From: Xenococcaceae cyanobacterium MO_188.B19
GTDB taxonomy: Bacteria > Cyanobacteriota > Cyanobacteriia > Cyanobacteriales > Xenococcaceae
DNA length: 50,251 nt
Assembly (NCBI GenBank): GCA_030065715.1
Contig: JASJDF010000001.1
Span: 1-50,251, forward strand
Direction of reading: 5' to 3'
Part shown: in pieces, positions 1-50,251 of the stretch
How positions within the stretch are numbered: position 1 is the stretch's first letter
Layout of the letters: every line of letters starts with the position of its first letter
Notes under the pieces: generated by a model
Databases searched by the model: none
The model's input: only the letters and a program-made list of their open reading frames with translations
What the model was told of the DNA's origin: nothing
Made by a program: the position numbers and the translations under genes

Positions 1-1815
1 TTTGATAAACTTCTTAGAATCCGAAACTACCATGATTTTAAGTTTCAGCATCAGAGCCATAAAGATTTTGGCTACAAGAGCAGTGCTATCATCCCCTTCA
101 TAGAAGTGAACAATTCGTCCAGATTGCTTGTAATCATTCTTGATAATAAAGGGAACTTCATCATCAGGACGCATGGCACGGAAGAAATCAACTGTGACAT
201 CATCCATGTGAGCATCGGCTAAAACTACCAATTCGGCTTTACGGACAATATATTCTAGAACTTCTAGAATTTCTGCCCGATGTTCCTTACAGGTTTTAGA
301 GTGAAGTAGATGGGCTAAATATTGACAGGCTTCATCGATGAACACACAACCGTATTCAATGAGTTGGTTTTGCAGTTTGTATAAGCTATCAATGGTAATA
401 CTCAGTCCTAGAACTTCGGCTAATTTGCCTTGTTCTAAATCGGAGTACATCTGGGTTTCTAAGCGTTCCGAGAGGTTTTTAAGCAGGTTGACCCGATGTC
501 CGAGATTGAGAAATCGCATCTGTGGATGTAATTGGCGGAACAGTGCCATGAGTTGAGTTTTCCCCGTACCCATACCACTCCAGAGAGCTATTAGCCCCCT
601 ATTGGGTAGGATAGCAGTGGGTATGTTGGTTTTACCTACATTCTTTTCCAAGTAGCTGTTTTTTATGCCTTTTGGGGTGTGCTGAGGGTCACTAACTAAG
701 ATGGATTCACTTAAATAACGAGTGTTGAGGGTAATATTAGGAGTATATTTCTTACTAAGTCCTCTGGGGCGGGGATAACAGACTTGTTTGTATTCTTTGA
801 GACTTAATGCGTCTTCGATAATCTTGGTTAATAGTGCCTCGGCTGATTCTCCCCTATTGGCTACAAAATCATCAACACCTTTTTCGTCTCCTGGTAAGGA
901 TGCTATTTCACATTCACAGCCAGCACCTTCAATAGCCTCACCAGTGCGGAGAGTAGCTTGATAAACTGCGTAACGAGTTTTAGATTTGGTTTCGTAATCA
1001 AAAAGGATAGTAAATTTACGACCAGCCTGAGCCATTGGGAGCAAGTCAGGATGTAATTTTTCCTCATGTTTGCTGCCGACTCGTCCCCCCCATATTCCTG
1101 GTAGGGCGATCGCTACAAAGCCTAGAGAGAGTAAACAAGCTGCTTTTTTCTCCCCTTCAGTGTAAATAATTGGTATTTCAGGATGTTGCTGTACCCACTC
1201 CCAGAAGCAGACGAGATTAGAATTATTTATTAATCGTAAAGCTTGGGTCGAATCAGGACGCTTGATGTTATGTCTTTGGGCGACTCGATCCCAGATGTGA
1301 GAGGGAACATCAAAATAGGTGACGCGATTAGCTACTTTGAGAGGAGATTCGTATTTGATGGGTTTATTCTTTTTGCGACAAAGACGAGGATTGTTGGACT
1401 TAAAGCGACCCCACAGCATCGGTTGCCAGTTATTAAGGGGGTCTAGTCCTGAGACCCACCAACCACCAGACTCTAGATGACCATAACGATTTAACCATCG
1501 TTCTCTTAAGCGACCATCATTACGGCGTTGACTGTCTGATAAGCCATAAAGGAGGTAGTCATAGGTAGTGAATCCTGAAAGAGAGATTACGTTAAGAGTT
1601 ATTAAATTGTCATCAACACAACTGTTTTTCCACTCTTGTCGATGACGGGGTGAAATTCGGCTAAATCTGTGATTTAGAGTTTTTTGAGAGTTTTGATTGA
1701 GTTTTGTTTGCTCTGTATCCATGAGAGAAAAGTTGTGGATAGCAGACAAACGCGATACAATTTCAAGTAAGGGCGGGTATCCTTCCATGAGAAATTGGCT
1801 CAGTTCAGTGGTCAT
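1..1815 (-). CDS. Plasmid replication protein, CyRepA1-like (DUF3854/toprim-like N-terminal half plus helicase-like ATPase), partial, C-terminus beyond window edge
   Basis: Hand translation of the minus strand from ATG at 1815 stays open to position 1 (so it is absent from the ORF track). Contains YTEGEKKAACLLSLGFVAIALPGIWGG (toprim-like), a Walker A SGMGTGKTQL and a VFIDEACQ Walker B-like motif. Confidence 0.8.
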   Translation of the reverse strand, partial: MTTELSQFLMEGYPPLLEIVSRLSAIHNFSLMDTEQTKLNQNSQKTLNHRFSRISPRHRQEWKNSCVDDNLITLNVISLSGFTTYDYLLYGLSDSQRRNDGRLRERWLNRYGHLESGGWWVSGLDPLNNWQPMLWGRFKSNNPRLCRKKNKPIKYESPLKVANRVTYFDVPSHIWDRVAQRHNIKRPDSTQALRLINNSNLVCFWEWVQQHPEIPIIYTEGEKKAACLLSLGFVAIALPGIWGGRVGSKHEEKLHPDLLPMAQAGRKFTILFDYETKSKTRYAVYQATLRTGEAIEGAGCECEIASLPGDEKGVDDFVANRGESAEALLTKIIEDALSLKEYKQVCYPRPRGLSKKYTPNITLNTRYLSESILVSDPQHTPKGIKNSYLEKNVGKTNIPTAILPNRGLIALWSGMGTGKTQLMALFRQLHPQMRFLNLGHRVNLLKNLSERLETQMYSDLEQGKLAEVLGLSITIDSLYKLQNQLIEYGCVFIDEACQYLAHLLHSKTCKEHRAEILEVLEYIVRKAELVVLADAHMDDVTVDFFRAMRPDDEVPFIIKNDYKQSGRIVHFYEGDDSTALVAKIFMALMLKLKIMVVSDSKKFIK

Positions 1816-2055
1816 TGCGTCCAAACAATATTCACACTGCTCTGAGGTTGGGACTCGCGTCCGTCCTACATATTTAACTACCCATCATAATAACGCCCAG
1901 CAGTGCATCTACGGAACTGTTGAGAATAAATGTTGAAATTTTAATCCACAGAAAAAAATCTAGTGGAAATATAGTGAAGGGCTAGACTGTTTACTGGTCT
2001 TGGAATGGGTGATTTTTCTTTGATGAAAAAGAGAATACTAGATAATAAACTTTAA

Positions 2056-2664
2056 CTAATTTCTTAATAATTCTTCACTGTGAGAGGAGTCTATAGGGTC
2101 GGTGTGCCAAGATTTCAAAATCTTTTGTGTCTCTGTCGCCGTCGCTAATCTTTCGGCTGTTTGACAGTGCAAAAAACCATCACGAAAACTAGCTGTGAAC
2201 TTCCAAAATTGAGATTTTCTAACGTTGCTGGGACAATTTTTGAGGTGTAAATAGTTTACAGAAGCCAGAATTTGTTCTTCACTATAGTTTTGCCAATAAT
2301 TCAACTGCATTCTTAGTAAAACTTTTTCGGGAGTACGTTCGGCAATAGTTCCTTGAAAAGTAAACCAGTTGTCGTGTTTGATCCACTCAGGAAATTCGAG
2401 ATGAATCGAACGTAGGTCAAATCGATAATAAGGAGGTTCTTCTGTTCCCATTACCCAAGTTAAAAATCTTAATTTTTTCTCACCCTTTTCGGATTCTATA
2501 GGGTGACCTGCAATTTTGGGGAACTTTTGTCGAACCTGTTTAGATGTTTCTGCGGGAAAAATTCCATAATCGGTAAGTAAAGAGCCGTATTTAGGATGGG
2601 ATTGACTAGGCAAGTAAAAACCTTCTATTCCCCCAATACTTTGGAAAGCAATTTTCTCTACCAT
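2056..2664 (-). CDS. Hypothetical protein
   Basis: 202-aa ORF in the same orientation as the plasmid-like module; no recognised domain. Confidence 0.6.
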   Translation of the reverse strand: MVEKIAFQSIGGIEGFYLPSQSHPKYGSLLTDYGIFPAETSKQVRQKFPKIAGHPIESEKGEKKLRFLTWVMGTEEPPYYRFDLRSIHLEFPEWIKHDNWFTFQGTIAERTPEKVLLRMQLNYWQNYSEEQILASVNYLHLKNCPSNVRKSQFWKFTASFRDGFLHCQTAERLATATETQKILKSWHTDPIDSSHSEELLRN

Positions 2665-2765
2665 AGTTTTAAGCCAGACGAAAGTTGATTCAATACTTTT
2701 TTTATACTACTTTTACCTTGCCATTTAAGATTGTAGATTGGCTCTTTTGGCAGTGTCCTGATGTT

Positions 2766-3458
2766 TCACCCCAAACCAATAAGATAATCAAAATTTCCTT
2801 CTCCGACATTCTTTCTTAAAGTCTGCATAATCTGAGTACTATTGTCATAAGGTCCTTCAATAAAATAAGGCTTACCCTGATAACCAAAAGTTAATTGTGG
2901 CTGACCGTTCCAAGTGCCTAAATGATTTTGGGTTTTTTGAAAATCCTTATGGGGTTTAAATCCTAACTCAGTAGCATAATTGATCGCACCATAGACAATT
3001 GCTTGTGCTTGCTCTAAGGTGATCTCCTGATAACCATCGGGGAATCCTTGATAAACCATGTTGAGGAATTGTTGATATTTGATGTCATTGAGTTTCTTTT
3101 CTCCCATCGTATCTTTTAACCCCAGACACCAATAATCAACCAAGTAGGAACAAACCACAAAACGCTTATAGCCTGTGGTTCGTGCCACTAAAACCATTCC
3201 CAAACCACCTACGTCATGCTCGTCAAGAGGGTGAGCTGTCAATAATCGCTCTGCACAATTAGTATTAACCAAACATTGGGCAATAGGGGCTAGTTCTCCA
3301 GTTTCGGCTCTGGCTAGGGCAATTTCTTTGGCACTTGCCTTAATCACTGAATTGACTTGAGATACTTTCAAACCCAACTTACGGGCAATTTGCTTCGAGG
3401 TTAAACGTTTGTCGCGTAGAGCTAGAATTTCTGACTCAATATCTGAAGTCATAGTCAT
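2766..3458 (-). CDS. Helix-turn-helix N-terminal hypothetical protein
   Basis: 230-aa ORF; N-terminus LTSKQIARKLGLKVSQVNSVIK resembles an HTH. Confidence 0.6.
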   Translation of the reverse strand: MTMTSDIESEILALRDKRLTSKQIARKLGLKVSQVNSVIKASAKEIALARAETGELAPIAQCLVNTNCAERLLTAHPLDEHDVGGLGMVLVARTTGYKRFVVCSYLVDYWCLGLKDTMGEKKLNDIKYQQFLNMVYQGFPDGYQEITLEQAQAIVYGAINYATELGFKPHKDFQKTQNHLGTWNGQPQLTFGYQGKPYFIEGPYDNSTQIMQTLRKNVGEGNFDYLIGLG

Positions 3459-3605
3459 GGGTGAGGCAATAGTGTACGAAAATACTTAACAAGAATATTA
3501 TTATTCTCTGGGACAATTCCTAACCCAAAGCATTAATACTTATTAATAATAGATTTAAGTAGATCCATCAAGGATTGAGAGCGAATCTGGGAGATGGATA
3601 GTTAC

Positions 3606-4451
3606 TTATCTTTGCTCAGGGGGAACAATCCAGAAAGTACATTTAGGATTTTTATCTTTTTGACATTTAATCAAACGAGCTAGATTCCATTCCATCAGTT
3701 CCCGTCCCGAAAGTTTAACAGAACGAGGATAGAGATATTCAGAAAACCTCATACCAATTGCCAAACAGATTCCCCCCCAAAAAAACAAAACTACTATAGG
3801 ACTAAACCAATCAGTCAACCTTACCCAAATACTATTAACCGTTAGCTTTTGAATTCGTCCGTGAGAACGATCTATCTGTGCTACCGCCTTATCTAACCCA
3901 TTCATGGTCGTACCAGTGCGGGTTAACAAAACCTTTAAAATTTCATGATTGGTCTGTCTATCTTTTTCTATTTGAGCATATAGACCTTGAATTTCATTCT
4001 TTAAGCGTCTAACTTCATCCCTAGTATCTTGAGCTTGTGCTAGGGTTTCGCTATTAGCATCAGCAATCGCACTAGTTGCAGCCGAACCAGCCTTTTTTAT
4101 ATCAGAGACACATTTATTACTAACTTTTTCTATCTTCTGGGCTATAGTCTCAGCTTGTTGTTGTTGTGTCTCTTGAACCAGTGAAATAGCGTTATAAATT
4201 TCTTCTAGACTTTTAGCATTAGATTCTTTCCAATCAGCTAAAAGTTTAGACAATTCACTAGGAGCAGCTTCTAAAAATACGCGCATCTGTCCAGTGAGAG
4301 CCAAGATTAAAAACATCGGGTCATCTGCATCTAGACCACTCACATTGATAATCTCATGAACCTTAGCTTTTATCTCTGGAGACTCCGAAGACAAACAAGC
4401 GTCTAAAACTTCACTAATCTTTCGATTTCCATTCCCATTAAATCTACTCAT
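3606..4451 (-). CDS. TraM-like mobilization accessory protein (coiled coil plus transmembrane helix)
   Basis: DADDPMFLILALTGQMRVFLE near the N-terminus, long coiled coil, hydrophobic WFSPIVVLFFWGGICLAIG; directly downstream of a TraL-like ATPase, matching RP4 traKLM order. Confidence 0.55.
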   Translation of the reverse strand: MSRFNGNGNRKISEVLDACLSSESPEIKAKVHEIINVSGLDADDPMFLILALTGQMRVFLEAAPSELSKLLADWKESNAKSLEEIYNAISLVQETQQQQAETIAQKIEKVSNKCVSDIKKAGSAATSAIADANSETLAQAQDTRDEVRRLKNEIQGLYAQIEKDRQTNHEILKVLLTRTGTTMNGLDKAVAQIDRSHGRIQKLTVNSIWVRLTDWFSPIVVLFFWGGICLAIGMRFSEYLYPRSVKLSGRELMEWNLARLIKCQKDKNPKCTFWIVPPEQR

Positions 4452-4452
4452 T

Positions 4453-5199
4453 TTATTTTTTTAATCTTGTTCCTACTTCTTCTGATGGAAATACTATTTC
4501 TGATTCATTCTCCCAAAGCCCTGTACTATCAAAAGCTAGATAGGCAGCCTTTAAAAAATTAACTACTCTTTGTTTTCCTAAAATCTTAAATTCTTGAGAG
4601 TTTCTAGCCTCGTCAAAGTTTAATTGATTTTGATTGATTATATATTTTTCACTATGACCAAGCTTAGGAAAATCAATGACCTTAACTTTATACTTTTTAA
4701 TTAACTTCTGAACCGAAGAGTCTGCCTCAATTGCTGACCAATCATCACATAGCCCAAAGTTCCGCACCAGAATATGAGTCATTTGGTCTTTATAACAATT
4801 CAGAGAAGCCAAAAAAAGTTGAACAACATCATATTCTCCGTTACAGACAAACCATTTACAGAAACTCACATCATATTCTTGACCCAACTGAAATAATTGA
4901 TTGCGGTCTATCCAAGCCTTCATCGCCCGATGAACTTGAGAAGGAAGACTAACAATCACAGGTTTATCCATCGCCATCTCAAAGATTCTATCTGCCTTAT
5001 CAGCTTGTTTTTCATCTTCACTTAAAACAGCATATTGACAGATATCTCTATAAGCTCTGGATACATCTGGATTAGACCGATCTGTTTCTACAGCAGTAAA
5101 GGGTAAATTCCGATCTAAACAATATTGAACCATAGTGCGAGCTACAAAAGATTTACCAACACCACCCTTCTCCCCATCTATCAAATGAATCGTTGCCAT
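4453..5199 (-). CDS. TraL/MobD-like P-loop ATPase (ParA superfamily)
   Basis: MATIHLIDGEKGGVGKSFVARTMVQYC deviant Walker A; layout resembles RP4 TraL. Confidence 0.65.
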   Translation of the reverse strand: MATIHLIDGEKGGVGKSFVARTMVQYCLDRNLPFTAVETDRSNPDVSRAYRDICQYAVLSEDEKQADKADRIFEMAMDKPVIVSLPSQVHRAMKAWIDRNQLFQLGQEYDVSFCKWFVCNGEYDVVQLFLASLNCYKDQMTHILVRNFGLCDDWSAIEADSSVQKLIKKYKVKVIDFPKLGHSEKYIINQNQLNFDEARNSQEFKILGKQRVVNFLKAAYLAFDSTGLWENESEIVFPSEEVGTRLKK

Positions 5200-5209
5200 A
5201 TTTTCTTAT

Positions 5210-5803
5210 CTAATATTGATTAAAATCACTGGATAAATCTTGATTAGAGCCTGATAATTTCTTCGGTTTAGTCTTAGTAGATGTTCTAGATTTAGACCGA
5301 GAACTAACCGACTCTTGTTTAGTATCACTCATAGGTGATTCTCTAACAGTATCAGATTCAACTTTATTCAAATCTTTATTTGATTTTTCTTTAGAAGTAT
5401 TTACATCTTTAGAAGTATCTGTATCTGATTGTGATTTAGATGATGTTGTATCTTTATCTTCCTTTAGTCTTGACTCGCTAGAAGCTATATCTTCCGATTG
5501 ACTTGTTTTACTTTGTCCTGATTTAGTTCTTTTTCTTCTCGATGCCGACTCTTTAGTGATATCCATTAAATATTGTTTGAGGGTTGAAGCAGAAATTAAT
5601 ATTCCTTGTTCTTCTAGAATCCCTGACAAGTCTTGATAACTATATCCTTTCTTCAAAGCACTCTTAAGTTTATCTCTGAGAAAATAAATGCTTTCTCTTA
5701 GGGTTAGTTCTTCTTTAGGTTTTTCTTTTAACTGACCTAACTTATCTAAAGTGGTTTTTAGTTTATCGATATGAATCTTCTGATTAGCTTTAGTCTTGAC
5801 CAT
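5210..5803 (-). CDS. TraK-like oriT-binding mobilization protein
   Basis: LKSALKKGYSYQDLSGILEEQGILISASTLKQYL resembles the TraK/MobC-type DNA-binding segment; Ser/Thr/Lys-rich tail; first gene divergent from the relaxase. Confidence 0.5.
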   Translation of the reverse strand: MVKTKANQKIHIDKLKTTLDKLGQLKEKPKEELTLRESIYFLRDKLKSALKKGYSYQDLSGILEEQGILISASTLKQYLMDITKESASRRKRTKSGQSKTSQSEDIASSESRLKEDKDTTSSKSQSDTDTSKDVNTSKEKSNKDLNKVESDTVRESPMSDTKQESVSSRSKSRTSTKTKPKKLSGSNQDLSSDFNQY

Positions 5804-6023
5804 TGTAGATTCTCATTTTTTTCTATTTCTCTCATCACATCATAATTAACAAGCATATCGATGTCACCAGTAAAAACTTTAATAATCTTTACTTCAATTT
5901 AACTAAAGTCTCTGAACTCAGTACAATAATTCTATATAATCTATCTCTATATATTGCCCGAAGTGTACGACTGGCTTTATAGACTATATTTATTCTCAGC
6001 TAACGAAAAACTGTTTTCTTTTT

Positions 6024-6145
6024 CCCAGTAGCGTTCTACTTGGGTGAAGGGAATAGAAAATTGAGCTTGATACTCACTACACAATTTTGCCTTCGGCACC
6101 GCTACCGCTAAAATTGTGAGTGAGCCAAAGGGGTCAAACCCCTCT
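6024..6145. promoter_or_regulatory. Candidate oriT region
   Basis: Three nested inverted repeats between divergent traK-like and relaxase genes: CCCAGTAG/CTACTTGGG (6024-6031/6036-6044), CTCACTACACAATTTT/AAAATTGTGAGTGAG (6073-6088/6110-6124, one bulge), AGGGG-TCAAA-CCCCT (6129-6143). Confidence 0.45.
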
Positions 6146-6271
6146 GGACACCCCGAACATTCGTAGCGGAGCTTTAAAAGTTAATTGAAACGGAAAGACG
6201 GGAAAAATGCGCTTTATCACCATTGACTTAATTTAACCCCAACAGAATAAAAATCTACTGGGAAAAAGAAT

Positions 6272-8029
6272 ATGCCTCATGCCATTGCGAGAATAGCTAA
6301 ACTTAAGGGTAGCAACATTACTCCCTCTGAACAGCATACCAAAAGAGTCAAAGAAGTTCCAAATGCTAACCCAGAAATTAACAACATTAGGTTTATCGGT
6401 CAACCAGAAACTTTTGATAGTCCAAGTCTAGACACTTTAGTAAGAGAGCGCATAGGAGAGCAGACAATTCGTAAGAATGGGGTTTTATGTGTGGAAATGC
6501 TCTTAACTGCCAGTCCTGAATATTTTAGACCAGATGACCCAAGTAGAGCAGGATATTATCAACAAAAGCCTTTAGAAGATTGGAAACAAGCAGTTCATCG
6601 ATGGCTGGATAATCAATACGGCGACCGTATTGTCAGAGCCGAACTACATTTAGATGAAGCCACACCCCACATTCATGCTTATCTAGTCCCCCTAGATGAA
6701 AGAGGTAAATTAAACTGTCGCGGTTTATTTGGTGGACGAGCTAAACTCAGTAAGTTTCAAGATAGTTATGCTGAAGCTATGTCTCCTTTAGGACTAGAGC
6801 GAGGGATTAAAGGAAGTAGAGCTAAACATACTGCGGTGAAACAATACTATGCTGCGGTCAATAAAGAGCCAGATAATACTCTGGACATGACAACTATTCA
6901 ACATCAATTAGCAGACCGCAAAAGAGCGATTAAAGAAAAAGAAACTCTTAAACATACAGCCCAAGCATTAGCCAAAGAAAAAGAAGTTTTACAACAGCGT
7001 CTTAGAGATTTAGAAATTAGGGTACATACTCAAAATAGAGAACTAGAAAACTGGAAAAAGAAATATATAGAACTTGCCAATAAAGTACGGGACTTTCCTT
7101 TAGAGAAAGTAGCTTATGAATTAGGGTTAAATCCAGACCCAAAAGATAAACATAAATGGCAAAATGAACATCACATTATTAACCTCACTGGCAGCAAGTT
7201 TTATGACTGGAAAGAATTAAAAGGAGGCGGTGGAGCAATCGATTTAGTAATGCACGTAAATGATTGTGATTTTAAACAGTCAGTAGCTTGGTTAAATGAT
7301 CGTTTTGGTGAAGGAGCGACATTAGAATCTGTTACATATAAAACGAGAGAAATTATCAAAACAGAACCCATATTAATTTTTACTCCACCAACCCCAGAAG
7401 AGAGTAAATGGCAGGAGGTAAAAAAGTATTTAACTCGCTCTCGTAAATTACCAAGCGGTTTGGTTGATAGTCTGTATCAACAGGGGTTAATTTATGCCGA
7501 TGACCAACAAAATGCTGTGTTTATTCGTCGTTCTTTAGACGAGTCAAAAATCACTGGAGCGACACTAAGAGGTACAGCAGGGGAAGATAACACTTTTAAA
7601 GGATTAGTTAAAGGAACAAAACGAAGTGAGGGGTGGTTTTATTTCTCGCAGGGAGGACAATCAAGCGACCCAATAAATAGAGCTGTGTTAGTAGAGTCTC
7701 CTATTGATGCGATGTCAATAGCTGTGTTAGACCGTAATGATAGTCGAAGAACAATTTACATCTCTACTGATGGGGCGGGTCATATACCTAATGAATTTTT
7801 ACAGCAGTTAAGGGATGTAGTAATTGCTTATGACAATGACCAAGCAGGTAATTTGATGGCACAAAAGACTATCTCTCAGTTACCGAATGCTGTACGTAAA
7901 ACGCCCAAAGCTATTGATTGGAATGAAGAACTGGTAAATCGGTTTAATTGGTTGAAGGAGAAAAGAAGCAATGAAATTAAAGAGCAGCCTCAACCAGAAC
8001 GAAAACGGGATAGAGGATTGAGTTTGTAG
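6272..8029 (+). CDS. MobV-family relaxase fused to CHC2/toprim-like primase domain
   Basis: N-terminus MPHAIARIAKLKG; motif AELHLDEATPHIHAYLVPLDERGKLN (HxDExxPHxH); C-terminus with VLVESPIDAMSIAVL and VVIAYDNDQAGN toprim-like motifs. Confidence 0.85.
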   Translation: MPHAIARIAKLKGSNITPSEQHTKRVKEVPNANPEINNIRFIGQPETFDSPSLDTLVRERIGEQTIRKNGVLCVEMLLTASPEYFRPDDPSRAGYYQQKPLEDWKQAVHRWLDNQYGDRIVRAELHLDEATPHIHAYLVPLDERGKLNCRGLFGGRAKLSKFQDSYAEAMSPLGLERGIKGSRAKHTAVKQYYAAVNKEPDNTLDMTTIQHQLADRKRAIKEKETLKHTAQALAKEKEVLQQRLRDLEIRVHTQNRELENWKKKYIELANKVRDFPLEKVAYELGLNPDPKDKHKWQNEHHIINLTGSKFYDWKELKGGGGAIDLVMHVNDCDFKQSVAWLNDRFGEGATLESVTYKTREIIKTEPILIFTPPTPEESKWQEVKKYLTRSRKLPSGLVDSLYQQGLIYADDQQNAVFIRRSLDESKITGATLRGTAGEDNTFKGLVKGTKRSEGWFYFSQGGQSSDPINRAVLVESPIDAMSIAVLDRNDSRRTIYISTDGAGHIPNEFLQQLRDVVIAYDNDQAGNLMAQKTISQLPNAVRKTPKAIDWNEELVNRFNWLKEKRSNEIKEQPQPERKRDRGLSL

Positions 8030-8178
8030 TTTGATGTCAAGATAAGACAATTTAAACATACAACAATCGTTGCCATCTCCCTAGTGCAGTAGCTACTGTT
8101 TTGTAAGTGCAGCTAACACAGCAGATGTGAAAGGAGCGAAGGTGGTGTTAGCATCGGTATTAGAAGAGATGGTACGGA

Positions 8179-9600
8179 TTGAGAAAATCCTTAGCTGACC
8201 AATCTTACGAAGGCTTGTTAGCAGAAACTTTACTCTCTTTTTACTTTGTTTTTCCTAAAATTGCCAAATCCTGTTCCGAACGTTTTATGATTTTTGATTC
8301 TCTTCTCAATTTGCTTGACAAACAACTCATTGAGATAAATGAATGCTCCTTAAATACAGTGGAAAATTTACTGTTAAAAGGAATTTTGGAAGATTTAAGT
8401 TATAGTGAAATTGGTCAACAAGAAGACTATAGTCCAGCTTACCTAACCAATGTAGCTGCCCCCAAACTATACAAAAAGCTTTCTAAGTTGTTGGGTGAAA
8501 ACGTTACTAAAAAAAATTGTCGAACACTACTAGAGTCATATAATTCTTCAATTAAATACAAAATATCAGCTTCCTATCCTAGTGGTGCAGTTTCTTTAGA
8601 CTCTTTTTTTTACATCGAACGCCCGCCAATAGAAGAGCAAGTTTATGGAGAAATTAATAAACCAGGAGCTTTGATAAGAATTAAAGCTCCCAAAGAAATG
8701 GGTAAGACTTCATTATTGCTAAGGATTTTAAATCAGGCTATTAATCAAGATTATCAGACCATTACTATTAATTTTGACCAAATTGACTGTTCTATTTTGA
8801 GCGATCTTGATCGCTTTTTACGCTTTCTTTGTGCTAGTGCCACTCAGCAACTCAATCTTGAACCAAAACTAGAAGAATATTGGGATGATGATATTGGCAG
8901 TAAAGTTAGTTGCAGCCTATATTTTCGATGTTATCTCCTAGAACAGATCAATTCGCCTATAGTCTTGGCATTTGATGATTTAAATCGAATTTTTGAATAT
9001 CCGCAGGTAGCAATGGATGTTTTACCCTTATTTCGTTCCTGGTACGAAGATGCCAAAAGAGCAGCAAGTTGGCAAAAGCTGCGGATGATTGTCGTACATT
9101 CAACAGAAGCATATATACCTCTTCAACTTCATCAGTCTCCTTTTAATGTTGGTTTGCCTATTCAATTAAAAAGCTTCAATCTTGACCAGGTAAAAAAGCT
9201 TGCCAAAAAATACAAATTAAATTGGCAAACGAACGAAGAAGCGGAACAATTAATGAATTTAGTAGGGGGTCACCCTGCACTAATTCAGATCGCTTTATAT
9301 CATCTCAGTCTCCAAGAAATTGACCTGGAGCAACTATTACAAAAAGCTTCAACTAATGACGGTATTTACCATCGTCATCTACGCCATCAGTGGTTAACCT
9401 TACAACAAGAACCTGAGTTAGGTGAGTTTTTTAAAATGATGCTTCAGACTAATCATCCTATTCAGTTAGAGCCAATTGTTGCTTATAAGTTAAGTAGTAT
9501 CGGACTGATTAAGGAAGTTGGGAATGAAGCGATAGTCAGTTGCAAGCTTTATCAAGATTTCTTTTCCCAGAATTTTCTGGAGATAAATTGCAAAACTTAA
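8179..9600 (+). CDS. AAA-like/STAND ATPase with N-terminal HTH-like domain (TTG start)
   Basis: N-terminus LSYSEIGQQEDYSPAYLTNVAAPKLYKKLSKLLGE (vMAP-like) followed by IRIKAPKEMGKTSLLLRILNQA Walker A and VLAFDDLNRIF Walker B. Confidence 0.75.
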   Translation: MRKSLADQSYEGLLAETLLSFYFVFPKIAKSCSERFMIFDSLLNLLDKQLIEINECSLNTVENLLLKGILEDLSYSEIGQQEDYSPAYLTNVAAPKLYKKLSKLLGENVTKKNCRTLLESYNSSIKYKISASYPSGAVSLDSFFYIERPPIEEQVYGEINKPGALIRIKAPKEMGKTSLLLRILNQAINQDYQTITINFDQIDCSILSDLDRFLRFLCASATQQLNLEPKLEEYWDDDIGSKVSCSLYFRCYLLEQINSPIVLAFDDLNRIFEYPQVAMDVLPLFRSWYEDAKRAASWQKLRMIVVHSTEAYIPLQLHQSPFNVGLPIQLKSFNLDQVKKLAKKYKLNWQTNEEAEQLMNLVGGHPALIQIALYHLSLQEIDLEQLLQKASTNDGIYHRHLRHQWLTLQQEPELGEFFKMMLQTNHPIQLEPIVAYKLSSIGLIKEVGNEAIVSCKLYQDFFSQNFLEINCKT

Positions 9601-9614
9601 GCATAATTTTTAAA

Positions 9615-12600
9615 TTATTGACGGTTCTGATTTAGGAGGAAGCTTCTAAGTTTGCTTCTTGGCTTATCCCCAAGATTGCATAATTGGCGATCGCTTTGAC
9701 TAACTTCTGTATTAGTTCGCAGATAATCTTGTATTTGATTACAGCCAGCAGCTAATAAATCTAGTTCAAACATTTGGTTGAGATTCCAAATAATAGCGGT
9801 TTTATCCTCACTAACAGAAGCAAGGGTTTTACCATCTGGACTAAAAGCAATACTCCATACTGCTTCATCATGTCCGTAAAAAGTTTTGAGCAATTTACCA
9901 CTACGATGCCAAAGTTTAATGGTGCTGTCCCCACTAGCCGAAGCAATTAATTGACCATCTGGACTAAAAACAATTTGTCTGACTGCTTCCCCATGACTTT
10001 TGAGGGATTGATTGAAGGTAACGTTAACCCGATTCGACGATTGGTCTAGTTGCCACAGTTTAATTATTCCCTCAACATCTGCTGTTGCCATCAGTTTGCC
10101 ATCAGGACTAATCTCCAATACTCCTGCCGAGCTAACGTTATAGTTATCTTGGTCAAGGGTTTCAATAATATCTCCACGAGTATTCCAAAGCTTAATCGTT
10201 TTGTCGTAACTTGCTGTCACTACGATCTGACCGTCGGGAGTAAACGCAATATCTCGCACCACATCCTGATGACCATCCAGAATAGTAATTAAATTACCCT
10301 GCCAATCCCAGAGTTTTGCCGTCTTGTCTTCACTGACAGTAGCAATTATTTGACCGTTAGGACTAATCACAATTCGCCATACACCAACTTTATGACCTTT
10401 GATCGTTTTCTCTAAAAATATTTGGGGTTGCTCTAAATCTTCGAGTTTGAGAAAGTTAATCGCACCATTCCAATGTCCAGATACCAGTTTATGTCGATCG
10501 TGACTAATCGTAATTCCTAGAACCGAGTCTTGTTCACTTTGGAAAGTATCTAGCAAAGAACCATCTTTAGCCCATAATTTAACTGTGCGATCGTCGCTTA
10601 CTGTGACAATCATCTCACCTTGAGGATGAAAAGCTACATCTATAATCGGTGCGCTGTGACTTCTTAATACTTTTAATAAAGGATTATCTAGTCTGGCTAA
10701 TTTAACGATATGTTGTCCAGAAGCAGAGGCAATAGTATTACCATCGGGGCTAATATCAATATCCCAAATTCTTCTTCTTTCAATATTAATTGTTTTTAAT
10801 AAAGCACCTTCAAGACTCCAGACTTTAACCTTACCATCCCAACTAGCAGTGATAAATTTTTGACGATCGGGATGAAAAACAACTGCAACGATAGGGGAAC
10901 TATGTCCTTCTAAAGTCTGTAGCAATTTACCGCTATCTGCTTGCCAGAGCTTGGCAGTTTGATCGTGACTCACAGAGACTATGGTCTTACCATCAGAACT
11001 AAAAGCTATATCTCTAACTTCATTAGTATGACTGTTAAGAGTTTCTTCTAGTTTAAAGCGACCCAAATCGTTGATTTTCCAGAGTTTAACGGTTTTATCC
11101 TCACTACCAGTGGCAATCATCTGACCATCGGGACTAAAAACAGCTTTCCAAACGGATTTATTATGACCGTCAAGAGTATCGATGAGCTTGCCGTCTCGCT
11201 GCCAGAGCTTGACCGTTCGATCTCTGCTGGCAGTGGCGATTATCTGACCGTTAGGGCTAAAAGCAATTCCTAAAACCTCATCTTGATGTCCTTCGAGAGT
11301 ATGTAACAATCGACCATCTCGATGCCAAAGTTTAACTGTATAATCCCGACTAACGGTAGCAATTAGCTGACTATCTGGGCTAAAAGCAACGTCCCATATG
11401 GCAGCTTGATGTCCTTCGAGAGTATGAAGTAGACTACCATCCATTTTCCAGAGTTTTACAGTTCGATCGGAACTAGCAGTAGCGATTAGTTTGCCATCAG
11501 GACTAATATCTACGCCAAAAACTACTTCGCTATGTCCTGACAAGCGATTATATTCATCAACTCCATATACTGCTTGCCGTAAAATTGATTCAATCTGTTT
11601 AGCGGTATATTCATCTTGATAGTTAAGTTTTTGCCATTTTTGCTTGACCTCGATCGCACTCATCAGAGCTTTTAATTTCCGATCCGAAGCAAAGAGAGCT
11701 TCGGAATAATTAGTCAGAGCTTTAATTTCGTTCAGCATCGCCTGACGATATTGCCGATAGGCGATCGCACCAAAACCTAAAATACTCGATAAAGTAATTA
11801 CCAGTGCTATTAAAACATAGCGTTGCAGTCGAGCAATTTCCTGCTGTTTTATGAGTCGCGCTTTAATTTCTTGAGCGCGTTCTGCTTCCAAAGCCTGTTG
11901 CGTTTCTTTTCTGTCTAATTCTTCGCTGCTGGTCAAAAAACGGTAATCGAGATCGCTTAAAATTTTATCCCAAGACCATTTTTGGGCATCTTGTAACGCT
12001 TTTCCTCGTAATAATCTGGAGGTATCTTGATATTGAGATTGCTGCCAAGCCTTCAAAGCCTCTGAATAGGGACGTAATTGAGATAGGTGTTTCTCTACCC
12101 AAGAAAGATTAAAAACTTCTTGATAGATACGGTTGCGGACTTTAAGCTTCCCTTGCTCTTTAATAATCAATCCAGAAAGCATTAGTTCTTGTTGCTCAAT
12201 ACTATTATCCGCAAGAATAAATCCTTGTTGTAGAATTTGTTGGTACATTGCCAATAAAGAACCTGTTTTTTGTTGGTTACTTACAAGGCGATCGCGGATG
12301 GTTTTTAAATGTTCTGGTTCGTCTTGAGTTTGCCAATTGTTAATAATCTGAGTTCGGATTAGCTGTTCGATCCAATCTCCTTCATTATTGAGCGACATCT
12401 GGGGAGGTGAAGCGCGAACTAATTTACATAATTTCTGGGTTAAAAAAGGTTGACCATTAGTCCAAGTTAGAATTTCTTGGAGAATTAATTGAGGGTTGCA
12501 GACAGTTTTTATTTCTTGTAGCCCTGCCAATAAAGGTTTAGCTTCTTGCAAAGTAAATCCGTTTAGTTGAATAGCTTGACCAATATTAAAAGGGGTTCGT

Positions 12601-13196
12601 CGATAATCATCGATCAGATCTGAAGGAGAGGCTACACCGAACAAAGCAAAACTCAAACGTCGATATTGAGGCTTGAGACTACGCTGATTATAACAAAAGC
12701 GAATCAGGGCAAAAAAATCATTGATCGAAAAATCTAAACTTAAAACACTATCGACTTCATCAAGACAAATCACTATTGGCGGTTCCCAAATATCATCTTG
12801 CTCTCTAGCTTCAGCTAATAATACTTCTTCAATAAATCGGCTCAAATTTTGAATTAAAGATAAATCTTGATGTGCTTGCCACCATTGCTTGAGGTTGATT
12901 TTGTTAAATAGATCAAAATTTTGCCATAATTCGACTACCAATCCTTTGTACCATTGTTCGATAGTCACTTTTTTTCCACTAATGCGGGTCAGATCGATCG
13001 CTCTACAACAATATCCATCCTGTCGCAAATGGTTCATCATCCTTACCATTAGACTGGATTTGCCCATTTGACGGGCATTGAGAACATAACAAAATTCGCC
13101 CCGTTTTAATGCTTCGTAGAGTTGGCGATCGGCAGCACGCACTACATAAGAAACTGCATCCATCGGCAAACTGCCACCAACTTGATAGTCATTCAC
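9615..13196 (-). CDS. AAA-like domain plus WD40 repeat protein
   Basis: [19 protein letters not shown] Walker [13 protein letters not shown] Walker B, a TM helix, then more than ten WD40 repeats (GHxxxVxxVxFSPDGxxIATASxDxTVKLW). Confidence 0.92.
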
Positions 13197-13616
13197 AATA
13201 TCTGCTTCTGTATATCAAAGTTCTAAAATATACATTCAATTAATTTCTACCTTAACTCACATTTTTAATTTTGTTAGAGTTCGACAGTTGTAAGAAAAGT
13301 AGTAGAAATTCAAGAATTTAATCCGCTCGGCATATTATTTTGAATTTTAATATTATTAGCTTTGGTCTTTAATATTATTAGGTTTATTAGTTGCAATCTA
13401 ATTTGCTTTTTGCAATTAACTTTTTTGTAAAAATATAATAAAGTAATTATGATTGTTTTATGTTTTTATCGTGAATTTTAAATTGTTTTAAGAGATTTAC
13501 AATACAGTATTTATCAAGTTTTTTATTTTTAAATGAAATAATGATCTTGATATTACAAGTCAAATTGCTATAAAAATTAACGACTTTTAATGTTAATTAA
13601 ACTCTAATTTTTAACT

Positions 13617-16600
13617 ATGATGTCTACACCTGATTCTATGATTCCCCATAATCACGAAGGTCACAATCACGGTGGTGAGCCAATGCCACCGCTTCCAAAC
13701 CCAGAACCCTTAGCTTCTGGTGGTCAAATTTTAAAAGTAGATGGTACTACACAGAGAATAACAAACTTCGATCCAGCTAAAGATAAGCTCGACTTAGGTA
13801 CTGATTCCATACATAATCAGATAGCTATCGATACACCCGAAGGCATAGCTTTCCAAAATTTATTTACTCCAAGTAAATCTCTTACTCTTGTTGGTGTTTC
13901 TCTCAAAGACCTCAAAGCAGAGAACTTTACAGCAATATCAGATGCTCACTTACAGCAAGACCTCAGTGCTGCCTTAGCTTGGGAGAACGGTACTGGATAC
14001 GTCAGACCCAATACAGTATATATTCGTTCTCACGAACAGAATCTCCAAGAAGAAGTAGACTTCAACCCAGCTACAGACAAAATCAGTTTCTTCTACCTAA
14101 GTGTACGTGGAGATAATCAACTAAATTTTGCAGTGGAAGAAACTGCTAAAGGAGCTAGATTCTACAGCCCAATAACTAATCAAAGTATTACCCTCAAAGG
14201 AATCAAGTTTTCTGATTTGGATAGTTCGCACTTTGAGTGGAGAGCCAATCAACTAGAAGACAATATTGCTGACAGAATGGGGCTATCCGATAAAATAGTC
14301 GATTTTAGAATCGTTGATAGCAATGTGTTTAGCGGTAAGAGTGTTCCGATGGCAGGACTCGTGGATAGAGCGCCTTATCACTCACAGCCAGAATATACTG
14401 GTACAAGAATAGACTCAAATCCAGACCCAGTCGATCCAGTTGACCCAGTCGATCCAGTTGACCCAGTCGATCCAGTTGACCCAGTCGATCCAGTTGACCC
14501 AGTCGATCCAGTTGACCCAGTCGATCCAGTTGACCCAGTCGATCCAGTCGATCCAGTTGATCCCACACCTGGCAACTCAGAAGTAGATTTTGCAATTACT
14601 AATGATTGGGGTAGTGGTTATCAAGGTCAGGTAGAAATTAGCAATAATGATAGTAGTCAACTAAATGGTTGGACTCTGAAGTTTAAATTTTCTGGCAAAA
14701 TCAATCAAATTTGGAATGCGGAAATTGTCAGTCAAAATGGGAACACTTACATCATTCGCAACGCCTCCTACAATGGCACAGTCGCCTCTGGTGAAAAAGT
14801 CACCTTTGGTTTCATTGGAGAAGGTTCAGCATCCAACTTACCTGATGTATTTGAACTGAATGGAAAAGTAGTAGGAGAAACACCCACCACACCTACAGAC
14901 CCCGATCCCATGAAGTCAACAATTGCCGAGATTGTGGCAAAAAGTGGTGGAGAATTTGACAGCAACAACCAAGACTTCGATATTCTATTTCAAGCACTCG
15001 AAGCAGCAGGTCTTACTGATGCTGTAGCCGATCCAGCATCAGACTTAACAGTCTTTGCTCCTACTGATGCAGCTTTTATCAAATTAGCGCAAGACTTGGG
15101 CTATCAGGGCAATGATGAAACTGGTGCATACAATGCTATTGTGGGCGCACTAACAGAGTTAGGAAATGGCGACCCCATTCCTGTACTGCAAGATGTTTTG
15201 AAATATCATGTTTCTGCTGGAGCAAAAACTCTCAATGAAGTGAAGGGAGCTAATTCTGTCAATACATTGCTAGATGGTGCAAAGGTTACACCTAATGGGA
15301 ATACTTTAGGAGATAAGGAACCAGATTTAGCCGATCCCAAATTTGTTAATGGTTTAACCAACGTAGAAGCTAGTAACGGTATTATTCAAGGTATTGATCG
15401 AGTATTACTTCCTTTGGATCTTCCTGGTAATAACTCCACACCTACAGACCCCACTGACCCGACAAATCCTACAGATCCTAATCCACCGACAGGAAATAAT
15501 CCAGGAGCATTTAATTACGCTGAAGCAATACAAAAGTCATTCCTATTCTACGAAGCAAATCGATCGGGTGAACTACCAGCAGACAACAGAATTCCTTGGC
15601 GTGGTGATTCTGCCCTCACTGATGGCGCAGATGTAGGTCGGGACCTAACTGGTGGTTATTATGATGCAGGAGATCATGTCAAATTTGGTCTTCCTATGGC
15701 AGCAAGTATGACTATGCTCGCTTGGGGTGCGGATGAATATAGTGATGCCTATGAAAAGATTGGTCAGCAGGACGAAGTGTTAGATGCAGTTAAATGGGGA
15801 ACTGACTATATCCTTAAAGCCTATGACGATAAAGGCACAGCCGATGTTTCCGATGATGTGTTCTACGGACAAGTAGGTAATGGACAAGCAGATCATTCCT
15901 TCTGGGGTCCTCCAGAAATTATGACTATGGATCGACCTGCATACAAAGTTGACGCTCAAAACCCAGGTTCAGATTTGACTGGTGAATCTGCTGCTGCTTT
16001 AGCCTCAGCTTCAATTATTTTCCGTTCTAGTGATTCTGCTTATGCAGATAAGTTATTAGGTCAAGCTCAAAAGCTTTATGAATTTGCCGAAACCTACAAA
16101 GGTAAATATTCAGAATCCATTACTGATGCACGAAACTTCTACAATTCCTGGAGCGGTTATACTGACGATCTAGCTTGGGGAGCTACTTGGTTACACAAAG
16201 CTACTGAAGCAGCAGGTCAAACTGATACTCAATATCTTGCTAAAGCGGAACAATACTACCAAGATACCAATGGTGTTCAATATGCACCTTGGACTCAAAA
16301 CTGGGATGATAAAAAGTATGGTACTGCCATCTTACTTGCCCAAGAAACAGGAGATAATCAATATCAAATTCAAGTAGAAGGTTGGTTAGACCGTTGGATG
16401 ATAGATAGAAGCCAAGGCGGAATTCCTAAATATACTGAAGGAGGATTAGCTTGGTTAGATCAATGGGGAGCAAATCGTTATGCTGCTAACACAGCTATGC
16501 TTGCTGGTATCTATGCGGATACAGTAAATGACAAAGGTGGTCAGTACTCTCAGTTTGCTGAGAATCAAATCAACTATATGTTGGGAGATAATCCGAATAA

Positions 16601-17003
16601 CTTTAGTTATCAAATAGGTTTTGGTGATAATTATCCTCAAAATCCCCACCACCGAGGCGCACATGCTTCTCTCAATAACAATATCAATGGCGGTGAAACC
16701 AAACATATTCTGTATGGAGCGTTAGTGGGGGGACCCAGTCAACCTAATGACAGTGCTTACAATGACAGAAGAGATGATTATATCTCCAATGAAGTAGCGA
16801 CGGATTACAATGCTGGATTCACGGGAGCTTTGGCTTATTTAGCTAATAAACATGATGATATGCCTTTGGCTGATAGTGAAATTCCTAAGCTATTTGGTTC
16901 TGATACTACACCTCCAGCATCACCATTCGCATCGGATTCTTTCGACTCAGACTTTAACTCTCAAAATACAGATGATGTGTTTGCTCAATCATCTAACTTC
17001 TAA
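13617..17003 (+). CDS. Multidomain GH9 endoglucanase (CBM2-like, fasciclin/FAS1, GH9)
   Basis: CBM2-like [39 protein letters not shown]1 [20 protein letters not shown]9 [59 protein letters not shown] and [18 protein letters not shown] motifs. Confidence 0.92.
14429..14564 (+). repeat. In-frame 18-bp tandem repeat (GTCGATCCAGTTGACCCA; VDPVDP linker)
   Basis: Direct reading; unit repeated about seven times. Confidence 0.95.
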
Positions 17004-17045
17004 TTAGGACCAGAACTAGTTAGGGGTAAAGCTAAGGAAGCTACC

Positions 17046-17372
17046 AGGCGATCCAACAGTAAACGGACAAAAAACAACGCTCGACGTATAATTCGATAGA
17101 GTAAAATCCTGAAACCCTTATTCAGTTAACCTTTGACCAATTTTACTATCAGTACACTTTTTATTAGTTCAAAAAAACTACAAAAAGTTTCTGATAATTA
17201 TACGACCAGTTTTTTGATAGATAATTACTGTTTTTTCGTCGAATTATACGCTCAGTTAGCCAAAAGCAGACGTAGAACTTCCTTTATACGTACAGTTTTT
17301 CGATAATTCTGACTAAATAATTATAATTATACGCGCAGCGTTGTTTTCTGTCCGTTTACTGTTGGATCGCCT
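17046..17372. mobile_element. 327-bp MITE-like element or transposon-end remnant with 45-bp imperfect inverted repeats
   Basis: 17046-17090 versus reverse complement of 17328-17372: 41/45 identical (AGGCGATCCAACAGTAAACGGACA...). TATACG motifs at 17199, 17245, 17285, 17328 and an inverted one at 17085. Confidence 0.75.
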
Positions 17373-17376
17373 AGAT

Positions 17377-17402
17377 AAAATCCTCACTATTGAGGATTTT
17401 TT
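17377..17402. terminator. Rho-independent terminator-like hairpin
   Basis: AAAATCCTCACTATTGAGGATTTTTT. Confidence 0.7.
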
Positions 17403-17424
17403 AATTGCTATACAAAGGCGAGAT

Positions 17425-18003
17425 TTAAAATTTCAATGTTGAAATTGCATTCTCTTTTTGCTGCTCCGTCACTCCCAGATATCTTTCTAAAGCAGCTAAA
17501 GTCTTGTGTCCCGATATAGCTTGAATATGCCTTAATGGAACACCAGCATCACTCATACGGGTTAAAGCTGTCCGTCTAAAACTGTGAGTACTGACCCCTT
17601 CAATCTCAAGCTGACAACAAACATCTCTCAGTATCTTGTCAGCACTAGCTTTATGAATATGATTTCTACCATGACGACCAGGAAACAGAAAAGGGCGATC
17701 GCTCCATTGACCCTTTTTTTGATACACCTCTAAATACTCTCGAAGCTGGGGATGGACTTGAATCTCTCTAGTTTCCTGCTTCCCCTTAGTGTTGTAGCGA
17801 CGGATCACCAATACATCCCTTACTCCTTTAAGACCGATCACATCCCCTCGATTTAAGGTACAAGCTTCATTAATTCGTGCTGCTGCATAGAGACAGACAC
17901 CGAACAAAGCGAGATCGCGCGGTTTGGTAAATCCCTCGTTAAATAGTAAATTTATTTGTGTGGGAGTTAGTATTGCTGCCCGTCCAAACTTATTAACTTT
18001 CAT
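17425..18003 (-). CDS. Tyrosine recombinase/integrase, catalytic domain only
   Basis: AARINEAC (Arg), HSFRRTALTRM (HxxR), GHKTLAALERYLGV (H...Y). Confidence 0.88.
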   Translation of the reverse strand: MKVNKFGRAAILTPTQINLLFNEGFTKPRDLALFGVCLYAAARINEACTLNRGDVIGLKGVRDVLVIRRYNTKGKQETREIQVHPQLREYLEVYQKKGQWSDRPFLFPGRHGRNHIHKASADKILRDVCCQLEIEGVSTHSFRRTALTRMSDAGVPLRHIQAISGHKTLAALERYLGVTEQQKENAISTLKF

Positions 18004-18023
18004 GTGCCATTGCAGATTGTAGA

Positions 18024-18476
18024 TTAAAGAATTGAAGATTGAGTAGAGTTATAAATTCGAGATTCTTTGGATTTAGAGCGCAATGTTTTGAGAGATGACA
18101 CTAACATTGCTACAATTTCGTTAGTCTCCGCCATAAGACTTTGAAATTTTAGATTGATGATTGATGATTTTAGATTGTCAAAAAGCGATCGCTCTGTGCC
18201 TCGCTTTTCGAGAGGATGCAGCGATCGCCAAAAGTAGATCACCTTACTTAATTGGTCAATTACCAGTCGTTTCGTAAAACGAAATGAATCTAAAATCTGA
18301 AATCTCCAATCTACAATTGCAATTGCCCTATAGTTTGCTCCCACTGATGTGGCACATCTACATAACTGTTTTCCAATAACTTGTGCTTCCACCTTATCCT
18401 GGGGCAAGGCACTCACCAACCGAATCACCCTAATGGCTAATTTCTTTGTTCTCGCTTTGAACTCCGTTTTATCCAT
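18024..18476 (-). CDS. Four helix bundle (S23/23S-IVP-like) protein interrupted in frame by a repeat element
   Basis: N-terminal DKVEAQVIGKQLCRCATSVGANYRA and C-terminal LMAETNEIVAMLVSSLKT are family-like, with an atypical segment between them encoded by a palindromic repeat. Confidence 0.65.
   Translation of the reverse strand: MDKTEFKARTKKLAIRVIRLVSALPQDKVEAQVIGKQLCRCATSVGANYRAIAIVDWRFQILDSFRFTKRLVIDQLSKVIYFWRSLHPLEKRGTERSLFDNLKSSIINLKFQSLMAETNEIVAMLVSSLKTLRSKSKESRIYNSTQSSIL
18142..18322. repeat. Repeat element inserted in the four helix bundle gene
   Basis: Degenerate AATCTAAAATC-type repeats on both flanks around a HIP1-bounded palindrome GCGATCGCTCTGTGCCTCGCTTTTCGAGAGGATGCAGCGATCGC (18185-18228). 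Confidence 0.55.
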
Positions 18477-18656
18477 CCATCAATCAATCTGAAATCGACA
18501 ATCGACAATCTCCAATCTTACACTATCAAAGTACTCTTTAATCGCCTAACTACCTCAAATCCCTATGATTTCGTTACGATGGAGTGAGGAATTAAGCAAA
18601 ACTTATCGATTATAGGAGTAGCAAATAAGTATAAATGCTTATTTGATAAGATGGGC

Positions 18657-18995
18657 TTATACCCTCAAGAAAAAGCGTCTTTCTTGATTATTAATCCTTT
18701 TATCTAACTGTGCCGTTGTCTTCTCTACAACTTCTTTTTGTCCCGATACTTTTTCATCTAATGTTTTGATTTGCCCTGATAATTTCTCATCTGTGGCTTT
18801 GATGTCACCTTTGATTTCTGCTTGACCTACTTCTAGCTTATTAAGGCGTTCATCAATTTTGTCAAAACGCTGATCAATTTTATTAAAACGCTCGTCTAAC
18901 CTATCGAACCTTTGATTTAATCTGTTTAAAATATCTGCTAAGTCTGTTTGAATGACTGGATTGTTCATTGTTATATAATTTCTATCAAGTGCCAA
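18657..18995 (-). CDS. Coiled-coil protein, possibly C-terminally truncated
   Basis: RFDRLDERFNKIDQRFDKIDERLNKLE heptads; ends at NNQERRFFLRV with no TM anchor. Start at 18968 (MNNPVIQ) is likely. Confidence 0.6.
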   Translation of the reverse strand: MALDRNYITMNNPVIQTDLADILNRLNQRFDRLDERFNKIDQRFDKIDERLNKLEVGQAEIKGDIKATDEKLSGQIKTLDEKVSGQKEVVEKTTAQLDKRINNQERRFFLRV

Positions 18996-19047
18996 AAAAA
19001 TGATTTCAGAGCATCTTTACGAATCTGCTTTTTTACAGCTTCTGAGA

Positions 19048-19302
19048 TCATGATTCTAACGGTTCTCTTAAGCCTCTTGATACGGATTCACGCAAAGCTG
19101 CTGCTTTTTTTACTAGCAAAGTTTGGTAAATTTGCATTAATGTCCATAATTCTGGTCTTTCGGTTTCCTCTAATGTATCTGCTTGCTGTTTTTGAAGCAG
19201 TTGACTTAATCTAATATCTTGCTCTGATTCCATCTGTAGTTCACTTAAAGCGATCACTTCACTATCTGATAGAGATTCTATAGATTCAGTTCGAAAAATC
19301 AT
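19048..19302 (-). CDS. Small hypothetical protein
   Basis: 84-aa ORF with acidic/Leu-rich composition. Confidence 0.5.
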   Translation of the reverse strand: MIFRTESIESLSDSEVIALSELQMESEQDIRLSQLLQKQQADTLEETERPELWTLMQIYQTLLVKKAAALRESVSRGLREPLES

Positions 19303-19436
19303 TACATCATTACATCATTACATATAGATTTAATGATTACAGTATATCATTTATTCATTAAAGCTATATATATTTATTGACTTATATACTACTATCAGTT
19401 AAAAATGATGTGCTGATAGCAGTATATATAGACAAA

Positions 19437-20078
19437 ATGACAAAGGTAATAACTCTTTGTACCAGTAAAGGAGGGACAAGCAAGACATCGATCGCTGCCT
19501 CGCTTCTTGATTACTGGAATAAAAAAGGGTTGAAAGTAGCTGGTGTTGATGCTGACCCAAACTGTAATTTAACTCGCTGGCTGGACAAAGGAAGTCTTAA
19601 AAATATTCCCCATGTAGCTCAAACCAATGAAGGGGAAATTATCAGTACGGTAGAGAATATTAGTAACGAGCGCGATCTGGTCATAGTCGATATAGCTGGG
19701 TTTGGCAATCAATCAATGGTCTATGCCATTGGCATATCTTCTCTCGTTGTTATTCCCTCCAGACCCTCAGAAGATGATGTTTTAGAGGCACTTAAAACCA
19801 AACAGATAGTCACTAATGCCTCTAAATTAACCCGTCGAGAGATTCCCTATAAAGTAGTGCTAACTCAAGTAAAAGCAGGGACATTGGTTGTCGAACATTC
19901 CCTAAAACAGTTCCAAGCTTTTAATGTACCTTTATTTGATACGGCGATCGCTTTTCGGACGATCTATCAAACCTCTCGTTTTAGTGGTGAGACACCCATT
20001 ACCGCCGAACCCCAAGGTAAAGCCACAAAAGAGATTAAAGCATTAGCTAAAGAGATAGAAGTACAGTTAAACTTATAA
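19437..20078 (+). CDS. parA: ParA-family partition ATPase
   Basis: MTKVITLCTSKGGTSKTSIAASLLDYW deviant Walker A; DLVIVDIAG. Start at 19437 preferred over 19377. Confidence 0.88.
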   Translation: MTKVITLCTSKGGTSKTSIAASLLDYWNKKGLKVAGVDADPNCNLTRWLDKGSLKNIPHVAQTNEGEIISTVENISNERDLVIVDIAGFGNQSMVYAIGISSLVVIPSRPSEDDVLEALKTKQIVTNASKLTRREIPYKVVLTQVKAGTLVVEHSLKQFQAFNVPLFDTAIAFRTIYQTSRFSGETPITAEPQGKATKEIKALAKEIEVQLNL

Positions 20079-20124
20079 CAGTATGTAATGATATATGTAT
20101 AGCAATAAGTAATGAAATAATGAT

Positions 20125-20403
20125 ATGAGTAAAAGCAATAACTTGGGTGACATAGATGTTACTGCATTAGAAGGTTTAGCATCTAACCTTCCGACTACAC
20201 AGCCAGTAAAAGATAAACCCAATAAGGATAAAGCTGAAAAAGATGTCACTATTACTCTCAGAATTCCTCCTAGAATTGCTAAAGATTTAAAAATCAAAGC
20301 AGCTACAGCTGACAAAACTCAGAGAGAGTTGATCCTTGAAGGATTAAAGCTTATGGGCATCGACGTTAGAGATGAAGATATTGCCGACCGCCGTAAGTCT
20401 TAA
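20125..20403 (+). CDS. Small RHH-type partner protein of ParA
   Basis: VTITLRIPPRIAKDLKIKAATADKTQRELILEGLKLMG (RHH-like), immediately after parA. Confidence 0.65.
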   Translation: MSKSNNLGDIDVTALEGLASNLPTTQPVKDKPNKDKAEKDVTITLRIPPRIAKDLKIKAATADKTQRELILEGLKLMGIDVRDEDIADRRKS

Positions 20404-20716
20404 GGTTTCAGTTAACTCTTGACTTGACGATTTACTTAACTCACCATTATCTTCATTGGTATGAACAAAATCGGTGATCGTCCCCCAGATTGATGTACAA
20501 ACCGCTGTATTTTTTAACACTTTCCGGAAAAACAACGTTGAGGTATCATAAACCAAATAGGTCCAACTCAATAAATTATTTATTTTAAATCTTCAACTTG
20601 TAAAAGGTTCTCCAAAAGATATTAAACAGATTGTATTTATCATTAAATCGAAATAAATAACAGAATTAAGCTGTTTTTCTGTTGAATAAATTGAAATTTT
20701 AGATGAAAGTTCTGAT

Positions 20717-21733
20717 GTGGAAGAAACTATCGAATCTAATAAATACAGTTTAGTCAAAGAGATTATTAGCCAACCAGTTAAAGGTCGAGATTTAACTGGT
20801 GCCGACCTGAGTCGTGGCATCCTCAGTCATGCCGACCTCAGAGGTGCCAACCTCAGAGGTGCCGACCTGAGTCATGCCATCCTCATTGATACCAATCTCA
20901 GTCGTGCCAACCTCAGAGGTGCCGACCTTAGTAATGCCGACCTCAGAGGTGCCGACCTCAGAGGTGCCGACCTGAGTCATGCCATCCTCATTGATACCAA
21001 TCTCATTGGTGCCAATCTCATTGGTGCCAATCTCAATGATGCCAACCTCAGTCGTATCAATCTCATTGGTGCCAATCTCATTGGTGCCGACCTGAGTCAT
21101 GCCATCCTCAGTCATGCCATCCTTAAAGGTACCGAGTTGAGTAGTACCAATCTCATTGGTGCTAACCTCAGAGGTACTGACCTGAGTCGTGTCAATTTCA
21201 TTGGTGCTGACCTGAGTCGTGTCAATTTCGTTGGTGCTGACTTGAGTCGTGCTGACCTGAGTCGTGCCAATCTCATTAGTGCTGACCTGAGTCGTGCTGA
21301 CCTGAGTGATACCAGACTCAGAGGTAGCAATCTGAGTTGTACTGACCTGAGTCGTGCCAATCTCATTGGTGCTGACCTCAGTCATGCTGACCTGAGTGAT
21401 GCTAGGCTGAGAGGTGCCAGGCTGAGTCGTGCCAATCTCATTGGTGCCAATCTAAGTCGTGTCAATTTCATTGGTGCCAATCTCATTGGTGCCAATCTAA
21501 GTCGTGTCAATTTCATTAGTGCCAATCTAAGTCGTGTCAATCTCATTGGTGCCAATCTCAGTGATGCCAACCTCAGTCGTGTCAATTTCATTGGTGCCAA
21601 CCTCAGTCGTGTCAATTTCATTGGTGCCAATCTCAATGATGCCAACCTCAGAGGTGCCATTTTTGGAGATAACCAAGGTATTTCCGAAGGACTAAAACAA
21701 AATTTGATTACACGAGGAGCTAAATTTGACTAG
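20717..21733 (+). CDS. Pentapeptide repeat protein
   Basis: Long A(D/N)LxxAxL array over most of 338 aa; GTG start. Confidence 0.93.
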   Translation: MEETIESNKYSLVKEIISQPVKGRDLTGADLSRGILSHADLRGANLRGADLSHAILIDTNLSRANLRGADLSNADLRGADLRGADLSHAILIDTNLIGANLIGANLNDANLSRINLIGANLIGADLSHAILSHAILKGTELSSTNLIGANLRGTDLSRVNFIGADLSRVNFVGADLSRADLSRANLISADLSRADLSDTRLRGSNLSCTDLSRANLIGADLSHADLSDARLRGARLSRANLIGANLSRVNFIGANLIGANLSRVNFISANLSRVNLIGANLSDANLSRVNFIGANLSRVNFIGANLNDANLRGAIFGDNQGISEGLKQNLITRGAKFD

Positions 21734-21838
21734 CAGCTACTCTCACTTCTTTCCCATTTGACATAATCTCTCACGGGACGTGAGAGATTATGTCAACTCT
21801 TTAATTTTCTTACCTTGTTAACATCCTTGCTACACGAC

Positions 21839-22237
21839 CTAGTATTTTGCCTCTGCTAGATAAGCATTGAATTTATCGCACCAAATTGTAACTTCATCGT
21901 ATTTAGCCGGGTTAAAATCGAACGGCAAACGATAAATTTGTTTGCCTTCATCTAAATTCAGACCAGAAAATAGAGTATCTTCGCTAAATTCATCGTTTTT
22001 AGAAAAGCCTATTTTGGGATCGGGTGCGCCATCAAATTTAAAATTATCTTGAAGAACTAAATAATGAATTTCCCCTTTTTTGATTATTTGAACTTCCCCG
22101 CTTACTGTATGACCGCCTTGCCCTGAAAAGCTAGCAGTTTCGATTAATTCTCCTCCCGCCAAAATATCTTCGGCTTTTACTAACATGGGACTCATAGCCA
22201 AGGTTAAGGCTGACAATAGCCAAATCACTCGTTTCAT
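21839..22237 (-). CDS. Exported DM13-domain protein
   Basis: Signal peptide MKRVIWLLSALTLAMSPMLVKA; SGQGGHTVSGEVQI...YDEVTIWCDKFNAYLAEAKY. Confidence 0.75.
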   Translation of the reverse strand: MKRVIWLLSALTLAMSPMLVKAEDILAGGELIETASFSGQGGHTVSGEVQIIKKGEIHYLVLQDNFKFDGAPDPKIGFSKNDEFSEDTLFSGLNLDEGKQIYRLPFDFNPAKYDEVTIWCDKFNAYLAEAKY

Positions 22238-22396
22238 TACGTCACTCTCTCACTTACTTAATTTTGCTTCAATTTATTTTCGCTCTAGTATCTTAATCAA
22301 CCCTGAGAAAATCCTAAGAAAATAACTAACCCCGTTAAAACAATTAGGAACTCTATCAACTGATATAACTCAAAATGTTGAAAATATTTTTATTAA

Positions 22397-24538
22397 TTAA
22401 AAATGAAAAAATTCTTGATGTTCTCCAGGAATCTCTTTTAATTCTTGTGTAGTACCTTGTAAAGATAGATTTCCTACTTCTAATAAGATAATCCAATCAG
22501 ATTTGACAATTACGGGGGGGCGATGGGAAATCATAATTGTGGTTTTGCCTTGGCGGTGGTCTAAAATTTGCTCTAAGACTTTAGCTTCTGTCATCGGGTC
22601 TAAGGCAGCAGTAGATTCATCTAGGACTAAAATAGGTGGATCAGTCAAAATAGCCCTAGCTAAAGCCAATCTCTGTCTTTGTCCCCCAGAAATATTTGCC
22701 CCAAATTCCCCTAAAATAGTGTCGTATTTATTAGGCATTTCGCTGATAAAATCATCAGCTTCAGCCAAGCGACAAGCCTGTACTATGTTTTCAAAACTGG
22801 CAGAAGGAACACTCCAACGGAAATTTTCAACAATGGTGCGACTCCAGAAATAAGCGTCTTGGGGTACCAACACTACCTGGGTTCGCAGACATTCTAAATC
22901 TAGGTCTTGTTGATTGTAATTGCCATAACGGATATTACCAGACTGGGGAAGATACAATCCTGCTATTAATTTAACCAAACTACTTTTACCACAACCCGAC
23001 CGCCCGATAATAGAAGTAACTTTACCACCAGGAATAGTGAGACAAAAATCATTGAATAGGTTTTCATTACCTGGATGATAGAAATTGAGCTTAGTACATA
23101 CAATATCCCCTGCTCCTGAAAGTTCTGTCCAATGCTTGGGATGATTGGCTGTGGTTTCGGGAGTGGTCTTAATTACCTCTGTTAGACGTTCGGTGGCAGT
23201 TCTGACTCTGGTAAATTCTTCCACCCAACTCACTATATAGGCAATTAATAAAATCAAATTGCGATTTAAGCTATGAAATGCTACCAATTGTCCCACACTG
23301 AGTTGGGATTCAATGACTAAAGTACCACCATACCAAAGCACGGCAATAGTACCCAAATTGGAGAAGAGACGGGATGAGACTAGATTAACAATGCCAATTT
23401 GAACAGTACGAAAACTGAGACTAGAAAAGCGAACAAAACGATGTTGCACTTCTGACCAAGCTTGAGGTGCAGCGTTAATGGCTTTGAGAGTTAATGCACC
23501 TTTGAAAGATTCTAGTAATAGTCCTTGATTTTCGGCATCAGTAACAATCACAGAGCGAGTTTTTTGCTTGAGGATTGGCAGAAATAGAATTGTGGAGATG
23601 GACATACATAGCAAAATTGCCAGCACCACAAAAGTTAGTTTGCTACTATAAAACAGCATTAATCCCAGAGAAACTACTCCTGTAAAAAACATCACAGGTA
23701 GCTGTAGTAATACTTGAGAAAGAAGCTGATTAACTTCCCGAATATCCCGCAGACGACTTATCACTTCATTACTGCGATGGGTTTCGTAATAAGCTAGGGG
23801 TAAACGGAGAACTTGACGACCAAATTCTAGTGCCAATCCTAATTCCAGACGTTGACCAAAATGAGCAATCAGATTTGCCTGGACTAATTCTAAACCACTA
23901 GCAATCAAATTCATTATTGCCATTGCTAAGGCAACTCTCACCAAAAGTTGACTATCTCCTCGTACCAGCACATCATCAGTCAGAATTTGAATCAGTATGG
24001 GTGTAGTGAGAAATAACAGTCCAACCACTAAATTCAGCAATAAAGCTTCTAGCAAAATCAAGCTATAAGGACGCAATCGCTTCAGAAAATGCCAAAAACC
24101 AGGAATATCATCATCATCCTGGGCAAAAAAGTTTTCTTGTGGCTCTAACAACAACATTACGCCATTATCCCAACCCTCTTGTAATTGAGTTCGAGTTAAA
24201 TAACGAATACCCACAGCAGGATCTGCTACCACATATTTTTTGCCTTTTTGTCCGTGTAAAACTACCCAGTGATTACCTTTCCAATGAATAATAGCTGGTA
24301 AGGGAGCTTGATCTAGTTGTTCTAGGAGTTCAGAAGTAGCACGAACAGCATAGGCATTAAACCCCAATGCTTCTGCACCTTTACGCAATCCCAAGATGGT
24401 AGTTCCCATTTGCCCAGTTCCAACCACTTGGCGCATATGGTTAAGAGTAAAATTACGTCCATATTGTTTAGCAATAGTAGCAAGACAAGCAGCACCACAA
24501 TCTTCTTCATTATGTTGGCGGATGCTTTGATAAGGCAT
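22397..24538 (-). CDS. Peptidase C39-containing ABC transporter (bacteriocin-export type)
   Basis: IRQHNEEDCGAACLATIAKQYG (C39 Cys), HWKGNHWVVLHG (His), TM domain, IIGRSGCGKSSLVKLIAGL, ISGGQRQRLALARAILTDPPILVLDESTAALD. Confidence 0.95.
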   Translation of the reverse strand: MPYQSIRQHNEEDCGAACLATIAKQYGRNFTLNHMRQVVGTGQMGTTILGLRKGAEALGFNAYAVRATSELLEQLDQAPLPAIIHWKGNHWVVLHGQKGKKYVVADPAVGIRYLTRTQLQEGWDNGVMLLLEPQENFFAQDDDDIPGFWHFLKRLRPYSLILLEALLLNLVVGLLFLTTPILIQILTDDVLVRGDSQLLVRVALAMAIMNLIASGLELVQANLIAHFGQRLELGLALEFGRQVLRLPLAYYETHRSNEVISRLRDIREVNQLLSQVLLQLPVMFFTGVVSLGLMLFYSSKLTFVVLAILLCMSISTILFLPILKQKTRSVIVTDAENQGLLLESFKGALTLKAINAAPQAWSEVQHRFVRFSSLSFRTVQIGIVNLVSSRLFSNLGTIAVLWYGGTLVIESQLSVGQLVAFHSLNRNLILLIAYIVSWVEEFTRVRTATERLTEVIKTTPETTANHPKHWTELSGAGDIVCTKLNFYHPGNENLFNDFCLTIPGGKVTSIIGRSGCGKSSLVKLIAGLYLPQSGNIRYGNYNQQDLDLECLRTQVVLVPQDAYFWSRTIVENFRWSVPSASFENIVQACRLAEADDFISEMPNKYDTILGEFGANISGGQRQRLALARAILTDPPILVLDESTAALDPMTEAKVLEQILDHRQGKTTIMISHRPPVIVKSDWIILLEVGNLSLQGTTQELKEIPGEHQEFFHF

Positions 24539-24710
24539 AGTATAGATGAGATATGAGATGTCACTAACAAGACTTTTTCATTGTTCCCAAATCTTGTCAA
24601 ACCATTGTTATTAGGGGCAGAATTAACAATTTAAACTGGCAAATTAGAATTATTAAATAAATTTTTATGCAACATCTTTATTTGTCTGGGGATTTTGGGA
24701 ACTATACAAC

Positions 24711-24857
24711 GTGAGTTCGGAATTCGGAATTCGGAATTCGCCCTAAAGGATATATGCGCTTGCGTAGCTCTACCCGTTCCCGTTCCCGAAGGGACTACCG
24801 TAAGGTCAGGGGCAGCGGTATCCCCTTGCCGGACACCTTCGGATAGAATTCGGAGTT
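24711..24857. repeat. Intergenic composite repeat (TCGGAAT heptamers plus palindromic segment)
   Basis: GTGAGTTCGGAATTCGGAATTCGGAATTCG...GAATTCGGAGTTGGG; related flanks at about 42567-42620 (GTGAGTTCGGAG...TTCAGAGTTGAGG). Confidence 0.6.
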
Positions 24858-25151
24858 GGGATTTTTATATCAAATCACTCTAAATATGCTATGAATACTA
24901 CTATGCGATCGCGTAACAGAAAAACATTAGTTCAATTACTTACTATCGATTTTTTGTCGATGTTTTATGTGTAGCAAACATTTGGTGATTTGATATTACA
25001 ACGAAACAAGGAAGGATTCAGACACCTAAAAACTTATAAATTTTAAATTAAATGACTTTAAATATACTACTTATTAATCTCCGTTATCTTCCTTATCGCT
25101 TTTGTCTCTTTATCAATCATCTGTAGCAATCTCAAAGGGAAATTATATAAG

Positions 25152-27848
25152 ATGTCTAATAGGTCAATGACTAAAAGAAGATTCAATTCAGTTCATCACA
25201 ATTTTTGGGGAATTTTGTTGGTTTTAGGTGCAATTACTTCTGTAACACCAGTATTGGCACAATCAACATTGGTAGCAAGGGAAATATCAATTTCGTCTCA
25301 CTCTAGTTCGGCTTCTGTCTCGACTCTCCTCAGACAAGGTAAAACAGCCTATGAAGCAGGTAACTATACTAAAGCAACAGCGACTTGGCAAAAAGCCTAT
25401 CAACAATATCAGGCTGAAGGAAATTTGATTAATCAGGCTCTTAGCCTGAGTTATCTCTCTTTAAGCAGCCAGAAACAGGGTAATTGGCAAGCAGCAAAGG
25501 AATATATCGCTCAAAGCTTAGATATCTTAGAATCTGAACCCAAATTAAAAGCTAAAAATTTGGCAATATACGCTCAAGTTATTAATACTCAGGGGAGATT
25601 ACAGTTAGCCACCGGCAAAATAGAAGCAGCCATTGTAAGTTGGAAACAAGCTGCTGAAGCTTATCAAAAAGCTGGGGATGATATTGGGACTTTGGGCAGT
25701 CAGATTAATCAAGCTCAAGCTTTACAAAGCCTGGGATTATATCGACGCTCTCAGAAATTATTAATTGAAATTGCCTCCCAACTCCAAGAAAAACCCGATT
25801 CAAGGCTAAAAATATCAGGATTGAGAACTTTGGGGATTGCATTACAAGTTAGTGGCAATCTCAATGATGCTCAAGAAATACTCCAAGAGAGTCTGGCTAT
25901 TTCTGAAAAACTCAATTTACCAGAAGAAAGCAGTGCGACTTTATTGAGCCTAGGGGATACAGTAAGAGCTTCTGGCGATCTCCCCAAGGGTGAGGCGCAG
26001 AGCGATCGCAATAAACGACGTAATTCTGATAATACACCAGCCTATGCTTTTTATGAACAAGCAGCAGCAATTACTTCACAACCTTTATTAAAAGTAGAGG
26101 CTCAATTAAATCAACTTAGTACTTTGATTGCTTTTGAGCAATGGCGAGCAGCCAAAAACTTAGTCCCTGAAATTCAGACTAATATTAGTCAATTATCCAA
26201 TAGAGCAAATCGACGTTCAATTTATGCTCAAATTAACCTAGCTAACAGTTTAATTGATTTAGCAGCTCAAGATTCTGTGAATCCAACTTATCTCAACCAA
26301 TCTCAAAACCTATTGACTAAAGCTGTTGAACAAGCTGAACAGCTTCAAGATATTAAAGCCGAGTCTTATGGTTTGGGAATCCTGGGTCACTTGTCTGAAC
26401 AACGGCAACAATGGTCATTGGGGCAAAAATATACGGAGCAAGCTATCGACTTAGCTCAAAGAATTAATGAACCTGAACTTATTTACCAATGGCAATGGCA
26501 ACTAGGTAGATTACAAGTAGCCCAGAATAATTATAGCAGCGGGATCTCGCCAGAGGCGAGGCGCAGAGCGATCGCGTCTTATTCAGAAGCAGTTAATGCT
26601 CTAGAATCCCTTCGTAGCGATTTGGCATTAACCAATCTAGATGTACAGTATTCCTTTCGGGATGGTGTTGAACCAGTCTATCGAGAGCTAGTCAGATTAC
26701 TACTACAACCCGAAAATAATCAAGCAATTAGTCAGGCTAATTTAATCCGAGCTAGAGATACTATTGAATCTTTGCAATTAGCGGAATTAAATGATTTTTT
26801 TCGCGAAGCCTGCCTTGATGCTACTCCTATTTCCATCGAAAATGTTGATCCTGAAGCTGCGGTAATTTATCCGATTATTTTACGCGATCGCTTAGAAGTA
26901 ATACTTAGTTTACCAGGAAAACCCTTACAACACTACTCTACCCCAATTTCCCAAACTGAATTGGAAGCAGAAATTCAAGAACTGCGTGAAACAGTGGTGA
27001 TTAGGAGTCAACGCACATTTCGTAAACCTGCCCAAAATTTATATGACTGGTTAATTCGTCCGACTTTACAGGATTTAGTTGCCAGTGAAATTAAAACTTT
27101 AGTCTTTGTCCCTGATGGCAGTTTTCGTAATATTCCTATGGGAGTTTTACATGACAAAGAAAATTACTTAATCGAAAAGTATAATATCGCTCTTACCCCA
27201 GGATTACAGTTATTAGCACCTCGTCCTTTAAAAGAATTAGAACTAAAAACTTTAGCAGCAGGTTTAACAGAAGAAAGACAAGGTTTTGCCCCTCTTGATT
27301 ATGTTCAAGTTGAATTAGAAGATATCCAAAAACAATTGGACAGTACTCTTTTAATCGATCAAGAATTTACTAGAGAGAAGTTACAAAATACTATGGAATC
27401 TCAGAGTTATCCCATAGTCCACATTGCCACTCATGGTCAATTTAGTTCGATTCTAGAGGATACTTTTTTATTAGCTTGGGACAGTCGTATTCAGATTAAT
27501 CAACTCAGTTCTATTCTGCAAAACCGCAATCTTCCAGAACAACAAGCGATTGAACTTTTAGTACTAAGTGCTTGTGAAACTGCGGTGGGAGATGACCGAG
27601 CAGCTTTGGGTTTGGCTGGTATGGCAGTTAGGGCTGGAGCTAGAAGTACTTTGGCTACTTTATGGTCAGTTAACGATCAAGCCACCGCCTTAGCAATTAA
27701 TAATTTTTATCAGCAATTAACTAAGCCTACAGTTCCGATGACGAAAACTGAGGCTCTAAGGGAAGCCCAATTAACATTAATTAATTTGCCTAGATTTAAT
27801 CATCCTTACTACTGGTCTTCCTTTATCTTAATTGGTAATTGGTTGTAA
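25152..27848 (+). CDS. TPR-CHAT domain protein
   Basis: TPR-like N-terminus; CHAT catalytic His (VHIATHGQFSS) and Cys (LVLSACETAVGDDRAALGLAGMAVRAGARSTLATLWSVND). Confidence 0.93.
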   Translation: MSNRSMTKRRFNSVHHNFWGILLVLGAITSVTPVLAQSTLVAREISISSHSSSASVSTLLRQGKTAYEAGNYTKATATWQKAYQQYQAEGNLINQALSLSYLSLSSQKQGNWQAAKEYIAQSLDILESEPKLKAKNLAIYAQVINTQGRLQLATGKIEAAIVSWKQAAEAYQKAGDDIGTLGSQINQAQALQSLGLYRRSQKLLIEIASQLQEKPDSRLKISGLRTLGIALQVSGNLNDAQEILQESLAISEKLNLPEESSATLLSLGDTVRASGDLPKGEAQSDRNKRRNSDNTPAYAFYEQAAAITSQPLLKVEAQLNQLSTLIAFEQWRAAKNLVPEIQTNISQLSNRANRRSIYAQINLANSLIDLAAQDSVNPTYLNQSQNLLTKAVEQAEQLQDIKAESYGLGILGHLSEQRQQWSLGQKYTEQAIDLAQRINEPELIYQWQWQLGRLQVAQNNYSSGISPEARRRAIASYSEAVNALESLRSDLALTNLDVQYSFRDGVEPVYRELVRLLLQPENNQAISQANLIRARDTIESLQLAELNDFFREACLDATPISIENVDPEAAVIYPIILRDRLEVILSLPGKPLQHYSTPISQTELEAEIQELRETVVIRSQRTFRKPAQNLYDWLIRPTLQDLVASEIKTLVFVPDGSFRNIPMGVLHDKENYLIEKYNIALTPGLQLLAPRPLKELELKTLAAGLTEERQGFAPLDYVQVELEDIQKQLDSTLLIDQEFTREKLQNTMESQSYPIVHIATHGQFSSILEDTFLLAWDSRIQINQLSSILQNRNLPEQQAIELLVLSACETAVGDDRAALGLAGMAVRAGARSTLATLWSVNDQATALAINNFYQQLTKPTVPMTKTEALREAQLTLINLPRFNHPYYWSSFILIGNWL

Positions 27849-27869
27849 ATTATTAACTTGGGATTTAGG

Positions 27870-28073
27870 TTATTTATAAGCTTTAGCAGAAGCTCTAATC
27901 CAAGTTATAGCAGCAATCAAAAAGGGAATTAGAATAAATAAGGCTCCAGAAATTAAGGCATGTTCTCTAATTGTTTCATTAGTCACCATCAAACTTATCC
28001 CAATTCCACAATAGACAAGACCGATTAAAGGCGTCCCAATTACTAACAAGGCAAATTTATCATCTGAGTTCAT
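27870..28073 (-). CDS. Small two-TM hypothetical protein
   Basis: 67-aa ORF with two hydrophobic segments. Confidence 0.5.
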   Translation of the reverse strand: MNSDDKFALLVIGTPLIGLVYCGIGISLMVTNETIREHALISGALFILIPFLIAAITWIRASAKAYK

Positions 28074-28166
28074 TTTTGGTTCATTAGTATAATCTAGGGG
28101 GATGTCTCAATTATCAAGCAACTGTCAAGAACAACTTGAGTCGAATTAAATGACAATCTTTTAAAA

Positions 28167-28206
28167 ATAGCGATCGCAAATTTTTTTAATTATTTGCGAT
28201 CGCTAT
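28167..28206. repeat. Perfect 15-bp-arm inverted repeat containing two HIP1 sites
   Basis: ATAGCGATCGCAAAT-TTTTTTAATT-ATTTGCGATCGCTAT. Confidence 0.9.
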
Positions 28207-28352
28207 AATACTTTATAGCCGTTCCAATTAATTTCCCCATACTCTAAGTTATCGTTTTGAGGGAACAATAAATACTACGTTTTTCTCTATGGTTTTTATT
28301 TGGAATGACTATAAAATCTTCCAAAGGATAAAAAAATAATTTTTTAGAAAAT

Positions 28353-29627
28353 ATGGCTCGTACTATTGCCCTGATCGCTCAAGATCGCGCTAAAGAACAG
28401 ATGGTAGAATTTACCCTACGCCACCAACCTGTATTATCCCGCTATCGTCTAATTGCTACAGGAACAACGGGTAAAAAAATTGAATCTGCCACAGATTTAA
28501 AAATTGAGCGCATGGAATCGGGAAATTTAGGAGGATATGCCCAAATTACAGCCGAAGTGGTTGAAGAAAATATAGTAGCAGTAATCTTTCTGATTGATCC
28601 TCTTTCTGTTCAACCCCATGAGTCAGACATTCAGGCTTTATTAAGAATCTGTAACCTTAAAAATGTCCTATTAGCTACTAATTTAGCGACAGCAAAAGCG
28701 ATCATGAGAAGCTTGGCTAATGCTGTTACAGCCCACCTTATATTTAATCCTGTATCAGGTCAGGGTAACCCAGAGCAAGAGTTAGAAATTATTAAAGAAA
28801 TCCTCGAACCCCATTTACATCTGGAAGTTCATCAGACGACTATAGAAACCGATCCCAAAGAATTAGCAGAAAACGCGATCGCAGCTAAAGCTGATATAAT
28901 TATTGCTTCGGGAGGAGATGGCACAGTATCAGCAGTTGCAGGAGCCGTCATTGGTACAAAAATTCCTTTGGGTATTATTCCCAGAGGTACAGCCAATGCT
29001 TTTGCTATGGCATTAGGGATTACCCAACAAATTACCCCTATTAGAAAAGCTTGCGAAATTATTTTAGCTGGTAAAACCAGAATCGTAGATGCAGCTCGGT
29101 GCAACGGCAAGCCATTAATCTTATTAGCAGGAGTAGGATTTGAAGCCGAAACAGTAGCTCAAGCGGATCGAGAAGCAAAAACCCGTTGGGGTTCTCTGGC
29201 GTATCTAGTTGCAGGTTGGCAGCAATTAGATCAACAGGAATTATTTGAAGCAGAAATTACAATCAATGAAGAAACCCAAACTTTTCAAGCAGCAGCAATT
29301 ACAGTTGCTAATGCTGCCCCTTTAACTTCGATTTTGGCTCAGGGTAAAGGAGAAGTAATTGTCGATGATGGACTGCTAGATATTACAATTGCCACAGTAG
29401 AAACTAAATTGCAAGCGGTAATCTCTATGTTGGGAATGCTGGAATCGGCTCTAGTTCGCAACAATACGGAATTAGAAAATATAGTTCACTTGCGTACTAA
29501 TCAAATTTCTATTGCTGCCAATCCTCCCCAAAAAGTTGTTTTAGATGGAGAAATTATTGGCACTACTCCCTTAGAAATTGTTTCTATTCCTCAAGGATTA
29601 ACTGTTCTTGCTCCTCCGACAAAATAA
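28353..29627 (+). CDS. Fusion of methylglyoxal synthase-like domain and YegS/diacylglycerol kinase-like lipid kinase
   Basis: SGNLGGYAQ...DPLSVQPHESDIQALLRICNLKNVLLATNLATAKAIM (MGS-like), then LIFNPVSGQGNPEQEL and IIIASGGDGTVSAVAGAV (lipid kinase). Confidence 0.88.
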   Translation: MARTIALIAQDRAKEQMVEFTLRHQPVLSRYRLIATGTTGKKIESATDLKIERMESGNLGGYAQITAEVVEENIVAVIFLIDPLSVQPHESDIQALLRICNLKNVLLATNLATAKAIMRSLANAVTAHLIFNPVSGQGNPEQELEIIKEILEPHLHLEVHQTTIETDPKELAENAIAAKADIIIASGGDGTVSAVAGAVIGTKIPLGIIPRGTANAFAMALGITQQITPIRKACEIILAGKTRIVDAARCNGKPLILLAGVGFEAETVAQADREAKTRWGSLAYLVAGWQQLDQQELFEAEITINEETQTFQAAAITVANAAPLTSILAQGKGEVIVDDGLLDITIATVETKLQAVISMLGMLESALVRNNTELENIVHLRTNQISIAANPPQKVVLDGEIIGTTPLEIVSIPQGLTVLAPPTK

Positions 29628-29802
29628 TATCATTTCCCTTTAAATTTTCGTGATTATGATTGATGGTGACAAGGGTGACAAGGGATTTAGAGCAAAATAT
29701 ACAATATCAAACTATTAAAAACCAAAAGTCTTGCACAGCAAGACTTTTAAGTACCAGTTTCTAACAGTTTGGCATGACCAAATCGGAAGAGCCTAAATTT
29801 TG

Positions 29803-30234
29803 CTACCCAAAATATTTTTTATCTAAAACTTTTTCTAAAGTAATTGGTTCGTGATCTGGAATATCAAACTCAAATCTTTTAGACTCCAAAGCATCTTGAT
29901 AAGTCTCTAGATATATCTCAATCAAATAGTTTTTAAGGCTAGGACTACGCCTAATTAATTTTTTTATTTGATTGCGGAAATTATTTATTTCTGATTTCCA
30001 GTGTCTATGATTATATTCATATTCTGACTTCCAATACTGAAGCTTAAAGAGATGTTCAATTAATCTTTGCAAATAACTTTCAAGAGAACGTTTCTCCGAT
30101 TTTCCCATATCTTCGATTTCTTCAACCAAGTTATCATAATCTAACCTCGTAAATTGTCGGGCTTTTAAAGCAGAAGCCTGTTCTTCTGCCCACATAACAA
30201 AATCTTTTTTGTAAGGGGTTTTTGAATTCAACAT
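29803..30234 (-). CDS. DUF29-family protein
   Basis: YKKDFVMWAEEQASALKARQFTRLDYDNLVEEIEDMGKSEKRSLESYLQRLIEHLFKLQYW signature. Confidence 0.92.
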   Translation of the reverse strand: MLNSKTPYKKDFVMWAEEQASALKARQFTRLDYDNLVEEIEDMGKSEKRSLESYLQRLIEHLFKLQYWKSEYEYNHRHWKSEINNFRNQIKKLIRRSPSLKNYLIEIYLETYQDALESKRFEFDIPDHEPITLEKVLDKKYFG

Positions 30235-30300
30235 GATAACTGAGTGTTTTTAGCCTTTACTATCAAGAATATTTCAAATAAATCAGCAAACAAAAACTTT

Positions 30301-30666
30301 CTAATGACGAAAAATCATTTTTAGAGCAATTAAAAGCAACACTATGCCAAAAACCTTTTCCAAAACGGCACTGGGCAAATCAACCGCTATTTTAGCTCCC
30401 AGCAGCCCTCCTAAAACAAAACCGAAGCAAATCAAAGCTGCTACTTGAAAGTTGACATATCCTTGTTGATAGTATGTCCAAGCTGCCAAAATTCCAATCG
30501 GTGGCACTAATAAACCCAAGGTTGTGCCTTGAGCTTCTTGTGGGGAAAAGCCAAACAAAAAGATTAATGAAGGAACGATAATCACTCCACCTCCAATTCC
30601 AATCAGTCCGCTTAACACTCCAGCTAATAATCCTAAAAGTATGTAGAATAATAAGCTCATTGACAA
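30301..30666 (-). CDS. TauE/SafE-family membrane protein (half-size)
   Basis: GLLAGVLSGLIGIGGGVIIVPSLIFLFGFSPQEAQGTTLG. Confidence 0.9.
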   Translation of the reverse strand: MSMSLLFYILLGLLAGVLSGLIGIGGGVIIVPSLIFLFGFSPQEAQGTTLGLLVPPIGILAAWTYYQQGYVNFQVAALICFGFVLGGLLGAKIAVDLPSAVLEKVFGIVLLLIALKMIFRH

Positions 30667-30827
30667 TAAGACAAGATTTAACTATTCTTCCATGTTAACT
30701 GTGATATCCTCGCAACAAAAAATGTCAATTTCTCAAAACCATCGTTTTTAACCAACAGCGTTGTTTAAACTGCGGAAATTTTGCCTAGATTCTGATACAT
30801 AATCCTTGTCTAAAAACCAGTTACAAG

Positions 30828-31652
30828 TTATTTGACAGTGCCAATTAGAGCCATCTGTAGAAGTTGCTGCCAAATCGGGGCAAGGATAGCTTTGACGAGT
30901 AGGTCTCCCAGTAACAAACCCAGTCCCATCAGAAAATACTGGCGTGGAAAGTCAAGCTGGGGGAATTTTCTACTGAAGTAGTGACCAAGATTTAATGCTA
31001 AAGCGGTGAGAGCCAAGCCAGTGGCAATATAGCCGACTACTCGCAGCATAGACCAGGGTGGCCATCCTACCAGAGCAGCTAGCCAGGGATTACTGCTTTG
31101 ATAAACAAGCTGCCCCACATAAAAATTCATGTAATTGAGCAAATAAGTTCCCAGAATTAAAGCTGCACTACCAAAAGTGACCAGTGACAATAACGAAAAC
31201 AGTGCGTACTCTCGCAAATGAATGGGCAGAAAAAGTTGAACTGACCCCTCTGCTCCTTCTCCTGTCCGAATCCAGTGAAACATATCTTCTGTGTAAACAG
31301 CCCCATTGACTACTACCTCAGTAGCTTGTTCTGGAGCTAAAACCGTTGCCCCAACTACTGCCAAACTTTGACAGATAGCCCACCAAAGAACCCAGAACAT
31401 CGCCTGATTATAGCAACGGCGAGCAATGAGCAAGAGGTAGAGAGGATAAATGACTGCTGCACCTAAAAAGGGCATCAACTTCGGAATGGAGAAGCTGAAA
31501 CTAGCTCCAGTAGTCAAAACCGTGCCAATTGCCAAGAGTATAGCGGTCAAGATATTTCGTCTCAACCCACATTTCGTTTTGCTTATCGTGGGCATAACTA
31601 GAAAACAAGATAGGTCTTGGAAAGTTATATTCTCAAGAGCTATCAATACCAT
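30828..31652 (-). CDS. Multi-TM membrane protein of unknown function
   Basis: 274-aa ORF with about six hydrophobic segments; start may be internal (MPTISKT). Confidence 0.6.
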   Translation of the reverse strand: MVLIALENITFQDLSCFLVMPTISKTKCGLRRNILTAILLAIGTVLTTGASFSFSIPKLMPFLGAAVIYPLYLLLIARRCYNQAMFWVLWWAICQSLAVVGATVLAPEQATEVVVNGAVYTEDMFHWIRTGEGAEGSVQLFLPIHLREYALFSLLSLVTFGSAALILGTYLLNYMNFYVGQLVYQSSNPWLAALVGWPPWSMLRVVGYIATGLALTALALNLGHYFSRKFPQLDFPRQYFLMGLGLLLGDLLVKAILAPIWQQLLQMALIGTVK

Positions 31653-31806
31653 GAATTTACCTACTTGTCCGATTTAATATTCTATATTTAATAGAAGCGA
31701 TCGCTCTTCTGGTCGATTAACTTATGATATTTATTTATACTACTGGTATTAAGGTAGAGGAAATTATTTCCTCTACTTTTATTTTCAATCGAGATTAGTA
31801 ACTAAA

Positions 31807-32766
31807 ATGGAAAAGCGTTCGCTGGGAAGTTCCGAAGTTCAAATTACCCCAATTCTCATGGGAACATGGCAAGCCGGGAAAAAAATGTGGGCGGGGATTG
31901 ACGACAGTGAAAGTATTCGAGCAATTCGGGCTGCTGTAGAAGCAGGAATAACTACCATAGATACGGCAGAGGTTTACGGCGAGGGACATTCAGAGCAAAT
32001 TGTAGCTCAGGCTGTGTCTGACATTCGCGATCGCGTAGAATATGCCTCTAAAGTATTTGCCAACCACCTTAAATACAACCAAGTAATCGAAGCTTGTAAC
32101 CGTTCTTTAAAAAATCTCCAGACAGACTATCTCGATCTCTATCAAATTCATTGGCCCTCTGGTTCGTTTGGTAGTGAATCAGTACCGATAGAAGAAACAA
32201 TGAGTGCTTTGAATAAACTCAAAGAGGATGGCAAAATCAGAGCAATTGGTGTTTCTAATTTCAATCGCCAACAACTAGAAGAAGCATCTCAGTTTGGCAG
32301 AATTGACAGTTTACAGCCACCCTATTCTCTATTTTGGCGCAAGATCGAAAACGATGCCGTACCTTATTGTATAGAGCATAATATCTCGATTTTGGCTTAT
32401 TCTTCCTTAGCTCAAGGATTGCTGACGGGCAAATTCACCCCTGGTCATAAATTTGAGGAAGGAGATCATCGCAGTGCAAATGTTTTATTTCAGGGTGAAA
32501 ACTTCAAACGCGCTCAACAAGCTTTAAAACAGTTAAAGCCTATTGCTTCAAAGCATAGTTGTACTTTGGCTCAACTTTCTTTAGCTTGGTTAATCGCTCA
32601 ACCTCAAAGTAATGCGATTGCAGGAGCTAGAACCCCAGAACAAGCAGAGGACAATGCTAAAGCAGCACAAGTCACCTTATCTACTGAAGAATTACAGGAA
32701 ATAGATCGTATTGGCAGACAAGTAACGGATCGTCTCGATGATAATCCTGTGATGTGGGACTGGTAA
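31807..32766 (+). CDS. Aldo/keto reductase
   Basis: IRAAVEAGITTIDTAEVYGEGHSEQIV; DYLDLYQIHWP; AIGVSNFN; LAWLIAQPQSNAIAGARTPEQAEDNAKA. Confidence 0.95.
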   Translation: MEKRSLGSSEVQITPILMGTWQAGKKMWAGIDDSESIRAIRAAVEAGITTIDTAEVYGEGHSEQIVAQAVSDIRDRVEYASKVFANHLKYNQVIEACNRSLKNLQTDYLDLYQIHWPSGSFGSESVPIEETMSALNKLKEDGKIRAIGVSNFNRQQLEEASQFGRIDSLQPPYSLFWRKIENDAVPYCIEHNISILAYSSLAQGLLTGKFTPGHKFEEGDHRSANVLFQGENFKRAQQALKQLKPIASKHSCTLAQLSLAWLIAQPQSNAIAGARTPEQAEDNAKAAQVTLSTEELQEIDRIGRQVTDRLDDNPVMWDW

Positions 32767-32871
32767 TTATTCGATCTAATACTTTATATTTAGAAGTAGC
32801 GATCACGCAGTGCCTCGCTTCGCGAGAAAGACAAACCAATTCTAAATATGGTCTATTAAACTTAATTACAA

Positions 32872-33099
32872 CTAACTTTTATCGTATTTAGATTTATATT
32901 TATTCCAAGCATTTTCAAAAGATTGTTTGACATCATTTATTTCTGATTCAGCCATATCTTTGAGTAAAGATAGAGCAGCCAAACAATCACCAATAGCAGC
33001 ATGATTACCGCCTAAAGGTTGCCATTTATATGACTCATAATAATCACTCCAATCGCCATAAAATTGAGCGTACCATTCGAGGAAATCCATTATCCTCAA
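32872..33099 (-). pseudogene. C-terminal fragment of a DnaQ-like 3'-5' exonuclease
   Basis: MDFLEWYAQFYGDWSDYYESYKWQPLGGNHAAIGDCLAALSLLKDMA resembles an exonuclease C-terminal block; no N-terminal DxE motif in frame upstream. Confidence 0.55.
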
Positions 33100-33364
33100 A
33101 TTTAATCAAAGCATTCTCGCAAAATGTATTTATTTCACTTAAATATGAACTTGTACAAAGTAATAATCCTGAAAATACTAGTGTTATGGAGCAAAAACTT
33201 TGTCCTGCTTCAGTAGAATCTGATTCTGGTAATTAGAGATTGAATCACTTTCAATATTAATAATCTAAATTTATTCATTACATTTGAACTACTTTAACCT
33301 CCACGCTACCCACTGCATACTGATCCTTTAAAAGTGCGATCGCGTTGCTCCAACAAACTAATAC

Positions 33365-34075
33365 CTACTTCTCCAGTTGAGACTCATTAATTTCTATAGT
33401 CTTGACAATCCAGTAAGCACTGAAGACCCAAACAGCTACAAGTTCCAGCTTAAAAACAAGAATTCCCGTATCACCATAAAAAAACCATACCAACAATGGT
33501 AGGGCAATCATGGCAGCACCAAGAATTCTGTATATTAGTATGTAAATTTTTTTCCGCGATTCACTTATTTGATTTTTTTCATCTATTTCCTCGTTATTGA
33601 GCGTATCTGACCATCTGAAAATACAGATATAGGCGATCGCAATAAAAAACGAGATAGCAGATACACCATGCCAAAAAGGTGCGGTAAAAGTATCGCACTG
33701 TTCGTTCATAGGACATGAAATTGGTAATAGAGCGATGCAAACGGCAAGGATACCAGCAGCATCTAAAACAAAGTCCTCTACTGTACTATAGCCCTTGTAT
33801 AAGTAAAGAGATGCTCCAATTGCAAACAAAATTCCCACAAATACATCTCGCATAGGAGTGTGATAGTAATCACTTATAGAGCTTTGTAATTCTACGTCAA
33901 GCATAAGCCCAACAAGCCAGAGAATCAGGGGAAATAATATACCAATAATAGCTATGCCGATTCTGGTGGAGAAATATGTATCTCGAATATGTTGACGGAA
34001 ACGATTAGGTTTTATAGGAAGTATTCTAAGTTTATCTAGAACATCTATGCGAAAAGTATCAAAGTTCATCTTCAA
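33365..34075 (-). CDS. Multi-TM membrane protein of unknown function
   Basis: SSISDYYHTPMRDVFVGILFAIGASLYLYKGYSTVEDFVLDAAGILAVCIALLP. Confidence 0.7.
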   Translation of the reverse strand: MKMNFDTFRIDVLDKLRILPIKPNRFRQHIRDTYFSTRIGIAIIGILFPLILWLVGLMLDVELQSSISDYYHTPMRDVFVGILFAIGASLYLYKGYSTVEDFVLDAAGILAVCIALLPISCPMNEQCDTFTAPFWHGVSAISFFIAIAYICIFRWSDTLNNEEIDEKNQISESRKKIYILIYRILGAAMIALPLLVWFFYGDTGILVFKLELVAVWVFSAYWIVKTIEINESQLEK

Positions 34076-34331
34076 TATCTAATTTTAGATTTTTTACAGT
34101 AAAGCCTCATATATTACTTCGTCTTTAACTTGAGGATTTATGTGTTTATTGATAAATATTTACAAAGATTAAATCTAAATTTCTGCTTTTTCTAACGTAA
34201 TACTTTAATTTCCACTGTCCCCATCGCATACTGTTCTCTCAAAAGTGCGATCGCCCTATCCACCCCACAATAGTCAAACTTAACCCTACTCCCCACTAAC
34301 TGAGCCGTAATATCGTTTCCCTTTAAATTTG

Positions 34332-34817
34332 CTACAGATGACTGATGGGGAGACAGGGGGGACAAGGGGGACAAGGGAGACTGGGGCGATTAATGTGCAG
34401 CATCTCTAAAGTGATTTGATATAATCCCTGTACCATATCAGCTACTTCATTTTTATCAGCTTTGCCATAACCTAAATGACATTTCCAACTAGATTGATGC
34501 AGATATACTGGTACAACTCCTGTTTCTCGATGGCAGACTAGATTGATTACCCCAAAAGCTTGTAATACTCCCCCTGCTGCTTTGATAGTGCGATTGAAAA
34601 AAGGCATTTCAATCGCAACATTATGGGGTTGAAATTCATTGAGCAACTCCACCATATCTTGCTCGATTTCTAATAACCTTTCTGCTGTAGTTAATTGTTT
34701 GTTAGTTTCTATCGTGCCGTAGTCGAGTAAATTCGCATCTCCATATTGACCTTCTTCCAATACTGCCCAACCAATTATGGCTAGTCCTGGGTCAATTCCC
34801 AACCAAGTTTGACTCAT
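34332..34817 (-). pseudogene. ruvC: RuvC-like Holliday junction resolvase, truncated at a heptamer repeat
   Basis: MSQTWLGIDPGLAIIGWAVLEE, VAIEMPFFNRTIKAAGGVLQAFGVI; ends in SLPCPPCPPCLPISHL encoded by a GACAAGG-type heptamer repeat and lacks the final Asp motif. Confidence 0.6.
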
Positions 34818-34935
34818 TATCGCTCATCAATAATTTATCAATACATTACCAATTTAGTTAGACAACAAAAAACCTTGATACGCACATACCAAGGTTAAGT
34901 AGGAGAAATTCAATTGTTGACGAGAGAAAAATCTT

Positions 34936-35133
34936 TTAAGCGAGAAAACCTAACTTTTTACCATTGTCGCGAGCAGTTCTAATTAGGTTTTGTCTAGTGG
35001 TTCTTTCGATACCAATACGATTACAAACTGCTGTAATAACTTGAGAGTGTTTAGCAATCATTTGTCCCCGAAGCTTATTAAACTTAGCTTTACCTAGATA
35101 GTTACGAACCAGAATGACGATTGGTGCAAACAT
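34936..35133 (-). CDS. Small conserved cyanobacterial protein
   Basis: 65-aa basic ORF MFAPIVILVRNYLGKAKFNKLRGQMIAKHSQVITAVCNRIGIERTTRQNLIR. Confidence 0.6.
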   Translation of the reverse strand: MFAPIVILVRNYLGKAKFNKLRGQMIAKHSQVITAVCNRIGIERTTRQNLIRTARDNGKKLGFLA

Positions 35134-35201
35134 TGTTATCTTCTAGACCTCGATTAAAAGTTGATTAAAAGTTGTTGTTTAAATTGAACTGTCTGAAACG
35201 A

Positions 35202-35372
35202 TTAGCTGATAGCAAAAGAAACTAGAACTAATGCTGAAACTAAGAATGCTGCCACTGCGCCTTGTTTGAGGTAATTCTTTTGTTCCCATACTGTAGGAAA
35301 TTCTTGATAAGTCATTTCAGGCTCAACAGCGTAGTTGTTAAGAATTCCGTTATCTAATTGAGTGGTGTACAT
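35202..35372 (-). CDS. Small single-TM protein, possibly photosystem-associated (Psb35/HLIP-neighbour type)
   Basis: Below ORF-track cutoff; hand translation MYTTQLDNGILNNYAVEPEMTYQEFPTVWEQKNYLKQGAVAAFLVSALVLVSFAIS. Confidence 0.6.
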   Translation of the reverse strand: MYTTQLDNGILNNYAVEPEMTYQEFPTVWEQKNYLKQGAVAAFLVSALVLVSFAIS

Positions 35373-35539
35373 AGTAATTTCTCTTTATTTGGTTCTTATA
35401 TTTAGTTCTCTATGTAAATTAATGTAACAAATATATTTAGTTTTGTAAAGCAAACTTGACAAATAGATATTTATTGTATCAATAAGATTAGTTAATCATT
35501 GTTGTACACTGTTAGCGGAATTAGTAGAACAATTGTTTT

Positions 35540-35782
35540 ATGACAGCATCAAATGTCACTGCACCGTTATCATCGTTGACGGGAGTTATCGAGCGAATTA
35601 CGTATCATTCTGAAGAATCGGGATATACCGTAGCCAGGTTGAATAGATTGACTCGCAGTAAGAAACTAGCGTTAATTGTTGGTTCGGAAAAAGCTATCGC
35701 GATCGCAGTAAAACAAGTCAAGCAGCAGCAGAGATATACGAGGTTGAGAGAAAGGTTAGAAGAGAGGAATAAAAAAAAGTAG
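35540..35782 (+). pseudogene. Internally deleted RecD2-like helicase remnant (N-terminus joined to C-terminus)
   Basis: LTGVIERITYHSEESGYTVARL (RecD2 N-terminus) runs directly into VGSEKAIAIAVKQVKQQQRYTRLRERL (RecD2-like C-terminus). Confidence 0.65.
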
Positions 35783-35818
35783 TGTAATAAACCTCCTTTT
35801 GTATTATTAAAGAATTAT

Positions 35819-36799
35819 TCATATTACAAAAAAATTTTTGAGCGCACAGCGTAAGAGAGCAAAAAGGGCAAAGAGCCATGTAGTCCTGGGAGCGACACAC
35901 ACAACACGAAAACCGATAATGTAGTAACGATCATCGCGCGAATAACCGTAGCGAAACGCAGAACGGCAGAAATCAGGATCGCTGCCCCAAGAACCACCGC
36001 GTATTACTTTAGTACTACTTAGTTCTGATAACCAAGCAGTACCATTATTAGGTGCGTCGTTGTAACTGTCATGATAATCATCCTCGCACCATTCCCAGAC
36101 ATTTCCGTGCATATCACTTAAGCCAAAGTTATTAGCCACCTTGAAATATCCTACTGGTGTTGTTTGTTCTCTATAGATACCTTTAACTCCTCTGCCATAA
36201 GAGCCTTTCCAGCCCAGGCTTTCATCATCTGTTCCTCTATAGTTAGCTAATTCTGTACTAATAGTTTCGCCAAAATGAAATGCTTGATGATATTTCTCGT
36301 TCCATTCTTCTACCGTTAAATCTTGACCTTTCACCCCACGACAGGCATATTCCCATTCAGCTTCTGTTGGTAATCGGTATTCTCTTTTCGTTTTCTTACT
36401 TAAGCGATCGCAAAATTCTTTAGCCTCTTCCCAAGATATACTTTCCACTGGTCTAGTCCACCTATCTATGCCTTCGTAGTCCTCTTTAAAATCAGATGGG
36501 TCAGAATCTAATTCTCTTTCTACTTGTTCCCATCCCGCTACTATGCGCCATTGAGCTTGGGTGATGGGATAACGTCCCATAAAAAAGCGGGAAATATTTA
36601 CTTTATGCTGCGGTTTTTCTCTTCTATAACCTTCCCATTCATATTCTTTAACTAAACTTTCTATTTCTCGATCTTCCGTTCCCATCCAAAAACTACCACC
36701 AGGGATGAGAACCATATCTAGTCCTATATTATCCCCTAAGTCTTCAGTAAAATATTGGGCTTGTTTTGATTCTCGCCGAATAATTAATTTTTTAGACAT
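35819..36799 (-). CDS. Formylglycine-generating-enzyme/sulfatase-modifying-factor-like protein; DGR target protein
   Basis: LDMVLIPGGSFWMGTEDRE, YRLPTEAEWEYACRG, FGLSDMHGNVWEWCEDDYHD, KVIRGGSWGSDPDFCRSAFRYGYSRDDRYYIIGFRVV; C-terminal VR pairs with an A-rich template at 37035-37140. Confidence 0.93.
   Translation of the reverse strand: MSKKLIIRRESKQAQYFTEDLGDNIGLDMVLIPGGSFWMGTEDREIESLVKEYEWEGYRREKPQHKVNISRFFMGRYPITQAQWRIVAGWEQVERELDSDPSDFKEDYEGIDRWTRPVESISWEEAKEFCDRLSKKTKREYRLPTEAEWEYACRGVKGQDLTVEEWNEKYHQAFHFGETISTELANYRGTDDESLGWKGSYGRGVKGIYREQTTPVGYFKVANNFGLSDMHGNVWEWCEDDYHDSYNDAPNNGTAWLSELSSTKVIRGGSWGSDPDFCRSAFRYGYSRDDRYYIIGFRVVCVAPRTTWLFALFALLRCALKNFFVI
35887..35992 (-). repeat. DGR variable repeat (VR)
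   Basis: Gapless 106-bp alignment to 37035-37140; 20 differences, 19 at template adenines (minus strand). Confidence 0.9.
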
Positions 36800-36921
36800 T
36801 AATTATCGATAACTGTTCACTTATAACTGAATGAGGTGGAATTAGCTAACGTTTCAGTTGTCCTTACTAAGCTAACCAATTCCTGATTATTTTCGGATGC
36901 TCAGAAAGCATCACTGGAAGC

Positions 36922-36964
36922 GGTGCGACCCTGCGGAATTTTAATCCGCAAAGGAACGCGCACC
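36922..36964. repeat. Palindromic repeat, GGTGCG...CGCACC family
   Basis: GGTGCGACCCTGCGGAATTTTAATCCGCAAAGGAACGCGCACC; related copy at 49457-49523. Confidence 0.6.
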
Positions 36965-37034
36965 AAGACAGGTCTGGACTCCTTATAGCACGCCCGACAA
37001 ATTCCCATTTGCCAGCTCTGGCAGCAAAGAGTGG

Positions 37035-37140
37035 TGGGAGCGACACACACAACACGAAAACCGATATTGTTGTTACGATTATCGCGCGAATTATTGTTGC
37101 GGTACGCTGAACGGCAGTTATTAGGATTGTTGTTCCTTGA
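37035..37140 (-). repeat. DGR template repeat (TR)
   Basis: Minus-strand read TCAAGGAACAACAATCCTAATAACTGCCGTTCAGCGTACCGCAACAATAATTCGCGCGATAATCGTAACAACAATATCGG...: AAY-rich version of the VR. Confidence 0.88.
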
Positions 37141-38600
37141 CACTCTCACGGCTGAAAGCGCGTGAGATTCTTAAGAGATAAGAATCCTTAAAGGGTTAGC
37201 CAAAAACCCGCTACTCTCTCGCCCATTTCTGGGTCTGAGCCTACTTTTAAATTTAGCAAAATCAGCGAGAATCCTACGATTGTAATCTCTGATTCAATCG
37301 CTAGATGAATCGCGGTCTTTTTTGTGCTATAATTATTGAAGCAAACTAAGTTCACTCTAAATGCTCCGAGTAGTCAAAGTAAGACTATATCCCAATAGTC
37401 AGCAGCAACAAGCCTTAAGCCAGTCTTTCGGAAATTGTCGTTGGCTGTGGAATTATTGTCTTAATTTGATCAATCAAACTTATATAGATACAGGATTTGG
37501 CTTGTCGGGATACGAAGTTAAAAAAAGAATACCACAACTGAAAAAAGAGTATCAGTGGTTAAAGTTAACTTATTCTCAATGTTTGCAGCAAGTTTGCTTA
37601 AATCTTGGTGTTGCTTTTAACAACTTCTTTGAAAGGAGAAACAAATATCCTCGTTTTAAGTCAAAGCACGGCCAACAATCTCTACAATATCCTCAAAACG
37701 TTAAAAGGGTAAAAAATTGTTTGAGATTGCCGATGATTGGGGAGGTTAAAGCAGTATTTCATCGAGAAATAGAAGGAAAAATTAAGACGGTAACTGTATC
37801 TAAGAATAAATCTGGTCAATACTTTGCCGCTATTTTATTTGAGGATAGCAAAGATAAGCCAACAACAAAGACTGAGGGGAAAGCAATAGGTATAGACCTA
37901 GGGATTAATCATTTGGCTATAACCAGTGATGGCAGCAAATTTGATCATCCTAGGTGGCTAGCCAAACACGAACGAAATTTAAAGATTAAACAACAAAAAT
38001 TATCGAGAAAAGAACCAGGCTCTAATAACAGAAATAAAGCCAGAAAAACTGTAGCCAAAGTACATAACAAAATCCGATTATGTCGCTCTGATTTTCATCA
38101 CAAACTATCGCGCAGGATAGTTAACGAAAACCAAGTTATTGTTGTGGAAAATCTAGCCGTGTCAAACATGGTTAAAAACCCCAAACTATCCCAAGCTATA
38201 AGTCAGGTTGGCTGGGGACACTTTTGTACCAGGCTTAAATATAAGGCAGAACTTGAAGGAAAAGTATATCAAGAAGTAGATAGATTTTTCCCGAGTTCTA
38301 AAACTTGTAATGTTTGCCTTAACCAAGTAGATAGTTTGCCTCTTGAAATAAGATTTTGGGACTGTTCTAGCTGTGGCACCAAACGTATCGATCGAGATGT
38401 TAATGCAGCGAAAAACATCCGAGATGAAGGACTGCGAATACTTAAGACCTCTGGGACGGGGGATAAAGCCTATCGCCAAACTGTAAGACGGAGTAGAGGA
38501 GGACGTAAGAAATCCACTATTCCGCTTGTTTCTGGGTAGGAAGCCCACGCTGTAACTGTAAGGTCAGCGTGCGGTAGTTCACGGAGTATCCTTGGCAGGG
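37141..38600 (+). mobile_element. IS200/IS605-like TnpB-only element (approximate ends)
   Basis: Left-end hairpin TCTCACG-GCTGAAAGCG-CGTGAGA, tnpB, then right-end structure CCCACGCTGTAACTGTAAGGTCAGCGTGCGGTAGTTCACGG. No tnpA. Confidence 0.7.
37361..38539 (+). CDS. tnpB: TnpB (RNA-guided nuclease, IS200/IS605 family)
   Basis: GIDLGINHLAITSDG, IVVENLAVSNMVKN, SKTCNVCLNQ...CSSCGTKRIDRDVNAAKNI: RuvC-like D/E/D and zinc ribbon intact. Confidence 0.95.
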   Translation: MLRVVKVRLYPNSQQQQALSQSFGNCRWLWNYCLNLINQTYIDTGFGLSGYEVKKRIPQLKKEYQWLKLTYSQCLQQVCLNLGVAFNNFFERRNKYPRFKSKHGQQSLQYPQNVKRVKNCLRLPMIGEVKAVFHREIEGKIKTVTVSKNKSGQYFAAILFEDSKDKPTTKTEGKAIGIDLGINHLAITSDGSKFDHPRWLAKHERNLKIKQQKLSRKEPGSNNRNKARKTVAKVHNKIRLCRSDFHHKLSRRIVNENQVIVVENLAVSNMVKNPKLSQAISQVGWGHFCTRLKYKAELEGKVYQEVDRFFPSSKTCNVCLNQVDSLPLEIRFWDCSSCGTKRIDRDVNAAKNIRDEGLRILKTSGTGDKAYRQTVRRSRGGRKKSTIPLVSG

Positions 38601-38632
38601 AGTCACAAAGTTTTGGCTTTGTGGCTTTTTAA
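38601..38632. terminator. Terminator-like hairpin
   Basis: GTCACAAAGTTTTGGCTTTGTGGCTTTTT. Confidence 0.65.
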
Positions 38633-38635
38633 GGT

Positions 38636-39616
38636 TCATATTTGACCCGTACTAAACAAACGACCGATAACTTCTTCGATAGGAGGGTCATTGACGCTTA
38701 AATCTCTAATAGGTAACTGAGCCAAAATGCGAGAAATAGTTGCAGTTAAATTTTCCCTAGGGACAAAAAATTTGACCTCTTGTCCTTCTATAGACTCTAT
38801 ATCTCCATACTCTCTTAAAACTGCTTCTGATAGAGGTTGAGCCAATTCTACTTTGACTTCTCGACAAGGAGCAAAACGTTCTAGTAAGCCATGGAGACTA
38901 CCATCATATATAAGACGACCTTGATGAATTAGTAAAACGCGATCGCATAATGCGGTAATATCAGTCATGTAGTGACTGGTTAACAAAATAGTTGCTTGAT
39001 ACTGTTGATTGTAATCTTTCAAGAATTCTCTAACAGCAACTTGAGCATTAACATCTAGACCCAGAGTCGGCTCATCCAAAAATAATACTTGGGGATGATG
39101 TAATAGTGCAGCTAACAATTCTGCTTTCATTCTTTCCCCTAAAGAAAGTTTTCGTACTGGTTGAGTGAGTTTATCTTCTAAAGACAACATAGAACTTAAC
39201 CGTTCTAGACGTTGGTGAAATATTTGGTCAGATAGTTCATAAACCGCAGCATTAATCCTTAAGGAGTCGAGAGCAGGTAAATCCCAGAGTAATTGCTGTT
39301 TTTGTCCCATCACTAAACTAGTTTTCTGCAAAAACTGTGGCTGACGACGAAAAGGAGTATAACCGGCTACCCTTACTTTCCCTTCAGAAGGATGAATTAA
39401 CCCTGTTAACATTTTCAGAGTTGTGGTTTTCCCTGCGCCATTTGCCCCCAAAAAACCCACTACTTCCCCAGGTTCAATATAGAATGTTACATTCTGTACC
39501 GCTTTTACTTGACGATAAGTACGGCGAAAAAAGTGATTTAAAGTACCTTTAAGACCAGGCTGTTTAACAGCAACAGGGTAAATTTTGCTTAAGTTTTCAA
39601 CAGCAATGATAGACAC
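38636..39616 (-). CDS. ABC transporter ATP-binding protein (ABC-2 type)
   Basis: FLGANGAGKTTTLKMLTGLI, LSLGERMKAELLAALLHHPQVLFLDEPTLGLD. Confidence 0.94.
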   Translation of the reverse strand: MSIIAVENLSKIYPVAVKQPGLKGTLNHFFRRTYRQVKAVQNVTFYIEPGEVVGFLGANGAGKTTTLKMLTGLIHPSEGKVRVAGYTPFRRQPQFLQKTSLVMGQKQQLLWDLPALDSLRINAAVYELSDQIFHQRLERLSSMLSLEDKLTQPVRKLSLGERMKAELLAALLHHPQVLFLDEPTLGLDVNAQVAVREFLKDYNQQYQATILLTSHYMTDITALCDRVLLIHQGRLIYDGSLHGLLERFAPCREVKVELAQPLSEAVLREYGDIESIEGQEVKFFVPRENLTATISRILAQLPIRDLSVNDPPIEEVIGRLFSTGQI

Positions 39617-39934
39617 TATGACTTTCCTAAGTTTGATTATGATGATAAAAAAAGAGTTAGAGACTTTATAATAGTTAAGGTCTGATCATAAAATCAAAAG
39701 TAAATAGGGCTTGCTGAAAAAGTCATAATTCTATTAAAAACATACACTTGAAAGCTGAACGGGATGGGTATTCCCACTCGCCCTATAAATCTTTATATTA
39801 TGATTATCTTAAAAACTGTATTGATTTTAAATATCAAATTTTAGCCGAGTTAAAAGCAATTGAAAATCCTAAAGATATTGCTCATTTAGTCAAATATTAC
39901 CCTATTTTTCTTTTGGGAATGTTCTAAATCTAAG

Positions 39935-40561
39935 TTAGAAACAATTAGGGAAAATTGATAACTGCTTGGGAACAGAAGTCAATACTTTTGGTTCAGATAT
40001 ATCTGCTACTCGCAATTGATTAAGTACATTAATTTCTGGGGTGTATATTTGATTTGATTTCACAGGCAAGCGATCGCTGATATATTGCACTTGATAGTTA
40101 CTATAGCTTAGTTCATGAAAAATTTGAACTCTTGGGTCATAACTCACTTGAGGACAGTTTTGGGAAAGAGAATTTTCAACTATGAGGGTGTTGCCGTTTC
40201 TTTGTATTTTTAAAATAGCTTCTGTGGTTTTAATTTCCACAATATAGGAAATATTGCCATTGTCTGCTTGGTAGGTATTGAGTTGCTCAGTAGCATAAGC
40301 AGGGATAAAAATTGATTCTACACTGTTATTTTTGGCTGTTCCAGCATAGAAGTACTGATCCCCTTTTTGACAAAGATTGACGTAAAAATTAGCAGTCTCA
40401 AAAGTCCTAATTTTTTGATAAGCTTCTCCAAGATGTTTGCAGTCGTGCCATGATTGATCAACGATGAAGAGGTAGTCGGTACTAGAAGTATCGGCGAGAG
40501 TCGGAAATGGGGAAATTGTAGCTGCGCTCGCTAATAAACTTGACCAGAATCTGTTATTCAT
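39935..40561 (-). CDS. Exported hypothetical protein
   Basis: 208-aa ORF with N-terminal signal-like segment. Confidence 0.6.
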   Translation of the reverse strand: MNNRFWSSLLASAATISPFPTLADTSSTDYLFIVDQSWHDCKHLGEAYQKIRTFETANFYVNLCQKGDQYFYAGTAKNNSVESIFIPAYATEQLNTYQADNGNISYIVEIKTTEAILKIQRNGNTLIVENSLSQNCPQVSYDPRVQIFHELSYSNYQVQYISDRLPVKSNQIYTPEINVLNQLRVADISEPKVLTSVPKQLSIFPNCF

Positions 40562-40783
40562 GATTACTCCTCACCATGCGAGTAGGTAGTTTTCACAGTG
40601 ACTAACTATGAGATATAGAGTTCCCTTTGATTAAAATATGTAAACTAAGTCTATCTAAAATTGCAAGTTACAGTTATAAAATCGTCCACTGTAAAGTTGA
40701 ATAACTATTGTTGCCCACTTCCAGAAAACGTTAGGATCAATCCATAATAAATACAATAGTAGATAGCCAATAAGAATAAGATT

Positions 40784-40996
40784 ATGGGAGAAGCAAAACG
40801 CCGTAAATCTATCTTAGGAGAGAAATATGGTCAAGAATCTCGGATTCTACCTGGAATACCCATTACCAAATCTCAGGCGGAGCAGTTTGTTAAATTGACA
40901 AGTAGGGGTGCTTGGATTGGAATTGGTATTATGATTACTGCTTGGTTGACAGTAAGGTTTATCGGCCCTGCTTTTGGATGGTGGGAAGTTTATTAA
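40784..40996 (+). CDS. DUF2839-like small protein
   Basis: MGEAKRRKSILGEKYGQE start and a C-terminal TM helix. Confidence 0.85.
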   Translation: MGEAKRRKSILGEKYGQESRILPGIPITKSQAEQFVKLTSRGAWIGIGIMITAWLTVRFIGPAFGWWEVY

Positions 40997-41056
40997 TTCA
41001 ACTAATAACGATATATAGAGAACAACATTAGATCAGAAAACTGGGAGAAATAACGA

Positions 41057-41680
41057 ATGAGTGAAAACAATCCCTATGAGATACTTGGAGTTACGGAAAA
41101 TGCTTCTTTTGAAGAAATACAAGCTGCTAAACAGCGTATCTCCAAGCAATATAGTGAAGATAACAAGATGGTAGAAAGGGTCGAAACTGCCTATGATTCT
41201 ATTATTATGGAGCGTCTGCGGTTGCGACAAGAAGGAAAAATTAAAGTCCCTGAAAGAATCAGATTTCCTGAACGTAGTGTAGAACTTCCTGCGCCGAAAA
41301 CTCCTATTCTTCGGCAAAACACGACCAATTGGTGGCAGCAGTTGGTAGATAATCCCTCTCAGAGAGAAATCCTGATTCCCACAGGAGTATTCTTAAGTTT
41401 AGCGATTATTACAGTGATTTCTCTCAACAACAATAATTATTCGTCATTATCTTTGCTCATGGGTTTGGGCTTTATGAGTAGTCTTTACTTTCTCAATCGC
41501 AAAGAAAAGCGTTTTGGTCGTTCACTATTGATCAGCCTAGTGGCTTTACTGGGTGGGGTTGGTTTGGGAGCAGCGATCGCGGGAACGTTAAAAGGTAGTG
41601 GTGTCTTTATCTCCACTGAACAAGTTGGTTCTGCGGTAACTTTTACCTTATTCTGGTTCGCTAGTTGTTTTCTGCGTTGA
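41057..41680 (+). CDS. CPP1-like family protein (DUF3353)
   Basis: NPYEILGVTENASFEEIQAAKQRISKQYSEDNKMVERVETAYDSIIMERLRLRQEGKIKVPERIRFPER plus TM helices. Confidence 0.92.
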   Translation: MSENNPYEILGVTENASFEEIQAAKQRISKQYSEDNKMVERVETAYDSIIMERLRLRQEGKIKVPERIRFPERSVELPAPKTPILRQNTTNWWQQLVDNPSQREILIPTGVFLSLAIITVISLNNNNYSSLSLLMGLGFMSSLYFLNRKEKRFGRSLLISLVALLGGVGLGAAIAGTLKGSGVFISTEQVGSAVTFTLFWFASCFLR

Positions 41681-41787
41681 GCAATACCCAATTAGGAGAC
41701 GTTCAAAAATAACTTCATACTTTAGCTCTGTGTAAGCCTTTCAGGCTTTTACCATGCTGCTGAAGTTAATTCTGCATGCGCCCTTAA

Positions 41788-42486
41788 TTATAACCGTGTA
41801 TAGGGGATCAAAGAAGTAATTTTAACCACAGCTTGTTGCAGATTATCGGTAATAAAATCAGGTTCGTAGCACTCTAATTGGTTGCGATCGCGAATTCCTG
41901 ATAATACGCCAACCATTTTGATCTTATGAGTTTTTGCTGCTACGATATCCGCCTCAGTATCCCCTACCATCCATACATCAGTAGCAGTAGGTAACTCTTT
42001 TAAAGCTCTAGCCATTAATAGAGGTTTATCCTTAACATCAGCAGTTTTCACATAATCATTAGGCAGACAGTAGCGACGCTCAGGAGGAAAAAATCTTGCT
42101 AAATCGTACTTATCAAAAGCTGCATTGAGTTCCTTTTGTTTGCGCATGGTCATCACCACTAAATCAATACCCAATTTTTGCACCTCTTCTAAAGCTGCAA
42201 TCGCACCAGAAATAACAGTGTCATGAACTAAATAAGGCAAACTATGAACAGTATCCTTGCGTAAACGGGCAAAATCTTCTGCTTGAGTGGCATTTAGTCC
42301 CGAAAGTAAGCCAATTTTTCTTTCTGGTACACGGGAACGTTTGAGTTGCCAAAATTCGGCTTTTGATAAGGGACTTATTTTTTGGTTAGGATGTTTGATT
42401 TGTTCTAGACAATACTGATAAACATAATAATAGCGAGGGGAAACATCCATTATGGGGCCGTCAAAGTCTGTGATCAGTCGCAGCAT
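41788..42486 (-). CDS. HAD-superfamily hydrolase
   Basis: MLRLITDFDGPIMDVSPRYY; VWMVGDTEADIVAAKTHKIKMVGVLSG. Confidence 0.9.
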   Translation of the reverse strand: MLRLITDFDGPIMDVSPRYYYVYQYCLEQIKHPNQKISPLSKAEFWQLKRSRVPERKIGLLSGLNATQAEDFARLRKDTVHSLPYLVHDTVISGAIAALEEVQKLGIDLVVMTMRKQKELNAAFDKYDLARFFPPERRYCLPNDYVKTADVKDKPLLMARALKELPTATDVWMVGDTEADIVAAKTHKIKMVGVLSGIRDRNQLECYEPDFITDNLQQAVVKITSLIPYTRL

Positions 42487-42713
42487 TCTCTAGTCTTTAT
42501 TAAGCTTTGTTACAAATTAATATTAAACCATTAAACATTAAAGATTGTCTCAGTATTTTGATGAACGTGAGTTCGGAGTGGTTCCCTTACTGCCTTCGCG
42601 AGGGTAATTCAGAGTTGAGGTTGCACCAATTCCTAAGAAAATCCCCCGCTCCACCTACCACTGTTCCACCTAACACCTATCACAACCAAGAATTATGACT
42701 TTTTCAGCAAGCC

Positions 42714-43208
42714 CTAGTTAGTATTGCGCTCAACTAAAACAATTTTCCATTGTCCTAATTGGCTAGCTTGAAAGGCGATCTTACTGCCGTCGCCACTAAT
42801 AGTAGGATGACTGACAGAGCCTTTGATATCTGAAGTAATTAATTCTGCTCGTTGTCTTTGTCGATCATAGACAAATATATCGCTTTTTCCTCTTTCGGTA
42901 GAAACATAAGCAATGTAACGTCCATCTTGGCTGATGGATGGTTGATCTTGGCTAGAATTATTGCGATTGAGATTGGGAAGAGGTACTAATTGACGTTGGA
43001 AAAAATCATAGAGGAAGATATCTCTGTGACCACGGCGATCAGAAGCAAAAACTAAGTAGTTACCATCTCCACTGTAGTTGGGATATTCTTCAGTAAAATT
43101 GCTGTTAATACCACCTGGTAAAAGTTGTACTGTTTTAGCACAGCCTCCAATTATATTAAAAATCAGCAAATTTAAGAGTGTAAGACGAATAATTAGGATT
43201 GTCTTCAT
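42714..43208 (-). CDS. TolB/PD40-like beta-propeller lipoprotein; stop codon lies in the inverted repeat
   Basis: LIFNIIGGCA lipobox-like; YLVFASDRRGHRDIFLYD, ISQDGRYIAYVSTERGKSDIFVYD; TAG stop overlaps 42714-42716. Confidence 0.8.
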   Translation of the reverse strand: MKTILIIRLTLLNLLIFNIIGGCAKTVQLLPGGINSNFTEEYPNYSGDGNYLVFASDRRGHRDIFLYDFFQRQLVPLPNLNRNNSSQDQPSISQDGRYIAYVSTERGKSDIFVYDRQRQRAELITSDIKGSVSHPTISGDGSKIAFQASQLGQWKIVLVERNTN

Positions 43209-44222
43209 TAATTCCTCATAAAAGCTCTCTTTATGTCAAGTTATTTCCTAGGAATTACCATTTTGTAATGTAGAATAAAACGTAAATTTATCAATATGCG
43301 ACTTTATACTTAAATTTTATAAAGATTTTATAAAGTCGTCTGCTCTCTAAGGCTCTGAGATTACTGATGAATCTTACTGTTTCTCGTCTTCCCTTTACTT
43401 GGTTTCTTTTGGCTAGCGATCTTACAGGACTACTTCTCTAAGAAGGTTTTGAATCAGCCGTTGTAGTAACTAAAAACTCTAGACTTGACGCATACGCATG
43501 ACCTTAAGGTATGCAACAGCAGCTTCCTCAGCGCATTCAGAGCGGGTAACTGTCGCCGAACGTAGCGAACGATAAATTAATGAAGTCTAGCGCCTCAAAC
43601 AGTTCTCCTCGCGCAATTTTGCCCGTTCCGTAGTGAATCCATATCCAGAATCGATCCTCGATCCACTGCTCATCTGGTAAGGGGTAAGCTTATCTTCATT
43701 CAAATTGCATGGGTTTTGGCAGCAGGGGAGCAGGGGAGCTTCAGGTGCAGGGGAGCAAGGTTGATGCTTTCTGAACAAATTGTAAATTATGCAAATTAAA
43801 TGCGTATTAGCTTACTACTAAGCTTGGTTGCATTTAGTTTGACTATTGGTGAGGGTAAGGCAGGAGGCAGAAGCTTTTTCACATTCTTTTTTGAAGATTA
43901 AATATCCAAGTTAAATGCGTCTAAGCTTACCAATCTTTTATTCAGTTCTTAATTCTATTTCCCTAGGTATGTCGCCCCCGCAAATCGGGTATTTGTCCTT
44001 GGTCGAGCATCTAGGTTGGGTAGTTCCCAATCCTGGGTCAATTCAGGTTCATACCTTGCGCCCAAAAAATATTATACGACAACCGAAAGCTTTGTTAGAT
44101 GAAGATTTGGTATCAAAACTGTAAACCTATGACTGACGACTTATCGTGTTCGCTCTCATCCCCCGATTTATCGGGGGACTTCCCGCTCACGAAGTTAACA
44201 ATTACTGGTTACTGATTACTGA

Positions 44223-44474
44223 TTACCAAGCAGGATCATCGTAAAGATTGACGGTTAGCTCTGATTTTCCACTAGGAACAGTAGGAACAGAACTAATACA
44301 AGCACAAATAGCAGTACCATCACCCAATTCTACTTCACAGGCGTGACAAGAACCCATGAGACACCCAGTAGGAATCAACACTCCTGCTTTTGCTGCTACT
44401 TCTAAGAGTGGTTCTCCGGGCTGCGCTTCTGTGACGACATCGTCTGGTAAAAACCGAACTTTAACATTTATCAT
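44223..44474 (-). CDS. 2Fe-2S ferredoxin-like protein
   Basis: GVLIPTGCLMGSCHACEVELGDGTAICACISSVP. Confidence 0.88.
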   Translation of the reverse strand: MINVKVRFLPDDVVTEAQPGEPLLEVAAKAGVLIPTGCLMGSCHACEVELGDGTAICACISSVPTVPSGKSELTVNLYDDPAW

Positions 44475-44621
44475 TTAACATTTACCATTTATCATTTTCT
44501 TTCTCTAATAGGTGAAGTACACAAAATTATGCACTCTAGACGCGAAGCGCGAGTACGGTCGGTTTCTCTAAACTTATTTTAACCAAGGTGTACTCCACAT
44601 AATTTAATAATCGCTATATGG

Positions 44622-46115
44622 CTAATAGTAATTATTGGAAATAATAGATTTGAGATTGAGATGGCTTTCTATCAAGTCCGCTAAAGAATTTAAGGTTACT
44701 TCTCTTTGTTCTCGATAATTAGAAATTCCCGTCGCCAGAGAAGACATCCCCCTTTGTTTCCGTAAATGATTTAACCAAGAACGCCGCCAAGGGCCATTAT
44801 CAAAAAGACCATGAAGATAACAACCCCAAATCGACTTACTCTCATCTACTAGACCCAAATTAGGATCGTCAAAAATAGGTTGATATTTATGTTCTATTTC
44901 TTTGGCTCTTTGAGGAATACGAGTGCGTCCTTGATGGATTTCGTAGCCGTCAACGGGTAACCCCGCTTGAGGATAATTAGAAAATACTTGTCTCTGGCGA
45001 GCAATTTTGTTATCCGAAAGTATTGTAATAACTGGCAATAATCCTAATCCCCGATACTCTCCTGGTTCACCTTCATAACCTTCTGGGTCAATAATGCGTT
45101 GACCTAGCATTTGAAAACCACCGCAGATCCCAATTACAGTTCCTCCTGCTGCTGCATAATCCTGCAATTGTTTTGCCATACCACTTTTTTCCATTGCCAT
45201 CAGATCGGAAATAGTGGTTTTAGACCCAGGAATAATTACGGCATCAGGATGTCCTAGAGAGTCTTTGAGGGAAAGATAGGTAACTCCTACGGTAGATTCT
45301 GCTTCTAGAGGGTCAAAATCGGTAAAGTTAGAGATTCGCGGCAGACGAATAACACTGATGTTTAAATCAGGATTTGTTGGAGTTGCTTTGCGATCTAACA
45401 AATCGAGAGAATCTTCTGCGGGTAAAGTATTATCCATCCAAGGAATAACGCCCAAAACAGGAATTCCTGTATGCTTCTCTAGCCATTCAATCCCTGATGT
45501 CAATAACTCTTTGTGTCCGCGAAATTTATTGATCACGATGCCTTTTATTAGCGATCGCTCATTAGGTTCTAATAGTTCTAAAGTTCCCACTATATGAGCA
45601 AAAGCACCACCCCGTTCAATATCTGTTACTAATATAGTTGTAGCATTGAGATGCTTGGCAATACGCATATTAGTCAAATCTCGATGCTTGAGATTGATTT
45701 CCGCAGGACTTCCTGCTCCTTCACAGATAATCAGGTCAAATTCCAACGATAGGCGATAGAGGGAGTCTTGGATCACTTCCCAACCCAAGTCAAAATAATT
45801 TTCGTAATACTCTATAGCTGATACTGTTCCAACAGGTTTACCCTTCATAATGACTTGAGAAGTCATATTGCCCTGTGGTTTAAGCAAAATTGGGTTCATT
45901 TCCACCCTTGGAATTATTCCTGCTGCCCAAGCCTGTACCGCTTGGGCATAGCCAATTTCCCCCCCAGTAGCTGTAACATAGGCGTTTAAAGCCATGTTTT
46001 GTCCCTTAAAGGGTGCTACGCGCCAGCCGTGTCTAGCTAAAGTTCGACACAAAGCAGCGGTCAGGAACGATTTTCCTGCATGGGAGGTTGTCCCCACCAC
46101 CATAATCGCTTTCAT
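44622..46115 (-). CDS. cobQ: Cobyric acid synthase
   Basis: VGTTSHAGKSFLTAALCRTLARHGWRVAPFKGQNMALNAYVTATGGEIGYAQAVQA; GICGGFQMLGQ; GCYLHGLFDN. Confidence 0.97.
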   Translation of the reverse strand: MKAIMVVGTTSHAGKSFLTAALCRTLARHGWRVAPFKGQNMALNAYVTATGGEIGYAQAVQAWAAGIIPRVEMNPILLKPQGNMTSQVIMKGKPVGTVSAIEYYENYFDLGWEVIQDSLYRLSLEFDLIICEGAGSPAEINLKHRDLTNMRIAKHLNATTILVTDIERGGAFAHIVGTLELLEPNERSLIKGIVINKFRGHKELLTSGIEWLEKHTGIPVLGVIPWMDNTLPAEDSLDLLDRKATPTNPDLNISVIRLPRISNFTDFDPLEAESTVGVTYLSLKDSLGHPDAVIIPGSKTTISDLMAMEKSGMAKQLQDYAAAGGTVIGICGGFQMLGQRIIDPEGYEGEPGEYRGLGLLPVITILSDNKIARQRQVFSNYPQAGLPVDGYEIHQGRTRIPQRAKEIEHKYQPIFDDPNLGLVDESKSIWGCYLHGLFDNGPWRRSWLNHLRKQRGMSSLATGISNYREQREVTLNSLADLIESHLNLKSIISNNYY

Positions 46116-46174
46116 TAGTTAATTAGTCCTTTGCTGGAATATATCCACCTTTATAACAATTACATATAGCTATG

Positions 46175-46576
46175 TTAAAGTGACCATTGTAACCAACGAT
46201 TTAGCCAGTTGGAAATGCGGTCTTGCCAAGAAGGGTTAGGAAAATCACCTTGAGGTTGCCATTTTTCAACAATTTGTCTGCCTAGAGGGGTGAGACGAAA
46301 ACTATCAGTAAGTCCTTGTCCATCTACTTCTCTTCGTAAAATACCCACTTTAATCAACCAAATTAAATAGGATTCTGCGGAATTTTCAGGTATCGCTTTC
46401 TTAGTGTAATTTTTCTCTATTCCTGTGGTTTCTGCGATATTTTGGAGGGGAATACTCTGATCGCCCATTGCCGTAAATAAATTTAGCTTAAAGGGAGAAC
46501 AAAACAAAGCTCTGGCTGCCCTATGAATAGTATTTTGGGGATAATTAATGGATTTAGTAAATACTTTAGAAGTCAT
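46175..46576 (-). CDS. Npun_F0494-family-like protein
   Basis: 133-aa ORF with RAARALFCSPFKLNLF...LTPLGRQIVEKW. Confidence 0.7.
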   Translation of the reverse strand: MTSKVFTKSINYPQNTIHRAARALFCSPFKLNLFTAMGDQSIPLQNIAETTGIEKNYTKKAIPENSAESYLIWLIKVGILRREVDGQGLTDSFRLTPLGRQIVEKWQPQGDFPNPSWQDRISNWLNRWLQWSL

Positions 46577-46657
46577 TGGCTAAAATTAAGAATGTCAATA
46601 CGGTGATTCTGTAAGCTGAGGGAGCCTCGGCACATCTCGCCGTCAATTCCAGAAAAC

Positions 46658-46981
46658 TTGATGCAAGCAACTTCATCTTCCGATATAAATCTTATTATGG
46701 CAGGTTTTCAAGCTCTCTCTGATCCTCTAAGAATTGGAATTATTGATTCTCTGCAACAACAGGAGTTATGTGTCTGCGATTTATGCGATCGCCTTCAAGT
46801 TAATCAGTCTAAACTTTCGTTTCATCTCAAAACCCTAAAAGAAGCTGGTTTAATTACTCCCCGTCAATCGGGGCGTTGGATTTACTACAGTTTGAATTTA
46901 CGTCAATTTGTCTTGCTAGAGCAGTATTTAGCCAAGATTCGCTCCAATACAAAGATCGTTTTGCGTCAAGCCTGTGAGTAA
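46658..46981 (+). CDS. ArsR/SmtB-family transcriptional regulator
   Basis: ALSDPLRIGIIDSLQQQELCVCDLCDRLQVNQSKLSFHLKTLKEAGLITPRQSGRWIYYSL. Confidence 0.95.
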   Translation: MMQATSSSDINLIMAGFQALSDPLRIGIIDSLQQQELCVCDLCDRLQVNQSKLSFHLKTLKEAGLITPRQSGRWIYYSLNLRQFVLLEQYLAKIRSNTKIVLRQACE

Positions 46982-47135
46982 GCTCACCTCTGCCTGAAGT
47001 CAGAGGCTTTCGCCACGCTTCAATACTTTGGTGTTGTGGTAGCCCTGAGCTTAATACCCCTTCGCAATTAACTGTGGGACTGATATTAATCTCGAACCTC
47101 TAAGGCGTGCTTACTTACTTACTTTCTGATCTACT

Positions 47136-47543
47136 TTGGTTCAAGTTATGCACAAAACAAAATTAGAACTTTTTCAACCAAATTTCATTGTCAGGACTCC
47201 CCTGTCCCAGGATGGTTTTATCTCCCACCCACGCCCCACAAAGTCTGTTATTTCTAGACTTCTAGCTAGTTTGCGTATCTACTCGCAAGATACTAGCCTA
47301 CTGGATAGCCGTTTACTTCAGCTTAAAAAGTGCCTTTCCTTAATTCAGCTTAAAGCAATTATACAATGGCTGAACCCTTTGCTATATAAAAATTTTGTAT
47401 CTTTTCTGTACAGTTATCTATTAGCAAAACTCAAGGGTGTTGAAGAGGGGCTGTCATCTGAGGTCTCCTCAGATGTTTATACGCCCCGTCCCATCGTTGA
47501 CTTCAAACTTAAATGCAGATCGTGCATGAAACCTATGCTGTAA
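47136..47543 (+). CDS. Hypothetical protein
   Basis: 135-aa ORF upstream of nirA; no recognised domain. Confidence 0.45.
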   Translation: MVQVMHKTKLELFQPNFIVRTPLSQDGFISHPRPTKSVISRLLASLRIYSQDTSLLDSRLLQLKKCLSLIQLKAIIQWLNPLLYKNFVSFLYSYLLAKLKGVEEGLSSEVSSDVYTPRPIVDFKLKCRSCMKPML

Positions 47544-47564
47544 ATTTACAACCTGCAATTTTTT

Positions 47565-47606
47565 GTAACTAAATATACAAAATATATTGATTTTCACTAA
47601 TTAAAT
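47565..47606 (+). promoter_or_regulatory. NtcA-activated promoter (NtcA box plus -10)
   Basis: GTA-ACTAAATA-TAC (47565-47578), then 22 nt, then TTAAAT (47601-47606); upstream of nirA. Confidence 0.75.
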
Positions 47607-47904
47607 AAAAGTACATGATAAGTAAACTTTCTTTAGTTTAACAACTGCTATCTTGAGAAAGAAAATTGGAAAGAAACAACAAAGGTCTTGTTTGTGGCAA
47701 CAATAGACTTCTTGCAAAAGTCAGGGGAAAGTCAGGGGAAAGGAGAAAGGGGAAAAAAACGTAAAAATAACCTTTTCCCTCGTGCAAGGGGACTTATACA
47801 AGAGTTGTAATAACCATCGCTGGGAAAATGCAAAGGGTTAAGTAGAAAAATTAACAGTAATTATTAAGTTATTAACAGTTAATAGTATATGGGGAGAATT
47901 ACAG

Positions 47905-49437
47905 ATGGTGAATACCGCGAAACCAGCTAAATTAAACAAGTTTGAGAAATTTAAAGCCGACAAAGATGGCTTGGCTGTTCAAGATGAAATCGAAAAATTT
48001 GCTCAACAAGGTTGGGAAGCCATAGACAAAACCGACTTAGAACATAGGTTGAAATGGTTAGGGATATTTTATCGTCCTGTAACCCCAGGAAAATTTATGC
48101 TCAGAATGCGAACCCCTAGTGGTATCGTCACCAGTGAACAGATGCAAGTTTATGGTTCAATCGTACAGAAGTATGGAGAAGATGGTAGCGCCGATATTAC
48201 CACTAGACAAAATATCCAGTTACGGGGAGTGCGTCTCGAAGATATCCCTGATATTTTCCGTCAATTTGAAGTAGTGGGATTAACTTCTGTTCAGTCGGGA
48301 ATGGATAATGTTCGCAACATAACAGGTTCTCCCATGGCGGGAATTGATGGGGATGAAATTATTGACACTCGTGAATTAGTCCAGAAAGTCCAAGACATGA
48401 TTACCAATGAAGGAAAAGGTAATTATGACTTTACCAATTTGCCCCGTAAGTTTAATATTGCGATCGAAGGAGGTCGAGACAACTCAGTTCATGCAGAAAT
48501 AAACGATATTGCCTTTGTTCCAGCTTATAAAGAGGGTGTATTAGGGTTTAATGTGGTAGTTGGAGGCTTTTTCTCTGCTAAACGAGCTGAAGCTGCTATT
48601 CCTCTTAATGCTTGGGTACATCCCAATGAAGATGTAGTAGAAATATCTAGAGCCATCTTAACAGTATTTCGCGATCGCGGTTCGAGAGCCAATCGCCAAA
48701 AATCTCGTTTGATGTGGTTAATTGATGAACTAGGATTAGAACAATTCCGTTCTCTCGTCGAAGCAGAATTTGGTAGCCCTCTGCTTCCTGCTGCGGAAAA
48801 AGACGAACTAGACTGGGAAAAACGAGATCATTTGGGAGTATTTAAACAAAAACAACCAGGATTAAATTATGTGGGAATGCACGTTCCCGCAGGGAGACTT
48901 TCTGCTCAAGATATGTTTGATATCGCGAGAATAGCGGAAGTTTATGGTAATGGAGAAATCCGTTTAACTGTTGAGCAAAATGTCATTATTCCCCATATTC
49001 CTGATGCCAATCTTGACCCGTTTTTAGCAGAACCTTTACTGCAAAAATTTGTCCTTGAACCTAAACCTCTAGAAAGGTCTTTAGTATCCTGTACAGGGTC
49101 ACAATTCTGCAATTTTGCTTTAGTAGAAACTAAAAATCAGGGTTTAAAATTAGCCAGAGAATTAGATGCAGAATTAAACATACCAAACAAAGTCAGAATT
49201 CATTGGACTGGTTGTCCCAACTCTTGTGGTCAACCCCAAGTAGCAGATATTGGTTTTATGGGAACAAAGGTTCGTAAAGATGGGAAAAGCGTGGAAGGGG
49301 TAAATTTGTTTATGGGGGGAAAAGTTGGGAAAGAAGCTAAGTTAGGAGATGTTGTTCAGAAAGGAATTGCTTGTGAAGACCTTAAACCCTTACTCAAAGA
49401 ACTTTTAATCAAAGAATTTGGTGCAACCCCAAAGTAG
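47905..49437 (+). CDS. nirA: Ferredoxin-nitrite reductase
   Basis: GSADITTRQNIQLRGVRLEDIPDIF, SCTGSQFCNFALVETK, HWTGCPNSCGQPQVADIGFMG. Confidence 0.97.
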   Translation: MVNTAKPAKLNKFEKFKADKDGLAVQDEIEKFAQQGWEAIDKTDLEHRLKWLGIFYRPVTPGKFMLRMRTPSGIVTSEQMQVYGSIVQKYGEDGSADITTRQNIQLRGVRLEDIPDIFRQFEVVGLTSVQSGMDNVRNITGSPMAGIDGDEIIDTRELVQKVQDMITNEGKGNYDFTNLPRKFNIAIEGGRDNSVHAEINDIAFVPAYKEGVLGFNVVVGGFFSAKRAEAAIPLNAWVHPNEDVVEISRAILTVFRDRGSRANRQKSRLMWLIDELGLEQFRSLVEAEFGSPLLPAAEKDELDWEKRDHLGVFKQKQPGLNYVGMHVPAGRLSAQDMFDIARIAEVYGNGEIRLTVEQNVIIPHIPDANLDPFLAEPLLQKFVLEPKPLERSLVSCTGSQFCNFALVETKNQGLKLARELDAELNIPNKVRIHWTGCPNSCGQPQVADIGFMGTKVRKDGKSVEGVNLFMGGKVGKEAKLGDVVQKGIACEDLKPLLKELLIKEFGATPK

Positions 49438-49456
49438 TTAAGTAGCAAGTAGCAAC

Positions 49457-49523
49457 GGTGCGCGTTCCCTTGCGTCTTGCGCCGACGCGGGAGACCTGAC
49501 GGTAGTCGCTCCGCGGACGCACC
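49457..49523. repeat. Palindromic GGTGCG...CGCACC element inside an AGTAGCA heptamer repeat
   Basis: AAGTAGCAAGTAGCAAC[GGTGCGCGTTCCCTTGCG...GCGGACGCACC]GCAAGTAGCAAGTAGCAAG. Confidence 0.75.
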
Positions 49524-49993
49524 GCAAGTAGCAAGTAGCAAGTTAGGAATTTTGATGGTGAAGGACGCGCTTTGTACCCTTTGCTTGTCCAACAGCGTGG
49601 TTGCAGATGACGAACGGGACGTACAGGGTTTCGAGGAAACCTCACTCTGCCCCACACTCAATCACAATGTTGATGAAAAGGTTACTTATTGCAAGATATC
49701 TAAGTAAATAACCCAAGTTGCTAGTTACAACTCTAAAGTTGATCAAAGGTATCAAGATCAGTGTTTCTACGGAAAAAAATCAGTAAGATACATCAAAAAT
49801 CAGTAATTTTTTGGTAGAAAATTTTCTGAGATAATAATATTTTTATAACTAGCAACTTGAGTTAAATAGGTAAAATTAAATAGAAAATGGTGAGAGAGGT
49901 AATGGGTAATGGTTAATAGGTAATAGTGTTTTCTAGTTTTTTATGCCTACCTACTTATTAATTCCTCACAAAAATTTAGAAGTTAAACTTAAG

Positions 49994-50137
49994 ATGTTTG
50001 AAGGATTAGAAGCTTATATGGTTTCTGCTCCTTTTTTTTTGCTTCTGACAATGATTTTGACAATGATGTTGATTAATACCATTTCTCTTTTTAGATACTT
50101 AGGACTGATCGTGTATCAATTAAGACAAAGATTCTAG
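49994..50137 (+). CDS. Small membrane protein
   Basis: MFEGLEAYMVSAPFFLLLTMILTMMLINTISLFRYLGLIVYQLRQRF; start at 49994 more likely than 49943. Confidence 0.45.
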   Translation: MFEGLEAYMVSAPFFLLLTMILTMMLINTISLFRYLGLIVYQLRQRF

Positions 50138-50251
50138 TTTTAATCTAGCAAAAAACATTGGTTGACAATGAACAAAATAGCTTAAATGCAACAAAAGTAT
50201 TCTAATTATGCAAAAAAATCATTACATGACTTGAATCGGGAATTTTTTGTA

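Follow-up and report, generated by a model that had tools for sequence, protein, structure and literature searches.

A miniature Tn3-derived element of coccoid cyanobacteria carrying a putative TnpI-type resolution site

Positions 17047 to 17371 of the window, i.e., the whole 50,251-nucleotide stretch of Xenococcaceae cyanobacterium DNA analyzed here, hold a gene-less 325-bp miniature element derived from a Tn3-family transposon (TIME) and equipped, judging from sequence comparison, with a TnpI-type resolution site. Most of the named hosts in which this family occurs are coccoid cyanobacteria (Xenococcus, Hyella, Myxosarcina, Waterburya, and Pleurocapsa). The proposal made in a preliminary description of this DNA, that of a non-autonomous derivative of a transposon, is borne out, and its parent can be assigned to the TnpI-carrying (Tn4430/Tn5401) type of the Tn3 family. 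The "phased motifs" of that description are the internal resolution site of the parent transposon, a putative target of TnpI. Altogether, we hold with high confidence that the element has kept the putative cis-acting sites that the two steps of replicative transposition require and lacks both enzymes.

An inverted-repeat search delimited arms at 17046 to 17093 and 17325 to 17372 (92% complementary), and recomputation of the 45-bp ends returned the same 41/45 match as first described, which is by a wide margin the best inverted 45-mer pair up to 400 bp apart in the window, the runner-up reaching 31/45. The inverted-ended element of 327 bp initially placed at 17046 to 17372 was thus real in kind and slightly too wide in its bounds: the outermost A/T pair (17046/17372) is flanking DNA, base 17046 being part of a neighboring terminal-repeat remnant, and the proper ends were set by relatives bearing target duplications and by alignment with nine full-length relatives (324 to 327 bp, GGCG...CGCC). 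No open reading frame of at least 80 aa lies within these 325 bp. The left terminal inverted repeat (17047 to 17093, forward strand) combines a Tn3-type end with a TnpI-like site and matches, in inverted orientation, the right one (17325 to 17371, reverse strand), which was recognized from the inverted-repeat search and the alignment of copies.

The motif TATACG was found again at 17199, 17245, 17285, and 17328 on the forward strand, and its inverted form CGTATA at 17085, all at the positions first listed; the 4.67-Mb genome contains eight copies of TTATACGNNCAG, four falling within a 141-bp stretch of the element. Overlooked so far was CGTAGAA at 17271 to 17277, the inverted partner of TTATACG at 17284 to 17290 across a 6-bp spacer (CTTCCT, 17278 to 17283), the whole forming a putative recombination core at 17271 to 17290. 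Two direct repeats on the forward strand precede it, at 17196 to 17209 (92.7% identity among copies; in autonomous relatives the tnpI-proximal one, ~45 bp upstream of tnpI and 46 bp from the next repeat) and at 17242 to 17255 (91.0%). The inverted core and the two direct accessory repeats that characterize an irs are hence all present. The copy at 17328 sits in the right terminal repeat, where it belongs to a TnpI-like site at 17327 to 17338 and pairs with the CGTATAA site of the left terminal repeat (17085 to 17091, reverse strand; block 17085 to 17097 98.5% identical among copies), so that the layout reads as one site, then two direct repeats and one inverted core, then one site, rather than as one site plus four. 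Such an extra TnpI-like site at each end, as published for Tn5401, is also seen at both ends of the autonomous loci L036 and L038. The alignment gives the same order in the relatives: a direct repeat, a second one 46 bp on, CGTANAA-N6-TTATACG 40 bp further, the right-terminal-repeat site, and an inverted match in the left terminal repeat. The spacings of 46, 40, and 43 bp therefore stand, and the near-helical phasing formerly read into them does not, since they represent a conserved resolution-site geometry with no uniform helical phase. A search with the core pattern returned 30 matches, of which five off-register ones were discounted by eye (in the window, L009, and L012 on the minus strand, L044 at 3474, and L126 on the plus strand). 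Between the left site and the array, a weakly conserved segment of 98 bp (17098 to 17195; mean pairwise identity, 64.7%) is missing from the autonomous relatives examined.

The search for relatives with a transposase, suggested in the preliminary description, identified two loci in which the ends of the element surround genes, with the arms flanking Tn3-family tnpA. In L036 (genome G041), the order is end, array, tnpI (303 aa), tnpA in broken pieces, and end; in L038 (genome G021), where nested elements form a mosaic, the right-hand part reads tnpI, tnpA (990 aa), and end. The 990-aa TnpA combines DUF4158 with the Tn3 DDE domain (PF01526, 5e-140) and matches the Tn4430 TnpA structure in the PDB along its length (E = 2e-180), so that the miniature element shares its ends with transposons of the PF01526/DUF4158 kind. 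The TnpI of L036, a tyrosine recombinase, has a SAM-like and a catalytic domain, and its nearest solved relatives are XerC/XerD-like. The source genome, 76% complete in 436 contigs, yielded no tnpI of the L036 type at E <= 1e-40, and its tnpA copies are all broken, none of them with the element's array. On one of its contigs (G000:C317, L078), two broken Tn3 tnpA genes enclose a further transposase-like gene and a 202-aa recombinase; the array was looked for there and found to be absent. The whole element had no match in plasmid records and its 98-bp left segment none in phage records. The left segment was also compared with the tnpA 3' ends of L036 and L038 and showed no similarity, because tnpA stops near the terminal repeat.

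The array lies directly upstream of tnpI in every tnpI locus found whose upstream flank survives, and its direct repeats are 46 bp apart wherever both are present; in G021:C258 this flank is interrupted by another transposon, and in G037 and G018:C95 the array is kept only in part. The same inverted core geometry occurs in relatives, including tnpI-linked ones. Moreover, TnpI-TnpA elements of Candidatus Bandiella numerosa and Legionella fallonii plasmids, whose TnpI proteins are 48 to 52% identical to that of L036, show the same motif. Upstream of tnpI, the Bandiella element carries CGTATAA four times, at intervals of 56, 41, and 45 bp, where chance would give ~0.05 copies per 200 bp, and once more, inverted, after tnpA; the Legionella array, likewise upstream of tnpI, comprises three direct copies at intervals of 41 and 46 bp, an inverted arm completing a 6-bp-spaced core. 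This conservation of motif and geometry across phyla is, at the level of sequence comparison, the strongest argument for the array being the site of the recombinase. Recombinase matches in Carboxydocella and Ammonifex were rejected as TnpI-TnpA elements, with no Tn3 transposase in the stretch examined.

Two other readings of the repeats were weighed, both extending suggestions of the preliminary description. According to one, the element would derive from a Tn7-like transposon and the repeats would be transposase-binding sites of the TnsB type, for which the asymmetry of the motifs near the ends, one left and several right, could speak. However, the transposases found between these same ends are of the Tn3 family, the ends start with GGCG and not TGT, the array adjoins a tyrosine recombinase gene, and an inverted core with a 6-bp spacer is typical of a recombinase site, so that the array would be the site of the resolvase rather than of the transposase; we give the Tn7-like origin practically no credit. 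According to the other, the repeats would form an iteron-like control region, or the attachment site of the neighboring integrase, since a tyrosine recombinase gene indeed lies adjacent (17425 to 18003, reverse strand; 192 aa; PF00589, E = 1e-20). Yet the element and its array recur without this integrase, the recombinase to which the array is linked is a different, full-length one, and DNA matches of relatives to the integrase region begin at its stop codon, which makes this reading very improbable as well. Neither the integrase gene nor the gene on the left of the element (13617 to 17003), encoding a cyanobacterial GH9 cellulase with CBM2, a fasciclin domain, and a long proline-rich repeat linker, is part of the element. 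The 192-aa recombinase consists of the catalytic domain only and is repeated in the genome and in the family, a homologue lying near a convergent Tn3 tnpA in G013:C97. A hairpin followed by a T-run (AATCCTCA-CTAT-TGAGGATT, 17376 to 17404, read from the sequence) separates the element from the integrase gene, and the sequence at 17405 to 17420, TTGCTATACAAAGGCG, is found again close to tnpA in two further genomes (L184 and L185) and, as two inverted copies, in L037 (near 9960 and 10244), possibly representing another small repeat family.

BLAST searches over relatives revealed whole-length copies in many genomes of the Xenococcaceae. Nine other full-length copies of ~325 bp are 73 to 82% identical to the window copy, the 10 aligning over 324 to 327 bp, and a broader sample, 390 genomes drawn from the order, contained 12 Xenococcaceae genomes (the source genome included) and three others with matches at E <= 1e-15. 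The target duplications expected of a transposon are perfect and 5 bp long around GGCG...CGCC in three relatives (ATTTA in L013, TCCTT in L017, and AAATA in L027), and absent at the window copy, which is flanked by TACCA and TAGAT; about 10 other two-ended copies, the window's included, are without perfect 5-bp duplications, which may reflect aging, adjacent deletion, or recombination between copies. As for empty sites, removal of the element and of one duplication from L017 or L027 restores an intact target that is present uninterrupted elsewhere. For the window copy, the GH9 gene is found without the element downstream in G002, in G012, and at a diverged paralogue in the source genome (G000:C361), the intergenic DNA being too diverged to give the exact site. 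Hence, the element is dispersed and not conserved in place. Longer two-ended elements with the same ends were also observed, at L050:5285-5764 (~480 bp, with flanks ATCTA/ATTTA, a near duplication), L053:3086-3472 (~390 bp, with the array beside the left end), and L043:5088-5751 (~660 bp).

Identity among miniature copies is 88.8% at the sites versus 69.0% in the rest of the interior. This bears on a rival that shares the Tn3-derived origin and takes the array for a parental relic, the cointegrates of the miniature element being resolved by homologous recombination. Many copy-bearing genomes have no close tnpI and the core arms are damaged in some copies, as such a relic would predict; nevertheless, a comparison of copies from several genera shows clearly higher conservation at the sites than in the intervening DNA, and we regard a relic array as rather unlikely. 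The 6-bp core spacer, with its better conserved flanking arms, is the least conserved of all 320 six-column windows of the alignment (35.9%). The second-lowest window (37.0%) falls within the unconstrained left segment, so that free drift is sufficient to account for the variability of the spacer. Copies within one genome have different core spacers in G021 and in G026, and the two G013 copies have identical ones.

We propose that a retained, usable resolution site takes part in the following two-step process. A related transposon would supply TnpA in trans, which would join both ends of the element to a target, resulting in a 5-bp duplication and a cointegrate. TnpI, also in trans, would then bind the internal resolution site and exchange strands across the 6-bp core spacer, thus separating the cointegrate, the two direct repeats acting as accessory sites that would impose direction. 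Both the mobilization by TnpA and the binding and resolution by TnpI are deduced from sequence features. The window copy probably inserted into a terminal repeat of a different Tn3-family transposon, the DNA on its right being later lost or exchanged, which would explain its unduplicated flanks.

Three copies, the window's and those of L017 and L027, lie within terminal repeats that belong to unrelated Tn3-family transposons. Immediately to the left of the window element, positions 17023 to 17046 (forward strand; GGGGTAAAGCTAAGGAAGCTACCA) hold the outer 24 bp of a different Tn3-family terminal repeat, cut at the first base of the element and identical (24/24) to the inverted ends, left and right alike, of a tnpA-carrying element in G001:C451; the latter is whole, its ends surrounding a 975-aa TnpA and a 235-aa recombinase-like open reading frame, and the remainder of the remnant's transposon is absent on the right of the window element. 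The same kind of terminal repeat is split by L017:195-518, and a second kind, found beside tnpA in several genomes, by L027:1153-1476, both with perfect 5-bp duplications. An inverted pair of this second kind, ~390 bp apart at L205:180-572 (G017:C29), is apparently a miniature element of a different Tn3 lineage. The first kind has 14 matches in 27 genomes, i.e., ~500 bp in ~158 Mb, and two insertions into it among ~45 insertion sites are far above the uniform expectation (~1e-4 by rough arithmetic), this being a small post hoc count with the window copy as its starting point and a uniform model being applied although transposons gather in dispensable DNA. These insertions may reflect a target preference for other Tn3 ends. 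Insertion sites of Tn3 have long been described as resembling its own ends. In tyrosine recombination, the overlap must match only between the two partners; thus, sister copies in a cointegrate would always match and old copies would not. A still doubtful hypothesis combines both features: the miniature element would prefer the terminal repeats of unrelated Tn3-family transposons, thereby disabling the ends of competitors, and its diverging 6-bp spacers would block TnpI recombination between dispersed copies.

The element resembles the known TIMEs (TIME1 to TIME4, IS101, IMU, TIME244, and MITESen1) in being gene-less, a few hundred base pairs long, bounded by Tn3-family ends, and moved in trans (PMC4133298, PMC13367494). 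Of these, IS101 carries a functional res site, and a putative one is present in TIME244; these res sites are those of the serine resolvase TnpR, and TnpI is unmentioned (PMC4133298, PMC13367494), whereas the present cyanobacterial element has a site of the tyrosine-recombinase TnpI type and a further TnpI-like copy in each terminal repeat. We found no earlier report of a TIME with a TnpI-type resolution site. TnpI-encoding transposons numbered three (Tn5401, TnBth4, and Tn4430) in an ISfinder-derived set of 190 (PMC7157771, 2020). The irs of Tn4430 comprises an IR1-IR2 core, DR1, and DR2, and Tn5401 has an irs plus one DR2 copy near each end (PMC7157771). Tn5401 and TnBth4 of Bacillus thuringiensis share with the present element the irs layout of an inverted core and two direct repeats, and Tn5401 also the extra site near each end (PMC7157771); unlike the present gene-less element, they are autonomous and firmicute. 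The autonomous relative resembles Tn4430 in the match of its TnpA over its length and in its irs-tnpI-tnpA order, although the extra end sites are mentioned for Tn5401 and not for Tn4430 (PMC7157771). The Candidatus Bandiella numerosa and Legionella fallonii elements, with tnpI followed by Tn3 tnpA, the same motif, and near-identical spacing, are by contrast full-length and proteobacterial, and are annotated merely as a recombinase plus a Tn3 transposase.

Our analysis adds a cyanobacterial lineage, with proteobacterial relatives, to the TnpI-carrying Tn3 transposons. In this family, the geometry of the resolution site is conserved while its sequence drifts, and the miniature form keeps the whole site, thus providing material for natural comparison at a kind of recombination site that has been studied in very few other elements. 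The miniature form also lends itself to a simple test of whether a miniature element can resolve the cointegrates that it forms. Recurrent insertion into the ends of other transposons would, if it holds, be a target preference worth explaining, and if spacer insulation and targeting are both true, a genome could carry many recombination-proficient copies without rearranging.
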